Assembly: GCA_016788885.1 (NCBI GenBank)
Contig: JAEURX010000016.1
Span: forward strand, 1-64,000
Length of the DNA: 64,000 nucleotides
Direction: 5' to 3'
Source: Nitrospira sp.
GTDB lineage: Bacteria > Nitrospirota > Nitrospiria > Nitrospirales > Nitrospiraceae
This document shows positions 1-64,000 of the stretch, one piece after another. A program made the translations under genes and the position numbers. The number at the start of each line of letters is the position of its first letter. Positions within the stretch are counted from its first letter, which is position 1. The notes under the pieces were generated by a model. It searched no databases, was not told the origin of the DNA, and was given only the letters and a program-made list of their open reading frames with translations.

Positions 1-1
1 C

Positions 2-1093
2 CTGATCATCAAGTTGCGGCATATCGGGGATGTGCTGTTGTCGACGCCGGTGTTGCGCACGTTGAGAGAGGCCTTTCCCGCCGCGCAGCTGACGATGTTG
101 GTCAATCGCGGGACGGAAGGGGTGCTGGCGCATAATGCGGATGTGAACGACGTGCTGTGCCTTGAAAAAGGGGCATGGGCTGACCAGTGCAAGTTCGTCT
201 ATCGCCTTCGTGAGCGGGGATTCGATTGCGTGATCGACCTGACCGATGGGGACCGTTCTGCCGTCATCAGTCTCGCGACCGGCGCGCCCCTCCGGATCGG
301 TTTTAACGCGGAGCATCGCTGGCGTGGTTTGTTGTACAGCAAGGTGGCGAAACCGCGCCCCGTCGATCAGCACCGCGTGGAGTACGACCTGTGCGCCCTG
401 AGGGCGCTGGGCCTCGATCCCAAACCGGGGATGCCGTCGGTCTCGGTTTCCGGGTCGGAGGAGCAGATGGTGGACCGATGGTTGAAGGAACAGGGGCTGA
501 CCGGAGACCATTGCCCGCCGCTGGTGCTGGTGCAACCGGGCGCACGGTATTCGTTGAAAGTCTGGCCGCCTGAACGGTTTGCTCAGCTGAGTGACCGCCT
601 CGTGGAACGGTTCCATTGCCGGATTTTGCTGGGTGGTGATCAACGGGAGCGTGAGGTCGCCGAGCAGGTCGCCCGAAAAACGCATTGCGCGCCGATTGTG
701 GTGGCCGGGAAATTTTCCCTACTGCAGTATGCCGCGTTGGTGAAACGGTGCGCCTTGTTCGTGGGAAACGACGGCGGCGCCATGCATATTGCCGCGACAG
801 TGGGCACGCCGGTGGTCGCGCTGTTTGGTCCGACCTATCCGGAGCGGTGGGGACCGCGTGGCGGCCTGACGCAGGTGATGTATAAAGGTCTGGATTGCCG
901 GGCCTGTTACCATCCCAGCTGCTTGCGCGGGGACGACAGTTGCATGCGCCAGATAAGTGTAGACGAGGTCTATGAGGCCGCGAGCCGTATGCTGGCAGGA
1001 GGAAGGGGATCGTCGTCAGAGTTGATCGGTACAGTCGACTCCGGGTCGGGCGACCAAGAAGAGAGCATCGACATTGATGGCAACACAAGATGA
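2..1093 (+). CDS. GT9 heptosyltransferase-family protein, 5' end outside window
   Basis: Glycosyltransferase family 9 (ADP-heptose:LPS heptosyltransferase type), acting on the cytoplasmic face of the inner membrane in LPS core synthesis. The reading frame is open from base 2 and starts with LIIKLRHIGDVLLSTPVLR, the usual beginning of this family just after the initiator Met, so only a few residues are missing; the internal TTG at 14 is not a believable start. The second Rossmann half has VLVQPGARYSLKVWPPERF and VGNDGGAMHIAATVGTPVVA followed by ALFGPT, which form the nucleotide-sugar site, and a Cys-rich CRACYHPSC segment typical of RfaQ-like members. The stop overlaps the next start (ATGA, 1090-1093). 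Family is clear; the exact acceptor is not known. Confidence 0.88.
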   Translation: MIIKLRHIGDVLLSTPVLRTLREAFPAAQLTMLVNRGTEGVLAHNADVNDVLCLEKGAWADQCKFVYRLRERGFDCVIDLTDGDRSAVISLATGAPLRIGFNAEHRWRGLLYSKVAKPRPVDQHRVEYDLCALRALGLDPKPGMPSVSVSGSEEQMVDRWLKEQGLTGDHCPPLVLVQPGARYSLKVWPPERFAQLSDRLVERFHCRILLGGDQREREVAEQVARKTHCAPIVVAGKFSLLQYAALVKRCALFVGNDGGAMHIAATVGTPVVALFGPTYPERWGPRGGLTQVMYKGLDCRACYHPSCLRGDDSCMRQISVDEVYEAASRMLAGGRGSSSELIGTVDSGSGDQEESIDIDGNTR

Positions 1094-2163
1094 AGATCCT
1101 GTACCTCACGGATGCCGAGCGCGATTATTTGGCTGATCAGATCTATGACGGGCTCTGCGCCGTGCTCGGCCGTGATTGCGTGATCGATTTTCCCCGTAAG
1201 GAGCTCTATCACCGGGCGTCGTCGACACAAGCGGGTTCCGCTTCCGACGCGGACCTAACCGTTGATCGCGTCGCGACCCTCATTCACGAAGGGATCATCG
1301 ATTTGGTAGTCGTGTCGTCTCCGCGGGCCGGGGCGGTCAGGGCCTGTCTGGAACTCGCCAGGCTCGAGTCCCTGCCGCCTGTCGTCTTTCTGGATGGGGA
1401 AGACGACCGACACATCCGTGACGATTTGGCGCGATCGTTGCGCGCAGGACTGTATTTCAAACGGGAGTTTCCGCTGAATGCAGCGGCTGCCGGTTCGAGA
1501 GGGCGGTGGTCGGACGACGCGGCGCCGTTGTCAGGCTCGGCGACTCGACTGTACCCCTTACCCTTTTCCGTCACAACAGCCGAACTTGAACCGCTTCCCA
1601 CGGCTGCTAGGGACGTGGACGTCTCTTTCGTGGGGCGGGCATCCCATAGAAAACGGGTTCGCGCAGTGAAGTTGCTGACGGGGGCCTCTGATATTCGCTT
1701 CGAGGGAGGCCTTTATGCCGAGCCTACGGATCGAAGTTCAAAACTGACGGATTCGTGGTTCGGCATCATGGCTGCCAAGCTGCGAGGCGACCCGCCGGGG
1801 CAGGGATCGAGTGAGAAGTTGGGCCGCGAGTCGTACCGCTTGTTGTTGGCCCGGTCCAAGACGGCGCTCTCGATACGGGGAGGCGGGTACGATACTCTTC
1901 GTTATTGGGAGATTGCGGCTTCGAAAACGCCCCTGATTGCGGAAGCGCCGGACATTGTGATCCCCCATAATTTCGAACATGGGGTACATGCCATCTTTTG
2001 CCGCCCGGATTTGGCGGATCTCGTCGAATGGGTTCGACGTCTTCGCGACGACGAAGACGTACGGAATGGTTTGGCCGAAGCAGCCTATGCGCATGTCTTG
2101 GCCCATCACACATCGGCCGCTCGAGCCATGTACATGCTGGATTTGTGTAAACAAATGCTTTAG
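1090..2163 (+). CDS. CgeB-like glycosyltransferase (putative)
   Basis: A 357-residue cytosolic protein whose C-terminal third resembles the Glyco_trans_1_2/CgeB type of glycosyltransferase: SKTALSIRGGGYDTLRYWEI, then EAPDIVIPHNFEHG and a region like the donor-site helix (DLADLVEWVRRLRDDEDVR). The N-terminal half has a Rossmann-like start MKILYLTDAERDYLADQIYD. It starts inside the stop of the heptosyltransferase gene (ATGA overlap) and is followed 9 bases later by a GT2, so it is almost certainly translated from the same messenger and works on the same LPS or surface glycan. Donor and acceptor cannot be told from sequence. Confidence 0.65.
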   Translation: MKILYLTDAERDYLADQIYDGLCAVLGRDCVIDFPRKELYHRASSTQAGSASDADLTVDRVATLIHEGIIDLVVVSSPRAGAVRACLELARLESLPPVVFLDGEDDRHIRDDLARSLRAGLYFKREFPLNAAAAGSRGRWSDDAAPLSGSATRLYPLPFSVTTAELEPLPTAARDVDVSFVGRASHRKRVRAVKLLTGASDIRFEGGLYAEPTDRSSKLTDSWFGIMAAKLRGDPPGQGSSEKLGRESYRLLLARSKTALSIRGGGYDTLRYWEIAASKTPLIAEAPDIVIPHNFEHGVHAIFCRPDLADLVEWVRRLRDDEDVRNGLAEAAYAHVLAHHTSAARAMYMLDLCKQML

Positions 2164-2172
2164 AGGTTTCTC

Positions 2173-2991
2173 GTGACATCGGTAAGTGTAGTGATTGCGC
2201 TCTACAACCAGCTGGACTTCACGCGGCAGTGCATTGAGACGCTCAAGCGGCATTCTCCCGACAGTGTTGAGTTGATCCTCATCGACAACGGGTCGGTCGA
2301 CGGCACGGTCGACTATCTTCGCACGGTGAACGCCACGACGATTCTGAATCCGACCAACCTCGGCTGTGCCAAGGCCTGGAACCAGGGCATCCGAGCCAGT
2401 CATGGGGCGGTGATCGGGATCCTCAACAACGACATCTTGGTAACGCCGGGATGGCTGGACGCCTTGCTCACGTTCATGGAGAAGCAGGGGCTGGGCATCG
2501 GGTGCCCCGCTGCGCGGGAAGGGCTCCTCGATTACGATCTGCCGGCCTACGCCAAGCTGTTTACCACTGCCTGCGCAGAGGCGGTGCGGTATGAACTGTA
2601 TGCGCCTTGTATGTTGATCCGCCGGGAAGTGTTCGACCGGGTTGGGCTTTTCGATGAAGGGTTCGAATACGGCGGCTGTGAAGACACAGACTTCCTGTGG
2701 CGCACCAAGGCGGCGGGTTTTTCCGTCGCGATGACCGGGTCGGCGTTCATTCATCATTTTTCGAAAGTGACACAAGATGCCGTAACGCGGCTCGAGACAA
2801 ACCAATACTGGAACCACAATATGGCGCACTTTACCCGCAAGTGGGGACGTACCATCCGAGGGAACTGGTTCCAGCGTCGCTGGACTGACATCAGAAATAA
2901 ATGGGTCCGGCGATCAGAGTTGCGGCGATTTCGCCATATGCTGGTCGAAAAGCTGCCTCCGACCGGCACGGCTCGGGCGCACGGCTCGTGA
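2173..2991 (+). CDS. GT2 family glycosyltransferase
   Basis: Inverting GT-A glycosyltransferase of 272 residues. The start TSVSVVIALYNQLDFTRQCI and ELILIDNGSVDGTVDYL give the family signature; LNNDILVTPGWLDALL supplies the DxD-like metal/nucleotide site (here NND), and DEGFEYGGCEDTDFLWR is the ED acceptor/catalytic-base motif of rhamnosyltransferase-like GT2 proteins. Start is GTG at 2173, nine bases after the previous stop. It lies just upstream of dTDP-rhamnose genes, which fits a rhamnosyltransferase, but that is inference from position and the ED motif. Confidence 0.88.
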   Translation: MTSVSVVIALYNQLDFTRQCIETLKRHSPDSVELILIDNGSVDGTVDYLRTVNATTILNPTNLGCAKAWNQGIRASHGAVIGILNNDILVTPGWLDALLTFMEKQGLGIGCPAAREGLLDYDLPAYAKLFTTACAEAVRYELYAPCMLIRREVFDRVGLFDEGFEYGGCEDTDFLWRTKAAGFSVAMTGSAFIHHFSKVTQDAVTRLETNQYWNHNMAHFTRKWGRTIRGNWFQRRWTDIRNKWVRRSELRRFRHMLVEKLPPTGTARAHGS

Positions 2992-3042
2992 GCAGCCGAC
3001 CAGGTTGGGTCCGTGCATCGGTGGAAGCCGCAAGGACTACGC

Positions 3043-4125
3043 ATGAAGATCGTCATCGCCGCCTGGCACCTGAAAAATTTCAACGTGGGAATCGGACGCT
3101 ATGCCCGTGAATTGATCGAGGCCCTGGGGCGGGTCGATCACACCAATCACTACGACATTTTGCTGCCCCAGGCCGATCATCCGTTTACGGCGCATCCCAA
3201 TATGCGGTATCGCGTGATCCGGTTTCCGCTGTTTCGCCGGCGATTTTGGGAACAGGTCGCGCCGTTGCTGGTCGGCTCCTACGATGTGCTGCATTTTCCC
3301 TATGATTCCTGTGTGGTCTGGAAGCGCGGGAAATTTGTCGCGACCATTCACGATGTCAAACCGTTGTTGTTCCCGGAACTCCGCCCTCGTGCCAATCTCA
3401 ATAGTCGCATCGAAGACTGGCTGGTGGGGAATCGTTGGCAGACGATCGACCAGGTGATCACGGTCTCGGAGCATTCCCGGCGTGATCTATTGGCGCATGT
3501 GCCGCTTCGTCCGGACCAGGTGAGCGTGACGCCGCTGGGCCTCGACGCGGAGCGATTCCGACCGGCTCAACAGCGGCATGGGGGAAGGCCTTACGTATTC
3601 TGTGTCGCCGGATCTGATCCGACCAAGAATGTCGGCGTGCTCGTCGAAGCCTTCGCGACACTTCCCCTCGACTTACGCAACAAGTTCGATGTGGTCCTGG
3701 CGGGTGATGTCTGCAAACGCGAGGATATCCGTGCTGCAATTGAGCGGCGTGGGCTGAGTGCGCAGGCGAAGCTGGTCAGCCTCCTGTCCGACGCCGAACT
3801 CGTGACCTATTATCAGCAGGCGACGGTGTTCGTGTTTCCTTCCCTGTACGAGGGATTCGGCTTGCCCGTGCTGGAGGCGATGGGTTGTGGGTGCCCGGTG
3901 ATCTGCTCGAACGCGGCATCACTCCCGGAGGTGGCCGGTGAGGCTGCGGTGCTGGTCGATCCACGCCGACCCGACCAATTGGCGGAGGAACTGACCAGGG
4001 TGCTGGGATCGGCCGCCCTCCAATCCACCATGCGTGCTCGTGGGTTGGCCAAGGCGCAGGAATTTGTGTGGGAACGTACGGCGAGACAAACGGTTGCGGT
4101 CTACGAACGGACGGTCGGCCGGTGA
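3043..4125 (+). CDS. GT4 family glycosyltransferase
   Basis: Retaining GT-B glycosyltransferase (group 1), about 360 residues. The N-terminal domain begins [20 protein letters not shown], with the glycine-rich acceptor loop; the C-terminal domain has [20 protein letters not shown] with the E-x7-E donor-site motif, and later [17 protein letters not shown] use ATG 3043 rather than the in-frame GTG 3013 because AAGGA at 3032-3036 sits six bases before it and the family starts with this MKIVI strand. The gene is followed by 147 bases before rmlA. Substrate not identifiable. Confidence 0.87.
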
Positions 4126-4272
4126 TGCCAGCCCCGACGACATCCACGAATTTTCTGGTCTGAACCGAGGGCGAGACGGTACGATTCCACTCATGGATGA
4201 GACTTGTCCGAGCCACGGATATCGCACGCGTGGCTTGGCTGATCCGAGGATCCTGTTGCCGAGGGAGGAAGC

Positions 4273-5007
4273 ATGAAAGGTGTCGTACTCGCCGGTGGTC
4301 TCGGGTCACGATTGCTGCCACTCACTAAAGTGACCAACAAACATTTGTTGCCTGTCTACAACAAGCCGATGATTTATTACCCGATCCAAACGCTCGTGAA
4401 TGCCGGCATCACGGAAATTATGTTGGTGACGGGCGGCAACAGCGCCGGTGATTTCCTGAAATTGCTGGGGAACGGCCGGGATTTCGGTTTGAAGCATCTC
4501 AGCTATACCTACCAGCAGGGCGAGGGCGGAATCGCCGATGCATTGCGGCTGGCGGAACATTTTGCCGATGATGGTCCGCTCTGCGTCGTGCTGGGAGACA
4601 ATTTGATTCAAGGTAACATTGCCAAGGCCGCAGAGGCGTTTCGGATGCAGAAAAAGGGCGCGAAGATTCTGCTGAAGGAAGTGAAGGATCCTCAGCGATT
4701 CGGTGTGCCCCATCTTGAGGGAAACCGGGTGTTGAGTATCGAAGAAAAACCTGCCCATCCTCGCTCCTCCTATGCGGTGACCGGCATTTATTTTTACGAT
4801 AGCCGCGTGTTTGAGATTACCCGGACGCTGACGCCGTCGGGGCGCGGCGAACTGGAGATTACCGACGTCAATAACGCGTACATTGCCTCCGGAGAGTTGA
4901 CGTGGGATGTGCTCGACGGGTGGTGGACGGATGCCGGCACGATAGAATCGCTCCTCGCCGCCAACCAGCTTGTCGCACAGACCGGGGCAAACAGGATGGA
5001 GTTGTAA
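4273..5007 (+). CDS. rmlA: Glucose-1-phosphate thymidylyltransferase (short form)
   Basis: Makes dTDP-glucose from dTTP and glucose-1-phosphate, the first step to dTDP-rhamnose and other dTDP-6-deoxy sugars. MKGVVLAGGLGSRLLPLTKV is the nucleotide-binding and catalytic signature, with NKHLLPVYNKPMIYYPIQTL and the metal/substrate Asp in CVVLGDNLIQGN and later WTDAGTIESLLAAN. At 244 residues it is the short type, lacking the C-terminal extension of enterobacterial RmlA (about 290). A strong GGGAGGAA at 4262-4269 precedes the ATG. rmlB follows with no gap (TAA at 5005-5007, ATG at 5008). Confidence 0.9.
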   Translation: MKGVVLAGGLGSRLLPLTKVTNKHLLPVYNKPMIYYPIQTLVNAGITEIMLVTGGNSAGDFLKLLGNGRDFGLKHLSYTYQQGEGGIADALRLAEHFADDGPLCVVLGDNLIQGNIAKAAEAFRMQKKGAKILLKEVKDPQRFGVPHLEGNRVLSIEEKPAHPRSSYAVTGIYFYDSRVFEITRTLTPSGRGELEITDVNNAYIASGELTWDVLDGWWTDAGTIESLLAANQLVAQTGANRMEL

Positions 5008-6039
5008 ATGCGCATACTCGTCACGGGAGGCGCCGGGTTCATCGGGTCGCATCTGGTGCGCCGATTGATCCAGAGCGGTCGCCATTCGGTCGTGAACCTC
5101 GACGCGCTGAAGTATTCCGGCAACCTGGAAAATCTTGCGGATCTAGCCGACCATCCTCAGTATCGTTTCGTCCATGCCGACATCGGAGATCAGCAGGCCG
5201 TGCATGCTGCGTTGGTGGAGCATCGTATCGAGGGCATCATCAATTGTGCGGCGGAAACGCATGTCGATCGATCGATTCTCGATCCCGGGGCATTCGCCCG
5301 CACCGACGTGGTCGGCACGGGTATTTTGCTGGAAGAAGCCCGCCAGCTCGGCCTACACCGATTCTTGCAAGTCAGCACCGATGAGGTGTACGGCAGCGTC
5401 GAGCAGGGGAGTTCGACGGAGAGCGACCGGTTGGAACCGCGCAGCCCCTATTCGGCCAGCAAGGCCGGCGGGGATTTGCTCGTCCTGAGTTATTGGACGA
5501 CCTACCGATTTCCCGTTGTCATCACCCGTGGCAGTAATACCTACGGCCCGAATCAGTATCCTGAAAAATTCATTCCGCTGTTTGCCACGAATGCGATCGA
5601 TGGAGAGCCGCTTCCGCTCTACGGGGATGGCAAACAATGCCGGGATTGGCTGTCGGTCTACGATCATGCGGCCGGGATTCAGCATGTCTTCGAGCAGGGC
5701 GAGCCGGGAACCGTCTACAATGTCGGCGGTGGAAACGAGCGCGAAAATATCACGGTCGCCGAACAGATCGTGACGGCGCTCGGAACGCCTCGCTCGCTGA
5801 TTCGGTTCGTTCAGGACCGCCCGGGGCACGATCGTCGCTACTCGATCGATTGCAGCCGCCTGCGGGCCCTGGGATGGTCGCCGCAAGTGCCATTTGAAGC
5901 AGGGTTGAAGCAGACAGTCGAGTGGTATCGGACGCACGAGCAGTGGTGGCGAAAGATCAAGAGCGGTGAGTTCAAGGAGTACTATCGCCGGCAGTATGAG
6001 AAGCGTCTCGAGAAGGGCACATCGTGCGCATCGTCGTGA
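5008..6039 (+). CDS. rmlB: dTDP-glucose 4,6-dehydratase
   Basis: Extended short-chain dehydrogenase that converts dTDP-glucose to dTDP-4-keto-6-deoxyglucose using bound NAD+. RILVTGGAGFIGSHLVRRL binds NAD; the active site shows STDEVYGS (Thr-Asp-Glu triad of true RmlB) and YSASKAGGD (YxxxK); SNTYGPNQYPEKFIPLF and GDGKQCRDWLSVYDH complete the family pattern. 343 residues, usual length. It starts directly after rmlA and overlaps rmlD by 16 bases, so the three genes are coupled. Confidence 0.93.
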   Translation: MRILVTGGAGFIGSHLVRRLIQSGRHSVVNLDALKYSGNLENLADLADHPQYRFVHADIGDQQAVHAALVEHRIEGIINCAAETHVDRSILDPGAFARTDVVGTGILLEEARQLGLHRFLQVSTDEVYGSVEQGSSTESDRLEPRSPYSASKAGGDLLVLSYWTTYRFPVVITRGSNTYGPNQYPEKFIPLFATNAIDGEPLPLYGDGKQCRDWLSVYDHAAGIQHVFEQGEPGTVYNVGGGNERENITVAEQIVTALGTPRSLIRFVQDRPGHDRRYSIDCSRLRALGWSPQVPFEAGLKQTVEWYRTHEQWWRKIKSGEFKEYYRRQYEKRLEKGTSCASS

Positions 6040-6881
6040 CCGGCGCTCAAGGGCAACTGGGGACGGATCTTCGACGGGTGCTGCAGCAGCATCAGGTGAC
6101 CGGGCTCGACCTTCCCGATTTTGACCTGACGCGTCAGGACTGCAGCAAGGCCATTGTTGATGCGGCGCCCGAGATCGTGATTCATGCCGGCGCGCATACG
6201 GATGTGGATGGCGCGGAACGTGCCCCGGCTCTGGCGATGGCCGTCAACGCTGACGGCACCGAGCGTGTCGCCCGCGCGGCGGCGCAGGCCGGCGCGAGAT
6301 TGATCTATGTCTCGACCGACTATGTGTTTGACGGCACGGGAACACGTCCCTATCTGGAAACCGATTCGACCAATCCCGCCAGTGCGTATGGTGCGTCCAA
6401 ATGCGCAGGCGAGCAGCGGGCCCTCTCCTGTTGCGAGAATACGCTCGTGGTCAGGACGGCATGGCTCTATGGGCTGCAGGGGAAGAACTTCGTGAAGACC
6501 ATTCTCCAGCTGGCGGCCGAGCGTCCATCCCTGCGTGTGGTGGCGGACCAGCGAGGCTGTCCGACCTATGCAGAAGACTTGGCTGGGATGATCAGCAAGC
6601 TGGTGGCGCATCCGGCGCGGGGCATTCTGCATGTGACGAATGACGGCCACTGCACCTGGCACGAATTCGCCACGGAGATCGTGAGATTGGCGGGGTACCG
6701 AGTGCCGGTTGAGCCGATTACCACGGCGGACATGCCCAGGCCGGCCAAACGTCCGGCCTATTCGGTGCTGTCGGCGGAACGGCTTCACCAACTCGGGTTC
6801 ACGATGCCATCCTGGCAGGATGGGCTGCAGCGATTCATGCACGCGCTGTCGGCCACTTCTCCACTTCCTTCGCGCGCCTAG
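6024..6881 (+). CDS. rmlD: dTDP-4-dehydrorhamnose reductase
   Basis: NAD(P)H-dependent reductase giving dTDP-L-rhamnose, the last step of the pathway. The N-terminal VVTGAQGQLGTDLRRVL binds the cofactor; STDYVFDGTGTRPYLE and YGASKCAGE carry the Thr-Tyr-Lys catalytic group; GNFVKT-like and ADQRGCPTYAEDLA segments match RmlD. Start is GTG 6024 with GAAGGG at 6012-6017, inside the end of rmlB. No rmlC (3,5-epimerase) is present anywhere in the window, so its substrate must come from an epimerase encoded elsewhere. Last gene before a 531-base gap. Confidence 0.92.
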   Translation: MRIVVTGAQGQLGTDLRRVLQQHQVTGLDLPDFDLTRQDCSKAIVDAAPEIVIHAGAHTDVDGAERAPALAMAVNADGTERVARAAAQAGARLIYVSTDYVFDGTGTRPYLETDSTNPASAYGASKCAGEQRALSCCENTLVVRTAWLYGLQGKNFVKTILQLAAERPSLRVVADQRGCPTYAEDLAGMISKLVAHPARGILHVTNDGHCTWHEFATEIVRLAGYRVPVEPITTADMPRPAKRPAYSVLSAERLHQLGFTMPSWQDGLQRFMHALSATSPLPSRA

Positions 6882-7412
6882 TTGCACCCCTTCTTCTCAT
6901 CTCTCTGCCCGCTGACGGTCGCGGGTGTTTCTGTCCGACACATTTCTTGTGCAACCCCTGTCTTTTCTCTATACTGCGATTCCACTGTGTTTTTGAAGAG
7001 CTCCTATCACTGATGCCTTGCGGCCTGGTCCGGCGCGCTTGAACCTATACTGCCCGCTCTCCGGACCGGCGAACGACTGGTCACTATTTCCTGCGAGCGT
7101 GTCAGGGTTCCGCAACGTCTAGCGTTTCTGTGTGCAGGACAAGAATCGCGCCACCAGGGCTGATTGTAAATTGGCCCATGGCTATGCCTCGTTCTGGCGG
7201 TTCAACGTCATGCACTGCCTGGCATCTGATGGTGACGAATTCTCAGCGCCTGCTTTGGACCATCGAAGTGAGATGGATGAGGTTTGAGAGGCCTGCTGCT
7301 TGACAGAAGGTCATAGATCCATCACAAGTGAATCCTCGTTGTCTGAGAATGCGGAGGCGGTGGGTATGAGTCACTTCAATAAGGTGCTGACGGAGATTGG
7401 AGTGTGTGCTAA
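6882..7412. other. 531-base intergenic region between rmlD and gmd
   Basis: No convincing gene on either strand. It holds one good sigma70-like promoter (listed separately at 6947-6975) and a perfect TTGACA at 7300-7305 that has no recognisable -10 at 16-18 bases. The rest is ordinary sequence; no hairpin with a T-run was seen after rmlD. It most likely separates the rhamnose operon from the GDP-fucose operon. Confidence 0.6.
6947..6975 (+). promoter_or_regulatory. Putative sigma70 promoter
   Basis: TTGTGC at 6947-6952 and TATACT at 6970-6975 are separated by 17 bases. The -10 matches consensus at 5 of 6 and the -35 keeps the TTG. It faces gmd, about 440 bases upstream of its start, which would leave a long leader; it could also serve an unseen small RNA. 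Confidence 0.4.
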
Positions 7413-8426
7413 GTGAACGCCCTCATCACAGGAATTACCGGTCAAGATGGGTCATACCTCGCGGAGTTTCTCCTGGCGAAGGGATATGACGTCTACGGCG
7501 TGATCCGCCGATCCAGTTCTTTCAACACTGCGCGGATCGATGGGATTTATCAAGATCCGCACACGTCAGGGGCCAAGCTGCACCTGGTCTATGGGGACCT
7601 CAATGATGCCAGCTCGCTCAACAGAATCATCCGAACGGTTCGACCTGACGAAATATACAATCTGGGGGCGCAGAGTCACGTGCGAGTCAGTTTCGATATT
7701 CCTGAGTACACCGCTGAAATCACGGCTCTGGGCACCGTGAGATTGCTGGAAGCCATTCGGGAGTCGGGACTACGCCCTAAATTTTATCAGGCGTCGTCGA
7801 GTGAGATGTTCGGTAAAGTGCAGGACGTGCCTCAACGGGAAACCACGCCGTTTTACCCTCGCAGCCCGTACGGCGCTGCAAAAGTCTATGCGCACTGGAT
7901 TACGGTCAATTACCGGGAAGCCTATAATCTCTTCGCCTGTAGCGGCATTCTATTCAATCATGAATCGCCGCGGCGGGGGGAAACCTTCGTGACCCGGAAG
8001 ATCACCAAAGCCGCTGCGCGGATCAAGCTGGGATTGCAGCAGGACCTGTTTCTCGGGAATCTGGATGCGAAGCGAGATTGGGGGTACGCCGGGGACTATG
8101 TCGAAGCGATGTGGCTCATGCTGCAGCAGGAACAGCCTGATGATTATGTCGTGGCGACCGGGGAGACGCACACGGTCCGCGAGTTTCTCGAGGTGGCATT
8201 CGGCCATCTGGACCTGGACTGGCAGCGATATGTGAAGATCGATCCACGTTATTTTCGTCCCACGGAGGTCGATCTGCTGATCGGCGACCCGTCGAAAGCG
8301 CGACGACAACTCGGATGGAAGCCGACCGTAGGTTTCCATCAATTGGCGGTGATGATGGTCGAAGCGGATGTCGAGGCCGAGCGACTGAAGCTGCAGGGGA
8401 CTGCATCTAGAGGGGGCCTAGGATGA
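7413..8426 (+). CDS. gmd: GDP-mannose 4,6-dehydratase
   Basis: Converts GDP-D-mannose to GDP-4-keto-6-deoxymannose, NADP-dependent, the first step of GDP-L-fucose synthesis. [19 protein letters not shown] is the cofactor loop; SSSEMFGKV carries the Ser/Thr-Glu pair, YGAAKVYAH the Yxxx[19 protein letters not shown] is diagnostic of Gmd. 337 residues, normal. Start is GTG 7413, preceded by GGAG at 7399-7402. GDP-mannose would come from manC and the phosphomannomutase at 46.6-49.5 kb. Ends in an ATGA overlap with fcl. Confidence 0.94.
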
Positions 8427-9382
8427 TGGAAAAGACAGCGCGTATTTTTATTGCCGGCCACCGGGGGATGGTGGGTTCGGCAATTGTACGGGCGCTCATG
8501 GCCCGTGGGTATGACAAGCTGATTGTCCGTACCAGCAAGGAATTGGATCTGCGCGACCACGCGTGTGTGGCCGCATTTTTTGCGGAGGTCAAACCCGAGT
8601 ATGTCTTCCTCGCCGCTGCCAAGGTCGGCGGCATTCTGGCCAACAGCACACTGCCTGCGGAGTTTATTTACGACAACCTGGCGATTCAGACCAACGTCAT
8701 CCATCAGGCCTACCTCCACGGTGTGAAAAAGCTGCTCCTGCTGGGTTCCTCCTGTATCTATCCCCGTGATTCGCCGCAGCCGATGAAAGAGGAGTATCTG
8801 TTGACCGGTCCGCTCGAACCGACCAATGAGTGGTACGCAGTGGCGAAGATCGCCGGGATCAAGATGTGCCAGGCCTATCGGCGGCAATATGGGTGCGATT
8901 TCATTGCGGCGATGCCCACGAACCTGTATGGCCCGAACGACAATTTTGATTTGAATCATTCCCACGTCCTGGCGGCGTTGATTCGCCGGTTTCATGAGGC
9001 ACGCGAGCAGGACACTCCTCCCACGCTGTGGGGCTCCGGCACCCCGCGGCGGGAGTTTCTCCATGCGGATGATTGCGCAGAAGCCTGCCTCTTTTTGATG
9101 GACCGCTATTCCGACCCCCTGATCATGAACGTCGGCGCCGGGGAAGAGATTTCCATCGCTCAACTCGCGGTGTTGGTAGCAGAGGTGGTTGGCTATCACG
9201 GAGAGATACGCTGGGATCGCACCAAGCCCGATGGCATGCCGCGGAAGTTGATGGATTGCGGCCGAATGACCACCCTTGGCTGGACTCCCAGAATTGGGCT
9301 TCGGGAAGGTCTGAAAGATGCGTATCAGTGGTACGTCCAGCATGAGGCGGGACGCCGTGGCGGCACGTTGGGTGTGCAGTAG
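8423..9382 (+). CDS. fcl: GDP-L-fucose synthase
   Basis: Dual epimerase-reductase that turns GDP-4-keto-6-deoxymannose into GDP-L-fucose with [25 protein letters not shown] is the classic Fcl/WcaG start; [16 protein letters not shown] and [10 protein letters not shown] supply the catalytic Ser and Yxxx[20 protein letters not shown] is also diagnostic. 319 residues. The start ATG overlaps the gmd stop; a second ATG at 8426 is possible. Together with gmd it completes GDP-fucose synthesis from GDP-mannose. Confidence 0.94.
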
Positions 9383-9619
9383 CGGCAGGTGCCAGGCCAT
9401 GTGCTTGTATAAGCAGTTGCTCCACAACGGTTAATGGTGTCACCCCTGTCGAGTCCTGGTTGGGGCCTTGAAGCACTCGACGGCCAGCCGCATGAGATCC
9501 TGAACTGCTGAACTCGAACATAATTCGGTGTCCGATGGTCAATCCACCGACAGCCACTCCAAGGGAGTTCCACGTCCTCCCGCAGGGACAGTCGGCCAGA
9601 CGCAGCAGTTCATTAAATT

Positions 9620-10258
9620 ATGAGGGATACCGTGAATGACAGGGCGGATTATCAGGTCTTGGTGTGGGAGCGGGACGGTAAGTATTATGGCGGCATTCGC
9701 GAGTTGGGAATTCTCGAGACGAGCACCGATATTGCCGTGTTGTGGGGGCAGATCGAGGAGCGGAAACAAGAGTTGATCCGTAAGTTCGTGGAAGGTGGTA
9801 TTGAAGATGAGTTGCCGCCGCCCCTAGCGACGAAGAACACGTGGGCGCGATATCGGTCGGTCACTCGAGAAGATGCCCCTGATGATGATGCTAGTCGCGG
9901 GATCGGCGGAAACGGCGTTCGCAGCTATGTCGCCAAAGCGGTCATTGCGGTGACCGGAATCTTGGTGTGCACGCTTGTGGCTAGTCAGTATCTGGAAGCG
10001 GCCGTATCTAAGCTGACGTCCAAAAGAATTATCGTGCGTGAGATTCTTCAAGATTTTGCCGCCAATCTCGAGACCTTGCCGGAGGTCAAGCGTGAGTCGT
10101 TGCATCGCTCCTTACAGGTAATTGCGAGTAATCTGCGTCCCTTTGTGCAAGATCTGCGGCCTCTGTTGAGTGATTCGTCATCCTCCCCCTGCAGCGATTC
10201 TTGCGGAGGACAATCCCTTGGGGCAGTGAAAGCGCCTGGTCAGGGGAGGGGAAGATGA
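9620..10258 (+). CDS. Single-pass membrane protein with HicB-like N-terminal segment
   Basis: I do not recognise this protein as a named family. Residues about 10-65 (YQVLVWERDGKYYGGIRELG, then a helix ending in GIEDELPPP) follow the pattern of HicB-type partial-RNaseH antitoxin domains, where a DGxY strand is followed by a helix and a closing E-L-P-x-P. After a polar linker, one hydrophobic helix (about 112-133, IAVTGILVCTLVASQYLEAA) and a mostly helical C-terminal part follow, ending in a Ser/Cys/Gly-rich tail. ATG 9620 is used; GTG 9632, four bases after AGGGA, is an alternative. It stands directly before the giant GT-C-like protein. No HicA-like toxin is next to it. Confidence 0.6.
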   Translation: MRDTVNDRADYQVLVWERDGKYYGGIRELGILETSTDIAVLWGQIEERKQELIRKFVEGGIEDELPPPLATKNTWARYRSVTREDAPDDDASRGIGGNGVRSYVAKAVIAVTGILVCTLVASQYLEAAVSKLTSKRIIVREILQDFAANLETLPEVKRESLHRSLQVIASNLRPFVQDLRPLLSDSSSSPCSDSCGGQSLGAVKAPGQGRGR

Positions 10259-10294
10259 CTATACCTACAGCCGTACCAACTGCTGATTGGCCAC

Positions 10295-12850
10295 ATGTTT
10301 GAGACTGAGGAGCAGGCGACGGATGCGTACGTTGATCAATGCCAGCAGAGGCTCACCTTGTGGTTTGCGCTCGCATTCATGGCGATCTATGGGCTTCACC
10401 TTGTGGGGCTCTATTCGATGATCCCTGCTTCCATACGGCTCCCCCTGTGTGGATTTGTGTTTTGTATGGGCCCAGGATTTGCGCTCTTCTCAATCCTCTC
10501 GTACTCACGGAACTCCCGGTATCCCTACCTCACCTTGCTGGTGCTGTCGTGTTCGTTAGGTCTCACCTATAACTTTATTGCAAACGTTGCAATATACGTG
10601 TTCCAGCCTTCGCTGGCGCAAGCTATGGAAGTGTATTTGTTGCTTGCGTGCCTACTGTATCTCGCCGTACTCGCAGCATCGGGCAAGCAAGGGCGGGTGC
10701 CCTGGGACGCGTTGCGACGGATTCAATGGCCTGCTGTGGTTGGATGCGGCGCGATACTCATTCTCTGGTCGGTGGTGATTTCGAATAAGACTCCTGCTGG
10801 TTTGTACGTGGAAGAGTTAGTCATTCTTCGAAAACTGTTCGAAAACTCTTCAATCAGCATGACCAATATCGCCTTTCATGCCGATGAGTACACCACGTAT
10901 TTCTTTGTGCCGTTCTATCAGATGCTCGCCATGAGTGCGCAGTTTTCAGGGATAGATATCCTGGATGTACAGCAGGGGCTCTGGCCGTTCACCGCCGCTG
11001 TATCGTTGCTGTGTCTTGCAGCGATAACGCGCCAGATTACCAGGCGATGGGCCGCAGTCGCCGCAATCGTATGTATGGGAATTATCCATGGGTTATTTCT
11101 GCCGCAGCCGATGTCGAATGCGTTGACTGTCTTTGCACCGTTTCCGGATCGCTATGCGTTCGCAGCGGGCGTGCTGGTGCCGTTAGCCATGTTTCATTTT
11201 TTGATTCACATGGCTGAGCGAAAGATCAATATTCCAGCGTTCATTGGCTTGGTGTATTTGATCGTAGAGATGACGTTCATCCATGCGCGAGAAACCCTCT
11301 TCTTCGTCGGCATGATGGTTGTGACGGGGTTTGTGATGCTGCTGAACTACCGAGAGCGAAAGCATGACCTCGTGCGGGTTCTGTGGCTGCTGGGAGTCGT
11401 CGGCTTAGTATTGCTGGCATATCGGCAGATCAATTTAGCCCTCCAGCCTGACCTCGGCCGCTTTCTTTCGCACCTTCGTGAGGACATGGTTGCTCAATTG
11501 CAGCGAGGTTTGGATGCGCATGGAGTATTGACGCTCCTGGGAGTTCCTCAGTTACACCTCGATCAGTACGATACGTTCCCGTACCAGCATCATTTCCCCT
11601 ATTGGTGGTTTACTCCTGGTTTGGCATTCGTCCCGGCCGCCCTGTGCCTTCTGCCGTTGTATGTCATGGTTGTGGACCGGTTCGCACTGTTGGTGCTGCC
11701 GTTGGCGATTGTCGGATTCGGACTCTTTTCCCTCTTCCAGGGATTGCATCTCGTGGCCGGTATCATCGTCGGCGTTCCGTTCATCTTTGATGTATTTTCC
11801 GTTCTGTTTATTCTCCTTGCGGTTGTGTTTGCCGATACTCTTGCCCTCGTGAGTGCCCTTCTTGCGACTCCGAACGAAGGATCACTACGAAGAGTTGGCC
11901 TCTGGGGGCTTGCACTGATTGCAGGGGTAGTGACCGTTGAATTGGCTGTGAACCGGAATAATCCTGAAGGCTTCGCCACGGGGGGAGTCATCTCGGAAAT
12001 TGCCTTATACGGAGGCGCCCTAGCTGGTCTTCTTATCCGAGCGGGTCATTTGCGACGTAACGATGTCGGCAAAGATAGTCGGATCGGAGTGCAACACTCG
12101 TACGAAAATTCCTGCAAAGGCAAGCATGCTTGGCTTGTGCCGGGTCGTAAGGTACTGGCCGCATTGATCCTGGCAAGGCCGCGTGCACTGGTCTTCACAA
12201 CGGTCTGTGTCACAGGCGCGTTGATGGTGCAGGCGTTGTGGGTGACGGTCTGGCCGCATCGAGCAATAGGGGCTTCGGAGCGTGTGAAGAATCACGTCGG
12301 CCCGGAAGACATGGTGGCTGCTCGATATAACCAGCGTGACCGGCAACATCTCTTCCATGTCGCTCCGGACCTGTCGTGGCGGCTCCCACCAGCCATCATC
12401 TCCTATATCCGGCGAGAGATTCCCGAGTTGCAAACCTGGTTTGGTGGCCATACTATGCCAGTGCTGATAGTAAGTAATCAGTACGCTCCAGTTCTGAGTG
12501 TGGCGGGGAGCTTGAATTCGGGATTTTTCTCAAATGTTCCTTTTGTTGAGAAAATACAAGGCGAGGCTGCAGCTAAGCAGTTCCGCGTATCATCAGGGGT
12601 GTTGCAATTAGGGGATTTCTCTCGCCTCCTTGAGGTGAGCCGTGATATACGGGAGCCGCTCGAACTCTTGCGGGAGTATGGCGTGCAATGGATTATGACG
12701 AGGCCTGTAGAGGGTGAAGCGATCGATCGTGTGCTCGCGAACGATCCCCAGGCACGGGCGGCTTTGGAGTTTCGGTTTGAATCGGAAGACTATCGTATTT
12801 ACCGACTTCGTCCCCACGAAGGAGAACCTCCTCTGCACGATAGACTCTAG
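10295..12850 (+). CDS. Large polytopic membrane protein, putative GT-C-type glycosyltransferase
   Basis: 851 residues with roughly 15-16 predicted membrane helices in the first 680 and a soluble C-terminal domain of about 170. The first long extracytoplasmic loop, after about five helices, contains acidic residues (VEELVILRKL and AFHADEYTTYFFVPFYQ), the position where GT-C enzymes such as ArnT/PMT families keep the catalytic Asp/Glu. The C-terminal domain (LEVSRDIREPLELLREYGVQ, FESEDYRIYRL) is like the soluble tails of other uncharacterised GT-C-like proteins. If correct, it transfers a sugar from a polyprenyl-phosphate donor outside the membrane. No catalytic residue can be proven from sequence alone; a polymerase or transporter role is possible. 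Confidence 0.62.
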   Translation: MFETEEQATDAYVDQCQQRLTLWFALAFMAIYGLHLVGLYSMIPASIRLPLCGFVFCMGPGFALFSILSYSRNSRYPYLTLLVLSCSLGLTYNFIANVAIYVFQPSLAQAMEVYLLLACLLYLAVLAASGKQGRVPWDALRRIQWPAVVGCGAILILWSVVISNKTPAGLYVEELVILRKLFENSSISMTNIAFHADEYTTYFFVPFYQMLAMSAQFSGIDILDVQQGLWPFTAAVSLLCLAAITRQITRRWAAVAAIVCMGIIHGLFLPQPMSNALTVFAPFPDRYAFAAGVLVPLAMFHFLIHMAERKINIPAFIGLVYLIVEMTFIHARETLFFVGMMVVTGFVMLLNYRERKHDLVRVLWLLGVVGLVLLAYRQINLALQPDLGRFLSHLREDMVAQLQRGLDAHGVLTLLGVPQLHLDQYDTFPYQHHFPYWWFTPGLAFVPAALCLLPLYVMVVDRFALLVLPLAIVGFGLFSLFQGLHLVAGIIVGVPFIFDVFSVLFILLAVVFADTLALVSALLATPNEGSLRRVGLWGLALIAGVVTVELAVNRNNPEGFATGGVISEIALYGGALAGLLIRAGHLRRNDVGKDSRIGVQHSYENSCKGKHAWLVPGRKVLAALILARPRALVFTTVCVTGALMVQALWVTVWPHRAIGASERVKNHVGPEDMVAARYNQRDRQHLFHVAPDLSWRLPPAIISYIRREIPELQTWFGGHTMPVLIVSNQYAPVLSVAGSLNSGFFSNVPFVEKIQGEAAAKQFRVSSGVLQLGDFSRLLEVSRDIREPLELLREYGVQWIMTRPVEGEAIDRVLANDPQARAALEFRFESEDYRIYRLRPHEGEPPLHDRL

Positions 12851-12871
12851 AGTGTACGGTCAATACTACCT

Positions 12872-13903
12872 ATGGGAGAAAAGAAAATACACTGGTTGGT
12901 GATCTGTGCAAAATCTCTCATGGCTGTTGGTATTGTGTGGTATCTCCTGTCCACCGGTGCTGTGGATTGGACGAAAGTGCAGTCGTTGAGGGAACACCCG
13001 TTTGCCGTGGGTGGTGTCATCGCGATCTTTCTCCTGATGTATGCAATATCGGTCGTACGTTGGCGGATGCTGCTTTCCTGCCAGGATATTCCGCTCACTC
13101 TTCGCGATGCCAGCGAGGCAACATGGTTCTCGCTGTTTCTGAACTGTATTTTGCCAGGCGGAGGATTTGGCGGCGACACGTATCGTGTTGCCTATGTCGC
13201 ATGTCGATTTCCCGTTAATCGCGCCGCTGGGGTTGTGTCAGTCCTTGTTGACCGCGGTCTTGGGTTCTATGCGCTCGTGTCAGTCGCGGCGTTCGTGGCG
13301 CTGGCCTACCTGCAGCTGGTGATGTCGGATCCCGTCCTGATGGCACTGGCCGTCTGTGCCGGGTTAGTGACAGTGGGTGGCGCTCTGCTGGCAATCATCG
13401 CAGGAATCTGCGCACCTGACGCGGTCGTGACGCATGCCGGGGATGCCGTCCACTCATCCGCCGCAGGCATTCGGCGAATCGTGGCGGCGGTCCGACAGGC
13501 CACGGGGCTCTATATGAGAGCTCCGCTCACACTGTGTGCTGCCTTAGGCCTGTCTTTGGTCATTCAAGCACTGGCTATCATCGCCGTGATGATTCTTGGT
13601 GTGGCGATGGAATTTACGCATATGTCCCCCACCGATTATGTGTTCGCCGCTCCATGGGGCTGGCTGGCCAATTTGTTTCCGCTCACTCTAGGAGGGATCG
13701 GCGTGGGCGAAGTGGCGTTCGAAAAAGTCTGTCACTTGATCAAAGTCGGTGATGCGACAGGAGGGTATGCGACCATTTTTCTCGGCTACCGTGTGCTGGC
13801 GACTGGGGCAACCCTGCCGGGCCTGATATTGTGGCTATTGTCCGCCAAGTCTTGGAAAGGCTTCACTCAACCTTGCGAAGTAATGGAAGGAGTGCGCGAG
13901 TGA
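12872..13903 (+). CDS. UPF0104 / LPG synthase TM-domain family membrane protein
   Basis: Eight-helix integral membrane protein of the lysylphosphatidylglycerol synthase TM/AglD family (343 residues, no catalytic tail). Family signatures are VVRWRMLL after the second helix, LFLNCILPGGGFGGDTYRV and VSVLVDRGLGFYAL, and near the end NLFPLTLGGIGVGEVAFEKV. These proteins are thought to be lipid or lipid-linked glycan flippases or accessory factors. The gene is 21 bases after the GT-C-like gene and its stop overlaps the next GTG start, so it is part of the glycan operon. Confidence 0.82.
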   Translation: MGEKKIHWLVICAKSLMAVGIVWYLLSTGAVDWTKVQSLREHPFAVGGVIAIFLLMYAISVVRWRMLLSCQDIPLTLRDASEATWFSLFLNCILPGGGFGGDTYRVAYVACRFPVNRAAGVVSVLVDRGLGFYALVSVAAFVALAYLQLVMSDPVLMALAVCAGLVTVGGALLAIIAGICAPDAVVTHAGDAVHSSAAGIRRIVAAVRQATGLYMRAPLTLCAALGLSLVIQALAIIAVMILGVAMEFTHMSPTDYVFAAPWGWLANLFPLTLGGIGVGEVAFEKVCHLIKVGDATGGYATIFLGYRVLATGATLPGLILWLLSAKSWKGFTQPCEVMEGVRE

Positions 13904-14523
13904 CAGGGCTACGTAACATTCTGAGCCTTCCGGAAGCCTATCGTTGGATGCGCGAAGGTCTTGGCCTTAATCGATGGCTTCGGAGCTACGTCCAGCAATA
14001 TATCAAGCCGGAGCCTGGAGCTCGTATTCTGGATATCGGATGTGGCACGGGTGAGGTCGTTCGGTATTTGGCCGGAACGACATACGTCGGTTTCGACCAC
14101 CATCCCCCCTACATCGAGTATGCCGTGCGTATATTCGGAGATCGCGGGCGGTTTGTCTTGGGGGATGTCGCCGACCATTTGCCGGAACTTGAAGGGCAGT
14201 TTGATCTTGTCATGGCTAATGGCGTGTTGCATCATCTCAATGACACGTTGGCCCAACGAGCGTTTCAGCTCGGCGCGGCAGTTCTTCAGAAAGGTGGACG
14301 GATGATCACCGTGGATCCTTGTTTTTACGAAGGACAAGGCGCGCTCACGAGACTGATCGTCAGTCATGATCGAGGCGAATATGTGCGGCCTTTCGATCGA
14401 TATGCCAAGTTGACGAAAAGTTCGTTTCGTTTCGTTGACAGCGCGCTCTGGGCTGGGAACTTCCCGATTCCATTTTCTGTCGCCATCGTGCAATGTCGAA
14501 ACGAGGTCTTCCAATCCTCATGA
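13900..14523 (+). CDS. Class I SAM-dependent methyltransferase
   Basis: About 207 residues, Rossmann methyltransferase. Motif I is RILDIGCGTGEVVRYLAG, the acidic residue after strand 2 is in VGFDHHPPYIEYA, motif II region is GDVADHLPE and motif IV is FDLVMANGVLHHLND. I choose GTG 13900, which overlaps the previous stop (GTGA) and has GGAAGGAG at 13885-13892, over the upstream in-frame start at 13831 buried in the preceding gene. Most likely methylates a sugar or lipid-linked glycan made by its neighbours; substrate unknown. Confidence 0.86.
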   Translation: MTGLRNILSLPEAYRWMREGLGLNRWLRSYVQQYIKPEPGARILDIGCGTGEVVRYLAGTTYVGFDHHPPYIEYAVRIFGDRGRFVLGDVADHLPELEGQFDLVMANGVLHHLNDTLAQRAFQLGAAVLQKGGRMITVDPCFYEGQGALTRLIVSHDRGEYVRPFDRYAKLTKSSFRFVDSALWAGNFPIPFSVAIVQCRNEVFQSS

Positions 14524-15470
14524 TGGATTCACCGGTCTTGCCTGGTTCTTCCGCTACCTCGCTCAAGCCGTCACTGGTACCTTCGCACAGTCCCTCGACT
14601 AAATTTGATCGATCAGTTTCCCTGCTTACCTGGGGGTTGAATGAAGAAGATTTGGTTCAGGACTTTTTAGACCGAGCCTTCTTGACCTTGCGTGAGACTG
14701 TGGTGGACTATGAGATCGTCTTTGTCAACGACGGCAGCTCGGATCGGACGGGGGCGATTCTTGAGTCGTATTGTAAAACGGAACCGCGGCTCAAGGTCAT
14801 CACGAACCAGACCAATCTCAATGTGGGTCTGTCCTGTCGGCGAGCGGTTGACTCGGCCACAAAAGAATTTCTCTTCTGGCAGACGGTAGACTGGTCCTAC
14901 GACATCAGCGATCTCCGCCTCTATCTCGAATTGCTGCGGTATTATGACGTGGTGCAAGGGGTTCGACCGGTTCCTGAGCGGTTATTGAGTCACATCCCCC
15001 TCCTGCGTTCCCTGTATCGCGTGAAGACTCGGTCTGATAACTTTAAGAAGGCGCTGATTTCTCTCAGCAATTACTATGTTCAACGTCTCCTCTTTGGCGT
15101 GCCGTTTCACGATTTCCAGAATGTGACCTTTTATCCCACCAAGCTTGCGCAGTCCCTTGGCCTCCAGGCCAGGACTCCTTTTGTGAACCCTGAAATGTTG
15201 ATTCGGGCCTATTACCGCGGGGCGACATTTATTGAGGTTCCGATCGCGTTTATTCCACGCTCGAAAGGGCATGCAAAAGGCGCGAAGCTCACGACGGTGT
15301 GTCGGACAATAAAAGATGTCTTGATCAATTGGGTTCGATGGGGATGGAGGGTGCGGTTTGGTGCAAGGCATGAGGCCACGAAGGGAAGTATCGTGCGAGT
15401 GGCAGAACCGTTTGCACTTCCTGACTATGTGCTCGCATGTACTGTTCCTCTCTTCAAACGTTTTCGCTAA
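14520..15470 (+). CDS. GT2 family glycosyltransferase (DPM1-like)
   Basis: GT-A fold glycosyltransferase of about 316 residues. YEIVFVNDGSSDRTGAILES is the nucleotide-binding strand and DGSSD motif; the segment around FWQTVDWSYDISDLRLYLEL replaces the usual DADLQD with TVDWSYD, an unusual metal site. The end (PFVNPEMLIRAYYRG, IEVPIAFIPRSKG) is like polyprenyl-phosphate hexose synthases, but no C-terminal membrane helices are present. ATG 14520 overlaps the previous stop (ATGA); an ATG at 14493 has no ribosome site. May make a polyprenyl-linked donor for the GT-C-like protein; this is inference. Confidence 0.8.
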   Translation: MMDSPVLPGSSATSLKPSLVPSHSPSTKFDRSVSLLTWGLNEEDLVQDFLDRAFLTLRETVVDYEIVFVNDGSSDRTGAILESYCKTEPRLKVITNQTNLNVGLSCRRAVDSATKEFLFWQTVDWSYDISDLRLYLELLRYYDVVQGVRPVPERLLSHIPLLRSLYRVKTRSDNFKKALISLSNYYVQRLLFGVPFHDFQNVTFYPTKLAQSLGLQARTPFVNPEMLIRAYYRGATFIEVPIAFIPRSKGHAKGAKLTTVCRTIKDVLINWVRWGWRVRFGARHEATKGSIVRVAEPFALPDYVLACTVPLFKRFR

Positions 15471-15593
15471 GATGCGAAGGTAGTGCAGCCGACATCAGGC
15501 AGCGCATTGGTCTGCGATGTCGCGGTGAGATGTGTGCCGTTTGCAGCATGGTCGGACAGGTGTAAGAATTGTCGATAACCAGGAGTATATATT

Positions 15594-16712
15594 GTGACAA
15601 CCAAGCCGCTAGTGGTCGCCCCAAGCGAAAAAGCCTATGGGCTGAAGCCCGGGGCCGAAGAGTTTCCGCTGATGGTCATTATCTCCATTATTTATCCATG
15701 CAATATGGGGTGTCCAAACTGTCCCTATACGGATACCAATTCTGAATTGCGACGGTTCTACCGTGAGCACGATGGCGATTTAATCCCGGTGAAGTTATGG
15801 GAGAAAATTGCTGATGAGTGTGGTCCGTATGGCGCATGGATGCGCTGTACCGGTGGTGGCGAACCCATGCTCCATCCGAAAATGGTCGAGATGATTGAAT
15901 ATGCCAAGGCGAAAGGGGCCAGAGTCTGGTTAAACACCAACGGAAGTATGTTTGGCCCAAACGCCAAGCATCGTGAACGGTTGGAACGCGTAATCCGGGC
16001 CGGGATTGATCTCATCGAATTCTCGATGGATGCGGCGGATGCCGACACCTATGCGGTGTTGCGTCCACCGCGAAGCGGGAAGACGGGAGATCCGGAGCAG
16101 TGGTGGGCGAAACACGTCGGTAATGTACGTGCCGCGTTGGATCTTCGAAAGCAGCATGTGGCGACTACCCGAGTGGTCACTTCCATCATTCGCCAGGAAG
16201 CGATCGACGGCCGACTGGATGACGCGGTTCAGTTTTGGCTGAAGGATGTGGGGGTGGATGAGGTCATTACCAGGAAGTTTCTTTCCTGGGATGATAATAC
16301 GACGATTCAGCTTGGAAAAACTCTCGACCGACATTTGTATGCGGACCTGCCGACACAAAAGAAGGAACCGTGCGTCTGGCCGTTTGAGCGGTTGAATGTG
16401 GATACCTTAGGACGGATTGCCCTTTGCGGGCAGGACATTTCCTTCAAGACCTCTGAGCTATTTCCCAACGTGAAGGACACAAGTCTTAAGGAAATTTGGC
16501 AGGGGGAAATGTTCACGTGGTATCGCAAGATGCATCTCGAGGGCCGAGGCGCTGAATGTTTTCCCTGCCGCGGATGTTCGGCCTGGTTCGCTGGTATTCG
16601 TGATTGGGACCATGGGTGGCAGAAGGTCCTACGGAACTCGGGGGATCATTTAAAAGAAGTGATGCGAAGAGATCTAGGGGTGGAGGTTGAGGTCTTCCAA
16701 CCGAAAGTCTAG
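15594..16712 (+). CDS. Radical SAM/SPASM-type protein
   Basis: 372 residues. CNMGCPNCPY is the CxxxCxxC 4Fe-4S/SAM motif near residue 38; RCTGGGEPMLHPKMVEMI is the GGE motif that binds the SAM amino group; VWLNTNGSMF and IDLIEFSMDAADADTY match later barrel strands. The C-terminal part has clustered cysteines (CVWPF, IALCGQD, CFPCRGCSAW) as in SPASM/twitch auxiliary cluster domains. Start GTG 15594 with AGGAG at 15581-15585. It is followed by a formyltransferase gene 28 bases later. Substrate could be a sugar or a peptide; none can be assigned. Confidence 0.85.
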   Translation: MTTKPLVVAPSEKAYGLKPGAEEFPLMVIISIIYPCNMGCPNCPYTDTNSELRRFYREHDGDLIPVKLWEKIADECGPYGAWMRCTGGGEPMLHPKMVEMIEYAKAKGARVWLNTNGSMFGPNAKHRERLERVIRAGIDLIEFSMDAADADTYAVLRPPRSGKTGDPEQWWAKHVGNVRAALDLRKQHVATTRVVTSIIRQEAIDGRLDDAVQFWLKDVGVDEVITRKFLSWDDNTTIQLGKTLDRHLYADLPTQKKEPCVWPFERLNVDTLGRIALCGQDISFKTSELFPNVKDTSLKEIWQGEMFTWYRKMHLEGRGAECFPCRGCSAWFAGIRDWDHGWQKVLRNSGDHLKEVMRRDLGVEVEVFQPKV

Positions 16713-16740
16713 ATTGGAGCTGAGCATATAGGGTGAGCGT

Positions 16741-17700
16741 ATGTCGGAGAAGGAATCCGTTCGTGACACGGCTGGGGCGCGGGGTGGGCGGGTTATTGTT
16801 TTTGGGTATGGCGAATTAGGCGCCGCAGCCGTCACGGCGCTAGTCTCGGCTGGAGCGCAGGTAGTTGCCGTGGTGGCCCCTTCGAATCGGTCCGGCGATG
16901 ATGTCCTCTTCATGAAAGAGTTCGCTCGCACGCAGCGGCTTCCGGTGCTCGTGCAGCCGCCACGGAAGGCGATTGAGCCGTTCGTCCTCGACCTGAAAAA
17001 GCTTGAACCGGATGTCATTGTGGTGTGGTCATACCCGATGATTCTTCCGCTTGATGTGATTCAAGTCCCCCGGCAAGGTACGGTCAATGTTCATGGCGGC
17101 CTATTGCCTGAATATCGAGGCGGGCATGTCATGCAGTGGGCCATCATCAATGGTGAAGTGGAGACGGGCGTGGCGCTTCATTATATGGATGAAGGTATCG
17201 ATACCGGGCCAATCATTGCCCAAGGGCGTTTTCCCATTCAGCAGGATGACGATGCTGCGACGGTACGACAGAAACTGAAGACGACGGGAATTGCCCTGCT
17301 TCAGGAATGGTGGCCCGCGATTGCGGAAGGGCGCGCCTCAAAGATTCCGCAGGATGAAACGAAAGCCACATATCATCGGCTTCGTACTCAGGATGATGGC
17401 GTGATCGATTGGTCGGTTACGAGCACCGCGATCTGCCGCTTGGTGAAGGCGCTCGTTCGTCCGTGGCCAGGCGCGTTCACTTTCTTGAATGGGCGGAAGC
17501 TAGTAATATGGAAGTCCCGTGCGCTTCAGGGATCGGCTGGAGGACCGCCGGGCCTGGTCACTCAGATCGATGAGCAAGGGGCGAGGGTGCTGACCGGCGA
17601 TGGCGCAGTTCTCATTGAAGAATCCGAAATGGATGGCCGGCGGAGTGTGGGGATGCAGGTGCAGCAAATTCTGCGAGTCGGGGACCGCGTAGGTGCTTGA
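16741..17700 (+). CDS. Formyltransferase family protein, probable sugar N-formyltransferase
   Basis: Fold of Fmt/ArnA-N formyltransferases, 319 residues: uses 10-formyl-tetrahydrofolate to formylate an amine. VNVHGGLLPEYRGGHVMQW contains the catalytic Asn and His and the LLPxYRG loop; YMDEGIDTGPIIAQG contains the catalytic Asp. The C-terminal part (RPWPGAFTFLNGRKLVIWKS) is the OB-like domain. A house-keeping Fmt is unlikely because the gene is deep in a glycan cluster without def, and the first 17 residues are an unusual extension. With the dehydratase (22.4 kb) and aminotransferase (23.4 kb) it could make an N-formyl amino-deoxy sugar. Confidence 0.82.
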   Translation: MSEKESVRDTAGARGGRVIVFGYGELGAAAVTALVSAGAQVVAVVAPSNRSGDDVLFMKEFARTQRLPVLVQPPRKAIEPFVLDLKKLEPDVIVVWSYPMILPLDVIQVPRQGTVNVHGGLLPEYRGGHVMQWAIINGEVETGVALHYMDEGIDTGPIIAQGRFPIQQDDDAATVRQKLKTTGIALLQEWWPAIAEGRASKIPQDETKATYHRLRTQDDGVIDWSVTSTAICRLVKALVRPWPGAFTFLNGRKLVIWKSRALQGSAGGPPGLVTQIDEQGARVLTGDGAVLIEESEMDGRRSVGMQVQQILRVGDRVGA

Positions 17701-17725
17701 GGGGCTGGATGGAATGGAGATCACC

Positions 17726-18160
17726 ATGAGCGTATTTGAGCCGGTCCATGTCATCTACGACGGGCAGTGTCGCTTTTGCCTTCGCAGCTTAAAGATATTC
17801 AGTGCCACCGACCTCATGCAGGTATTTCGATTTCATGACGCCCACGATGAGCAATCGATTGCTGCGGCGTTTCCTGAGTTAACGCATGCGGATTTTGACA
17901 ATGCGATGTTTGCCGTCACGGAACGGCGGGTAGTCTATCGGGGATTCTTTGCCTTTCGCCGCATGATTTGGAGCAGTCCGCTGATGTGGCTCCTCATCCC
18001 GGTGTTTTATTTTCCCGGTGCAACCTTTGTGGGGACTCGTGTCTATGCATGGGTGGCCAAGAATCGACTGAAGTTTGGTTGTGGCTCGGAGGCCTGCACA
18101 CTTCCAGTTCACCCTCCCAAGGGATCTTCCCCTGACCATATTGATGCTGTGCCTCATTAG
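17726..18160 (+). CDS. DCC family (DUF393) thiol-disulfide oxidoreductase-like protein
   Basis: About 144 residues. VIYDGQCRFCLRSLKIF has the DxxCxxC motif that names this thioredoxin-like family, and the C-terminal YAWVAKNRLKFGCGSEAC segment is also typical. One hydrophobic stretch (about 88-104, PLMWLLIPVFYFPGATF) may dip into the membrane. ATG 17726 with GGAG at 17715-17718 is preferred over upstream starts that overlap the formyltransferase. The next gene encodes an HTTM-like membrane protein; DCC domains are known to occur with or fused to HTTM domains, so the two probably work together. Confidence 0.82.
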   Translation: MSVFEPVHVIYDGQCRFCLRSLKIFSATDLMQVFRFHDAHDEQSIAAAFPELTHADFDNAMFAVTERRVVYRGFFAFRRMIWSSPLMWLLIPVFYFPGATFVGTRVYAWVAKNRLKFGCGSEACTLPVHPPKGSSPDHIDAVPH

Positions 18161-18231
18161 GATGCGCGGAGTGTTTCATGTTGCCGGAACGGTCGGACCA
18201 TTCATGCTGAAGGGAAAGGGGTGAGCTCCAT

Positions 18232-19725
18232 ATGGAGATGTGGTTTGCCTCACAACCATTCCTACATCCGGAACTCAGTTTTTCGGTGCAGGCGTTTATG
18301 CGCGTCGCATACGGGACACTCCTGTGCGGCATGCTAATCCTGGCGCTTCCTAGTTGGCGACGATTTTTCCTGAGCGAACGGTGGGGGGGATATGGGCAGT
18401 CGTTACGAGAGGTAGAAATTGTCCAAAATCCGATCGTCGTGCCTGTGGTACTTGTCGCATGGTTTGTGTGTGGCCTCTTGATCGCGAGAGGGCTATGGTC
18501 TCCATGGCCTGCCGTGATCAACTTGCTCATCTGTAGGTATTTTTTTGTCAGCATGCGCTGGAAGGGATTGCTGCGGGGCATGGGCGCTCCTGGATACATT
18601 CTCTACTGGGGAGGACTGGCGGTCGCTCTTCTGGAATATACGCTCCACTATGCACCTGAGCTACGCTCACTGGCATTACAAGTTCTTCAGGCGGACTTTG
18701 CGTGCGTGTATCTCTCATCCGGTTTCTATAAGTTCTCCGCCGGCTATGTCAAAAATCACGGGATGGAACTTGGGATGACCAATCCGGCTTGGGGGTACTG
18801 GTGGAAGGCCTACCGTAATCTGCCTCCCTCGCATCCGCTGTTTAAATTTCTAAATCACCTCGCATGGTCTTCGCAAATTGTGGCGGGAATTCTCATGTTG
18901 TTGCCGCCAACCCGATTCCTTGGTGGCCTGATCATCTTCGGAATGTTTGCCTTTATTGCCACCCAGATTCGGCTTGGTCTGCTATGCGAAATTGTGATGT
19001 TTTGTAGCAGTCTTATTTTCCTTCATCCCGGTAGTGCTGGCGATGTACTGATCACGGGCCTGGTTGGCTCGGTGACGGCTCCTCCCGCTCTGAGCTCGGC
19101 TTGGGCCCCTGCAGTCAATGAGGTGTTGGCGTATGCCCTGGGTGCCTACCTGATCCTGTTGCCATTGGCGCATGGCGGCTTGTCCTATAATTTCTATGTG
19201 AGGCGCTCGCTTCCGCGGCCGTTTCAGGTGGCCCTGGAGCGCTACACAAATTTCTTTGGCTTGATTGTGTGGAGAGTTTTTTCAGTCGACATTGTGAATT
19301 TCTTCATTCGAATCTATTCCTGTCCGCAAGGGGGCGAGCAGGATCGACGACCTCTCTCTCACGATGGTTGGGGGCCTCGGTGGCGATTCAAGCACGTCGC
19401 CGAGTCTATTGTCCTCGCCTGTATCTTTACGACGCTCAAATATTACCCGAATAACCAGGCACTGTTTAACGACCGACTGCTTCGGTATACCCGGACCTTT
19501 TCCCCTGAGAAGGGAGAGCTATTGATTTTTGAGTACGTCAGTTTACGAAAAGAGCCGGATCGATTTGTGTTTTCGCCGGTTGCTGAATATACGGTGGATC
19601 CCGCGGCCATGACCGTCGTGGAGCGGGTGATCGATTCCTCGGTGTCTGTGCGGGCGCCGCATGCGGTCTCGCCGGTTCATGAGGGGGTCCGGCCAGGGAC
19701 CTATGCTCCGGCAGGGGGACGGTAA
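18232..19725 (+). CDS. HTTM-like polytopic membrane protein
   Basis: 497 residues with about eight to nine membrane helices in the first 340 and a polar C-terminal part. The pattern FMRVAYGTLLCGMLILALPS, SSGFYKFSAGYVKNHGMELG and a string of short helices resembles HTTM (vitamin K-dependent gamma-carboxylase-like) proteins; I cannot identify the catalytic Lys of true carboxylases with certainty. It follows a DCC oxidoreductase, the usual partner. ATG 18232, AAGGGG ten bases before. Role in this locus unknown; a redox-coupled membrane modification is a guess. Confidence 0.62.
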   Translation: MEMWFASQPFLHPELSFSVQAFMRVAYGTLLCGMLILALPSWRRFFLSERWGGYGQSLREVEIVQNPIVVPVVLVAWFVCGLLIARGLWSPWPAVINLLICRYFFVSMRWKGLLRGMGAPGYILYWGGLAVALLEYTLHYAPELRSLALQVLQADFACVYLSSGFYKFSAGYVKNHGMELGMTNPAWGYWWKAYRNLPPSHPLFKFLNHLAWSSQIVAGILMLLPPTRFLGGLIIFGMFAFIATQIRLGLLCEIVMFCSSLIFLHPGSAGDVLITGLVGSVTAPPALSSAWAPAVNEVLAYALGAYLILLPLAHGGLSYNFYVRRSLPRPFQVALERYTNFFGLIVWRVFSVDIVNFFIRIYSCPQGGEQDRRPLSHDGWGPRWRFKHVAESIVLACIFTTLKYYPNNQALFNDRLLRYTRTFSPEKGELLIFEYVSLRKEPDRFVFSPVAEYTVDPAAMTVVERVIDSSVSVRAPHAVSPVHEGVRPGTYAPAGGR

Positions 19726-19730
19726 GAGAT

Positions 19731-21587
19731 ATGTGTGGAATTGCAGGTCGGTTTGGTCCTGGCCCAAATCAGATTGTCAACCAGATGGTCGGGGTCCTTG
19801 CCCATCGTGGGCCAGATGATGAACATGTGGTGTCGGGGAAAAACTTTGCAATCGGAGCCAGGCGGCTCAGTATTCTGGATCTTCCGGGAGGACGGCAGCC
19901 GATCGCCAATGAAACGCAGACAATTTGGGCGGCGCAAAATGGAGAGATTTACAACTTTCCTGCGCTTCGGAAAGACTTGCTCGAGCGTGGACATGTGCTT
20001 GAGACCCACTGCGATACGGAAGTCTTGCCTCATCTGTACGAGGAGCATGGGGCGGCCTTCCCCAAGAACATCGACGGTATGTTTGCCGTTGCGCTATGGG
20101 ATGGCGACGGGCAAATAGGATATCTGGCCCGGGACCGAACGGGGAAGAAGCCGCTCTACTATTGCCTGCATGATCACGCACTGTACTTCGCGTCTGAAAT
20201 CAAGTCGTTGTTGCACATTCCGGGCTTCACTCGACGTTTGAACTTTGATGCCCTCCACCAATTCCTGAGTTTCAAGCACGTGCCCCATCCGCTTTCGATA
20301 TTCGAAGGCATTGCCATGCTTCCGCCTGCGCATATGCTGACGTATCGCGTGGGACAGGAACCAGTCGTCAGTCGATACTGGGATCTCAGCTTCGCGGGAA
20401 CCGATACGAGCGCGGGAATGACGGAGGAAGAGATCACGGACCGGCTGCTTGTACTGCTTCGGCAGGGGGTCGAGCGGCGTCTGTTGTCGGATGTGCCGAT
20501 CGGGTTCTTTCTGAGCGGTGGCATTGATTCCAGCCTGTCGACGGTGCTTGCGGCAGAGCTCTCGCCGTCCAAGATCAAGAGTTTCACGCTGACGTATTCC
20601 CGGGAGTCTACGACCGAAGGGAAAGAGGAGGATCGCCGCTGGGCCCGTTGGGTCGCCGACCGGTATGGAACAGAGCATCACGAGGAAACCATCCAAGTGT
20701 CCAGCTTCCCCGAAAACCTCCGCCGCATTTTGTCGTGTTTTGATGAGCCCTATGCAGGCGTAGTCTCGACCTATTTTCTTGCTCAACTCATGAGCCAACA
20801 CGTCAAGGTGGCACTCTCGGGTGACGGGGCCGACGAACTCTTCGGAAGCTATTTGTCGCATCGCTTAGCCTTTCCTCTCGCCAATTTTCAGACCTATTTG
20901 CGGACTGGAAATCCTGCGCTTATTCGGCCTTTTGATCAGCAAGTGGATTTTCTTGCGCGGATGGCTGAGCCCGAAGACTGGGGATGGCGATACAAGTTGC
21001 TGGTATTCAGTGATGAGGAAAAAGACGCGCTTTATACTGAAGAGCTCGCCGCGCGCATGCGATCGTACAGTACCCGTGATCGACTCCGCCGTGATTTCTC
21101 AGAACTATCGGCTCGTGATCCCTTGAATCGGATACTGGAGTCGGAGTTCAGGACCATCTTCCCTGATCAGGTGTTGGCATTCGTCGATCGCCTTTCAATG
21201 GCCCATTCACTTGAGGTTCGCACGGCGTTTCTCGATACGGACTTCGTCACCTTTGTCTCCGGATTGCCAGGAGCCTTGAAGATCAAAGACGGGGAAACGA
21301 AGTACTTGCTGAAGAAGCTGGGGCTACGATACTTTCCACCCGAGATGGTGTACCGCAAGAAGGAAGGTTTTCTCATGCCGATCACGCAGTGGCTGTTGCG
21401 TGATCTGGAATCATATGTTCGAGAGACCCTCAGCCCCGAGCGACTCGCCAAGCACGGATTGTTTCGAGCGGCCTATGTTCAGGGCCTAGTGGATGCCTTG
21501 TATCGGGCGCAACCGGATCATCTCGCCGTCAACAAAGTCTATTCGCTGGTGGTTTTTCAGGAGTGGTATGACTTGTACATGGCCTGA
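19731..21587 (+). CDS. Asparagine synthase (glutamine-hydrolysing) family amidotransferase, copy 1
   Basis: 618 residues. MCGIAGRFGPG begins with the N-terminal nucleophile Cys2 of class II glutaminases; NGEIYNFPALR and THCDTEVLPHLYEEHG follow. The synthetase half has FFLSGGIDSSLST (PP-loop ATP pyrophosphatase) and ALSGDGADELFGSY. Both halves are complete, so it should transfer glutamine ammonia to an adenylated carboxylate. In glycan loci such proteins often amidate a sugar uronate or amino acid substituent instead of making free asparagine. It sits between the HTTM-like gene and wbqC; a second copy lies at 37.2 kb. Confidence 0.86.
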   Translation: MCGIAGRFGPGPNQIVNQMVGVLAHRGPDDEHVVSGKNFAIGARRLSILDLPGGRQPIANETQTIWAAQNGEIYNFPALRKDLLERGHVLETHCDTEVLPHLYEEHGAAFPKNIDGMFAVALWDGDGQIGYLARDRTGKKPLYYCLHDHALYFASEIKSLLHIPGFTRRLNFDALHQFLSFKHVPHPLSIFEGIAMLPPAHMLTYRVGQEPVVSRYWDLSFAGTDTSAGMTEEEITDRLLVLLRQGVERRLLSDVPIGFFLSGGIDSSLSTVLAAELSPSKIKSFTLTYSRESTTEGKEEDRRWARWVADRYGTEHHEETIQVSSFPENLRRILSCFDEPYAGVVSTYFLAQLMSQHVKVALSGDGADELFGSYLSHRLAFPLANFQTYLRTGNPALIRPFDQQVDFLARMAEPEDWGWRYKLLVFSDEEKDALYTEELAARMRSYSTRDRLRRDFSELSARDPLNRILESEFRTIFPDQVLAFVDRLSMAHSLEVRTAFLDTDFVTFVSGLPGALKIKDGETKYLLKKLGLRYFPPEMVYRKKEGFLMPITQWLLRDLESYVRETLSPERLAKHGLFRAAYVQGLVDALYRAQPDHLAVNKVYSLVVFQEWYDLYMA

Positions 21588-21639
21588 GGCCAAGGGCTCA
21601 GGCGTCGCCGACGAAGGTGTGAGCATTCCTGCCTGAATC

Positions 21640-22350
21640 ATGCGCGAGCCTAACCCGCAGTCACCGATCACACTGTGTGTGCTCCAGCCAGGTTATTTGC
21701 CCTGGCTTGGCTTTTTTGATCAGATGCGTCGAAGTGATATTTTCGTCCTGTATGACGATGTCCAGTACGACAAGCATGGATGGCGAAATCGTAATCGAAT
21801 TAAAACTCCGAAGGGGCCTCATTGGTTGACCGTGCCCGTTCGGCATAAGGGATTAGGGTGGCCACGTATCAACGAGGTTGAAATTGACAACCAGACGGCC
21901 TGGGGAAAAAAGCACATCGGAACCATCAGGCAATTCTACGCAAAGGCACCATATCTGACTCAATACCTGCCCATGCTGGAAGATCAATTGTTACGGCCCT
22001 GGACGCTTCTTGCAGACCTGGATCTGTCTCTCATTGCGTTGATGTGTGAGTGGTTGCAGCTTCAACGAACGGTCATCCGTGCATCATCGCTCGATGTTGA
22101 AGGCGACCGGAATGAAAGATTGTGCGCCCTCTGCAAGCATTTCGACGCCACACGGTATCTCAGCGGTGACTCAGCGAAGACGTATCTGGACCGTGAGCTC
22201 TTCGCACGAAATGGAATTGAGGTGGCGTGGCAGGGGTTTCAGCACCCCGTGTATCCACAACAGCACGGGGAATTTGTCCCGTTTCTTTCCGCACTCGATC
22301 TCGTGTTGAACTGTGGACCGGATAGCGCGGCCATATTACGCGGCCAATGA
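21640..22350 (+). CDS. WbqC family protein
   Basis: 236-residue protein of the WbqC family found in O-antigen clusters. CVLQPGYLPWLGFFDQMRRS, YDDVQYDKHGWRNRNRIK and WLTVPVRHKGLG are the family hallmarks. Biochemical role is not firmly established; members commonly stand beside DegT aminotransferases and nucleotide-sugar genes, as here (dehydratase and aminotransferase follow), so a step in amino-sugar acylation or modification is plausible. The next gene starts 13 bases after its stop. Confidence 0.85.
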   Translation: MREPNPQSPITLCVLQPGYLPWLGFFDQMRRSDIFVLYDDVQYDKHGWRNRNRIKTPKGPHWLTVPVRHKGLGWPRINEVEIDNQTAWGKKHIGTIRQFYAKAPYLTQYLPMLEDQLLRPWTLLADLDLSLIALMCEWLQLQRTVIRASSLDVEGDRNERLCALCKHFDATRYLSGDSAKTYLDRELFARNGIEVAWQGFQHPVYPQQHGEFVPFLSALDLVLNCGPDSAAILRGQ

Positions 22351-22363
22351 AAAAGGAGGATTG

Positions 22364-23398
22364 GTGAAAACCATACTGATTACCGGAGGGGCAGGTTTCA
22401 TTGGCAGTAACTTTGTGCGCTATCTCTACGAGAAGTATCCGAACTATCGTCTCATCGTGTTGGATGCCTTGACCTATGCGGGGAATGTGAAAAATCTCCC
22501 GGTGGACATTAACAATGGTTCCGATGAGCGACTGATGTTCTGGTATGGAAATGTACGAAACGCCGAGTTGGTCGATACCGTGGTATCTCAGGCGGATGTG
22601 GTGATCCATTTTGCTGCCGAATCACACGTCACGCGGTCGATTTATGACAACCTGTTATTCTTTGAGACTGATGTATTGGGCACTCAGGCAGTCGCCAATG
22701 CTGTGCTCAAATATCGCGATAAGGTGGAACGATTCATTCATATCTCGACATCTGAAGTCTATGGGACCGCGGAGTCGGAGAAAATGTCGGAAACCCATCC
22801 ATTGCTGCCGATGAGTCCTTACGCATCAGCGAAGTGCGGCGCTGATCGCCTGGTCTATTCGTATTGGCAGACCTATGGAATTCCTTCGATCATCGTCCGT
22901 CCGTTCAATAATTATGGGCCGTATCAACACCTTGAGAAGGTGGTGCCGCGTTTCATCACGAGCTGCATTCTCGAGGAACCGATTACGGTTCATGGAGACG
23001 GGTCTGCGGCCAGAGACTTTATCTATGTGCAGGATCATTGCGAGGCTCTTGATTTGATTCTCCATGCCGAGCCCAAGCGGATCTTTGGTGAAGTGCTCAA
23101 TTTGGGGACAGGGCGACACATCAGCCTCATGGAGATCGCTGATACCGTTCGGGCACTGATGAAGCCGAAGAAGAGCCCCATTCAATTTATCGGTGATCGT
23201 CCCGGACAGGTGTTCCGCCACACGTGTGATCATTCGAAGGCCGCGAGGATTCTCGGCTGGCAACCGCGCACCTCATTCGAGCAGGGCCTTGAGCGAACAA
23301 TTCAATGGTATCGGGATAACGAAGCCTGGTGGAGACCACAGATGTGGATGAGGCGGATTCCCATCGTCACAGCCGCCGGCAAGCGGGAGTTACACTAA
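22364..23398 (+). CDS. NAD-dependent sugar 4,6-dehydratase/epimerase
   Basis: Extended SDR of about 344 residues. ILITGGAGFIGSNFVRYLYE binds NAD; YASAKCGADRLVYSY carries YxxxK; FNNYGPYQHLEKVVPRF matches the 4,6-dehydratase group. The TDE catalytic group of RmlB is here STSEVYG, with Ser in place of Asp, as in LegB-like enzymes, so the substrate may be a UDP- or other NDP-sugar and not dTDP-glucose. GTG 22364 is preceded by AGGAGG at 22354-22359. The aminotransferase starts one base after its stop, so the pair likely makes an NDP-4-amino-4,6-dideoxy sugar. Confidence 0.83.
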   Translation: MKTILITGGAGFIGSNFVRYLYEKYPNYRLIVLDALTYAGNVKNLPVDINNGSDERLMFWYGNVRNAELVDTVVSQADVVIHFAAESHVTRSIYDNLLFFETDVLGTQAVANAVLKYRDKVERFIHISTSEVYGTAESEKMSETHPLLPMSPYASAKCGADRLVYSYWQTYGIPSIIVRPFNNYGPYQHLEKVVPRFITSCILEEPITVHGDGSAARDFIYVQDHCEALDLILHAEPKRIFGEVLNLGTGRHISLMEIADTVRALMKPKKSPIQFIGDRPGQVFRHTCDHSKAARILGWQPRTSFEQGLERTIQWYRDNEAWWRPQMWMRRIPIVTAAGKRELH

Positions 23399-23399
23399 G

Positions 23400-24533
23400 A
23401 TGAGCATTCCTTTCTATCGCCATGATTTAGGCGAGCCGGAAATTGAGGCGGTGCGGAAGGTCCTCGCCGGGCCGATTCTGACGACGGGGGAAGTGGTCGA
23501 GTCCTTTGAACGACGCTTCGCGGCCTATCTTGGCATTCAGCATGCGCTGGCCGTCACGAGTTGTACCGGTGCGCTTCATCTCTCCCTCTTGGCATTAGGG
23601 ATCGGTCCTGGCGACGAGGTGATTACGACGCCGATGACCTTCATCGCCTCCTCCACGGCCATCCTCGAGGCTGGTGCAACGCCGGTCTTTGTTGATGTGG
23701 AATCGCAGACGGGCAACCTGGATGCAAACAACATTGAGGCGGCGATCACGCCACGGACCAAGGCCATTCTGCCTGTTCACCTGTACGGGCAGATGTGCGA
23801 TATGGTCACCATCCGGAAGATTGCCGACGAGCATGGCCTGTTTGTGATCGAGGATGCCGCCCATTGCCTTGAAGGTGTTCGTGATGGAGTCAAGCCGGGA
23901 GAGTTGGGAGATACGGCGTGCTTCTCCTTTTATGCGACCAAGAACCTCACCTGCGGAGAGGGGGGGGCTCTTGTGACCAAGAATAAAGAGGTCGCTGAAA
24001 AGCTTCGCCTGCTCAGGCTCCATGGCATGACAAAAACCGCAGCGGATCGTCACCGCGAGGGCTATCAGCATTGGGACATGACCGTGTTGGGCTGGAAGTA
24101 CAACATGGATAATATTCATGCCGCGCTCCTTCTTCCTCAAATGGATCGTATTGAACAGAGTTGGTCCAAGCGTGATGCCGTGGCCCGTTTGTATGAAGGA
24201 TTGCTGGCGGATTGTCCTGGTCTGTCCATGCCGAAAACCCATCCGCATGTGCGCCATGCCAGGCACCTCTTTCCGGTGTTTGTGGAGGGAGGGTGTCGAG
24301 ACGCAATTATCCAAGGCTTCCAGCAGGAGGGAATCGGCAGTGTGGTGAATTATCGCGCGATCCACCTGCTGACCTACTTTCGGGAAACATTTGGGTTTTG
24401 CATCGGCGAGTTCCCGAATGCCGAAAAGATTGGTGAGAGCGTGGTGTCCCTACCGTTTTATCCGGCGATGACCGAAGCCCAGACAACACAGGTTGCGGCA
24501 ACACTGAAGCGTCTCTTGAAGGCACGGATGTGA
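23400..24533 (+). CDS. DegT/DnrJ/EryC1/StrS sugar aminotransferase
   Basis: PLP-dependent aminotransferase acting on keto-sugars, 377 residues. TSCTGALHLSLLALGIGPGD binds the PLP phosphate; FVIEDAAHCLEG holds the Asp-Ala-Ala-His PLP motif; SFYATKNLTCGEGGALVT contains the Lys forming the internal aldimine; WKYNMDNIHAALLLPQMDRI is typical. One base after the dehydratase stop. With that enzyme it should give a 4-amino (or 3-amino) 6-deoxy nucleotide sugar, which the formyltransferase at 16741 could formylate. Confidence 0.9.
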   Translation: MSIPFYRHDLGEPEIEAVRKVLAGPILTTGEVVESFERRFAAYLGIQHALAVTSCTGALHLSLLALGIGPGDEVITTPMTFIASSTAILEAGATPVFVDVESQTGNLDANNIEAAITPRTKAILPVHLYGQMCDMVTIRKIADEHGLFVIEDAAHCLEGVRDGVKPGELGDTACFSFYATKNLTCGEGGALVTKNKEVAEKLRLLRLHGMTKTAADRHREGYQHWDMTVLGWKYNMDNIHAALLLPQMDRIEQSWSKRDAVARLYEGLLADCPGLSMPKTHPHVRHARHLFPVFVEGGCRDAIIQGFQQEGIGSVVNYRAIHLLTYFRETFGFCIGEFPNAEKIGESVVSLPFYPAMTEAQTTQVAATLKRLLKARM

Positions 24534-24600
24534 TCCTGTAACGGCCCGGCAGAGAGTTAGTTTCTGTGCACAATTGAGTGTGTAATCCGACTTTCCGTAC

Positions 24601-24619
24601 CCAGGAGTCCGAGTCCTGG
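24601..24619. other. Small perfect inverted repeat before flippase gene
   Basis: CCAGGA (24601-24606) and TCCTGG (24614-24619) pair perfectly over a 7-base loop, 30 bases before the flippase start. There is no T-run, so it is not a terminator; a weak leader hairpin at most. Confidence 0.25.
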
Positions 24620-24648
24620 CCTCACAGCACCTCTTCGGGATCACCCAC

Positions 24649-25971
24649 GTGTCTACCCTAAAACTTTCACTGGTAGGGCTTGGGGCACGAGTGATTCTCC
24701 TGGTCATCAATATGATCAGTGTGATTCTGCTTGCCCGATATTTGGAGCCTCAAGGCCGCGGTGAGTATTTCCTGTTTCAGACGCTTGTGTCAGTGCTCAG
24801 CGTGGTGGGGGATTTCGGGCTCTCACAAAGCGCGAACGTCTTTGTCGGCCGGAACGCCGATCGCAAACAGCTCATCCATGCATTTGTCAGTAAGGCGGCG
24901 ATCATCTTGTGGTGTGCGATGAGTTGCATCGGGGGGGTGGTGTTGTGGGTGGCGGGCGAGCAGCTCTTGCATGATTTCCCGGCGCGTTGGCAATGGGCCG
25001 CATTTGCAATCCTGCCATGCATGCTGTATGCGGGGTTCTGGAATAATATCATGATCGGATTAGGAGAAATTTCTCTTCTGAATGGGGTGCAGCTCGTGAT
25101 AGGGCCCGTGCAATTAGTCCTCATTCTCGTGCTTGTTGTCGGGTTGTCCGGAGGAGTGGCCTCAGCGGTGATCCTGTATCTTGTTACCATGCTGCTTCAA
25201 TGTGTACTCATGTTGAGCGTCTCTAGTCGTTTGGGATTACTTGGCGGAAACGAGTATACGGAGGTCGGCTTATCGCGACAGATGCTGGCATTTGGCCTTC
25301 GGGCCTATCCTAATGCCATCGCGACCATGGGATGGATGCGCATTCCCGTATTTATGCTCAATGCGTTTCACGGACCCGCTTCAGTGGGAGTGTTTTCCGT
25401 GGCACAGCAATTGGCGGAGAGGGCGTTGATGCCCATCCAAGCCGCACAAGATGCCATCTATGGAAAGATGTCGGCGCTATCACCGCGTGAAGCGATCGCG
25501 GCGATGAATCGGTACATAAGAATGGTGGTTTCTGGGATGGTTGCAAGCACGGTGGTGGCCATGCTGCTGGCGCCTTGGGTTGTGGCGGTGCTGTTTGGTC
25601 CGGCCTATCAGCCGACGGTGCATGTATTCTGGGTTCTTCTCATCGGAGTGGTATGTGTGAGTGTGTCCATGATTGTCAGCACCTATGTGTTGGGGCAGAG
25701 GGGGCGTCCCGGTCTGCTCTCTCTCCTTGCCGGGGCGAATGCGTGTATTTGTCTGACGGCGAGCTACTGGCTCATTCCGGCATGGGCAGAGATGGGGGCG
25801 GCCATCGCTCTGGCGCTGACTCAAGCCGTGGGGGCTGTTGTGGTGTTTGGTCTCTATTCGGTAATTTCCTCTGCGACTCTGCGCGAAACACTCCTGCTCA
25901 CAGCGGAGGATATCGCCAGTGTGTTGAAACAACTTGGTAAATTGACATGGCGGAAGGGCGCGCAGAGGTGA
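24649..25971 (+). CDS. Wzx-type polysaccharide flippase (MOP superfamily)
   Basis: 440 residues, about 12-14 membrane helices, no large soluble part. GARVILLVINMISVILLARY then LEPQGRGEYFLFQTLVS is the usual opening of oligosaccharide flippases; LSQSANVFVGRN and the loop LAFGLRAYPNAIATMGWMR fit as well. It would move undecaprenyl-diphosphate-linked repeat units to the periplasm. Start GTG 24649 with no strong ribosome site. The 115 bases before it carry a small hairpin (24601-24619) and a TGTAAT at 24581-24586. Confidence 0.86.
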   Translation: MSTLKLSLVGLGARVILLVINMISVILLARYLEPQGRGEYFLFQTLVSVLSVVGDFGLSQSANVFVGRNADRKQLIHAFVSKAAIILWCAMSCIGGVVLWVAGEQLLHDFPARWQWAAFAILPCMLYAGFWNNIMIGLGEISLLNGVQLVIGPVQLVLILVLVVGLSGGVASAVILYLVTMLLQCVLMLSVSSRLGLLGGNEYTEVGLSRQMLAFGLRAYPNAIATMGWMRIPVFMLNAFHGPASVGVFSVAQQLAERALMPIQAAQDAIYGKMSALSPREAIAAMNRYIRMVVSGMVASTVVAMLLAPWVVAVLFGPAYQPTVHVFWVLLIGVVCVSVSMIVSTYVLGQRGRPGLLSLLAGANACICLTASYWLIPAWAEMGAAIALALTQAVGAVVVFGLYSVISSATLRETLLLTAEDIASVLKQLGKLTWRKGAQR

Positions 25972-27236
25972 CATCGGCCAATCCCGTCAGGGTGTTACAT
26001 CTGATTGACGGATTGGGTGGCGGCGGATCCGAGCGGTGGGTGTGGGATATTGTGCGTCTCTCTCAGCCGGCTCTGTGCAAGCATTACGTCATCACGTTCT
26101 ATCCGGACAATGCACAGTGTGTCTATTCTGAGCCGTTACGCAGTCGAGCTGCCTACGGGCAACCCAGGCACAGTGTGATCCTGCAATGGCTTGAACGAGG
26201 CGTTTGCAAACTGGCGCCTATCCCGTACCTATTGCCCATTCGCAAGGGGCTCTCGGCTCTTTGGTGCCTGCTGAATGTTCTGTCCGTGACATGGTATGTA
26301 GCCGTGGCTCTCGTCAAACTGACTCCCGAGGTCGTTCACGTTCATACCTTCCGAGGACTTAGGGCCGGGGTGCTGATGAGTCGACTCTTTCGTGTGCCGC
26401 TGGTCCACTCGGTACCGGCTCTCTTTGCTCAAATGACTGATGCAGGGTTTAAGGGAATACCTCGTTTTTATGAGTCGCAAGAGCGATGGATCGCTCGCTT
26501 TGTGACGGGTGCTTCAGTCTCGGAACTGCTCTCCGTTGGGATTTCGAAAAGAAAGATCATGGCGATCCACGGGACCATAGATCTGGAGTCGGTCAACAGT
26601 GTACGTGCGCAAAAAACACACTACTATTCCGCCATACGGCGTGAGTTAAAGTTATCGCCGGATTCGCTGATCGCGCTATCGGTAGGGAGACTGCATCCAT
26701 CCAAAGGGCATCTCTTTGCACTCGAAGCCATGCAGACTCTCGTCCGTCAATTCCCACAGCTACATTGGATAGTCCTTGGTGAAGGGGACCAACGGGAGAT
26801 GTTGGAGACTCGTGCACGGTCGCTCGATCTTGAGAAGCATGTGCATTTGCTCGGGTTCCAGCGAGAGCCCTTGCCCTACTATGCAGCAGCCGACCTGTAT
26901 CTCAGGACGCCGATATTTGAGAGCGAAAACTTATCCAGCTATCAGGCCATGGCGATGGGCCTTCCGGTTGTCGGATTTGATACAGGGTGTGAAACGGAAC
27001 TGCTAGTGAAAAGCGGCCACGGCGTGTTGGTTTCCACAATGAACACGGAAGCACTTGCAAGGGCCGCCGCGGGGATCTTGAGTCTTCCTGACCGAGGTGT
27101 GCGGATTGGCGCACGTGGAGCGGAATATTGCCGCCAACATTTGGATATCGCACGAACCATTTCTGAGTTGACTGATCTTTATCGTTGTTTGGGAAGAAAA
27201 GAGGACGGTGATGGTCCGTCCCTCATGACGGTCTGA
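25968..27236 (+). CDS. GT4 family glycosyltransferase
   Basis: About 422 residues, GT-B. VRVLHLIDGLGGGGSERWVW is the N-terminal acceptor loop; ALSVGRLHPSKGHLFALEAM begins the donor domain; YLRTPIFESENLSSYQAMAM is the E-x7-E region in a variant form (ESENLSSYQAMA) and lacks the common EGFPN. GTG 25968 overlaps the flippase stop (GTGA); ATG 25947 further inside the flippase is an alternative start. Confidence 0.83.
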   Translation: MTSANPVRVLHLIDGLGGGGSERWVWDIVRLSQPALCKHYVITFYPDNAQCVYSEPLRSRAAYGQPRHSVILQWLERGVCKLAPIPYLLPIRKGLSALWCLLNVLSVTWYVAVALVKLTPEVVHVHTFRGLRAGVLMSRLFRVPLVHSVPALFAQMTDAGFKGIPRFYESQERWIARFVTGASVSELLSVGISKRKIMAIHGTIDLESVNSVRAQKTHYYSAIRRELKLSPDSLIALSVGRLHPSKGHLFALEAMQTLVRQFPQLHWIVLGEGDQREMLETRARSLDLEKHVHLLGFQREPLPYYAAADLYLRTPIFESENLSSYQAMAMGLPVVGFDTGCETELLVKSGHGVLVSTMNTEALARAAAGILSLPDRGVRIGARGAEYCRQHLDIARTISELTDLYRCLGRKEDGDGPSLMTV

Positions 27237-27270
27237 TGGTGATCAGCGGCTACGTGCGGAGTTCGACAGG

Positions 27271-28368
27271 ATGAAGGTAACGTTAGTCATCGCTGCGTTG
27301 TCCGCAGGCGGGGCAGAACGAGTCATTTCAACTATGGCTAATTTCTGGGCTCGCCGGGGCTGGCCCATCACGATCGTATCGTTTGATGACTGCAAGACCG
27401 TGCCATTCTTCGAACTTGCTCAGTCAGTGCGGCATTCTCCTCTTGGTCTGTTACAGGACTCGGCCGGTCTTATTGCTGGGATATGGAACAATATCCGACG
27501 AATTATGAGGTTGCGCCGGACGCTGGCGTGCACCAATTCAGACGCCATCATCAGCTTTGGCGAAAAGACAAACGTGACGACCTTGATCGCGACATGGGGC
27601 ATGCCAACGCGAGTCATCGTGTCGGAGCGTACTGATCCGCATATGCACGTGATTGGGCGAATATGGAGTGCATTACGCTGGTGCGTCTATGCCAGAGCCG
27701 ATCGCATCGTCGTTCAGAGTGCTGGTGCTCGAGAGTATTTTTTGCCCAACTTTCGGCGCACACTCACGATTATTCCGAATCCCGTTCCTGCCGTATCCAA
27801 CGTGCAACTCGTCCCGGAGGACCATTCTACTCGACGCGTCATTCTTGGGGTGGGACGCCTTTCCGCAGAAAAGGGTTTTGAGAATCTCTTATCTGCGTTC
27901 GCGCAGATTAGGCCTCAATATCCAGACTGGACCATGACCATTATCGGGGAAGGGCCGCAGCGACCTGCCTTGGAAGCACTACGCGAAACCCTCGGTCTTT
28001 CGAATTCTGTGTCTCTCCCCGGTCTTGACCCCACGCTCTGGGATCGCTCCAGCAGCGTGGGGCTATTTGTCCTCTGTTCGCATTTCGAGGGATTTCCCAA
28101 CGCATTGTGTGAAGCCATGGCTCATGGAATTCCGGTGATTGCCACGGACTGTCCGAGTGGTCCTCGTGAGATTATTGAACATGGGAAGAATGGATTGCTG
28201 GTGCCCCCTGCTGATGTACAGGCATTGGCCGATGCCATGGCGTCTCTGCTCTCGGATCCAGCTCGCAGGACCCACATGGGCCATTGCGCGACAGACATCA
28301 CGCAACGGTTTGGGCTGGAGAAGGTGATGAGGATGTGGGAGGATGTGCTCCCACGCACCAGGGATTAA
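27271..28368 (+). CDS. GT4 family glycosyltransferase
   Basis: 365 residues, group 1 GT-B enzyme of the type using UDP-GalNAc/GlcNAc-like donors (PglH/PglJ-like). MKVTLVIAALSAGGAERVIS opens the protein; VGRLSAEKGFENLLSAFAQI, then CSHFEGFPNALCEAMAHGIP (E-x7-E) and DCPSGPREII form the donor site; the DCPSGP sequence is typical of this subgroup. It follows the previous GT by 34 bases and ends immediately before a methyltransferase. Confidence 0.88.
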   Translation: MKVTLVIAALSAGGAERVISTMANFWARRGWPITIVSFDDCKTVPFFELAQSVRHSPLGLLQDSAGLIAGIWNNIRRIMRLRRTLACTNSDAIISFGEKTNVTTLIATWGMPTRVIVSERTDPHMHVIGRIWSALRWCVYARADRIVVQSAGAREYFLPNFRRTLTIIPNPVPAVSNVQLVPEDHSTRRVILGVGRLSAEKGFENLLSAFAQIRPQYPDWTMTIIGEGPQRPALEALRETLGLSNSVSLPGLDPTLWDRSSSVGLFVLCSHFEGFPNALCEAMAHGIPVIATDCPSGPREIIEHGKNGLLVPPADVQALADAMASLLSDPARRTHMGHCATDITQRFGLEKVMRMWEDVLPRTRD

Positions 28369-29214
28369 ATGCGGAGTATCATGACCCAACACGTTGAGGA
28401 AGTCCAAGCGGGACAACGCTTTGAGTTCGGCCGCAATTGGCGAAAATTTCTCGATGAGCTCAGTGAAGAGCGAATAAGTAGGGCTGAATATTCACTTCAG
28501 GAGATGTTAGGGATGAAAAGCCTCATTGGCTTTCGCGTCCTCGATATTGGATCAGGGAGTGGGCTATTTAGCTTGGCGGCAAGGAGGCTGGGGGCGTCCG
28601 TTCAATCGTTTGATTATGACCCTCAGTCTGTTGCATGCACGGCTGAACTCAAGCGGCGTTATTTTGAACATGATCAGCACTGGCGTATTGATGAGGGATC
28701 GATTCTGGATGAGGGGTACGTGCGTACGTTGGGGACGTTCAATGTCGTATATTCTTGGGGTGTACTGCACCATACGGGGCGGATGTGGCAGGCATTGGAG
28801 CATGCCGCGTCCTTAGTTGCGGAAAATGGGCAGCTCTTCATCGCGATCTATAACGATCAGGGCGGCGCAAGCCGTCGGTGGTTGTTGGTAAAGCGTCTCT
28901 ACAATTGGCTGCCCCGCTGGGCAAAGTTTGCGGTGTTATGGCCGTCATGTGTTCGCCTTTGGGGGCCCACCATTTTCCGTGATCTTCTGTCGGGCAACCC
29001 GTTTCGCACGTGGGTCAGCTATAAGCAGCAGCGAGGGATGTCGCCATGGCGCGATATCGTGGACTGGGTTGGTGGCTACCCATTCGAAGTGGCAAAACCG
29101 GAAGGCATGTTTGATTTTTTTTCTGCGAAGGGGTTCGTCCTGAAAAAATTAAAAACGTGTGGTGGCGGGCACGGCTGCAATGAGTTTGTATTTGAGCGTG
29201 CACGACGCTCCTGA
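28369..29214 (+). CDS. Class I SAM-dependent methyltransferase
   Basis: 281 residues. Motif I FRVLDIGSGSGLFSLAARRL, acidic SAM-ribose residue in VQSFDYDPQSV, motif IV YSWGVLHHTGRMWQALEHAA. A C-terminal extension of about 110 residues (KRLYNWLPRWAKFAVLW and WRDIVDWVGGYPFEVAKPEG) is shared with methyltransferases of surface-glycan clusters. ATG 28369 abuts the previous stop; ATG 28381 with GGAG at 28373-28376 is equally possible. Probably an O-methyltransferase for a sugar in the glycan. Confidence 0.83.
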   Translation: MRSIMTQHVEEVQAGQRFEFGRNWRKFLDELSEERISRAEYSLQEMLGMKSLIGFRVLDIGSGSGLFSLAARRLGASVQSFDYDPQSVACTAELKRRYFEHDQHWRIDEGSILDEGYVRTLGTFNVVYSWGVLHHTGRMWQALEHAASLVAENGQLFIAIYNDQGGASRRWLLVKRLYNWLPRWAKFAVLWPSCVRLWGPTIFRDLLSGNPFRTWVSYKQQRGMSPWRDIVDWVGGYPFEVAKPEGMFDFFSAKGFVLKKLKTCGGGHGCNEFVFERARRS

Positions 29215-29227
29215 AACCGCCCCTGTC

Positions 29228-30211
29228 ATGATGCGTCGTGTCGCCAAAACCCTATGGAATCGCTGGCCGCTAGTCAAGGCGGCGATTCTTGTCCTGGATG
29301 ATTTGAGATGGGGAATTCGACTGCGCCGCGGACAGATCGATACGGATTCCGGCGCGACCCACGCCTCTCTGCCTGATACGGAGTCCGTGCGATACATTGA
29401 AGAAGTCTTTGCCGCCTACAAAGAGTACGGCAAGATCGACACGTTTGTCGGGAGTGTTGCCGAAGTGGGGCCAGGAGACAATGCGGGCGTAGCCATGCTG
29501 ATGCGGCGTGATGGTTGCCGGCAGGTCGATCTCGTTGATCGGTTTGCAAGTCGACGTGAACATGCGAAGCAACAGCAAATCTATGACGCATTATCTGCCA
29601 AGTATCAACTGGAGTGGCTCAGGAACGGACGAAGTTGGAATGATCGGGAGTTGGCAGGGATTGTTCCCAAGATCGGTCAGTCGGCCGAACAACACTTTAA
29701 AGCCTGCGTCGGAAACCAGAGCCTGAAATATGATGTCATCGTCTCTCGTTCCGTATTGGAGCACCTGTATGATCCGCTGGGTGCGTTGGAACACATGGCG
29801 CTTAGCCTGAAGCCCGGTGGCCGGATGGTGCATAAGATTGATTTGCGCGACCATGGGCTATTCACGCCGCAGCACCACGAGCTCACATTCCTTCGCTTTC
29901 CTCACCGTCTGTACCAATTGATGACAAGAAATTCCGGACGGCCAAATCGCATTCTGTTTCATCGGTATCGAGAGGTATGCGAGCGGTTACGGTCTCAGCT
30001 TCACATCGAATACGCAGTGTACGTGACGCGCCTAACCGGTATTGGGGATATCGTGCCACATCAATTGTATGAGGATATTCCCGCTGTCATCTGGAAGCGG
30101 GCAGCAGAGCATGTCGACCAATATCGAGCCAAATGTTCCAGCGAGTTTCAATCCGTTGACAGTCGTGATCTCGCCATCGCGGGGATATTTCTGGTCATGA
30201 CGAGAGCGTGA
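29228..30211 (+). CDS. SAM-dependent methyltransferase-like protein
   Basis: About 327 residues. AEVGPGDNAGVAMLMRRDG is a variant motif I (GPGDN instead of GxGxG), QVDLVDRFASRREHAK follows strand 2, and YDVIVSRSVLEHLYDPLGAL is motif IV. The start used, ATG 29228, is 14 bases after the previous stop; the longer frame from 29159 would overlap that gene by 56 bases. Third methyltransferase in this island; substrate unknown. Confidence 0.75.
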   Translation: MMRRVAKTLWNRWPLVKAAILVLDDLRWGIRLRRGQIDTDSGATHASLPDTESVRYIEEVFAAYKEYGKIDTFVGSVAEVGPGDNAGVAMLMRRDGCRQVDLVDRFASRREHAKQQQIYDALSAKYQLEWLRNGRSWNDRELAGIVPKIGQSAEQHFKACVGNQSLKYDVIVSRSVLEHLYDPLGALEHMALSLKPGGRMVHKIDLRDHGLFTPQHHELTFLRFPHRLYQLMTRNSGRPNRILFHRYREVCERLRSQLHIEYAVYVTRLTGIGDIVPHQLYEDIPAVIWKRAAEHVDQYRAKCSSEFQSVDSRDLAIAGIFLVMTRA

Positions 30212-31371
30212 GTGCCTCACGAATGCCGTATCCTGCTCGAATTCTCTTTCTCGCCCGCTCTCTCAACTATGGTGGAAGTGAACGACAGTTGGTGGCGTTG
30301 GCCATTGGCCTTCATCAGGAAGGCCAGTCTGTGGCTGTTGCGACGTTTTATCCTGGCGGGCCATTTCAGCACTCACTTGAGTCGGCCGGGGTGTCCGTTT
30401 CCTCACTCGGAAAACATTCTCGGTGGGGTCTCGTGGGTTTTGCCTGGCGTCTGATCAGACTCGTCCGTAGAGTTCGGCCGAAAATTCTGCATGGGTATCT
30501 CGGTACGTCGAACATTCTTGCCGTATGCCTGAAGCCGTTTTGCCCTGGAATGAAAGTGATTTGGGGGGTACGTGCTTCGAACATGGAGCTGGAACGGTAT
30601 GGCTGGCTTGACCGACTGTTGTATTGGATCGAGTGCAGGTTATCGCAGTGTGCCGATGTCATTATCGTAAATTCTCATGTGGGTCTTGATTACGCAGTTA
30701 GTCATGGATTCCCTCGGGAGAAGATGGTAGTGATTGCCAACGGAATTGACACGGAGCGGTTTTATCCTGATCGTCACGCGCGTGCGCGCGTGCGGGCGAT
30801 GTGGGGGATTCGGGCCGAGGCGTACCTTATTGGTCTCGTGGGTCGATTGGATCCTATGAAGGGGCACATGACCTTCGTGCGTGCGGCGGCCGTATTGATG
30901 ACGCAGCGGCCGGATGTCCGATTTGTTTGTGTGGGTGATGGGCCAGAATTATATCAGCGAAGGCTAGTGGCTTTGACTGAGGAACTGGGACTGAAGGATC
31001 GGCTCCACTGGGTGCCCGCCAGTGAAAACATTGCGTCACTCTACAATGCATTTGATATCGCCACGAGTGCGTCCTACTACGGTGAAGGATTTTCAAACGC
31101 CATTGGCGAAGCGATGGCTTGTGGCATCCCCTGTGTGGTGACCGATGTGGGAGATGGGAAACTGATAGTTGGTGAGACGGGGAGCGTGGTTGCCGCGGGC
31201 GATCCAAAAGCGTTGGCCCTCGCATGGAAGAATATGTTGGCGATGGAGACTGCCGAGCGGGAGCGACAAGGGCAGTGCGCGCGCGCGCGGATCGTACAAA
31301 ACTTTAGCCTCGCTCGGCTTATCCAGTCTACGTCTCAAGTCTTTAACGCAGTCGAGCCACTCCGGCAGTAA
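30208..31371 (+). CDS. GT4 family glycosyltransferase
   Basis: 387 residues, GT-B. RILFLARSLNYGGSERQLVA is the N-terminal loop, VIANGIDTERFYPD links the domains, LVGRLDPMKGHMTFVRAA starts the donor domain and GEGFSNAIGEAMACGIPCVV is the E-x7-E motif. GTG 30208 overlaps the previous stop (GTGA). It is clearly related to the GT4 at 35974 (same GIPC.VTDVGD...GETG segment). The gene carries two runs of alternating purine-pyrimidine bases (30775-30794, 31275-31287). Confidence 0.88.
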   Translation: MSASRMPYPARILFLARSLNYGGSERQLVALAIGLHQEGQSVAVATFYPGGPFQHSLESAGVSVSSLGKHSRWGLVGFAWRLIRLVRRVRPKILHGYLGTSNILAVCLKPFCPGMKVIWGVRASNMELERYGWLDRLLYWIECRLSQCADVIIVNSHVGLDYAVSHGFPREKMVVIANGIDTERFYPDRHARARVRAMWGIRAEAYLIGLVGRLDPMKGHMTFVRAAAVLMTQRPDVRFVCVGDGPELYQRRLVALTEELGLKDRLHWVPASENIASLYNAFDIATSASYYGEGFSNAIGEAMACGIPCVVTDVGDGKLIVGETGSVVAAGDPKALALAWKNMLAMETAERERQGQCARARIVQNFSLARLIQSTSQVFNAVEPLRQ

Positions 31372-31384
31372 CGGACATGCCGTC

Positions 31385-32812
31385 ATGACAGGGTATAGGG
31401 ACGAGAAGAAGAAAACGGCGATTCGTGAACGGTTCGATCGCCTTGCCGAAGATCGAGAATATTGGCAGGGAAAGGGGAGTTATTACTATCAGGATCAGCA
31501 ACGCTACTATCGATTTCTCATTCCTGATGGATTACGGGTGCTGGAAATCGGGTGTGGCCTTGGGGATCTCTTAGCGGCGGTCAAACCGTCTCGTGGGCTT
31601 GGGATAGATGTTAGTGAAGTGATGGTGGCAGCGGCATCTCGTCGCCACCCGTCTCTCGAATTTCGTACGTGCGACGTCGACGCGCTGGACTTGGGTGAAA
31701 CATTTGACGTCATTATCCTGGCCGACGTATTGGGCCACTTCCTTGATGTGGAATCCGTGCTCAAACGATTGCGATCTGTGTGTACGTCCAAAACCAGAAT
31801 TGTCATCTCCTACTATAATTTTCTATGGGAGCCAGCGGTACGGTTCGCGGAAGCCTGTGGGTTAAAAATGCCTCAACAGGAACAGAGCTGGCTCTCGCCC
31901 AGAGACATCGATAATTTGCTGCACCTCGCCGACTTTGAGGTGGTGAAAGTAGAACAGCGACTGTTGATGCCGAAGTATGTTCCTGTCGTGTCCACCCTCC
32001 TGAATAGGTTTCTGGCATTCGTGCCTGGACTGAATCGACTCTGTCTGTCCCACTATGTTGTGGCTCGCATGCGAGGCCCGCGGCAAGCGGACGAGTATTC
32101 GACGACGATTGTGATTCCGTGCCGGAATGAACGGGGCAATATTGAGCCGGCCATAAGACGAATTCCTGCATTTGGAGGACCTCAGGAGATTCTGTTTGTC
32201 GATGGGCATTCGACGGATGACACGCCCGCCGAAATCACTCGCGTCATTGGCCAGTTTCCCGACAAGGATATCAAATTGCTGATTCAGGATGGGAAGGGAA
32301 AGGGCGATGCGGTTCGTAAAGGCTTTGCGCAGGCTAAGGGGGATATTGTGATGATCTTGGATGCAGACCTGACAATGCCTCCGGAAGACCTCCCGAAGTT
32401 TTACGATGCCATTGCGAGTGAGAAGGGAGAGTTCATTAATGGGTGTCGATTGGTGTACCCCATGGAAGGTGAAGCGATGCGGTTCCTCAATCTGCTCGGC
32501 AATAAGTTTTTCAGTATGGCGTTCTCGTGGTTATTGAACCAGCGGATCAAGGACACGCTTTGCGGCACCAAGGTGCTCTTCCGAACCGACTATGAGCGAA
32601 TTGCCGACAACCGAGCCTACTTTGGAGATTTCGATCCGTTCGGAGATTTTGATCTGTTGTTCGGAGCGTCAAAGCTCAACCTAAAGATGATCGAGGTTCC
32701 TATCCGATATCAGGATCGCACCTATGGAACCACCAACATCCGTCGATTTGCTCACGGATGGCTGCTTCTCAAGATGACGATCTATGGATTTTTCAGGCTG
32801 AAGGCCGTGTAA
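31385..32812 (+). CDS. Fusion: SAM methyltransferase + GT2 glycosyltransferase
   Basis: About 475 residues with two catalytic domains. Residues about 45-160 are a class I methyltransferase: LRVLEIGCGLGDLLAAVKPS (motif I) and FDVIILADVLGHFLDVESVL (motif IV). Residues about 238-475 are a DPM1-like GT2: TTIVIPCRNERGNIEPAIRR, ILFVDGHSTDDTPAEI, VMILDADLTMPPEDLPKFYD (DAD metal site) and DTLCGTKVLFRTDYERI with RYQDRTYGTTNI. ATG 31385 is used; the longer upstream frame lies inside the preceding GT4 gene. Neither domain looks truncated, and the two are in one frame. Possibly makes and methylates the same lipid-linked sugar. Confidence 0.88.
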   Translation: MTGYRDEKKKTAIRERFDRLAEDREYWQGKGSYYYQDQQRYYRFLIPDGLRVLEIGCGLGDLLAAVKPSRGLGIDVSEVMVAAASRRHPSLEFRTCDVDALDLGETFDVIILADVLGHFLDVESVLKRLRSVCTSKTRIVISYYNFLWEPAVRFAEACGLKMPQQEQSWLSPRDIDNLLHLADFEVVKVEQRLLMPKYVPVVSTLLNRFLAFVPGLNRLCLSHYVVARMRGPRQADEYSTTIVIPCRNERGNIEPAIRRIPAFGGPQEILFVDGHSTDDTPAEITRVIGQFPDKDIKLLIQDGKGKGDAVRKGFAQAKGDIVMILDADLTMPPEDLPKFYDAIASEKGEFINGCRLVYPMEGEAMRFLNLLGNKFFSMAFSWLLNQRIKDTLCGTKVLFRTDYERIADNRAYFGDFDPFGDFDLLFGASKLNLKMIEVPIRYQDRTYGTTNIRRFAHGWLLLKMTIYGFFRLKAV

Positions 32813-33537
32813 TGTCGGATGAGGTCTTGCGGCAGCATCATGCCGTCTGGGAACAGAAGCCGATATTACGACTGCTGTATACGGAATGGTATAAAGAGAT
32901 CACGTGGTGGCTTCAGCCGGGAAAAACTCTGGAGGTTGGCGGCGGGACGGGAAATTTAAAAGAGTTTTCCCAGGACGTTCTGTGCACGGATATTACCCGT
33001 CTCCCCTGGTTAGATGCCGTCACCGATGCGCAGTTCCTTCCGTTTTTGGCGAACAGTCTGGACAATATCGTTCTCTTTGACACGTTGCATCACATCGAAA
33101 ATGTCACACTGTTTCTAGACGAAGCGTTGCGTACACTTCGCCCGTACGGGCGCATCGTGATCATGGATCCCTATATTTCGTGGCTCTCGTGGCCGATCTA
33201 TCATTTTCTGCATCCGGAACCAGTCGATTTTTCCCATAACCCGCTTCACCTCCGAGCGACGCAGTGCGATCGCAAGCCGTTCGATGCCAACCAAGCGATT
33301 TCCACGCTGTTATTTGAGCGGTCGTACGACGAGTTTCGGGCCCACTATCCTCAGTTTGAGATGCGGCTTCGCCGGCGCATGGCCTTTTTCGCCTATCCGC
33401 TCAGTGGTGGGTTTGAGCATCCTTCACTCGTGCCGATGCGATGGGTACGGCCGCTTCTCAGAATAGAAAACGCGCTTAGCGTCCTGAGTCGATTTCTCGC
33501 CTTTCGAATATTGGTGGTGCTTGAAAAACAAGGGTGA
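32812..33537 (+). CDS. Class I SAM-dependent methyltransferase
   Basis: About 241 residues. LEVGGGTGNLKEFS is motif I, VLCTDITRLPWLDAVTDAQF holds the acidic residue and post-II region, IVLFDTLHHIENVTLFLDEA is motif IV, and RTLRPYGRIVIMDPYISWLS follows. ATG 32812 shares its A with the previous TAA; AAGG at 32801-32804 serves as ribosome site. The C-terminal half (PLSGGFEHPSLVPMRWVRPL) is like methyltransferases near polyprenyl-glycan genes. Substrate unknown. Confidence 0.84.
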   Translation: MSDEVLRQHHAVWEQKPILRLLYTEWYKEITWWLQPGKTLEVGGGTGNLKEFSQDVLCTDITRLPWLDAVTDAQFLPFLANSLDNIVLFDTLHHIENVTLFLDEALRTLRPYGRIVIMDPYISWLSWPIYHFLHPEPVDFSHNPLHLRATQCDRKPFDANQAISTLLFERSYDEFRAHYPQFEMRLRRRMAFFAYPLSGGFEHPSLVPMRWVRPLLRIENALSVLSRFLAFRILVVLEKQG

Positions 33538-33538
33538 C

Positions 33539-35410
33539 GTGCGCACAGACCGATCACTCTGGCTTGGATGGGTGCTCGTGTGTTGCGGGATCCTCGGAGC
33601 GGTCTGGTCGATAGTCCATGGTGCGCCTCAATTGAGGCAGGCCCTCAGAGAGCCTGTCATTCTTGGGCTCGACGAGCATCTGACGAATATTGAACCGAAG
33701 CAGATTTCCTGGTTACGCGAAAGCGCGGGGGGGCGATGGGGGCGTTACGGCTGGTACCTTGCTCCACATGAGCAAGGAAGCCTTCGGATTCAATTGCCAT
33801 TTTCCAAGGTGGGGATCCTCAAACTCCGTTTCTGGGCCTACAGTGCCGGCTCACTCATTGTTCGGGTTGAGGAAGGAACTCGGGTACATCAGATCTCTAC
33901 CGAAGAACTCGATAGTCGGCAGATTCGCATTCCTATCCAAGGTCCGACCGAGCTCACGCTTAGTGCATCCAACCAGATTTCGGAAGAGCAGCTTATTCTG
34001 GACCGGTTTTCCGCCACGTGGTCGGAGGAGGATGATCGACTTCCATCCTATATGCCCTTGGCGCTCGGGATTGCCGTGATGCTTGCGGGCGTGCTGGTGT
34101 TGAGACCACGCGGTGTTACCGTTGGCTGGCGCGAATGGGTCGCTGTGGCCGCCATCCTGGGCGCTACGCTTGTGGGGGCTGAAGAACGATGGCAGTTTCT
34201 CGATATGGCTCGCGGGCATCCGGTCGATTCCGATGTCGTGAGTTATATGGCCTATGCTCGCAGTTTTGATTGGTTTGCCACAGGACATGGCTTCTATTCG
34301 GGGTCCTTCGGCGAGCGAGAGCCACTCCATGTCGCCGGTTTGAATGTCTGGTTTCAATTGTGGGGTGATACTTTTCCAGCTATCCGACTCTACACAGTCA
34401 CGCAGTCGGTCCTTTTTATTGCCGCATGTGGAGTGTTTGTGTGGCAGGTAAGCGGTAAATGGTTTCTGGGGGCTGCAGCCTCCTGGGTGCTGGCCCTCAA
34501 TCAAGTTGTGGTGGAGGAGTCTGTGCGGGGACTGCGCACAGAAAGTATGACACTGTTATTGCTTGTGGCAATAAGCCTGTGGCTGCGAGCGAGAGGTTGG
34601 CGTGGGGCCGTGTTGTTGGGAACCGCCATTGGATCAATGGCTCTCTTGCAATCTCCGGCGATTACCATTGTGTCGGGGTTGCTTGGGGTGGGCTGGGCGG
34701 TGAATGTCTGGCGTGAACGATACGGGTACGAGGTGTTGCCGCCTAGCCAGTGGAAATTAGCGCACGTAGTTTTTGTCGGCGTGGTAGCGGTCGCCCTGTA
34801 CATTCCCCATACCTATGGGCTGTATACCGTCTATGGAGATCCCGCGAAGCCATCCAACGGATATGCACGATGGAATGCTAACTTCGAATTTCCTGAACGC
34901 ATAGGCACGCAGGGTTTTCCCACTGCAGCGGAGTTTGCCGCAAATCCATATGCCGGTCCTCGACTTACCTACGGTGAATATCTATTTGGCCTTCATAGTA
35001 TTCCGGCTCTTCTCAAGGGCCAGATCGTTGGGTGGATAGAATCTACGAGCTATATGAGCACGTCTGTCACCCCGCATGTAAAAGAGTACATTTTCCTGTT
35101 TCACGCGAGTGGAATGTCGGCAGTTCTTCGCCACATAACGGGTGTGGTGATAGTAGTTTTTGCTCTCTCGCTGTCGCTTACTGTCATTGGGTGGCTGGAT
35201 TTGTGGAGATGGCCGCAACTCTGGTGGGTCCCATTTCTCTCCCTCTGGGGGACATGGTATGCGGCGTTTCTCTACAGTGTGAGACTGGTGGAGCCTTTCA
35301 GACACACCGGGCACGTCTATCCAGTGCTGATTCTCTGTTTGCTATGGGGTAGCTACCGAGTGGTTCAGTGGATGCATACTTGGGTTTCAGCAATGGGAAC
35401 ACGTCTGTGA
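33539..35410 (+). CDS. Polytopic membrane protein, putative GT-C-type glycosyltransferase
   Basis: About 623 residues. One N-terminal membrane helix (LGWVLVCCGILGAVWSIV), then a roughly 125-residue periplasmic, beta-rich domain (GSLRIQLPFSKVGILKLRFW, ELTLSASNQISEEQL), then about ten helices. The first loop of the bundle has HPVDSDVVSYMAYARSFDWF followed by SFGEREPLHVAGL, matching the acidic catalytic loop and RPP/REP segment of GT39-like enzymes. GTG 33539 follows the previous stop by one base; TTG 33521 is an alternative. Probably attaches a sugar from a polyprenyl-phosphate donor; end of this operon, 563 bases before the next gene. Confidence 0.65.
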   Translation: MRTDRSLWLGWVLVCCGILGAVWSIVHGAPQLRQALREPVILGLDEHLTNIEPKQISWLRESAGGRWGRYGWYLAPHEQGSLRIQLPFSKVGILKLRFWAYSAGSLIVRVEEGTRVHQISTEELDSRQIRIPIQGPTELTLSASNQISEEQLILDRFSATWSEEDDRLPSYMPLALGIAVMLAGVLVLRPRGVTVGWREWVAVAAILGATLVGAEERWQFLDMARGHPVDSDVVSYMAYARSFDWFATGHGFYSGSFGEREPLHVAGLNVWFQLWGDTFPAIRLYTVTQSVLFIAACGVFVWQVSGKWFLGAAASWVLALNQVVVEESVRGLRTESMTLLLLVAISLWLRARGWRGAVLLGTAIGSMALLQSPAITIVSGLLGVGWAVNVWRERYGYEVLPPSQWKLAHVVFVGVVAVALYIPHTYGLYTVYGDPAKPSNGYARWNANFEFPERIGTQGFPTAAEFAANPYAGPRLTYGEYLFGLHSIPALLKGQIVGWIESTSYMSTSVTPHVKEYIFLFHASGMSAVLRHITGVVIVVFALSLSLTVIGWLDLWRWPQLWWVPFLSLWGTWYAAFLYSVRLVEPFRHTGHVYPVLILCLLWGSYRVVQWMHTWVSAMGTRL

Positions 35411-35973
35411 CGGAGGCTTTTGGGGATTCGGCTGTGGGTGAATAGGGACTGGTATGTCTTGTTTCACGGCGGCTGAAACCACTGAACGAGGAGGTCACCA
35501 CTCCGTGTGCCCTTCCAGCGCATGGGTATGTCAGTCAATTGCAGGCCAGCGGGAATACAAGCGCAGGATTTTCTGCCAGGCTCGGCTCACCCCACCCTCT
35601 CCAACATGTATCTCGAGATCAGGCCTGCCGATCTCGTGCTGGTTTTCTATCAAGCGGAAAGAGCGGATTCGGAGCAATTCGCAGTTCAGAGAGACCGTCG
35701 CTTCTCTCTACTTCCATGCTAAGCGCTGAGTGTGTATGATCGCAACGATAGGATCATGACTGTCAGAGTCTTTGCATCATGTTGGGCGTGGCATGTTTGT
35801 TTGCACTAGGCGTACTTTCCGTTGGCGTCAGTTAGATGATGGATTGACGGAGGGGCGATGATTTCCGAGCTTCCTAAGGATAGAGAGCCCGTGTTGTCAT
35901 AACGTTGCTCGTGTCGGCCCCTCTACTTCGTCAGGTACATCTCTTCCTCCGGTAACGTTCGCGGCTCCTCTCT
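35411..35973. other. 563-base intergenic region between glycan operons
   Basis: No frame here has family resemblance or a good ribosome site; the short frames at 35454-35729 overlap one another in three phases and look like chance. It contains a perfect inverted repeat (35614-35636, listed). I see no clear -35/-10 pair, although a promoter for the operon starting at 35974 would be expected in this space. Confidence 0.55.
35614..35636. repeat. Inverted repeat / possible hairpin
   Basis: CGAGATC at 35614-35620 pairs perfectly with GATCTCG at 35630-35636; the inner GGC and GCC could add three more pairs with one bulged A. No T-run follows directly (only TTTT at 35643-35646), so a terminator role is weak; a protein-binding operator is another reading. 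Confidence 0.35.
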
Positions 35974-37110
35974 ATGATTCACATCGTCCATGTTATTTCC
36001 GATCTCGATGCGGGGGGTGCCGAGGTCATGCTTGCCAAACTGGTGAGAGGAATGGACGGCGCTCGATTCTCCAATACCGTGGTGTCTTTGACGGATGAAG
36101 GCCAGTTAGGTGAACAGATCAAATCGTCCGGAGTTGCCGTGCATACGCTAGGGATGAAGCGTGGGCGGCCGGATGTGTCGGCACTCCCAAAACTGCTTCG
36201 ACTCCTGAAAGTCATTCGTCCGACCATTGTGCAGAGTTGGCTCTATCATGCCGATCTGTTAAGCACCCTGGCTGTGAAACTGGCCGGCTCTCCAACCCTG
36301 ATCTGGAATGTGCGGTGTTCGGACATGGACCTGACGCGGTATTCAGCGCTGACGCAATGGACTCAAAAGATACTGGCTTGCTGCGCAAGCATTCCAGCTG
36401 TGGTGATCGCGAATAGCGAGGCTGGAAAACGACAGCACGAGCGGTTGGGGTACCGTCCACGGCGTTGGGTCCTCATTCCCAATGGGTTTGATACGGAGCA
36501 GTTTCGTCCTGATTCCTGCACGCGGCTATCTCTTCGACAGGAATGGCAAGTGCCGGGCGATGCAGTTATTATCGCACTCGTGGCCCGTGTCGATCCCATG
36601 AAGGACCACGAGACATTTCTCCATGCTGCGCAATTGGCGGCCCAGGTCAGACGAAATGTATATTTTGTCCTTGCGGGTAAGGACACGGAGAGGTTGACCT
36701 CCGCTGTCGTCGCCAAAGGTTTGGCAGCTCGGACTCGATTGTTGGGCTATTGCCGTCGCATGGAAGGTATATTCCCCGGTGTGGATGTGGTGTGCCTGAG
36801 TTCTGCATTCGGAGAGGGGTTCCCGAATGTCCTTGGGGAGGCGATGGCCTGCGGCATTCCGTGTGTGGCCACAGATGTGGGTGATGCTCGTGGCATTCTC
36901 GGTGAGACGGGACTCGTGGTGCCTGCTCGAGATGCTGTCGCGCTTGCCGGTGCCATAACGGACCTGATCGATCGAGGGCCTGAGTCGCGTGCAAAGCTCG
37001 GGCGCGCTGCACGCGCACGGATTGAAGCCGAATACTCCTTGCCACGTATCGTTGATCGGTATGCTGCCCTGTATGCCGATGTCCAATCCGGCAAATCCTC
37101 GGCCCATTAA
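35974..37110 (+). CDS. GT4 family glycosyltransferase
   Basis: 378 residues, GT-B. MIHIVHVISDLDAGGAEVML is the acceptor loop, VLIPNGFDTEQFRPD the interdomain link, ALVARVDPMKDHETFLHAAQ the donor-domain start and FGEGFPNVLGEAMACGIPCV the E-x7-E motif. Paralogue of the GT4 at 30208. First gene of the second glycan operon; followed 58 bases later by the second asparagine synthase gene. Confidence 0.88.
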   Translation: MIHIVHVISDLDAGGAEVMLAKLVRGMDGARFSNTVVSLTDEGQLGEQIKSSGVAVHTLGMKRGRPDVSALPKLLRLLKVIRPTIVQSWLYHADLLSTLAVKLAGSPTLIWNVRCSDMDLTRYSALTQWTQKILACCASIPAVVIANSEAGKRQHERLGYRPRRWVLIPNGFDTEQFRPDSCTRLSLRQEWQVPGDAVIIALVARVDPMKDHETFLHAAQLAAQVRRNVYFVLAGKDTERLTSAVVAKGLAARTRLLGYCRRMEGIFPGVDVVCLSSAFGEGFPNVLGEAMACGIPCVATDVGDARGILGETGLVVPARDAVALAGAITDLIDRGPESRAKLGRAARARIEAEYSLPRIVDRYAALYADVQSGKSSAH

Positions 37111-37168
37111 GGAGTGAGGCGGGTAGGGGCTCACGTTTCACTGTAATCAGACGGCGGTATACGAACGC

Positions 37169-39106
37169 ATGTGCGGAATTGCTGGCATCCTGGGATCATC
37201 TACCACCGAGATAGCATCGGGTGTTCGGAACATGGTGGCGGCGATCCGTTACCGCGGCCCTGACCATGCTGGACTTTGGTGCGACGAGGAGCAGGAAATT
37301 GGGCTCGGTCACGCACGGCTTTCCATCTTAGATGTCTCCCCTGAAGGACATCAGCCGATGGCCTCGACCAGCGGCCGCTACGTGATTTCCTATAACGGAG
37401 AAATCTACAACTTCTCTGAGTTGCGAGCTGAACTGGAACAGAGCGGCGTGACGTTTCGAGGCCATTCTGACACAGAAGTGATGCTCGCCCACTTTGAAAC
37501 GTGGGGCATTGAACAGGCGATAGGGCGTTTTGTGGGGATGTTTGCCTTTGCCGTGTGGGACAAGCACACGCGCACGCTCAGCCTGGGACGTGATCGTCTG
37601 GGGGAAAAGCCTCTGTACTATGGTTGGCAAGGACAGACCTTCCTCTTCGGATCGGAACTCAAAGCGCTCAGGGCGCACCCGGAATTCCGAGCCGACATAG
37701 ACCGCAATGCCGTGGCATTGTTTCTGCGGCATAATTACATTCCCACTCCGTATTCGATCTATCAGGGTATTTCCAAACTGTCGCCAGGCTGCGTTCTTAC
37801 GGTGTCGCTGTCACGGCGACATCCACAGATTGTGCCTTACTGGAGCGACAAACAGGCGATAGAAAGAGGGCGTGCCCATCCGTTTGAGGGGAACGATTCA
37901 GCGGCGATTTCCGAACTAGAAGGCTTGTTAACGACCACTATTGGCCAGCAGATGGTGGCCGATGTCCCTCTGGGTGCGTTCCTTTCCGGCGGGGTGGATT
38001 CATCAACCGTCGTGGCATTGATGCAAGCGCAATCGAGTCGGCCGGTCAAAACCTTCACCATCGGCTTCGACGAGGAAGGATATGATGAGGCTCCATACGC
38101 TCAGTCGGTAGCACGGCACTTGGGGACAGATCATATAGAACTGTATGTGCTGCCCAAAGAGGCCATGAACGTCATCCCGCGTTTACCGGCGCTCTACGAT
38201 GAGCCGTTTGCTGACTCGTCACAGATTCCGACCTTTTTAGTCAGCCAGCTGGCTCGTCGACACGTCACGGTCAGTCTTTCTGGCGATGGCGGTGATGAAT
38301 TATTTGGCGGGTACAATCGGTATTTTTGGGCGACGAATATCTGGCGCCGTATCGGATGGGCCCCCCAATCATTGCGTACGGCTTTGGCAGGTGCCCTGAC
38401 CGCTCTACCGCCTTCGGCATGGAATGGTATGTTCAGGAGCCTGTCACGAATTCTGCCGACAGGCTGGCGGTACGCCAATCCAGGGGACAAACTTCACAAA
38501 TTGGCCGATATGCTAGCGATGAGAACGCCAGAGGAAATCTATTTCGACTTGGTGTCGCACTGGAAAGCTCCAACGGACGTGGTGCGTGGTACGTATGAAC
38601 CCCCCACAATATTGACCGATCCGGCCCAATGGGTGAACCTGCCGGATTTTGAGCAACGCATGATGTACCTGGATCAGGTCACGTATCTTCCGGACGATAT
38701 CCTGACGAAGGTGGATCGTGCCGCGATGGGGGTCTCGCTGGAGACGCGCGTGCCGTTTTTGGATCATCGGGTGTTGGAGTTTGCCTGGTCGCTCCCGTTA
38801 TCGATGAAGATTCGTCATGGCCAAGGTAAATGGCTTTTGCGCCAAGTGCTTTATCGTCATGTTCCGAAAGCACTCATTGAGCGTCCCAAGATGGGGTTTG
38901 GTGTTCCCCTCGACAAATGGCTTCGTGGACCATTAAAGGGGTGGGCAGAGGAGTTGCTGGGTGAGGCACGGCTGCAGCGTGAAGGCTATTTCGATTCTCG
39001 CCCCATTCGGTCGAAATGGGCAGACCATTTGAGCGGCGAGCGGAACTGGTCGTATTACCTGTGGGATGTACTCATGTTTCAGGCGTGGTTAGAAGCCAAT
39101 TCATGA
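37169..39106 (+). CDS. asnB: Asparagine synthase (glutamine-hydrolysing) family amidotransferase, copy 2
   Basis: 645 residues with both halves intact: MCGIAGILGSS (Cys2 nucleophile), RYRGPDHAGLW, SYNGEIYNFSELRAELEQSG in the glutaminase; GAFLSGGVDSSTVVALMQAQ (PP-loop) and SLSGDGGDELFGGYNRYFW in the synthetase; KVDRAAMGVSLETRVPFLDH near the C-terminus. Closer to canonical AsnB than copy 1 (19731). It overlaps the following GT4 gene (ATGA), so it is expressed with a glycan operon and may amidate a sugar acid; true asparagine synthesis cannot be excluded. Confidence 0.86.
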   Translation: MCGIAGILGSSTTEIASGVRNMVAAIRYRGPDHAGLWCDEEQEIGLGHARLSILDVSPEGHQPMASTSGRYVISYNGEIYNFSELRAELEQSGVTFRGHSDTEVMLAHFETWGIEQAIGRFVGMFAFAVWDKHTRTLSLGRDRLGEKPLYYGWQGQTFLFGSELKALRAHPEFRADIDRNAVALFLRHNYIPTPYSIYQGISKLSPGCVLTVSLSRRHPQIVPYWSDKQAIERGRAHPFEGNDSAAISELEGLLTTTIGQQMVADVPLGAFLSGGVDSSTVVALMQAQSSRPVKTFTIGFDEEGYDEAPYAQSVARHLGTDHIELYVLPKEAMNVIPRLPALYDEPFADSSQIPTFLVSQLARRHVTVSLSGDGGDELFGGYNRYFWATNIWRRIGWAPQSLRTALAGALTALPPSAWNGMFRSLSRILPTGWRYANPGDKLHKLADMLAMRTPEEIYFDLVSHWKAPTDVVRGTYEPPTILTDPAQWVNLPDFEQRMMYLDQVTYLPDDILTKVDRAAMGVSLETRVPFLDHRVLEFAWSLPLSMKIRHGQGKWLLRQVLYRHVPKALIERPKMGFGVPLDKWLRGPLKGWAEELLGEARLQREGYFDSRPIRSKWADHLSGERNWSYYLWDVLMFQAWLEANS

Positions 39107-40221
39107 GGTTGCCCAAGCTACTGTTTGTCGTCACAGAGGACTGGTATTTCGTCTCCCATCGGCTCCCGCTCGCCGTTGCGGCGCAGCGGGCTGGCTTCGA
39201 CGTGGCAGTGGCCACGCGCGTGGGTGGCTGTGGCGAGACGATTCGTGCGGCAGGACTTCGTCTGATTCCGTTCAACCTTTCTCGTAGCCGCGGCAATCCC
39301 CTGCAAGAAATTGCAATGCTCGTGCGGCTGTATCGGCGTGAACGGCCGCAGATCGTGCACCACGTGGCACTCAAACCCGTGATGTATGGCGTGCTCGCCT
39401 CCAAGCTTACCGGTGTTCCCCATGTGGTCAATGCCGTGGCCGGGTTGGGCTGGTTATTCACGTCGAGTGGACTCGCGGCCCACACTCTGCGTCCGGTGAT
39501 TTGCTGGCTGCTGGCGTGGTTACTTGGTGCGACGCAGAGCCGGACTATCGTACAGAACCCAGACGACTTCCGTCTCCTGGCCGCGGAGGGAGTGCCGGAG
39601 GATCGTCTGCGTCTGATCCGCGGCGCAGGGGTGAATACGGAGGTTTTCACTCCCGCTCTCGCATTACCACCGGAACCTGTGACGGTGTTGTTCTCGGCGC
39701 GGATGTTGCTGGACAAGGGGGTCGGTGAATTTGTCGAAGCCGCACGTGTGTTGACGCAGGCAGGGGTAACAGCTCGCTTCGTATTGGTGGGCGATCCTGA
39801 TCCCGGGAATCCGGCTTCAGTGTCTGCGGCGGCCTTGCGTGCCTGGCATGGAGAGAATGGCGTCGAGTGGTGGGGCCGGTGCGACAATATGCCGGATGTG
39901 TTCCACACAGCACACATCGCATGCCTGCCGTCTTATCGGGAAGGCCTCCCGAAGGCGTTGTTGGAGGCGGCGGCCTGCGGTCTGCCGATCGTCACCACTG
40001 ATGTGCCTGGATGCCGGGAAATTGTGCGTGATGGAATGAATGGCTTTCTGGTGCCGGTGCGAGACGCGCAAGCACTCGCTGCCGCCCTTCGCCGCTTAAT
40101 TGAACACAGCGCGCTCCGCAGAGAAATGGGGCGGCGCGCACGTGAAATTGTTCTGGCGGAGTTTTCGCAAGAGCGGGTCATTCAGGAAACCCTCTCGGTC
40201 TATCAGGAACTGGCCCAGTGA
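39103..40221 (+). CDS. GT4 family glycosyltransferase
   Basis: About 372 residues of the WbpT/PglA-like subgroup: KLLFVVTEDWYFVSHRLPLA, then VHHVALKPVMYGVLASKLTG and NAVAGLGWLFTS are typical of enzymes following an initiating HexNAc transferase. The donor domain has FSARMLLDKGVGEFVEAARV and SYREGLPKALLEAAACGLPI (E-x7-E). ATG 39103 overlaps the asnB stop; the longer frame from 39016 runs inside asnB. Likely adds the second sugar onto the lipid-linked HexNAc made by the WbpL homologue at 41198. Confidence 0.87.
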   Translation: MRLPKLLFVVTEDWYFVSHRLPLAVAAQRAGFDVAVATRVGGCGETIRAAGLRLIPFNLSRSRGNPLQEIAMLVRLYRRERPQIVHHVALKPVMYGVLASKLTGVPHVVNAVAGLGWLFTSSGLAAHTLRPVICWLLAWLLGATQSRTIVQNPDDFRLLAAEGVPEDRLRLIRGAGVNTEVFTPALALPPEPVTVLFSARMLLDKGVGEFVEAARVLTQAGVTARFVLVGDPDPGNPASVSAAALRAWHGENGVEWWGRCDNMPDVFHTAHIACLPSYREGLPKALLEAAACGLPIVTTDVPGCREIVRDGMNGFLVPVRDAQALAAALRRLIEHSALRREMGRRAREIVLAEFSQERVIQETLSVYQELAQ

Positions 40222-41168
40222 AAGTATTGGTGACCGGCGCCTCCGGCTTTGTTGGTACTGCCACGTGCAGTCGACTTGTGATGCAGGGCATGGATGTTCT
40301 TGGCGTAGGACGGGACGTGCCTGCCAAACCAGTGCAAGAGGTGGAATACCGCCTTGTCGGAGAACTCGGACCCACTACCGACTGGCGCGGGGTGCTGGTC
40401 GGAGTGGATACTATCGTGCACTGCGCCGCGCGCGTGCATGTGATGCGGGAAACGGTTGCTGACCCGGCGACTGCGTTTCACACGGCCAATGTTCTCGGCA
40501 CGCTACAACTTGCCCGACAAGCGGCCGCGCAAGGCGTCAGACGATTTGTGTTTTTGAGTTCGGTGAAGGTGCATGGTGAGGGCGGGTTGAATGCGTATCG
40601 CGAAACCGATGTGCCGGCGCCTCGAGACGCCTATGGAGTCAGTAAGTATGAGGCGGAGGTTGGATTGCGAGAGATAGCGACAGACGCGGGGATTGAGCTG
40701 GTGGTTGTGCGACCGCCACTCGTGTACGGCCCAGGCGTCAAAGCGAATTTCCGGTTGTTGATGCAGGCATTGTCCCGTGGTATTCCCTTGCCGCTGGGAG
40801 CCATTCACAACCTTCGCAGTTTGGTCGGGCTGGGCAATCTTGTCGATCTGATCGCCACGTGCATCGAGCATCCGAGAGCAGCCAATGAAACGTTTTTGGT
40901 CAGTGACGGTGAGGATCTTTCCACGACGGGGTTGATTCACCGTCTCGCTGTGGCCATGGACCGTCCGGCGCGCTTAGTGTCCGTCCCAGGAACGCTGCTT
41001 ACGCTCGGATTGAACGTGTTGGGGAAAGGGGATCTGGCTCGGCGTCTCTGTGGCACCTTGCTGGTGGATATCAATAAGGCTCGACGATTGCTCGGCTGGG
41101 TTCCTCCGATACGCGTGGATGAGGGGTTGCGCGAAACGGCGGAATATTACCTCCGTCATCAGTGTTGA
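40218..41168 (+). CDS. WbpV-like NAD-dependent epimerase/4-keto reductase
   Basis: 316-residue extended SDR. KVLVTGASGFVGTATCSRLV binds NAD(P); FLSSVKVHGEGG and YGVSKYEAEVGL contain the Ser and YxxxK catalytic residues; RPPLVYGPGVKANFRLLMQA is characteristic of the WbpV/WbiG subgroup, which reduces UDP-4-keto-6-deoxy-HexNAc to UDP-QuiNAc or UDP-FucNAc. It is immediately upstream of a WbpL-like initiating transferase, the classic order, and a WbpM-like dehydratase follows at 43.6 kb. Overlaps the preceding GT4 by 4 bases. Confidence 0.87.
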   Translation: MKVLVTGASGFVGTATCSRLVMQGMDVLGVGRDVPAKPVQEVEYRLVGELGPTTDWRGVLVGVDTIVHCAARVHVMRETVADPATAFHTANVLGTLQLARQAAAQGVRRFVFLSSVKVHGEGGLNAYRETDVPAPRDAYGVSKYEAEVGLREIATDAGIELVVVRPPLVYGPGVKANFRLLMQALSRGIPLPLGAIHNLRSLVGLGNLVDLIATCIEHPRAANETFLVSDGEDLSTTGLIHRLAVAMDRPARLVSVPGTLLTLGLNVLGKGDLARRLCGTLLVDINKARRLLGWVPPIRVDEGLRETAEYYLRHQC

Positions 41169-41197
41169 TCCAGGGCTGATCGGAAAGGGAGCGGGAT

Positions 41198-42277
41198 TTG
41201 GCGCTGTTCGCGTTCGGTAGTCTGGTGTTTTTCCTGACGTGGTGGGCGACAGGCCGACTGTGTACGCCTGGCTCTCGGTTGTCTCTCCTGGATTATCCGA
41301 ATGCGAGATCGTTGCACGAAGTTCCTACGCCTCGGACAGGTGGGCTGGCGATCGTTGCTAGCGTGACGTTCGTCGTTGTGCTCGCGGCGCTCTGTGAGGT
41401 TCCTGCGAAAGAGTGGTGGTTGGGCGGAGGAGCAACGTTGTCGACACCGGGGCCTTGGATTCAAGGTATGGCCCTGCTTCTTGCGCTGGTGTCATTCTGG
41501 GACGATCGTGGCGGATTACCCGTGACGTTGCGATTGGGTATCCAGTTGGTCGCTGTAGCGGCGTTGGTCAGCGTGACCGGCATGACATTGTCGTCCATCG
41601 ATCTGCCGTCAGTCGGAGCGGTTGGATTGGGAATCGCTGCGGTTCCAGTGACGGTGTTGTTTGTCCTGTGGATGACGAATCTGTACAATTTTATGGATGG
41701 AATGGACGGGTTTGCCGGTGGAATGACGGTGATAGGGTTCGGTGCGATTGCCTACTTTGCGTGGAAGGGGCAGCACGCGTTCATTTTCACGCTGTCACTT
41801 GTTATTTCAATGGGCGCAGCTGGATTTCTGCTCTATAATCTGCCGCCTGCCCGTATTTTTATGGGCGATGTTGGCAGTATACCGCTTGGGTTTCTGAGTG
41901 GTGCACTGATCGTGTTAGGTGTGCACGACGGTGTGTTTGATATCTGGATCCCACTGCTGGTGTTTTCGCCGTTTGTACTGGATGCAACGGTGACGGTGCT
42001 GAGACGGGTGTTCCGTGGAGAGAGAATCTGGGAAGCTCATCGAACACACTATTACCAACGGCTTGTTCTCTACGGATGGGGGCATCGGAAGACCCTGGGA
42101 GTGGAATACGCGTTGATGGTGCTGTGCGTGGTCGCTGCGCTCCTGTACCAGTCGATGACGGATACAGGGCGTGTAGCGCTCTTGGCAATCTGGCTGCTCG
42201 GGTTTGCCGGGTTAGCCGTGGGAGTTGGTTTGATGGAGCGGCGGGCAATGCGGCAGGGATGTACGAATGAGGGATGA
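41198..42277 (+). CDS. WbpL/WecA-like undecaprenyl-phosphate HexNAc-1-P transferase
   Basis: 359 residues, about ten or eleven membrane helices. Starts the glycan on undecaprenyl phosphate. ARSLHEVPTPRTGGLAI, TNLYNFMDGMDGFAGGM (the DGxDG Mg site), FMGDVGSIPLGFLSG (GDxGS) and AHRTHYYQRLVLYGWGHR are the PNPT family landmarks. TTG 41198 follows AAGGGAG at 41185-41191. With WbpV and WbpM homologues around it, the donor is most likely UDP-QuiNAc or UDP-FucNAc. Its end overlaps the ligase gene by 11 bases. Confidence 0.9.
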   Translation: MALFAFGSLVFFLTWWATGRLCTPGSRLSLLDYPNARSLHEVPTPRTGGLAIVASVTFVVVLAALCEVPAKEWWLGGGATLSTPGPWIQGMALLLALVSFWDDRGGLPVTLRLGIQLVAVAALVSVTGMTLSSIDLPSVGAVGLGIAAVPVTVLFVLWMTNLYNFMDGMDGFAGGMTVIGFGAIAYFAWKGQHAFIFTLSLVISMGAAGFLLYNLPPARIFMGDVGSIPLGFLSGALIVLGVHDGVFDIWIPLLVFSPFVLDATVTVLRRVFRGERIWEAHRTHYYQRLVLYGWGHRKTLGVEYALMVLCVVAALLYQSMTDTGRVALLAIWLLGFAGLAVGVGLMERRAMRQGCTNEG

Positions 42278-43595
42278 CCGGATTCCTGCGTTCCTAGCAT
42301 CCCAGGGAACTACACCCGCAAGGACTCTGGAGTTGATCATCCGGGGACTGCTGTACCTCTATATTTTTTCCCTCCCGTTTCAGCGACTGTTGGTGCTCGA
42401 ACGCAATATTTTCTTGGCCCTCCTCGTCCTGCTTCCGCTTTGGTGTCTCGTCTCCCGTCGCCATTTCTTTCTTGCGACATCAATCGATCTGCCGTTGATG
42501 ATGTTTGTTGCGTGGGTAGGGTTCACGCTGCTCTTTGCGGTCTATCCTGACTATAGTCGAAAGGAGTTTGGCAAGCTTTTGCAGCAAGTCGTGATTTTTT
42601 ACGCGGTGGTCTATTTTTTGCGCGCGCGTCCAGCCCGCGTCAGTCTGCTCTATCTTCTGCTCGGTAGCGCGGTGGTGGTCAGCGTCTATGGCATTTCGCA
42701 GTTTGATCTGCATGATGGCCAAGCCACTAAGTCTTTTTTCCCCTCCGAAGTTTGGCTGACGACGTATCTCGTGCTTATGGGCCCATTCTTCATGGCATTC
42801 GCCTATCTTCAGCGCCCTGGCTGGTTACGTTGGGGGTTCGCATGGGCGAGTCTCCTATCCGCGATGTGTCTATTGATGACGCGATCTCGCGCTGGGTTAT
42901 TATCGTTGTTCATTGAGCTGTGGGTCATGGCCTGGTTACTCAAACGTCGTAGTGCCTTCGCGATTGCCGGGGGAGTGACGGCTATGATCTTGGTGGTGGC
43001 GCTGTTGCTGGTGAAAGTTGATACTGATCCGCAAGGCCACGCGCACCTGACCTTGCACGATGGGAGTCCTGTTCGGACGGACGTGGATTCCGTTGTTCAT
43101 CGCTTCGATATTTGGGCCTTTTCGGTTGCGAAGATTCAAGAGCATTGGCTCGTTGGAATAGGCTACGGCAAGGACAACTACAAACTGGTATACGGAAACG
43201 AATCAGAGGAGGTGCTGCCGGGGCATCATTCTGTCAAAGAAGCCGGCGTCCACAACCTCTTCCTCGCATTGGCGCTCCACGTTGGCCTTCCTGGCATGAT
43301 GTTGTATCTTTGGTTGATGGGGCGACTGATCCGTCGCCTGACCCAGGAGTTATCCAAGGCGGAGGACGTCACCGCGCGAGCGATTTTGCTCGGAACGACG
43401 GTTGGGGTGATCGGTCTTGGCGTGCGATTGATGTTTGATCAGATGCTCGTCGGTACGCTCGCAGTCCAGTTTTGGGTGGTGATCGCCATTGCTGTGTTGC
43501 ATTTCCATTCTCATCGCCAGGTTGACATTGGGGACGAACTGCCTGTCGGACCGTGGCCGCAACCTTTAGCGGGTACACGGCCGACTTCCGCCTAA
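42267..43595 (+). CDS. O-antigen ligase/polymerase (Wzy_C domain) membrane protein
   Basis: 442 residues with about eleven or twelve helices. LLMTRSRAGLLSLFIELWVM (conserved Arg) and the large periplasmic loop with FDIWAFSVAKIQEHWLVGIG followed by GHHSVKEAGVHNLFLALALH are typical Wzy_C/WaaL features; the His in the loop is thought to be catalytic. It either polymerises repeat units or ligates them to lipid A-core. No other Wzy candidate is obvious here. ATG 42267 lies inside the end of the previous gene. Confidence 0.88.
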   Translation: MRDDRIPAFLASQGTTPARTLELIIRGLLYLYIFSLPFQRLLVLERNIFLALLVLLPLWCLVSRRHFFLATSIDLPLMMFVAWVGFTLLFAVYPDYSRKEFGKLLQQVVIFYAVVYFLRARPARVSLLYLLLGSAVVVSVYGISQFDLHDGQATKSFFPSEVWLTTYLVLMGPFFMAFAYLQRPGWLRWGFAWASLLSAMCLLMTRSRAGLLSLFIELWVMAWLLKRRSAFAIAGGVTAMILVVALLLVKVDTDPQGHAHLTLHDGSPVRTDVDSVVHRFDIWAFSVAKIQEHWLVGIGYGKDNYKLVYGNESEEVLPGHHSVKEAGVHNLFLALALHVGLPGMMLYLWLMGRLIRRLTQELSKAEDVTARAILLGTTVGVIGLGVRLMFDQMLVGTLAVQFWVVIAIAVLHFHSHRQVDIGDELPVGPWPQPLAGTRPTSA

Positions 43596-43651
43596 AGGCG
43601 CAAGAGCAAAGAGCCTCGTGGTGCCATGACGCAACCGTGTGTGAAACGAAG

Positions 43652-45547
43652 ATGAAGCAGATCGCTGTTCGAATCTTTCAAAAAATCTCGACGCGGTTTG
43701 GGCAAGTCCTGCTTGCCTATCGCGCTGCGTTGGTGATGGGTGTGCAGGCGGGATTGATTGTAGCCGCTAACTTTACGGCATTTGCGTTTCGGTTCGACGG
43801 GCAGATTCCTGCGCTCTATGCGGAGGCCATGCGTCGAGGAATGCCGTTCGTCTGTGGTGTGTACCTCACAGGCCTCTGGGCGTTTGGGATTCATCGAGGG
43901 TTGTGGCGTTACGTTGGCCTGCACGATCTCGGGAGAATTTTGTGGGCGTGTGTGGCAAGTACTGCGGCGATTTTTGTCCTGGTGCATCCAATTCTGGGTT
44001 GGGTGGAATACCCACGGTCTGTCATCTTGGGGACCGGATTGTTGGCCGGTCTGTATGTGGCGGGTATTCGACTGCTCGTACGTTGGTTTCGGGAGTGGCT
44101 TCAGATTGTCGGACCGACGGCTCGTCGCGTGCTGATTGTCGGAGCTGGCAATGCGGGGGAGCTTCTCGTTCGCAACATGCAAATGGATCCTTCGTACAAT
44201 TATCGGCCAGTGGCGTTTGTGGATGATGCTCCGGTGAAGCAACGGGCGAAGATCCACGGCATTCCCGTAGCGGGAAGCATTGATGATATCCGGCGCATTG
44301 CCGACCGCTTTGAAGTGCATGAGATCCTGGTGGCCATTCCCTCGGCTTCGCTGGCGCTCAAACAGCGGATCCTTGCCGCGGTAGAGGGCGCAACGGTCCC
44401 AATCAAGATTCTCCCCAGTGTCAAACAGCTCTTGGAAGATCCGACCTTGCTGCAGCAAGTCCGGCCGATGAGCCTGGTCGATCTGCTCCAGCGGGAGCCG
44501 ATTCAGACAGATCAACAGGAGCTGCATCCGCTGATTGAAGGAAAAACGGTGTTGGTGACCGGTGCGGGAGGATCGATCGGATCCGAGTTATGTCGACAGA
44601 TTGCCCAGTATCGACCAGGGACGTTAGTGCTGTTTGAGCGGTATGAAAATGCGTTGCATGGGTTGTTGTTGGAATTGCAGGCCGCATTTCCCACGATGGC
44701 GATTCTGCCGATCGTCGCGGATATCACGATGCCTGAGCGGGTGGCGGAAGTGTTTCGGCAGACGGGACCGGATATCGTGTTTCATGCGGCTGCGCACAAA
44801 CATGTTCCTTTGATGGAGCTCCATCCCAAGGAGGCCGTACGAAACAATGTCTGGGGCACGCATGTGGTGGCTGAAGCGGCCTTGGCGTCGGGGGTGAGTC
44901 GATTTGTGTTGATCTCCACAGATAAGGCCGTCAATCCGTCTAGCGTGATGGGGGCTACCAAGCGGATTGCCGAGCATTTGATTCAACGAATTAGCCAGCG
45001 AGGGCCCACACGATTTACAGCGGTTCGGTTTGGAAATGTGCTTGGAAGTAATGGCAGCGTCGTGCCCTTGTTCGCCGAGCAAATTAAAAAAGGTGGTCCG
45101 GTGACCGTGACCAGCCCCGAGATTAAACGGTTTTTTATGACGATTCCTGAAGCTGTCCAACTCGTCTTGCAAGCCAGTGTGATGGGGCAAGGGGGCGAAG
45201 TCTTCGTTCTAGATATGGGAGAACAGATTAAGATCGCGGATCTGGCGAGAAATATGATCGTGCTGTCCGGTCTCGTGCCAGGGAAAGATATTGCGATCGA
45301 ATATACCGGGTTGCGAGTTGGGGAAAAGTTGTACGAGGAGCTGTTTGAAGAGAGCGAACAGGTCCTGGCGACTTCCCATCCAAAGATCAATCGAGCTGTC
45401 GGTGAACCGCTGCAGGTGGACGATTGCGAACGATGGCTCGAAGCCTTACACCTGAAGTTGCTGGAGTGCGAGGATGAGGAGTTGCTGCAAGATCTCAAAC
45501 GTATTGTGCCTACGTTTCTGCCCGCCTCTCCGCAACGGGTGTCCTAG
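43652..45547 (+). CDS. WbpM/CapD-like nucleotide-sugar 4,6-dehydratase (membrane)
   Basis: About 631 residues: four N-terminal membrane helices, a CoA-binding-like Rossmann domain (RRVLIVGAGNAGELLVRNMQ) and a C-terminal SDR domain. VLVTGAGGSIGSELCRQIAQ binds the cofactor; STDKAVNPSSVMGATKRIAE has Met where most SDRs have Tyr, the SMK triad known for WbpM. Converts UDP-GlcNAc to UDP-4-keto-6-deoxy-HexNAc for the WbpV homologue. Start ATG 43652 is preferred over the frame from 43553, which lies inside the ligase gene. Last gene of the operon. Confidence 0.9.
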   Translation: MKQIAVRIFQKISTRFGQVLLAYRAALVMGVQAGLIVAANFTAFAFRFDGQIPALYAEAMRRGMPFVCGVYLTGLWAFGIHRGLWRYVGLHDLGRILWACVASTAAIFVLVHPILGWVEYPRSVILGTGLLAGLYVAGIRLLVRWFREWLQIVGPTARRVLIVGAGNAGELLVRNMQMDPSYNYRPVAFVDDAPVKQRAKIHGIPVAGSIDDIRRIADRFEVHEILVAIPSASLALKQRILAAVEGATVPIKILPSVKQLLEDPTLLQQVRPMSLVDLLQREPIQTDQQELHPLIEGKTVLVTGAGGSIGSELCRQIAQYRPGTLVLFERYENALHGLLLELQAAFPTMAILPIVADITMPERVAEVFRQTGPDIVFHAAAHKHVPLMELHPKEAVRNNVWGTHVVAEAALASGVSRFVLISTDKAVNPSSVMGATKRIAEHLIQRISQRGPTRFTAVRFGNVLGSNGSVVPLFAEQIKKGGPVTVTSPEIKRFFMTIPEAVQLVLQASVMGQGGEVFVLDMGEQIKIADLARNMIVLSGLVPGKDIAIEYTGLRVGEKLYEELFEESEQVLATSHPKINRAVGEPLQVDDCERWLEALHLKLLECEDEELLQDLKRIVPTFLPASPQRVS

Positions 45548-46021
45548 GAGCCTGGCCGATCGTGGCTTCCGCAACGTCTTGTCCTAGGCGTCCGATTGGT
45601 AGACACGCGGTCCTATCTCGATTTGAGCGAACAAACCGCGCAATAGCCCCCAGGACGGTGCGCCCTATGACCCCGACGATCTGTGGTGGTGGTTGCCGTC
45701 GCGACAGACCGGTCAGTGCTGACTCAGAGAACCTGCCCCATGCGAATTATTGAAGTCCCTTACGTGAAGGATGGTCGCGCTGTTCCTGGCCGCACAGGTG
45801 GTTCCAATCGATCATCCGCAGGGCGAGTCAATGTCTGTCCACAAGCCACCCACTGACGTGAGCTGCGGTAGTGGCCGCAGGAGTCGAGGCGAGCTGATTG
45901 ATGCAGTGGGATATGGTTACATCGATTTTACTGAGTATCTGTTGAGTTCCTTGATATGCTCGAGTCTTCTTGAGTTTTTGCCCAATGGCTTGTTAACATC
46001 GGCCCAGTCGAAATCCTTGGC
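45548..46021. other. 474-base intergenic region before kdsC
   Basis: No convincing gene. A 38-codon frame from ATG 45740 and a frame from 45771 have no ribosome site and no family resemblance. Near the 3' end, 45959-45979 can form a small terminator-like hairpin (listed). No clear promoter was found, though one for kdsC-manC is expected. Confidence 0.5.
45959..45979 (+). terminator. Weak intrinsic terminator-like hairpin
   Basis: CTCGAG (45959-45964) pairs with CTTGAG (45969-45974) over a TCTT loop with one G-T wobble, and TTTTT follows at 45975-45979. Form is right but the 6-bp stem is weak. It lies only 43 bases before kdsC, so it might also act as an attenuator. Confidence 0.35.
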
Positions 46022-46561
46022 ATGGCCAGCACGAAACGTCGAACCAAGCTCACCAGTACGCCGCGTCTCCCTCTCCAACGGGTCCTGCGCGGCATTCGTG
46101 TGTTTGCGACGGATGTCGATGGGGTCCTGACCGATGCCGGGATGTATTATTCCGAGTCCGGGGATGAGTGGAAGAAATTCAATACTCGTGACGGAATGGG
46201 GATTAAACTGCTGCAGAAGGCCGGGGTGATCACCGCGATCATCACGCAAGAGTCGACGAAAATCGTCATGCGCCGCGCGCAGAAGTTGACGATCCCTGAA
46301 GTACATCAGGGAGCATACGACAAGCTGGCCGTGCTCAAGGATCTCATTGCCCGCCACGATCTGACGATGGAGCAGGTGGCGTACATCGGTGATGATGTGA
46401 ACGATCTTCAGGCGCTGGGAGCGGTCGGATTCTCCGCTTCCCCCGCCGACGGCATTCCTCAGGTTCAGAAGACCGTACGGTACATCTGCAAGAAAAAAGG
46501 TGGAGAAGGGGCTGTGCGGGAAGTCGCCGATCTCATCCTGGCGGCGCAGCAGCCGCGGTGA
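46022..46561 (+). CDS. kdsC: KdsC-type HAD phosphatase
   Basis: 179-residue HAD IIIA phosphatase expected to hydrolyse Kdo-8-phosphate in LPS inner-core synthesis. FATDVDGVLTDAGMYY has the nucleophile and acid Asp; VITAIITQESTKIVMRRAQK the second motif, where Gln-Glu replaces the more usual Gly-Arg/Glu; YIGDDVNDLQALGAVG the metal Asp pair. The C-terminal KKKGGEGAVREVADLIL closes the active site of the neighbouring subunit in this family. kdsD, kdsA or kdsB are not in the window. A role on another acid sugar phosphate is possible. Confidence 0.83.
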   Translation: MASTKRRTKLTSTPRLPLQRVLRGIRVFATDVDGVLTDAGMYYSESGDEWKKFNTRDGMGIKLLQKAGVITAIITQESTKIVMRRAQKLTIPEVHQGAYDKLAVLKDLIARHDLTMEQVAYIGDDVNDLQALGAVGFSASPADGIPQVQKTVRYICKKKGGEGAVREVADLILAAQQPR

Positions 46562-46602
46562 CTCCATAACTGGTCGATGACTTCACCGGCGAGTGCAATG
46601 CC

Positions 46603-48054
46603 ATGGATATGACCAACCATTTGTATCCCGTCATTTTGGCCGGAGGGAGCGGGACCCGGTTCTGGCCGCTCAGCCGGCACCTCTATCCCAAGCAATTGCT
46701 GCGCATCATCGGCGATGAAACACTGATTCAGCAGACTATGCGGCGTGTGCTCTCCTGTGCCAGGCCCGATCATGTGATCATTTCCACCAATCCTGGTCAG
46801 GCGGATTCCATTCGCGTGCAGTTGAGTGAGTGGAAGTCCGAGTTGCAGCACAACTATGTGGTGGAACCGGTGGGGCGGAACACGGCACCGGCCATTGCGT
46901 TGGTTGCAGCGGAGCTGGTCCGTCGCGATCCCGAGGCCATGATGCTGGTCCTGCCGGCCGATCATGTGGTGACGGGAGAAAAGGCCTTTCAGGCCGCCGT
47001 AGTTCTAGGAGCGCAGCTTGCGGAGCAGGGACGGTTGGTCACCTTCGGGATCAAGCCGACCAGACCGGAAACCGGGTACGGGTACATTCAGCCGAATCGC
47101 CGGATCGCACTTGGAAAGAAGGGGCGGTTGACGGGCCATCCGGTGGCACGATTTGTTGAGAAGCCGAATCGCGCGAAGGCGACGCAATACCTGAAGAACG
47201 GCAATTACTTTTGGAATAGTGGGATGTTTCTCTGGAGGGCATCCACCATTCTGGAGGAGATTCGCCGGCATCAGCCGAAGCTGGCCAAGGCGATTGAGCG
47301 GGTTCACGCGTTGATGGCTTCCGGCGCCGAGCCTCGGGAAGTTGAGGCGGCCTACAAAAAGGTGCCGTCGGTCTCGATCGATAACGGGGTGATGGAGTTA
47401 TCGGCCAATGCGGCGATGATTCCAGTCGGCTTCGGATGGTCGGACGTCGGCAATTGGAGCAGCCTGGAAGAGGTGGCTCCGCGCGACAAGGCCGGCAACG
47501 TGGTGAGCGGGCGAGTGATCGATATGGACAGCAGCAACTCCGTGTTGTATGCCGATCGTCGGGTTGTGGCGACCATCGGTCTCTCGGACATGGTGGTAGT
47601 GGATACGCCAGACGCGACGTTAATCTGTCCGAAGTCCCGCTCTCAGGACGTGAAACAAATGGTTGAGATCCTGAAGCAGCAGGGTGCGCCGGAGCACCTG
47701 GAGCATGTGACGGTGTTTCGCCCCTGGGGATCGTACACGGTGTTGGAAGAGGGGCCCGGTTATAAAGTGAAGCGCGTGACGGTGAATCCCGGCGGGCGCC
47801 TGTCCCTGCAGCTCCATCACAAACGCAGCGAGCATTGGGTGGTCATTGCTGGGACTGCCCGTGTCACCCGCGGGGAGGAACTGGTGGATCTCCGGGTAGG
47901 ACAGAGTACGGCGATTCCCGTGGAAACGCCGCATCGTCTTGAGAACCTCGGGAACGAAACCCTGCATATCATTGAAGTGCAGAACGGCCACTATCTGGGG
48001 GAGGATGACATCGTGCGGTTCAAAGATGACTATGGGCGAACGGCCGGTCGGTGA
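46603..48054 (+). CDS. manC: Mannose-1-P guanylyltransferase / mannose-6-P isomerase (bifunctional)
   Basis: 483 residues, two-domain type II enzyme. VILAGGSGTRFWPLSRHLYP with PKQ is the GTP-binding pyrophosphorylase signature; TRPETGYGYIQPN, FVEKPNRAKA and GWSDVGNWSS complete that domain. The C-terminal cupin LQLHHKRSEHWVVIAGTARV (HxH...E) is the isomerase half. It makes GDP-mannose from fructose-6-phosphate together with the mutase that follows, feeding gmd-fcl at 7.4 kb. Two Met codons (46603 and 46609) could start. Confidence 0.93.
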   Translation: MDMTNHLYPVILAGGSGTRFWPLSRHLYPKQLLRIIGDETLIQQTMRRVLSCARPDHVIISTNPGQADSIRVQLSEWKSELQHNYVVEPVGRNTAPAIALVAAELVRRDPEAMMLVLPADHVVTGEKAFQAAVVLGAQLAEQGRLVTFGIKPTRPETGYGYIQPNRRIALGKKGRLTGHPVARFVEKPNRAKATQYLKNGNYFWNSGMFLWRASTILEEIRRHQPKLAKAIERVHALMASGAEPREVEAAYKKVPSVSIDNGVMELSANAAMIPVGFGWSDVGNWSSLEEVAPRDKAGNVVSGRVIDMDSSNSVLYADRRVVATIGLSDMVVVDTPDATLICPKSRSQDVKQMVEILKQQGAPEHLEHVTVFRPWGSYTVLEEGPGYKVKRVTVNPGGRLSLQLHHKRSEHWVVIAGTARVTRGEELVDLRVGQSTAIPVETPHRLENLGNETLHIIEVQNGHYLGEDDIVRFKDDYGRTAGR

Positions 48055-48143
48055 TCGACGACGTGGCGAGTCGGCGACTTGGCGGGAACCATTCCCTCGC
48101 ACCTTTCGCATTCCCCGATCACACGTTGCATGTGGAGTGACAG

Positions 48144-49544
48144 ATGGCGCTCTTCCGTGAATATGATCTCAGAGGCATTGTCGGCGAAGAACTGACGGAG
48201 GCGATTGCCGAGCAGGTGGGGCGTGCCTATGCCACCCTTGCGCGCGAGCAGGGCACGTCATGCATCAGTCTTGGAAGAGACGGCCGGTTGAGTTCACCCG
48301 CGCTGCAGCAGGCGTTGATCAAAGGCCTGCTCGCCGGTGGGTTGGATGTGGTCGATCTGGGGCTGTGCGCCTCGCCGCTGTTGTATTTTTCCCTGTTTAC
48401 CTTACCGGTGCAGGGCGGGATCATGATTACCGGCAGCCACAATGCCGCTGAATACAACGGTTTTAAAATCTGTATCGGCAAGGAAGCCATTCATGGCGAG
48501 GACATTCAGCATCTGCGCCGGGTCATGGAGTCGGGGCGATTTTCGACCGGCTCGGGACGGCTGTCCTCTCACCCCATTATTCCGGACTACCTGCAGCATC
48601 TGAAGCGCAGTTTTGTCGACGTGCGGGCGGATCACCTCCATGTCGTGATTGATTGCGGCAATGGCGCCGCCTCCCTGGTCGCCAAGCAGGCGCTCGAGCA
48701 AATGGGGTGTCGGGTCACGGGCCTCTACGATGAGTTAGATGGGCGTTTCCCCAACCATCATCCCGATCCCACCGTGGTGGAGAATCTCCAAGATCTGATT
48801 CACACCGTGCAACAACATAAGGCCGATGTCGGCATCGGCTATGACGGTGATGCCGACCGAATCGGCGCGATCGATGAACGGGGCCAGATTTTGTGGGGCG
48901 ATCGCTTGATGGTGGTGTATGCGCGGGAGATCCTGAGCCGCCGGCCAGGCACGACGTTCATTTCGGAGGTGAAGGCGTCGCAATGTTTGTATGACGACAT
49001 CGCGGCCAAGGGCGGACGTCCGATCATGTGGAAGACCGGCCACTCGTTGATGAAGGCGAAACTTAAAGCAGAATCGGCGGTGTTGGCGGGGGAAATGTCC
49101 GGGCACATGTTTTTTGCCGATCGGTATTTCGGGTTCGACGATGCGATCTATGCGTCTTGCCGGTTGGTAGAGATCTTAGCCAAGACCAAACAATCGCTGT
49201 CGAGCCTGGTCGCCGATTTGCCGCAGACTACCGTGACGCCGGAGATTCGTGTGGATTGTCCCGACAGCGTCAAGTTTCAACTCGTTGATCAGGTGCGCAC
49301 TCAGTTATCTTCCTATCTCGAGGCGGGCAAACCTGTGGGGGCCTCAAACCTCACGATGCGTGAACTGGTCACGATCGACGGAGTCCGTGCCATTTTTGAA
49401 GACGGGTGGGGGTTGATCCGCGCATCCAACACTCAGCCGGCATTGGTGCTCCGGTTTGAGGCTCCCTCACAAGCCCGCCTCGATGTCATCCGGGCGACCA
49501 TCGAAACCGAACTGGCGCAGGCGCGGCGTGTCCTGTCTGTATAG
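48144..49544 (+). CDS. manB: Phosphomannomutase/phosphoglucomutase
   Basis: 466-residue alpha-D-phosphohexomutase. GIMITGSHNAAEYNGFKI has the phosphoserine, GYDGDADRIGAIDERG the metal loop, AGEMSGHMFFADRYFG the sugar loop, and RASNTQPALVLRFEA the phosphate-binding loop. Interconverts mannose-6-P and mannose-1-P and often glucose-6-P/1-P, so it could feed both manC and rmlA. It follows manC by 89 bases. Confidence 0.92.
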   Translation: MALFREYDLRGIVGEELTEAIAEQVGRAYATLAREQGTSCISLGRDGRLSSPALQQALIKGLLAGGLDVVDLGLCASPLLYFSLFTLPVQGGIMITGSHNAAEYNGFKICIGKEAIHGEDIQHLRRVMESGRFSTGSGRLSSHPIIPDYLQHLKRSFVDVRADHLHVVIDCGNGAASLVAKQALEQMGCRVTGLYDELDGRFPNHHPDPTVVENLQDLIHTVQQHKADVGIGYDGDADRIGAIDERGQILWGDRLMVVYAREILSRRPGTTFISEVKASQCLYDDIAAKGGRPIMWKTGHSLMKAKLKAESAVLAGEMSGHMFFADRYFGFDDAIYASCRLVEILAKTKQSLSSLVADLPQTTVTPEIRVDCPDSVKFQLVDQVRTQLSSYLEAGKPVGASNLTMRELVTIDGVRAIFEDGWGLIRASNTQPALVLRFEAPSQARLDVIRATIETELAQARRVLSV

Positions 49545-50358
49545 GCGGACTACTCTTCCCCTTCTACTCAGCCCAACCGTGTGCCTGCTGGCGGCCATGC
49601 TCACCCTCTTCATGTCGTTGACAGGGGAGGCTGCCGACACCATCCCCGAGGGGAGGGCCGCTGCTTCTACACCGCTTCCCTTCGCGAACGGAGAACGGCT
49701 CGCCTACGACGTGACCTGGTTGGGCATGCGCGCGGGTATTGCCACCATGGTCGTGCAAGAAGGCGCCGACGACCGGGGCAAGCCGCAACTCACGCTGAGC
49801 ATGTCAGCCCGGTCGAGTCCTACGGTGACGAAGTTTTACCCCGTCGACAATCGTGGGGTGTCGCAGGTCGATCTCGAGACGTTTCTTCCACGGCACATGA
49901 CGTTTGCGCGACGTGAGGGGAAACGGTTTAATGACTTCGACTATACCTTTCGGCACAGCGACGGGGTGGTGACGGCCGTGAAGGACGGCAAAACCGACGA
50001 ACTGGCCATCCCGCCGGATGTGCAGGATGCCATGTCCTGTTTATATTACGTGCGGAAAGTGCTGCCGTTTGTCCCCGGGACCTCCCTGACCTTGACGGTG
50101 CATCACGACAAGAAAAACTACAAGATGGATGTGCGGGTCGAAGGGCTTGAAACGGTGGAGGGAATCTGGGGAAAGCGAGAAACGGCTCGGGTGGTCGTGA
50201 TCATGCCGTTCCAGGGTATTTTTCTGAACGAAGGCAATATTCGGGTCTGGTTCACCACCGATGACCACCGTGTGCCGGTTCGCATGAAGGCCAAGGTCGT
50301 CATCGGCTCGATTGTGGCGGAGCTGACCGAGGGGTATGGAGCGGTCGCACATCCCTAG
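49528..50358 (+). CDS. DUF3108 domain protein with signal peptide
   Basis: About 276 residues. A signal peptide (basic YRRTTL then LLLSPTVCLLAAMLTLFMSL, likely cut after GEA) is followed by the DUF3108 beta-rich domain: PFANGERLAYDVTWLGMRAG, ARSSPTVTKFYPVDNRGVSQ, DVQDAMSCLYYVRK and GIFLNEGNIRVWFTTDDHRV. Family function unknown; members are periplasmic or outer-membrane facing. GTG 49528, overlapping the mutase by 17 bases, gives a proper signal peptide; the longer frame from 49456 would add about 24 polar residues. Confidence 0.82.
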   Translation: MSCLYRRTTLPLLLSPTVCLLAAMLTLFMSLTGEAADTIPEGRAAASTPLPFANGERLAYDVTWLGMRAGIATMVVQEGADDRGKPQLTLSMSARSSPTVTKFYPVDNRGVSQVDLETFLPRHMTFARREGKRFNDFDYTFRHSDGVVTAVKDGKTDELAIPPDVQDAMSCLYYVRKVLPFVPGTSLTLTVHHDKKNYKMDVRVEGLETVEGIWGKRETARVVVIMPFQGIFLNEGNIRVWFTTDDHRVPVRMKAKVVIGSIVAELTEGYGAVAHP

Positions 50359-50373
50359 TCCCTCCGTCTTGGT

Positions 50374-50402
50374 TTGCTCGCTCGGCTGGAAACCGCTATA
50401 AT
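50374..50402 (+). promoter_or_regulatory. Putative sigma70 promoter upstream of fbp
   Basis: Perfect TATAAT at 50397-50402 with TTGCTC at 50374-50379, spacer 17 bases. The -35 matches only TTG. Transcription would begin near 50408-50410, about 80 bases before fbp and just ahead of the strong hairpin at 50417-50450. Confidence 0.5.
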
Positions 50403-50416
50403 CACGCCACGTTCGT

Positions 50417-50454
50417 GACGAGGGCTTCGGCTCTGTCCGAAGCCCTCGTCATTT
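50417..50454. terminator. Strong 14-bp hairpin between DUF3108 gene and fbp
   Basis: A perfect 14-base stem (50417-50430 with 50437-50450) closes a six-base CTCTGT loop and is followed by ATTTC. The stem is as stable as a good intrinsic terminator though the T-run is short (TTT at 50452-50454). It can end the upstream operon; if the TATAAT at 50397 is a real promoter it would instead sit in the fbp leader. Confidence 0.65.
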
Positions 50455-50491
50455 CGACCCGTTGTGGCCCGTTCACTGAGGATTCCGAAGC

Positions 50492-51484
50492 ATGGCGAAA
50501 TTCCCCATTACGTTAAGCCGTTTTATTATCGAACAACAGGCCGCGCATCCTGAAGCGACCGGTGAATTTTCCGTCCTGCTGACCCAAATCGGCCTCGTTG
50601 GCAAAATGATTGCTCACGACTTGCGTCGAGCCGGGCTGAATAAGATCCTCGGCACCACCGGAGAGACCAATGTCCAGGGCGAGGTCGTCAAAAAGCTCGA
50701 TCAGATTGCCAACGATACGTTTGTGCGCGTCTTTGAACACAGTGGTCTCGTCTGCGTCCTGGCCTCTGAGGAGATGGAAAAGCCTCTGAAAATGGTCCAT
50801 GAGGGAGCCAAGTACATGTTACTGGTTGATCCTCTGGACGGATCGTCCAATACCGATGTCAATATGCCATTGGGCGCGATTTTCTCCATCCGCAGATCGC
50901 GGACGGGGCAGTCCGTCGAGGATGAGTTGCTGCAAAAGGGGACGGCGCAGATCGCCGCAGGCTATGTGCTGTACGGGGCGAGCACCATGCTCGTGTTCAC
51001 GGTCGGGCAGGGCGTGCATGGTTTCACGCTGGAGCCGTCCATCGGTGAATATCTCTTGTCCAACGAGAACATTCGCATTCCGTCGAGGGGCAAGGTCTAT
51101 TCGGTGAACGAAGGGAACTACCATCGCTGGCCTGCCGGCACACAGCGCTATCTCGATTATCTGAAAGTGCAGGACAAGCCGACCGGGCGTCCCTACAGCG
51201 GGCGATACAGCGGGTGTCTGGTCGCGGATGTGCATCGCATCCTCCTGGGTGGGGGCATCTATCTGTATCCGGGGGAGAAGGACAAGCCGGAAGGAAAACT
51301 GCGGTTGATGTATGAAGGAAACCCCCTGGCCATGGTCGTCGAGCAGGCGGGAGGCAAAGCGACGACGGGGACGATGCGAATTCTCGATGTTGAGCCCAAG
51401 GCGCTGCATCAGCGGGTTCCGCTCATTATCGGCAGTGCAGAAGATGTGAGTCTGGCGGAAGACTATGTGCAAGGACGGGCGTAA
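50492..51484 (+). CDS. fbp: Class 1 fructose-1,6-bisphosphatase
   Basis: 330 residues; removes the 1-phosphate of fructose-1,6-bisphosphate in gluconeogenesis. ASEEMEKPL, LLVDPLDGSSNTDVNMPLGA (metal-binding DPLDGSS) and PYSGRYSGCLVADVHRILL (active-site region) followed by GGGIYLYPGEKDKPEGKLRL and YEGNPLAMVVEQAGGKAT are class 1 landmarks. Standard length. The next gene is a class I aldolase making its substrate, so the pair is a gluconeogenic unit supplying hexose phosphates to the sugar-nucleotide genes. Confidence 0.94.
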   Translation: MAKFPITLSRFIIEQQAAHPEATGEFSVLLTQIGLVGKMIAHDLRRAGLNKILGTTGETNVQGEVVKKLDQIANDTFVRVFEHSGLVCVLASEEMEKPLKMVHEGAKYMLLVDPLDGSSNTDVNMPLGAIFSIRRSRTGQSVEDELLQKGTAQIAAGYVLYGASTMLVFTVGQGVHGFTLEPSIGEYLLSNENIRIPSRGKVYSVNEGNYHRWPAGTQRYLDYLKVQDKPTGRPYSGRYSGCLVADVHRILLGGGIYLYPGEKDKPEGKLRLMYEGNPLAMVVEQAGGKATTGTMRILDVEPKALHQRVPLIIGSAEDVSLAEDYVQGRA

Positions 51485-51520
51485 CGACTAATGTGATCGA
51501 GGTTTGTTGGGAGGTTGATT

Positions 51521-52444
51521 ATGAGCAATCGGGTCCAGGAGATTCTGAGCTGGTATGAGAGCGACAATGCGGGAACGAAGACGAACATCGCCCGACTGCT
51601 GAATTCAGGAAAACTCGCCGGCACAGGCAAGTTGGTGATCCTGCCGGTCGATCAAGGGTTCGAGCACGGTCCGGCCAGAAGTTTTGCGCCCAATGCCGGC
51701 GGCTACAATCCGCAGTATCATTTCCAGCTAGGGCTCGATGCCGGATGCAACGCCTACGCGGCTCCGCTCGGATTCATCGAGGCGGGCGCCAGTCATTTTG
51801 CCGGGCAAATCCCACTCATTCTGAAACTCAACAGCCACGATACCCTTCACGATGAGAAGGATCCCATGCCCTCCGTGACCGGCAGCGTGCGGGACGCGTT
51901 GCGGTTGGGATGCTCGGCGGTAGGATTCACGATTTATCCGGGCTCATCCCATTGCAATGCGATGTATGAGCAGTTGCGGGCGATTGCGGAAGAAGCCAAG
52001 AGCTGCGGATTGGCTGTGGTGGTCTGGTCGTATCCGCGTGGGTCAGGACTGAGCAAGGAGGGGGAAACCGCCCTCGACGTGGTGGCCTATGCGGCTCAGA
52101 TCGCGGCACAGCTCGGCGCTCACATCATCAAGGTCAAACTGCCGACCGCCCATCTGGAGCAGGCCGCGGCCAAGAAGGTCTATGAAGCCGAAAAAATTCC
52201 TACGGCAACGCTGACGGAGCGCGTCAGGCACATCGTGCAGAGTTCGTTCGACGGGCGTCGCATCGTCATCTTCTCCGGCGGCGCGAAGAGCGATGAAAAA
52301 ACGGTGTTCGACGAAGTGCGCGCGATTCGTGACGGGGGAGGATTCGGGTCCATCATCGGACGGAATTCATTCCAGCGGCCGAAAGCGGAAGCGGTCAAGT
52401 TTCTGAACACGATCATGGCGTTGTACGCGGGCGAAAAACCATAA
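51521..52444 (+). CDS. Class I fructose-bisphosphate aldolase (DhnA type)
   Basis: About 307 residues, the DhnA/FbaB-like Schiff-base aldolase found in archaea and many bacteria. LVILPVDQGFEHGPARSFAP, VGFTIYPGSSHCNAMYEQL, VVWSYPRGSGLSKEGETALD and HIIKVKLPTAHLEQ (probable Schiff-base Lys in this strand) and VIFSGGAKSDEKTV with GFGSIIGRNSFQRP mark the barrel. ATG 51521 has GGGAGG at 51509-51514; TTG 51515 is too close to it. Works with fbp just upstream. Confidence 0.9.
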   Translation: MSNRVQEILSWYESDNAGTKTNIARLLNSGKLAGTGKLVILPVDQGFEHGPARSFAPNAGGYNPQYHFQLGLDAGCNAYAAPLGFIEAGASHFAGQIPLILKLNSHDTLHDEKDPMPSVTGSVRDALRLGCSAVGFTIYPGSSHCNAMYEQLRAIAEEAKSCGLAVVVWSYPRGSGLSKEGETALDVVAYAAQIAAQLGAHIIKVKLPTAHLEQAAAKKVYEAEKIPTATLTERVRHIVQSSFDGRRIVIFSGGAKSDEKTVFDEVRAIRDGGGFGSIIGRNSFQRPKAEAVKFLNTIMALYAGEKP

Positions 52445-52471
52445 GCGAAGATCTGTCCGATACCAGTGACC

Positions 52472-54028
52472 ATGGATGACGTTCGTCCCCCAACCGAACC
52501 GCGCCCTTCGACGCGGTCCTGGATCTTCCCCGGTATGCTGTTGGCGGCGGGGGTATTGATCGGAGTCATCCTGACCTCGGATCTGGGATGGTTGCCGACC
52601 GGACATGCTGTTCCGGAGTCGGCTCCTCCTGTCGCCTCCGTTCCCGTTCCACGGCCGGTTTCCACGGCCGTGCAACCCACCTTGTCCGGTGCCGGTGGAC
52701 AGAGTTTTGTCGAAGTCGCCAAAGTCGTAAAGCCGGCCGTGGTAAATATCTTTGCGACTCGGAATGGATCGAGTGAAGAGGGCAAGGGCACGCCGTTCGA
52801 AGATCCCTTCTTCAGGCGATTCTTCGGCGAAGAGTGGATGAAACGGTTCGAGGCGCCGAAGGAACGCAAGGAACGGGGGTTGGGTTCAGGTGTGATCGTC
52901 GATGCCAACGGCCTGATTATCACCAACAATCACGTGGTCAATAAAGCTGACGAGATCAAAGTTTTCCTGTCCGACAAGCGGGAGTTTAAGGCGAAGCTGG
53001 TCGGCACGGATGCCAAAACCGACGTCGCGGTCCTAAAAATCGAGGCGACGGGATTGCCCACCGTGGCCTGGGCCGATTCCGACAAACTGGAAGTCGGCGA
53101 GTTCGTCCTGGCGGTCGGTAATCCTTTCGGTCTGACGCAGACCGTGACGTTGGGCATCGTCAGCGCCCTCGGCCGTGCAGCCGGTATCGCTGAATACGAA
53201 GACTTTATCCAGACCGATGCGGCCATCAATCCCGGGAATTCCGGCGGCGCGCTGGTGAACGTGCGTGGCGAACTGGTCGGCATCAATACGGCTATTTATA
53301 GTCAGAGTGGTGGCAACATGGGCATCGGCTTTGCGGTGCCGAGCAACATGGCCCACACCATCATGGAGCAACTCGTTCAGCACGGCAAAGTCGTGCGTGG
53401 CTGGTTGGGGGTATCCATTCAGGAACTGACGCCTGAATTGTCGTCGCAGTTCGGTGTGCCCAAAGACGTGAAGGGCGTGCTCGTCAGTGATGTCATGGAC
53501 GACAGTCCGGCGAAAAAAGCCGGGTTCGAGCGCGGAGACGTGATCGTGGAGTATGACGGTAAACCGATGGATTCTCCGGCGCATCTGCGTAATGCCGTGG
53601 CTCAGACGATTGTCGGAAAGAAGGTCACCGTCAAAATCATCCGAGAGAAGAAAGCAAAGTCCATCGATTTGACTATTGCCGAGCAGCCGAAAAATCTCGC
53701 CCAGGCCGGGGTGGAGGAAGGCGGAGAGTCAGTGGCGCCAGCAGGATTGCTTTCCGATATCGAGGTGAGGGAGCTGAACACGGAGTTGGCCGGCCGGTAC
53801 GGACTGAAGGGGAGCGATCGCGGGGTCGTGGTGGTTCGCGTCAAGCCAGGCAGCCCTGCGGAGGAGGCCGGCGTGCGCGAAGGAGATCTCGTGCTCGAGG
53901 TGAATCGCAAGTCGGTGGGGACGGTCAAGTCGTATGAACAAGTCGCTGCAAATCTGCCGAAGGACCAGGCGGTGTTGCTTCTGCTGAGACGGCAGGGGCG
54001 AGCCATTTATCTGACGCTGAGGCCGTGA
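52472..54028 (+). CDS. DegP/HtrA-like periplasmic serine protease (Do type)
   Basis: About 518 residues. A signal-anchor (WIFPGMLLAAGVLIGVILTS) is followed by a Pro/Val-rich linker, a trypsin-like domain with His in GLIITNNHVVNKADE, Asp in DAKTDVAVLKIE and Ser in AAINPGNSGGALVNVRGELV, then two PDZ domains (GWLGVSIQEL... and SDIEVRELNTELAGRYGLKG...). The FRRFFGEEWMKRF segment is the LA-loop common in Do proteases. Periplasmic protein quality control. ATG 52472 preferred; GTG 52466 adds two residues. Confidence 0.92.
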   Translation: MDDVRPPTEPRPSTRSWIFPGMLLAAGVLIGVILTSDLGWLPTGHAVPESAPPVASVPVPRPVSTAVQPTLSGAGGQSFVEVAKVVKPAVVNIFATRNGSSEEGKGTPFEDPFFRRFFGEEWMKRFEAPKERKERGLGSGVIVDANGLIITNNHVVNKADEIKVFLSDKREFKAKLVGTDAKTDVAVLKIEATGLPTVAWADSDKLEVGEFVLAVGNPFGLTQTVTLGIVSALGRAAGIAEYEDFIQTDAAINPGNSGGALVNVRGELVGINTAIYSQSGGNMGIGFAVPSNMAHTIMEQLVQHGKVVRGWLGVSIQELTPELSSQFGVPKDVKGVLVSDVMDDSPAKKAGFERGDVIVEYDGKPMDSPAHLRNAVAQTIVGKKVTVKIIREKKAKSIDLTIAEQPKNLAQAGVEEGGESVAPAGLLSDIEVRELNTELAGRYGLKGSDRGVVVVRVKPGSPAEEAGVREGDLVLEVNRKSVGTVKSYEQVAANLPKDQAVLLLLRRQGRAIYLTLRP

Positions 54029-54078
54029 TTGCTTCGAATCGTCCGTTCGAGGCCAATCACAGAGAGGAGGAAAACAGT

Positions 54079-55104
54079 ATGGTAGCACGGGCCATATTTG
54101 TTCTTCTCAGCGCTCTTGCAGGAATGGCCCTGTTTTTGCGGGCCCAGGATCCTAGTCGAGAATTTTTGCTCCTCGGGTTGGGGATGGGTGCGGTCGCCGG
54201 CGGTCTCATTCTGGCCGGCGAATATGCGCTTCGCAGACTTTCATTCGGTATTATTGTCGGTGGTGCGGTCGGGTTGTCGGGCGGATTAGTCCTCACGGGA
54301 TTGGTGGAATGGGTTGGGAGTGCGGTCTTCGATGTCGAAACCTTCCTGTTTCACATCGGCGGATTGGTGTTTCTGCTGGGATTCCCCTATTTGGGGCTCG
54401 CGATGGGAGCGCGGTTCGGCAACGAACAGTTTCCATCGGTTTCTCAAGGGGCCGCTTCTTCGGGCAACTCAGCCGCCTGCCTGAAGGTGCTGGATACGAG
54501 CGTGATTATCGACGGCCGGGTGGCTGATTTGTGCGAGACGGGATTTCTGGAAGGGCCGTTCCTGGTTCCGCATTTCATTTTGAATGAGTTACAGCATATC
54601 GCGGATTCGTCGGATTCGCTCAAACGGGCGCGGGGGCGTCGAGGGCTGGATATTCTGAACAAGATACAAAAGATGCCGGACGTCGACGTCCGCATCGTCG
54701 AGGAGGATTTCCCTCACGTCAAGGAAGTTGATGCCAAACTCGTAGTGTTGGCCAAGAAGGTGGGGGGGCGGATCGTCACCAATGATTTGAATCTCAACAA
54801 GGTGGCCGAATTACAGGGTGTGCGTGTGTTGAACATCAACGAACTCTGCAATGCCTTGCGACCGGTCGTGCTGCCCGGAGAAACGATTCGCGTGTTCGTG
54901 CTGAAGGAAGGCAAAGAGGCCGGGCAGGGCGTGGCCTATCTTGACGACGGCACGATGATCGTCGTGGACAACGCGCGGCGCTGTATCGGCCGCAATGTAG
55001 ATGTGACGGTCACCAGCGTGCTCCAAACGACGGCAGGGCGAATGATCTTCACCCGGCTGAAGGAAGAGTCGGAACGGGAAGAGTATCAGGTCGCCCGTGG
55101 GTAG
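54079..55104 (+). CDS. PIN/TRAM domain membrane protein (YacL-like)
   Basis: About 341 residues. Four N-terminal membrane helices, then a PIN nuclease-like domain (KVLDTSVIIDGRVADLCETG, LVPHFILNELQHIADSSDSL, GGRIVTNDLNLNKVAELQGV with the conserved acidic residues) and a C-terminal TRAM RNA-binding domain (VLKEGKEAGQGVAYLDDGTM and NVDVTVTSVLQTTAGRMIFT). Such proteins typically precede ispD, as here. ATG 54079 has GAGAGGAGGA at 54062-54071; the longer frame from 54025 overlaps the protease stop. RNA target unknown. Confidence 0.92.
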   Translation: MVARAIFVLLSALAGMALFLRAQDPSREFLLLGLGMGAVAGGLILAGEYALRRLSFGIIVGGAVGLSGGLVLTGLVEWVGSAVFDVETFLFHIGGLVFLLGFPYLGLAMGARFGNEQFPSVSQGAASSGNSAACLKVLDTSVIIDGRVADLCETGFLEGPFLVPHFILNELQHIADSSDSLKRARGRRGLDILNKIQKMPDVDVRIVEEDFPHVKEVDAKLVVLAKKVGGRIVTNDLNLNKVAELQGVRVLNINELCNALRPVVLPGETIRVFVLKEGKEAGQGVAYLDDGTMIVVDNARRCIGRNVDVTVTSVLQTTAGRMIFTRLKEESEREEYQVARG

Positions 55105-55127
55105 CCCTGTTGTGAAGAGGGGGGTGA

Positions 55128-55145
55128 GACCGGTTTGGTCCGGTC
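55128..55145 (+). promoter_or_regulatory. Hairpin between ribosome site and ispD start
   Basis: GACCGG (55128-55133) and CCGGTC (55140-55145) pair perfectly over TTTGGT, ending exactly before the ATG at 55146. The purine-rich GAAGAGGGGGG (55114-55124) lies upstream, so spacing is long unless the hairpin folds. No data on function. Confidence 0.35.
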
Positions 55146-55961
55146 ATGTGCAACGATCGTCTACTCAGTGGCCGCATCGCCTCCTCTGTTCCGGTTCCAT
55201 TGTCCGTGAGTCGATCTGTGTCCGCTCGTAAACCGGAGCCGCTACATAAGGGGCCGCGCACGGTGGCTCTGGTGCCTGCGGCTGGTCGTGGCCTTCGAAT
55301 GGGAGGCCCTGTTCCCAAGCAGTTTCTCGCCTTGGGCGGCCGGCCCATTCTGGTGCAGTCGCTCATCATGCTCCAGGCGTCGCCGGTGATCCACGAGATC
55401 ATCCTGGCCGTCCCCCAATCCGAACGCCAATACTGTCTCGATCACATCGTGGCGACGGGTGAGTTCCCCAAGGTCACCAAGGTGGTGCCGGGCGGGGAGC
55501 AGCGGCAGGATTCCGTGCGGCATGCGCTGGCGGAGGTGGGGTCGGAGACGGACATTGTCCTCGTCCATGATGCGGTACGGCCGTTTCTCACCGAAACCAT
55601 GATTCGTCAGGTCGTGGAGGCCGCCCTAGCTCATGGGGCTGCGATCATCGCGCTCCCGATGCGTGACACGGTCAAATACGTTGGTGCTGGGGGCGTGATC
55701 GAGCGGACGGTAGATCGTCGGCCTCTGTGGCTCGCGCAGACCCCGCAAGCGTTCCGTCGAGAATGGTTGGAGGAAGGTCATCGGAAAGGGCTGTTGGGCG
55801 GCGTGCAGGCGACGGATGACGCGCATCTCGTGGAAATGCTCGGGAAACCGGTCGTCGTGGTCGAGGGCAGCGGGGAAAACATCAAGGTCACAAGGCCGGA
55901 AGATCTCGTGATCGGGGAAGCCATTCTCCGCTCGCGGGCGGCGGCAAGGAGTGCGGAATGA
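55146..55961 (+). CDS. ispD: 2-C-methyl-D-erythritol 4-phosphate cytidylyltransferase
   Basis: MEP-pathway enzyme joining CTP to methylerythritol 4-phosphate. VALVPAAGRGLRMGGPVPKQ then FLALGGRPILVQSL is the CTP-binding signature; GGEQRQDSVRHAL, VLVHDAVRPFLTETMI, RTVDRRPLWLAQTPQAFR and TDDAHLVEMLGKPVVVVEGS are all IspD landmarks. The 38 residues before VALVPAAG are longer than usual, so the start may lie downstream (GTG 55206 is in frame). It overlaps ispF (ATGA). Confidence 0.93.
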   Translation: MCNDRLLSGRIASSVPVPLSVSRSVSARKPEPLHKGPRTVALVPAAGRGLRMGGPVPKQFLALGGRPILVQSLIMLQASPVIHEIILAVPQSERQYCLDHIVATGEFPKVTKVVPGGEQRQDSVRHALAEVGSETDIVLVHDAVRPFLTETMIRQVVEAALAHGAAIIALPMRDTVKYVGAGGVIERTVDRRPLWLAQTPQAFRREWLEEGHRKGLLGGVQATDDAHLVEMLGKPVVVVEGSGENIKVTRPEDLVIGEAILRSRAAARSAE

Positions 55962-56440
55962 CGGCGGTACGCGTGGGGTGCGGATGGGATATTCATCCCC
56001 TGGTCGAAGGGCGGAAATTGATTCTCGGCGGACTCGAAGTTCCCCATCATAAAGGTTTGCAGGGTCATTCCGATTCCGATGCCTTGGTGCACGCCATTTG
56101 CGACGCACTCCTGGGAGCGATGGGCGAAGGGGATCTCGGACGTCATTACCCAAGCTCTGATCAACGATTCAAGAATATTTCCAGCCTGAAACTACTTGAA
56201 GACGTCGTCGAGAAGTTGCGGGCGAAGGGGTATCGCCTGGCCAATGTGGACAGTACCATCATTGCCCAAGCGCCGCGCCTGAGTTCGCATCTGGCATCGA
56301 TGCAACAAATCATCGCCGGAGTGTTGCAGGTCGCCCCGGATCTCGTGAACGTAAAAGTCAAAAGCGGCGAAGGGTTGGATGCGGTCGGACGCGAAGAGGC
56401 CATTGCCGCCCAGGCCGTGTGTATGATCGAGCGGGCATAG
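55958..56440 (+). CDS. ispF: 2-C-methyl-D-erythritol 2,4-cyclodiphosphate synthase
   Basis: 160 residues, usual length. [20 protein letters not shown] has the DxH zinc ligands, [20 protein letters not shown] the third ligand and active-site loop, [20 protein letters not shown] and [20 protein letters not shown] the remaining signatures. Starts inside the ispD stop. Makes the cyclic diphosphate intermediate of isoprenoid synthesis, which also provides undecaprenyl carriers. Confidence 0.95.
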
Positions 56441-56477
56441 GGGCCTGCGTCATCCAGGCGATGGATCCGTCGCGACT

Positions 56478-57128
56478 ATGTTAAAAGCGATCTCTCAAGA
56501 CCTCCAGGCGGTGTTCGAACGTGACCCTGCGGCAACCAGTAGGGTGGAAGTTGTCTTGACCTATGCGGGGTTTCACGCCCTGCTGGCCTATCGTGTGGCG
56601 CATTGGTTGAAGCAGCGTCAGGTGCCGTTCCTGCCGCGCGCCATTTCTCAACTGGCGCGATGGTTGACTGGGATCGAAATCCATCCATCTGCCAGGATCG
56701 GTGCCGGGTTCTTTATCGATCATGGCATGGGGGTGGTGATCGGTGAGACGGCCGAGGTCGGGGACCATGTGACGCTGTTTCAGGGTGTGACGCTCGGTGG
56801 TACGGGCAAGGAGCGCGGAAAGCGCCACCCCACGCTGGGAAATCACGTGGTGGTCGGGGCCGGGGCAAAAATTCTCGGCGGCATTACGATCGGCGACAAC
56901 GTAAAAATCGGCGCGAACTCTGTCGTGCTCAAGTCAGTACCGGCAAACTCCACGGTTATCGGTGTACCAGGCCGGATTATCAAGTCACAGGGCGAACGCC
57001 TGCCTGATGCCACCATGGACCATACCAATATGCCGGATCCTACCGCAGACCGGTTCGCCGCGCTCGAGTCGGAACTGATCGAGTTGCGAAAGAAACTGGA
57101 AAATCGGGATTCCCACGAATCTCGGTAA
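56478..57128 (+). CDS. cysE: Serine O-acetyltransferase
   Basis: 216-residue left-handed beta-helix acetyltransferase; acetylates L-serine with acetyl-CoA for cysteine synthesis. [74 protein letters not shown] and [16 protein letters not shown] are the CysE landmarks with both catalytic His. It is the short (EpsC-like) type lacking the long N-terminal domain. The C-terminal 40 residues form a helix ([17 protein letters not shown]) likely coiled-coil. No cysK or cysS next to it. Confidence 0.92.
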
Positions 57129-57164
57129 CACGCCTCCCAGCCATTCTCTTATGCTCACCTACAA

Positions 57165-57188
57165 GCCCGCCGCATTGTTCAAGCGGGC
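57165..57188. terminator. Hairpin downstream of cysE
   Basis: GCCCGC (57165-57170) pairs with GCGGGC (57183-57188) over 12 bases, 36 bases after the cysE stop. No T-run, so a weak or Rho-type end at most. Confidence 0.3.
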
Positions 57189-57217
57189 GGTGCGCCACAA
57201 CTCTCACTAACGCTTCG

Positions 57218-57258
57218 CTGTACTCCGGCATCGCCTTGGAGACGCGGCCGGAGTACAG
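57218..57258. repeat. 12-bp perfect inverted repeat between convergent cysE and psiF
   Basis: CTGTACTCCGGC (57218-57229) and GCCGGAGTACAG (57247-57258) are exact complements around a 17-base loop, 7 bases beyond the psiF stop. Position suggests a bidirectional terminator for cysE and psiF; the absence of a T-run on either side is unusual. Confidence 0.55.
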
Positions 57259-57265
57259 GTGGTGC

Positions 57266-57583
57266 TTAGTTGGACAGGCAGGTCTTCATGAACTTCTTCC
57301 GCTCGTCGCCGGCCAAATTCTTGGCCTTGGCGTCCTTGTTACAGCTTGCCATTTTGTTCTGCTGAGAGGTGCCGGCCGCGGCCTTGGCCGGTTTCGCGGA
57401 GAGACATTCTTTCATGAACGCTTTGCGGTCCTCGCCCTTGCCTTCGCCGCTCAGCCCTTTGGCGTCCGCGTCGGCATTGCAGGTCTTCATCTTGTTCTGT
57501 TGGGCCCCTGCGAAACTCAGCTGCGGGGTCACCAGGACGGCGGCCAACATGAGGGAGAAGCATGCGATAGTCAGATGTTTCAT
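57266..57583 (-). CDS. PsiF repeat secreted protein
   Basis: 105 residues. Signal peptide MKHLTIACFSLMLAAVLVTP with cleavage after SFA, then two PsiF repeats: QQNKMKTCNADADAKGL ... RKAFMKECLS and QQNKMASCNKDAKAKNL ... RKKFMKTCLS, each with a pair of cysteines. PsiF proteins were named from phosphate-starvation induction in E. coli; function unknown. AAGGAG (plus-strand CTCCTT 57590-57595) lies six bases before the ATG and a promoter-like pair lies at 57624-57652. It is a single gene on the minus strand. Confidence 0.9.
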   Translation of the reverse strand: MKHLTIACFSLMLAAVLVTPQLSFAGAQQNKMKTCNADADAKGLSGEGKGEDRKAFMKECLSAKPAKAAAGTSQQNKMASCNKDAKAKNLAGDERKKFMKTCLSN

Positions 57584-57623
57584 CGACGGCTCCTTGTGAA
57601 GGTGGAGGGGGATTGTCGGCGAA

Positions 57624-57652
57624 ACTATAACAAATGTGAGGACATCTGTCTC
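57624..57652 (-). promoter_or_regulatory. Putative sigma70 promoter of psiF
   Basis: Read on the minus strand: GAGACA (57652-57647) and TATAGT (57629-57624) are 17 bases apart. The -10 matches 5 of 6 and the -35 4 of 6. Start of transcription near 57617 would give a leader of about 34 bases. A short GTGAG/CTCAC inverted repeat overlaps the -35 region. Confidence 0.5.
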
Positions 57653-57666
57653 ACAGGGAAAGTTCC

Positions 57667-58428
57667 TTACGGGAGATCGGGGATGGACGTGTCGGTATAG
57701 TCCACTCGAACCAGGTACAACCCATGGGCGGGAGCGGTTCGACCTGCGGCGGCTCTGGCGCGCGCTGCTAGCAGCCTAAGCATATCGGATGCCGTGCGTT
57801 TGCCCTGTCCCACCTCGACCAAGGTGCCCACGATCGAGCGGACCATTTGCTTGAGAAACCGGTCGGCATAGAACGCACAGATGATGAGGTCGCCCTGTCG
57901 ACGGAGCTCTGCCTGTTGCAGGTGGCATTGTGGGTTGTCGTTATCGGTCGGGGCGGTTTCGAAGGAGGAAAAATCCTGGTTTCCGATCAGGCAGGCGGCG
58001 GCGTCTTTCATGGCGGCCAGGTCCAGCGGCTTGTAGAGCATCCAGGCGCGTTCGCGGAGCAGCGGCGCGCGTTCCCGACGATTCAGCAGATGGTATTCGT
58101 ACAGCTTCCCTTTCGCGGAGTAGCGCGCATGAAACGCATCGGTGACCGCGACGACCGACAGGGCGCTGATATCGGCAGGGAGGTGGGCGTTCAGGGCGCG
58201 TACCCACTCGCGTTCCGACAGACCGCGATCGGTTCGAAAGCTGGCGACCTGCCCTAAGGCATGCACGCCGGCATCGGTGCGGCCGGCCCCGACGACCGTG
58301 AGCCGTGTCTGGGCGATCGCCGACAATGCCTGCTCCACCGTCTCCTGGACGGTCGGCGCGTTCGGTTGCCGTTGCCAGCCGGCATAGTGCGTCCCGTCAT
58401 ACTCGAGGACGAGTTTAAATGTGGTCAT
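57667..58428 (-). CDS. truA: tRNA pseudouridine(38-40) synthase
   Basis: 253 residues. FKLVLEYDGTHYAGWQRQPN, VVGAGRTDAGVHALGQVASF (with the catalytic Asp in GRTDAGVHA), ARYSAKGKLYEYHLLNRRER and FLKQMVRSIVGTLVEVGQGK are the TruA motifs. Modifies uridines 38-40 in tRNA anticodon arms. It lies 47 bases after the amidase gene on the same strand and could be co-transcribed with it. Confidence 0.95.
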   Translation of the reverse strand: MTTFKLVLEYDGTHYAGWQRQPNAPTVQETVEQALSAIAQTRLTVVGAGRTDAGVHALGQVASFRTDRGLSEREWVRALNAHLPADISALSVVAVTDAFHARYSAKGKLYEYHLLNRRERAPLLRERAWMLYKPLDLAAMKDAAACLIGNQDFSSFETAPTDNDNPQCHLQQAELRRQGDLIICAFYADRFLKQMVRSIVGTLVEVGQGKRTASDMLRLLAARARAAAGRTAPAHGLYLVRVDYTDTSIPDLP

Positions 58429-58475
58429 GGTGTGAGAGAGAACGGGGAAACTCTAGCCCAATGGCGCGGCGTCTG

Positions 58476-59834
58476 TCACCTGGGCGGATTGGTGCGGAGG
58501 TACGTCTTGACCCCTTCAAAGATCGATTCGGCGATGTGGGCCAGGAAGGGTTGGGAGCGCATCTGATCTTCTTCGGCAGGATTCGACATAAAGGCGATTT
58601 CAGCGAGGATGCTGGGCATGGTCGTAAATCGAAGCACGTAAAACGGCGCTGTTTTGACACCATGATCGATCGTGCTATAGCGCCCGTTCAGATTCGTCAC
58701 CATGGCCTGTTTGGCGGTCCAGGCGAGTTCCTGGGAGTGTTCGATTTTTTTCGAGGTCAAGAGGTCGGCGACGATATATTCCCAGCCGACGCCGGTACTG
58801 TTCAGCGGCGTGCCGTTTTCCCGTGCCGCGACTTCCAACGCCCGTTGGTCCTTCGCTTCTCCGAAGTGATAGATCTCCAATCCGCGCACGCCCTTGTGCG
58901 GGTGTGAGTTGACATGGATCGAAATGAACAGGTCGGCGTCTTTGCCGTTCGCAAACTTGGCCCGGTCTTCCAACTCGATAAATGCGTCCCGATCGCGGGT
59001 CATGAGCACGCGCGTGTTAGGCAAGGTCGCGAGTAGATCCTTCAGCAGGAGACCAACTTTCAGCGTGACGTCCTTTTCGGTTGTGCCATGCTGCCCGATG
59101 GTGCCGGGGTCTTTCCCGCCATGTCCAGGATCGATCACGATCGTCTGGGTCTGGTGTGCCGGTTTGGGAGCTGTTGGCCGGACCGGTTCGGTGACTGTGG
59201 GACTCGGAATCGTCGGGGGCGTCGGGAGCGCCACAGCAGGGGCAGACGGCGAGGTGGTTGAAGTTTCACCGATCTGCCGGACTTGATCCTTCGCCTTGTG
59301 AGAGATGTCGACGACAAGGCGGTCCGGATTGTCCAGGGAGAAGACTTTATACTTGAGGCCCTGCGTGCGTGGCAGGGTAATGGTCACGACTCGGGGCCGA
59401 CTTTGTGCAATCTGAAACACTTGTGGAATGGTGCCGCCCGAGACGCGTTGCCGTGAAGATTTTCCCAGGATGGCGTTACTGACCTCAATGACGACGCGGT
59501 CAGGGTTCCGTATGTGCGTGTCGGTGAAGGAGGCCTTGTGATTCAGGTCAAGGACCAGGCGTGTGCCCTCGGGAGTCGACCAGGTGCGAAGATCGCGGAT
59601 GACAATAGGGTAGCGTGAGCTGCCGGCCTGTTCCTGTTTGATGAGGAGGAAGTGCGGGGAAGTCGTTTCCCCTGCGACCTGCGGCATGTCCGGCCAAGCC
59701 GGCGCAGTCGGCATGTCGGTGTTCGCGGCAGCGATTGCGCCCGCCAAACACCAGGCCACGCTCAGGAGGAGGCAGGTGCGGAGCAGTCGGACGATGGAGG
59801 GCAGGAGTCCAGGCTCCCCGTGAGAAGGTACCAT
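58476..59834 (-). CDS. amiC: N-acetylmuramoyl-L-alanine amidase with AMIN domain
   Basis: 452 residues. Signal sequence (VRLLRTCLLLSVAWCLAGAI, cut after AAA), AMIN domain for envelope targeting (about 75-180: STPEGTRLVLDLNHKASFTD, NPDRVVIEVSNAILG, YKVFSLDNPDRLVVDISHK), a Pro/Thr-rich linker and a C-terminal Amidase_3 zinc domain: IVIDPGHGGKDPGTIG (His), TTEKDVTLKVG (Glu), LFISIHVNSHPHKGVRGLEI (His) and SILAEIAFMSNPAEE (catalytic Glu). Cleaves peptide stems from peptidoglycan in the periplasm, as in cell separation. Minus-strand start at 59834; AAAAGG precedes it. Confidence 0.93.
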   Translation of the reverse strand: MVPSHGEPGLLPSIVRLLRTCLLLSVAWCLAGAIAAANTDMPTAPAWPDMPQVAGETTSPHFLLIKQEQAGSSRYPIVIRDLRTWSTPEGTRLVLDLNHKASFTDTHIRNPDRVVIEVSNAILGKSSRQRVSGGTIPQVFQIAQSRPRVVTITLPRTQGLKYKVFSLDNPDRLVVDISHKAKDQVRQIGETSTTSPSAPAVALPTPPTIPSPTVTEPVRPTAPKPAHQTQTIVIDPGHGGKDPGTIGQHGTTEKDVTLKVGLLLKDLLATLPNTRVLMTRDRDAFIELEDRAKFANGKDADLFISIHVNSHPHKGVRGLEIYHFGEAKDQRALEVAARENGTPLNSTGVGWEYIVADLLTSKKIEHSQELAWTAKQAMVTNLNGRYSTIDHGVKTAPFYVLRFTTMPSILAEIAFMSNPAEEDQMRSQPFLAHIAESIFEGVKTYLRTNPPR

Positions 59835-59897
59835 CTAGGCCTTTTCTCAGATGTTTGTGGTATTGTCAACAAAAGCTCTCAAACTTCGTGATTCTAG

Positions 59898-60431
59898 ATG
59901 GCGACACATCTTCTTGTCGATGGATATAACCTGGTCGGTGGTGCTGGAATGGCGGGGCCCAGTGGGTCCGGTCGTCTGGAGGCGGCACGTGACGCGTTGG
60001 TCCGGGACCTGGCCGGCTACCGCCGCCGGAAGGGTCACGCGATCACCGTCATCTTCGACGGGTGGCAAGGAGGCCTGGGGGCTGAACACCGAGAGTTCCA
60101 GTCGGGCGTGGAGGTCGTGTATTCCAAGCGGGGCGAACGCGCCGATCAGGTGGTTCAACGGCTCGCGCGTTTGTATGGCAGGGATTGCGCGGTGGTGTCC
60201 TCGGATCATGAAGTGGCCAATGCAGCAAGGGCCGCCGGAGCGTTCGTTATTGGAGCGCCTGAGTTTCGTGCCAAGCTCCATGAGCGGCCGTCGAGGGCAG
60301 CTGCTCTCGCGTTCAAAGAATTGGATCGGGGTGAGGCCGAAGTGGTGAAACGGTCGAAGGACAAGGGCGGCAATCCCCGCAAGCTCCCCAAGTCGCTACG
60401 CAAACGCAACCAGCAACTCAGGGAATTTTGA
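59898..60431 (+). CDS. NYN domain (YacP-like) protein
   Basis: 177 residues. HLLVDGYNLVGGAGM, GHAITVIFDGWQGGLG, EVVYSKRGERADQVVQRLAR and DCAVVSSDHEVANAARAAGA contain the Asp residues of the PIN-like NYN nuclease fold of the YacP/Rae1 family, which in Bacillus is an mRNA endonuclease. The C-terminal tail is very basic (KRSKDKGGNPRKLPKSLRKR), fitting RNA binding. It is divergent from the amidase and its 3' end overlaps convergent tatD by 14 bases. Confidence 0.9.
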   Translation: MATHLLVDGYNLVGGAGMAGPSGSGRLEAARDALVRDLAGYRRRKGHAITVIFDGWQGGLGAEHREFQSGVEVVYSKRGERADQVVQRLARLYGRDCAVVSSDHEVANAARAAGAFVIGAPEFRAKLHERPSRAAALAFKELDRGEAEVVKRSKDKGGNPRKLPKSLRKRNQQLREF

Positions 60432-61197
60432 ACAGTCGGCGCGCGTTGTCGCTGGTGAGTCGGCCGATGTCCTCCGCCGTCATGCCGCCACCGTGGGGTG
60501 TGATCGTGGCCAGCGTCTCGGCGACGTATTTCACATAGGCGGGTTCGTTCCGTTTCCCGCGATGGGGAATCGGGGTGAGGTACGGGCAATCGGTTTCGAT
60601 GAGCAGCCGGTCGGCCGGCACAGTCCTGGCGATGTCCCGCAGCATAGTCGCGTTCTGAAACGTCAGAATACCGGAAAACGACAGGTAGAATCCCAGCTCC
60701 AGCGCATCTTTCGCCAGCCAGGCGTCTCCGGAAAAGCAGTGAAAGACCCCGCCGATCTCTGAAGCGCGTTCTTCCTTCAAAATACGGATGGTATCGTCCT
60801 GCGCCTCGCGCGTGTGGATGATGACCGGAAGTTTCAGCTCCCTGGCCAATTGAATCTGTTCGCGGAAGCGGCGGCGCTGGAGCTCCGGATCGGAATGGTT
60901 GTAGTGATAATCGAGGCCGATCTCGCCGTAGGCCACGACCTTGTTGTCCCGGGCCAACTGCCGCAGTTCGTCATACCAATTGTCCGCGATGTGTTTCACC
61001 TCGTGGGGATGGACGCCGATCGAGGCATACACAAACGGGTAGTGACCGGCGAGGGCAACCGCCGATCGGCTGGTCGCGAGGTCACAGCCGATCGTAATCA
61101 TGGTGTCCACCCCGGCCTCTCGCGCCCTGGCGATCATGGCCTCGCGGTCGGATTCGTAGCGCGCATCGTCGAGATGGGTATGGGTGTCGATCAGCAT
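60418..61197 (-). CDS. tatD: TatD family metal-dependent hydrolase
   Basis: 259-residue TIM-barrel DNase. MLIDTHTHLDDARYESDREA has the HxH metal site; ASIGVHPHEVKHI, YGEIGLDYHYNHSD, LPVIIHTREAQDDTIRILKE, GVFHCFSGDAWLAKDAL and LIETDCPYLTPIPHRGKRNE follow in order. Full length. Its 3' end overlaps the YacP-like gene on the other strand. Confidence 0.94.
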   Translation of the reverse strand: MLIDTHTHLDDARYESDREAMIARAREAGVDTMITIGCDLATSRSAVALAGHYPFVYASIGVHPHEVKHIADNWYDELRQLARDNKVVAYGEIGLDYHYNHSDPELQRRRFREQIQLARELKLPVIIHTREAQDDTIRILKEERASEIGGVFHCFSGDAWLAKDALELGFYLSFSGILTFQNATMLRDIARTVPADRLLIETDCPYLTPIPHRGKRNEPAYVKYVAETLATITPHGGGMTAEDIGRLTSDNARRLFKIP

Positions 61198-61256
61198 GAG
61201 ATGGATGCTCGCATCGAACGGCCTGAATGTGACCGAAGTGGCAGGATGGTCTGCGC

Positions 61257-62315
61257 CTACACCGTCTTGGTCGCGAGGGACTCGGCCATGCCATAGAGCA
61301 ACGCTTCGGTGTCGCTCCAGGCCAGACAGGAATCGGTGATGGACATGCCGTAGGTCAAGGCCTTGTTCGGATCCCAGCTCTGCCGGCCCCCCTGCAGGTG
61401 ACTTTCCAGCATGAGGCCCATGATGGACCGCCGGCCCTGCTGAAATTGCTTGAGGACGTCGCCGGCGACTTCGACCTGCCGTTGGTGATTCTTGCCGGAG
61501 TTGTCGTGCGAGCAGTCAACCATTACGCCACGGGCCAGCCCTTCGCTCGCGACGGCGGTTTCAGCGCGGGCGATGTCTTCGACGCTGTAGTTGGTGCGCC
61601 CACCCCCGCCGCGCAGCACAATGTGATGATCGGGGTTGCCGGTGGTTTTAATGATGGAGGTGACGCCGTCGGCATTCACGCCGACAAAATGGTGCGGGCT
61701 GCGGCTGGTGATCATCGCATTGATGGCCACTTGCAGGCTGCCTTCGGTGCCGTTCTTGAAGCCGACCGGCATGGAGAGGCCGCTGGCCATTTCCCGGTGA
61801 ATCTGGCTTTCCGTGGTGCGCGCACCGATGGCGGTCCAGCTCAGGAGGTCGGCAATATATTGTGGCGTGACCGGATCGAGGAGTTCAGTGGCGCATGGCA
61901 GGCCCTTGCCGTTGATATTCAACAAAATGGTCCGGGCCAGTTGAATGCCCTGGGCAATCTCGCAGGTCCCGTCCAGGTGGGGGTCGTTGATCAAACCCTT
62001 CCAGCCGACTGTCGTTCGAGGTTTTTCGAAGTAGGTCCGCATGACGACCAGCAATTTGTCGCGCACGGCCTCGGCGACCGGTTTGAGCCGGTCGGCATAT
62101 TCGTAGGCGGCCGCAGGGTCATGAATCGAGCAAGGGCCGACGATCACGATCAGCCGGTCATTATCGCGGCCATGCAGGATGTTCCGGATCGCCTGTCGCG
62201 TCTGAAAAACCAACTCGGATACCTCGTCTCCGATCGGCAGTTTCGTTTTGACATCGCGGGGCGAGGGTAGCGGTTTAATCTCTATGACGTGCTGGTTATC
62301 GATCGGCCTGGTCAT
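61257..62315 (-). CDS. aroG: 3-deoxy-7-phosphoheptulonate synthase (DAHP synthase, type I)
   Basis: 352 residues; condenses PEP and erythrose-4-P, first step of the shikimate pathway. VIVGPCSIHDPAAAYEYADR, MRTYFEKPRTTVGWKGLIND, TELLDPVTPQYIADLLSWTA, IGARTTESQIHREMASGLSM, GFKNGTEGSLQVAINAM and MVDCSHDNSGKNHQRQVEVA are the AroG/F/H-type motifs. The N-terminal extension of the AroG type is present, so feedback by an aromatic amino acid is likely, but which one cannot be read. AAGGGA precedes the ATG. Confidence 0.94.
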   Translation of the reverse strand: MTRPIDNQHVIEIKPLPSPRDVKTKLPIGDEVSELVFQTRQAIRNILHGRDNDRLIVIVGPCSIHDPAAAYEYADRLKPVAEAVRDKLLVVMRTYFEKPRTTVGWKGLINDPHLDGTCEIAQGIQLARTILLNINGKGLPCATELLDPVTPQYIADLLSWTAIGARTTESQIHREMASGLSMPVGFKNGTEGSLQVAINAMITSRSPHHFVGVNADGVTSIIKTTGNPDHHIVLRGGGGRTNYSVEDIARAETAVASEGLARGVMVDCSHDNSGKNHQRQVEVAGDVLKQFQQGRRSIMGLMLESHLQGGRQSWDPNKALTYGMSITDSCLAWSDTEALLYGMAESLATKTV

Positions 62316-62497
62316 GGTGGTCCCTTAATGAGCGGTCTGGTTGCTAGACGGTCAAATGAAAATTGTGGGTTAACATAGCGAAAAGTGAAGGAGAATGTCC
62401 AGTGGGGTGGGCGAGAGGTGCATTGCCTTGCATTCAACCGGGCGCTTTGTTACAAAATCACGGTTCACAGGATTGTTCCCGGGGAACTCGGACATTC

Positions 62498-62818
62498 ATG
62501 GTTTCTCGACACACTGCAAGCACATTCGGGTCGGGCATTGCACTGCTGCTGGTGACATTGCTGCTGGCGATGGCGCCGTTCGCCGCCGCGCTTGAGATCC
62601 ACCACGAGCTGGCGGCCGCCGATCACGACGGGCACGAACATTCCGACACCGACCTCTGCCAGTGGGTGCAGTATCACACCGGTCATTCGCTGACCGGTGA
62701 TGTGCCGGTCCCTTGTGTGTTTCTCGCCCATGGGCCACCTCAACCCTCACCGGCGCCGGTGCTTCTTTCTCAATCGCTTCCGACTTCTCGCGCCTCCCGC
62801 GCACCGCCTCAACGATAA
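62498..62818 (+). CDS. Small secreted His-rich protein before TonB receptor
   Basis: About 106 residues. Signal peptide SGIALLLVTLLLAMAPFAAA, then a His/Asp-rich stretch (LEIHHELAAADHDGHEHSDT) with CQWVQYHTGHSL and a second Cys in PVPCVFLAHGP, ending in a Pro/Ser-rich tail. Similar small proteins (DUF2946-like) stand next to metal-related TonB receptors; a metal-binding role is inference. ATG 62498 is preferred over the frame from 62363, which would put 45 polar residues before the signal peptide. Confidence 0.6.
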   Translation: MVSRHTASTFGSGIALLLVTLLLAMAPFAAALEIHHELAAADHDGHEHSDTDLCQWVQYHTGHSLTGDVPVPCVFLAHGPPQPSPAPVLLSQSLPTSRASRAPPQR

Positions 62819-62863
62819 TTCCGCGCTGCCATGTGTGCATCAGTGGTCGACCTGCGTCGAAAA

Positions 62864-62881
62864 CCGGAGTTGCGTCTCCGG
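62864..62881. other. Hairpin between His-rich gene and TonB receptor gene
   Basis: CCGGAG (62864-62869) and CTCCGG (62876-62881) pair perfectly over TTGCGT, flanked by AAA before and CTTT after. It resembles a weak two-way terminator or attenuator 37 bases before the receptor start. Confidence 0.4.
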
Positions 62882-62918
62882 CTTTGCGTAGGGAAGGAAT
62901 ATTCGTGAGGAAGCTACA

Positions 62919-64000
62919 ATGTGGTCACTCAGAGCATTGATGGTGTTGTGTATAGGCTGCTGGCCGGGCGCGCTCGGCGTCTTTTCTGCGCAAGCCCAGC
63001 AACCGACGGGGGATGCCGGTCGCACGCTGGTGGGCATTGTCCAGAACCAGGACCTCCGGCGCGTGTCCCAGGCCACCGTTGAGGTGAAGGATCAGGAAGG
63101 GACCGTGGTCGTGACAGCGGTGGCCAACGATGCGGGAGAATTTACGGTGGAGCTGCCGGCTCAGGGGACCTATTCCGTGAGCGCCCGGCTGGAAATCTAC
63201 CGAAGCGAATATCTCATCCTCAAAAGTGGAGCGCAGCCCGCCGGACCGGTGACGCTGACGCTAGCCAAGACCCATGAAATCTCCCTTGAAGTGGTCTCGC
63301 CCCTGGCGCCGATTCAGTACAAGGCATCGAGCGAGACCTATGCACTCAGCCGGAAAGAGATCGAAGCCTTGCCGCGCGGCAACAATAACGATCTCCAGGA
63401 TGTGCTGCTGACGATCCCCAGCGCGGTGTATGGGTCGCTCAAACAGGTGCATATCCGGCAGGACCACGCCAATTTGCAGCTGCGTATCGATGGTGTCCCG
63501 ATCCCGGACACCGTCTCCTCCACGTTCTCGGATGTCCTCAGCCCGCGCGCCTGGGATCGAGCCGATGTCATTCTTGGCGGGATGGAGGCGCAGTACGGCA
63601 ACAAGGCGGCGGCGGTGTTGGATATCACGACCAAAAGCGGGACCAAGCCGGCATTCGGATCGGTGCAGATGATGGGAGGCTCAAACGGGACGCTCAATCC
63701 GTCATTCGAATACGGCGGCACGGTCGGCGAAAAGTTCCGGTTCTATATTTTAAACAGCCACACGGCGACGAACCGCGGCATCGAGCCGCCGACGCTGGGT
63801 CATTCGGTGTTCCACGGACAGAGCGAGCGGAATCAAACCTTCATCCGCGGCGATTACCAACACGACAATAAGAATAACTTCACCTGGTTGTTCCTGAATT
63901 CCGTCGCGAAGTATCAAATTCCCACGACGCCTGGTCTCGAACTTGATCCGAGCGGACAGATGTTGCCGCTCCTGCAGGCGGGGCGTCCAGGGTTTGCGCC
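62919..64000 (+). CDS. TonB-dependent receptor, 3' end outside window
   Basis: Open to the end of the window (360 complete codons). Signal peptide MWSLRALMVLCIGCWPGALG ending in AQA, then a carboxypeptidase regulatory-like beta domain (about 35-115: RRVSQATVEVKDQEGTVVVT, NDAGEFTVELPAQGTYSVSA), then the plug domain (SRKEIEALPRGNNNDLQDVL, YGSLKQVHIRQDHANLQLRI, DGVPIPDTVSS, GGMEAQYGNKAAAVLDITTK) and the first barrel strands. Outer-membrane receptor; ligand unknown. The CarboxypepD_reg N-terminus is of the SusC/oar-like kind. GAGGAAG at 62907-62913 is the ribosome site. Confidence 0.88.
   Translation, partial: MWSLRALMVLCIGCWPGALGVFSAQAQQPTGDAGRTLVGIVQNQDLRRVSQATVEVKDQEGTVVVTAVANDAGEFTVELPAQGTYSVSARLEIYRSEYLILKSGAQPAGPVTLTLAKTHEISLEVVSPLAPIQYKASSETYALSRKEIEALPRGNNNDLQDVLLTIPSAVYGSLKQVHIRQDHANLQLRIDGVPIPDTVSSTFSDVLSPRAWDRADVILGGMEAQYGNKAAAVLDITTKSGTKPAFGSVQMMGGSNGTLNPSFEYGGTVGEKFRFYILNSHTATNRGIEPPTLGHSVFHGQSERNQTFIRGDYQHDNKNNFTWLFLNSVAKYQIPTTPGLELDPSGQMLPLLQAGRPGFA

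Follow-up and report, generated by a model that had tools for sequence, protein, structure and literature searches.

A gene for a DCC thiol-disulfide oxidoreductase and a gene for a divergent relative of the HTTM membrane proteins lie side by side in an eight-gene cassette that would make an N-acylated 4-amino-4,6-dideoxysugar, and this arrangement recurs in three genera of the family. The reading that we tentatively favour, without regarding it as established, is that the pair is an accessory to a mobile sugar cassette. The window, i.e. the whole stretch of 64,000 nucleotides that was analysed, is contig C16 of a 3.92-Mb genome of Nitrospira sp. Its cassette runs from a radical SAM (rSAM) protein through an N-acyltransferase, DCC, the HTTM-like protein, AsnB, WbqC, and a 4,6-dehydratase to a 4-aminotransferase:

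15594..16712, + strand: radical SAM/SPASM protein, gene 1 of the cassette (Pfam Radical_SAM 1e-12, SPASM 7e-8)
16741..17700, + strand: ArnA-type N-formyltransferase (Formyl_trans_N/C; ArnA formyltransferase is the best PDB match, 1e-49)
17693..18160, + strand: DCC1-like thiol-disulfide oxidoreductase (PF04134, 70.1 bits; motif DGQCRFC)
18232..19725, + strand: 497-aa polytopic HTTM-like membrane protein with a soluble C-terminal domain (hhalign to an HTTM profile)
19303..19629, + strand: core of the C-terminal domain, predicted as beta-alpha-alpha-beta-beta-beta by AlphaFold2 (about residues 358-466)
19651..19722, + strand: C-terminal tail RAxHAVSPVHEGxRPGTYAPxGG (residues 474-497), near-invariant and predicted to be disordered
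19731..21587, + strand: asparagine-synthase-type amidotransferase, AsnB (Asn_synthase 3e-82, plus GATase_7)
21640..22350, + strand: WbqC-like protein (PF08889, 9e-79)
22358..23398, + strand: dTDP-glucose 4,6-dehydratase-like SDR (best PDB matches are dTDP-glucose 4,6-dehydratases, 2e-82)
23400..24533, + strand: DegT/ArnB/perosamine-synthase-type sugar 4-aminotransferase (PDB matches: ArnB-type 5e-78, perosamine synthase 3e-71)

The spacing around the pair is -8, 71, and 5 bp. A preliminary description of this DNA had reported the DCC gene and the membrane-protein ORF as adjoining and co-directional, and had placed them between a formyltransferase and an asparagine-synthase-type amidotransferase. 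Both statements hold: the two ORFs are on the + strand, 71 bp apart, and domain matches identify the flanking genes (16741-17700 and 19731-21587). AsnB scored under the XrtA/PEP-CTERM cut-off. The GC content of the glycan island (window positions 10001-36000) drops to 52-56%, compared with 58-61% leftward of it.

The DCC protein is securely assigned to its family by sequence, in agreement with the identity proposed in the preliminary description. It scores 70.1 bits with the Pfam DCC1-like profile (PF04134), against a curated cut-off of 27.8, and carries the DxxCxxC motif near its N-terminus (YDGQCRFC in the window, YDGQCLFC in genome G224, and YDGHGLFC in a relic in genome G457). The ORF ends at 18160 (+) and has three candidate starts (GTG 17693, ATG 17714, and ATG 17726), of which the preliminary description used ATG 17726; either of the two ATG codons is the likely start. 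The motif, the length, and a score well over the curated cut-off are common to this protein and other DCC1-like (PF04134/DUF393) proteins. It differs in being a separate gene, not a fusion, and in pairing with its orthologue in G224 (69% identical); with further DCC proteins encoded in these genomes, simple pairwise comparison gives just short local alignments.

A 4,6-dehydratase, a 4-aminotransferase, and an N-acyltransferase, each recognised by sequence family, are all encoded in one cassette. The straightforward reading is that its product would be a 4-amino-4,6-dideoxysugar with an N-acyl group that differs between genera: the acyltransferase slot is occupied by a formyltransferase in the window and by an unrelated GNAT in G224 and G457 (loci L006 and L010). 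N-formyltransferases are known in O-antigen synthesis, and the accessible part of one paper gives wbtJ as an example (PMC10924466). O-antigen and EPS cassettes for N-formyl or N-acetyl 4-amino-4,6-dideoxysugars have in common with this one the dehydratase-like, ArnB/perosamine-synthase-like, and ArnA-type formyltransferase genes. Here these genes are accompanied by rSAM, AsnB, WbqC, and the DCC/HTTM-like pair, and the type of acyltransferase has been swapped between genera. The rSAM protein has weak PDB matches that include BlsE and BtrN, which are sugar-acting rSAM enzymes.

The HTTM-like protein is encoded in 3 of the 175 genomes of the family, one in each of three genera (the window genome, G224, and G457), and a search of 235 genomes of the order gave no further carriers. 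Exactly the same three genomes of the 175 encode a close copy of the rSAM protein (79-81% identical), which at E<=1e-60 is found in these and in one other genome, G443. Gene order is identical in the three genomes, from rSAM, acyltransferase, DCC (a relic in G457), and HTTM-like to AsnB, WbqC, dehydratase, and DegT, and the surroundings beyond the cassette differ in each of them. The shared genes are similar in sequence: AsnB is 73-78% and the dehydratase 81-86% identical in the other cassettes, and WbqC has three other close copies in the family (73-75%), followed by a gap to 56% and then to 42% or less. The preliminary description had proposed, as a check, to look for the pair beside glycan genes in other genomes. 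Three genera do share the neighbourhood, adjoining sugar-nucleotide genes in each, with the DCC gene of G457 present as a relic. These observations support the view that the DCC and HTTM-like genes belong together. Homologues of the HTTM-like protein were absent from the genome contigs (searched with the single protein and a two-row alignment), from viral contigs (two scans), and from plasmids (tblastn), in searches whose short contig, viral, and plasmid scan patterns may have missed distant homologues. A match in G029 (E 0.0098) lies in an unrelated neighbourhood and was dismissed as chance.

The relic in G457 and two related loci inform on how closely the pair is tied to the cassette. In G457, 166 bp between the GNAT gene and the HTTM-like gene (L010 12515-12680, minus strand) correspond to a decayed DCC gene: the translated local score is 76, and 1000 shuffles reached at most 41. 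The relic reads YDGHGLFCIHSL; one Cys of the motif is gone (DGHGLFC), and a frameshift and a truncation follow. This means that DCC was ancestrally present in all three cassettes. Since the HTTM-like gene of G457 is intact despite this decay, DCC is not strictly required there. The same genome has, on contig C21 (L039 5986-7900), a separate set composed of a 169-aa protein with an EWGMFW motif, an HTTM protein (matched with P 6e-8 by the HTTM profile described below), and a DCC protein, near SGNH-type and NodU-type genes; this HTTM-DCC pair may or may not substitute for the decayed DCC. Residue 258 of the HTTM-like protein (19003-19005) is Cys in the two genomes where the DCC gene is intact and Ser in G457, which, for a single loss, is an anecdote.

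A related cassette in G443 (L071 4475-12260) encodes rSAM, AsnB, formyltransferase, WbqC, dehydratase, and DegT in this order, with 28-67% identity, and has neither DCC nor the HTTM-like gene. It contains two rSAM genes in a row, and its formyltransferase gene comes after AsnB, not before. Because such a cassette exists without either gene, the DCC/HTTM-like pair looks like an accessory add-on. This bears on the earlier claim that the setting of the pair is not explained by ordinary O-antigen synthesis: the cassette around the pair is coherent as a pathway for N-acyl-4-amino-4,6-dideoxysugar synthesis, which qualifies that claim. In G446 (L072 4641-5837), AsnB consists only of residues 230-617 and everything upstream is missing; the remainder of the locus encodes WbqC (74%), dehydratase (86%), and DegT (77%). 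The truncation reflects a deletion or a misassembly, and may be an artefact because the genome is about 70% complete.

The 497-aa ORF has two homologues of exactly equal length, 65-72% identical, in the two other genera, and the codon differences within conserved segments of the three are mostly synonymous. We therefore take it to be a real gene. The protein has about 8-10 hydrophobic segments, extending to residue 359, and is without a match in Pfam and NCBIfam. None of the three homologues matches Pfam HTTM (PF05090), which has zero matches in the window genome at E<=10 and a single member, outside the family, when the genome is searched together with 100 relatives and 295 genomes of the phylum. 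The relation to HTTM emerged from comparison of profiles. The profile of the three homologues aligned over residues 143-273 with one built from 11 HTTM proteins of plasmid records (hhalign P 5.4e-5, Prob 66.5), in register through a Y-x-x-x-G-x-x-K motif. Taken singly, the three homologues gave P 1.4e-4 to 1.9e-4, comparable to an HTTM-DCC fusion protein used as a control (P 2e-4); all of 14 unrelated polytopic ORFs gave P >= 0.048 against the same HTTM profile, and the profile of the three homologues gave P >= 0.013 with eight other proteins. The HTTM profile misses the rhizobial HTTM-type proteins and so does not span the whole superfamily.

In this alignment, K167, invariant in all three sequences, corresponds to the invariant HTTM Lys that follows Y-x-x-x-G. 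Human GGCX, the vitamin K-dependent gamma-carboxylase, is matched by the HTTM family at 2e-18, which places the motif Lys at GGCX K218; a GGCX review consulted in a literature check holds no data on K218. Other invariant HTTM positions are not conserved: the His aligns with A240 (A/M/I across the homologues), the Trp that follows the Lys with V173 (V/P), and the invariant Phe with C252. The second conserved block of GGCX, with its Asp/His (GGCX H160), falls outside the confident profile alignment. Many polar and aromatic residues of the membrane segments are invariant besides K167, as are five Cys of the protein (C32, C80, C101, C252, and C397), in a thin sampling of just three sequences. A full-length AlphaFold2 model (two sequences) had a pLDDT of 41.7, too low to use for the fold. 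The profile match, set against the non-conserved His and Trp, leads us to regard the protein as a probable divergent relative of HTTM, supported at the profile level only, and not to file it as a member. The label 'HTTM-like' of the preliminary description is accordingly kept in this restricted sense, for the profile-level relation (P 5.4e-5) and not for membership in PF05090. HTTM proteins, including the SdpB family and the HTTM-DCC fusions, have in common with the window protein a polytopic organisation, the register of the motif, and an adjoining DCC gene. The window protein differs from them in escaping the Pfam profile, in its extra C-terminal domain, and in its place within a nucleotide-sugar cassette that has no separate SdpA/DUF5819 gene.

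The C-terminal domain (residues 335-497) was modelled by AlphaFold2 from the three sequences with a pTM of 0.67, as a predicted beta-alpha-alpha-beta-beta-beta fold with core pLDDT mostly of 67-88 and one low loop. Structure matches are weak (best Z 3.3), and Foldseek returned nothing for the domain at E <= 0.001. Two GGCX entries, at an equivalent position after the membrane part, appear at Z 2.1-2.2, a score that unrelated matches reach as well, so the likeness of the model to GGCX is only a hint. In both proteins a soluble domain follows the membrane part, and through the HTTM alignment they share the core Lys (K218). They differ in that no similarity could be detected between the sequences of their C-terminal domains and in that the window protein does not conserve the HTTM core His. 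Sequence comparison gave no signal for homology of the domain to GGCX 397-524, and a by-eye alignment (397-496), at first promising, was dropped as evidence when it failed against shuffles. Identity with DUF5819/SdpA was rejected (profile comparison, P 0.2); no SdpA/DUF5819 gene was found among the cassette ORFs either. The tail has a pLDDT of 27-39, and its 24 codons show 3-4 non-synonymous against 13-15 synonymous differences between the three genera. A second copy of it was absent from the eight loci checked.

The association of HTTM with DCC is already known; this case differs by its sugar cassette, by the divergence of its HTTM branch, and by the absence of SdpA/DUF5819. Our literature search found no paper combining HTTM with DCC and thiol-disulfide oxidoreductase, and the DUF393 papers it returned were irrelevant. 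Plasmid records of Streptomyces have DUF5819-HTTM-DCC neighbourhoods, one of Niallia has DUF393-SdpA-SdpB adjoining an SDP-type gene, and one of Virgibacillus has a DUF5819 gene beside an HTTM-DCC fusion that weakly matches LMF1. Sets of HTTM and DCC genes near polysaccharide-type genes occur in Sinorhizobium, where an HTTM-type protein and a DCC gene are beside flippase- and acyltransferase-type genes, and on contig C21 of G457.

The working that we tentatively propose has four steps. The dehydratase and the aminotransferase would produce a nucleotide-linked 4-amino-4,6-dideoxysugar, which, judging from the enzyme families, the formyltransferase (GNAT in the relatives) would N-acylate. The rSAM, AsnB, and WbqC proteins might then modify the sugar further. 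At the membrane, the HTTM-like protein would add one modification to the lipid-linked or exported glycan unit by means of K167. The thioredoxin-like DCC protein would maintain the redox state that the HTTM-like protein or a cofactor of it needs, and the decay in G457 suggests that the cassette can do without this DCC or use another in its place. That the HTTM-like protein modifies a glycan at the membrane is our best guess, with gene neighbourhood as its sole link to the sugar. The earlier proposal of a redox-dependent membrane modification tied to the glycan gains from the conserved sugar-gene neighbourhood and loses from the DCC relic in G457, beside which the HTTM-like gene is intact. A bolder form, which we find improbable, is that the protein represents a new branch of the HTTM superfamily that has given up peptide carboxylation, keeping the Lys and losing the His and Trp, and has become a glycan-modifying membrane enzyme acting on a lipid-linked or exported sugar, with or without DCC.

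The rSAM/SPASM, DCC, and HTTM-like proteins could instead form a peptide-modifying module, comparable to SdpAB and GGCX, that merely lies beside the sugar genes and acts on a secreted peptide or on the protein's own tail. This would agree with the recurring DUF5819/SdpA-HTTM-DCC neighbourhoods, with the near-invariance of the tail, and with the fact that HTTM relatives of known or annotated role act on peptides (GGCX, and SdpB, which in Niallia accompanies SdpA, DUF393, and the SDP-type gene); rSAM/SPASM proteins are, moreover, frequently peptide modifiers. We nonetheless consider it unlikely: a precursor-peptide gene would not fit between cassette genes whose spacing is -8 to 71 bp, the sugar-acting BlsE and BtrN are among the solved structures nearest to rSAM, the sugar cassette of G443 retains rSAM but has no HTTM-like gene, and neither the His nor the Trp that is invariant in HTTM is conserved. 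The loss of these two residues is equally a point for a non-catalytic protein that anchors the sugar enzymes at the membrane or helps to assemble them, its tail serving as a docking peptide; DCC would then help a cassette enzyme to fold or to maintain its disulfides. A tail that is strongly conserved yet predicted to be disordered would suit such a role, and LMF1-type relatives are chaperone-like factors. We doubt this explanation too, because the invariant K167 and the many polar and aromatic residues of the membrane segments, in the three sequences available, suggest an active site.

There is a small likelihood, in our judgement, that DCC and the membrane protein are chance neighbours, brought by recombination into a glycan island that is hypervariable, with no functional relation to one another or to the glycan. 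Points in favour are the mosaic nature of the island, with the shift in GC given above and surroundings that vary by genome, and the decay of DCC in G457. This explanation is weakened by the HTTM-like gene, which keeps the same position and order in three genera, is 65-72% identical, and is under purifying selection in conserved segments, and by the relic, which makes DCC ancestral in all three cassettes; moreover, the 3 genomes of 175 that encode rSAM are exactly those that encode the HTTM-like protein.

Conserved synteny connects a divergent HTTM relative with a sugar pathway that can be defined, so a comparison of glycans made in the presence and absence of a single gene would be a way to look for its product. 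Nature also provides a set of cassettes, with intact DCC in two genomes, a relic in one, and a related cassette without both genes in another, which makes the need of the HTTM protein for DCC directly testable.

Two plasmids encode further DCC (DUF393) proteins. In Halobaculum (L024 2311-4348), the gene for an unannotated 254-aa membrane-anchored protein immediately precedes one for a DCC fusion, and Pfam HTTM does not recognise the N-terminal membrane part of this fusion; the arrangement is possibly an archaeal analogue of SdpA-HTTM-DCC. In Rhizobium (L036 4999-7557), the N-terminal half of an 852-aa DUF393 protein matches the HTTM profile with P 2e-4, and its gene adjoins one for a phytanoyl-CoA dioxygenase.
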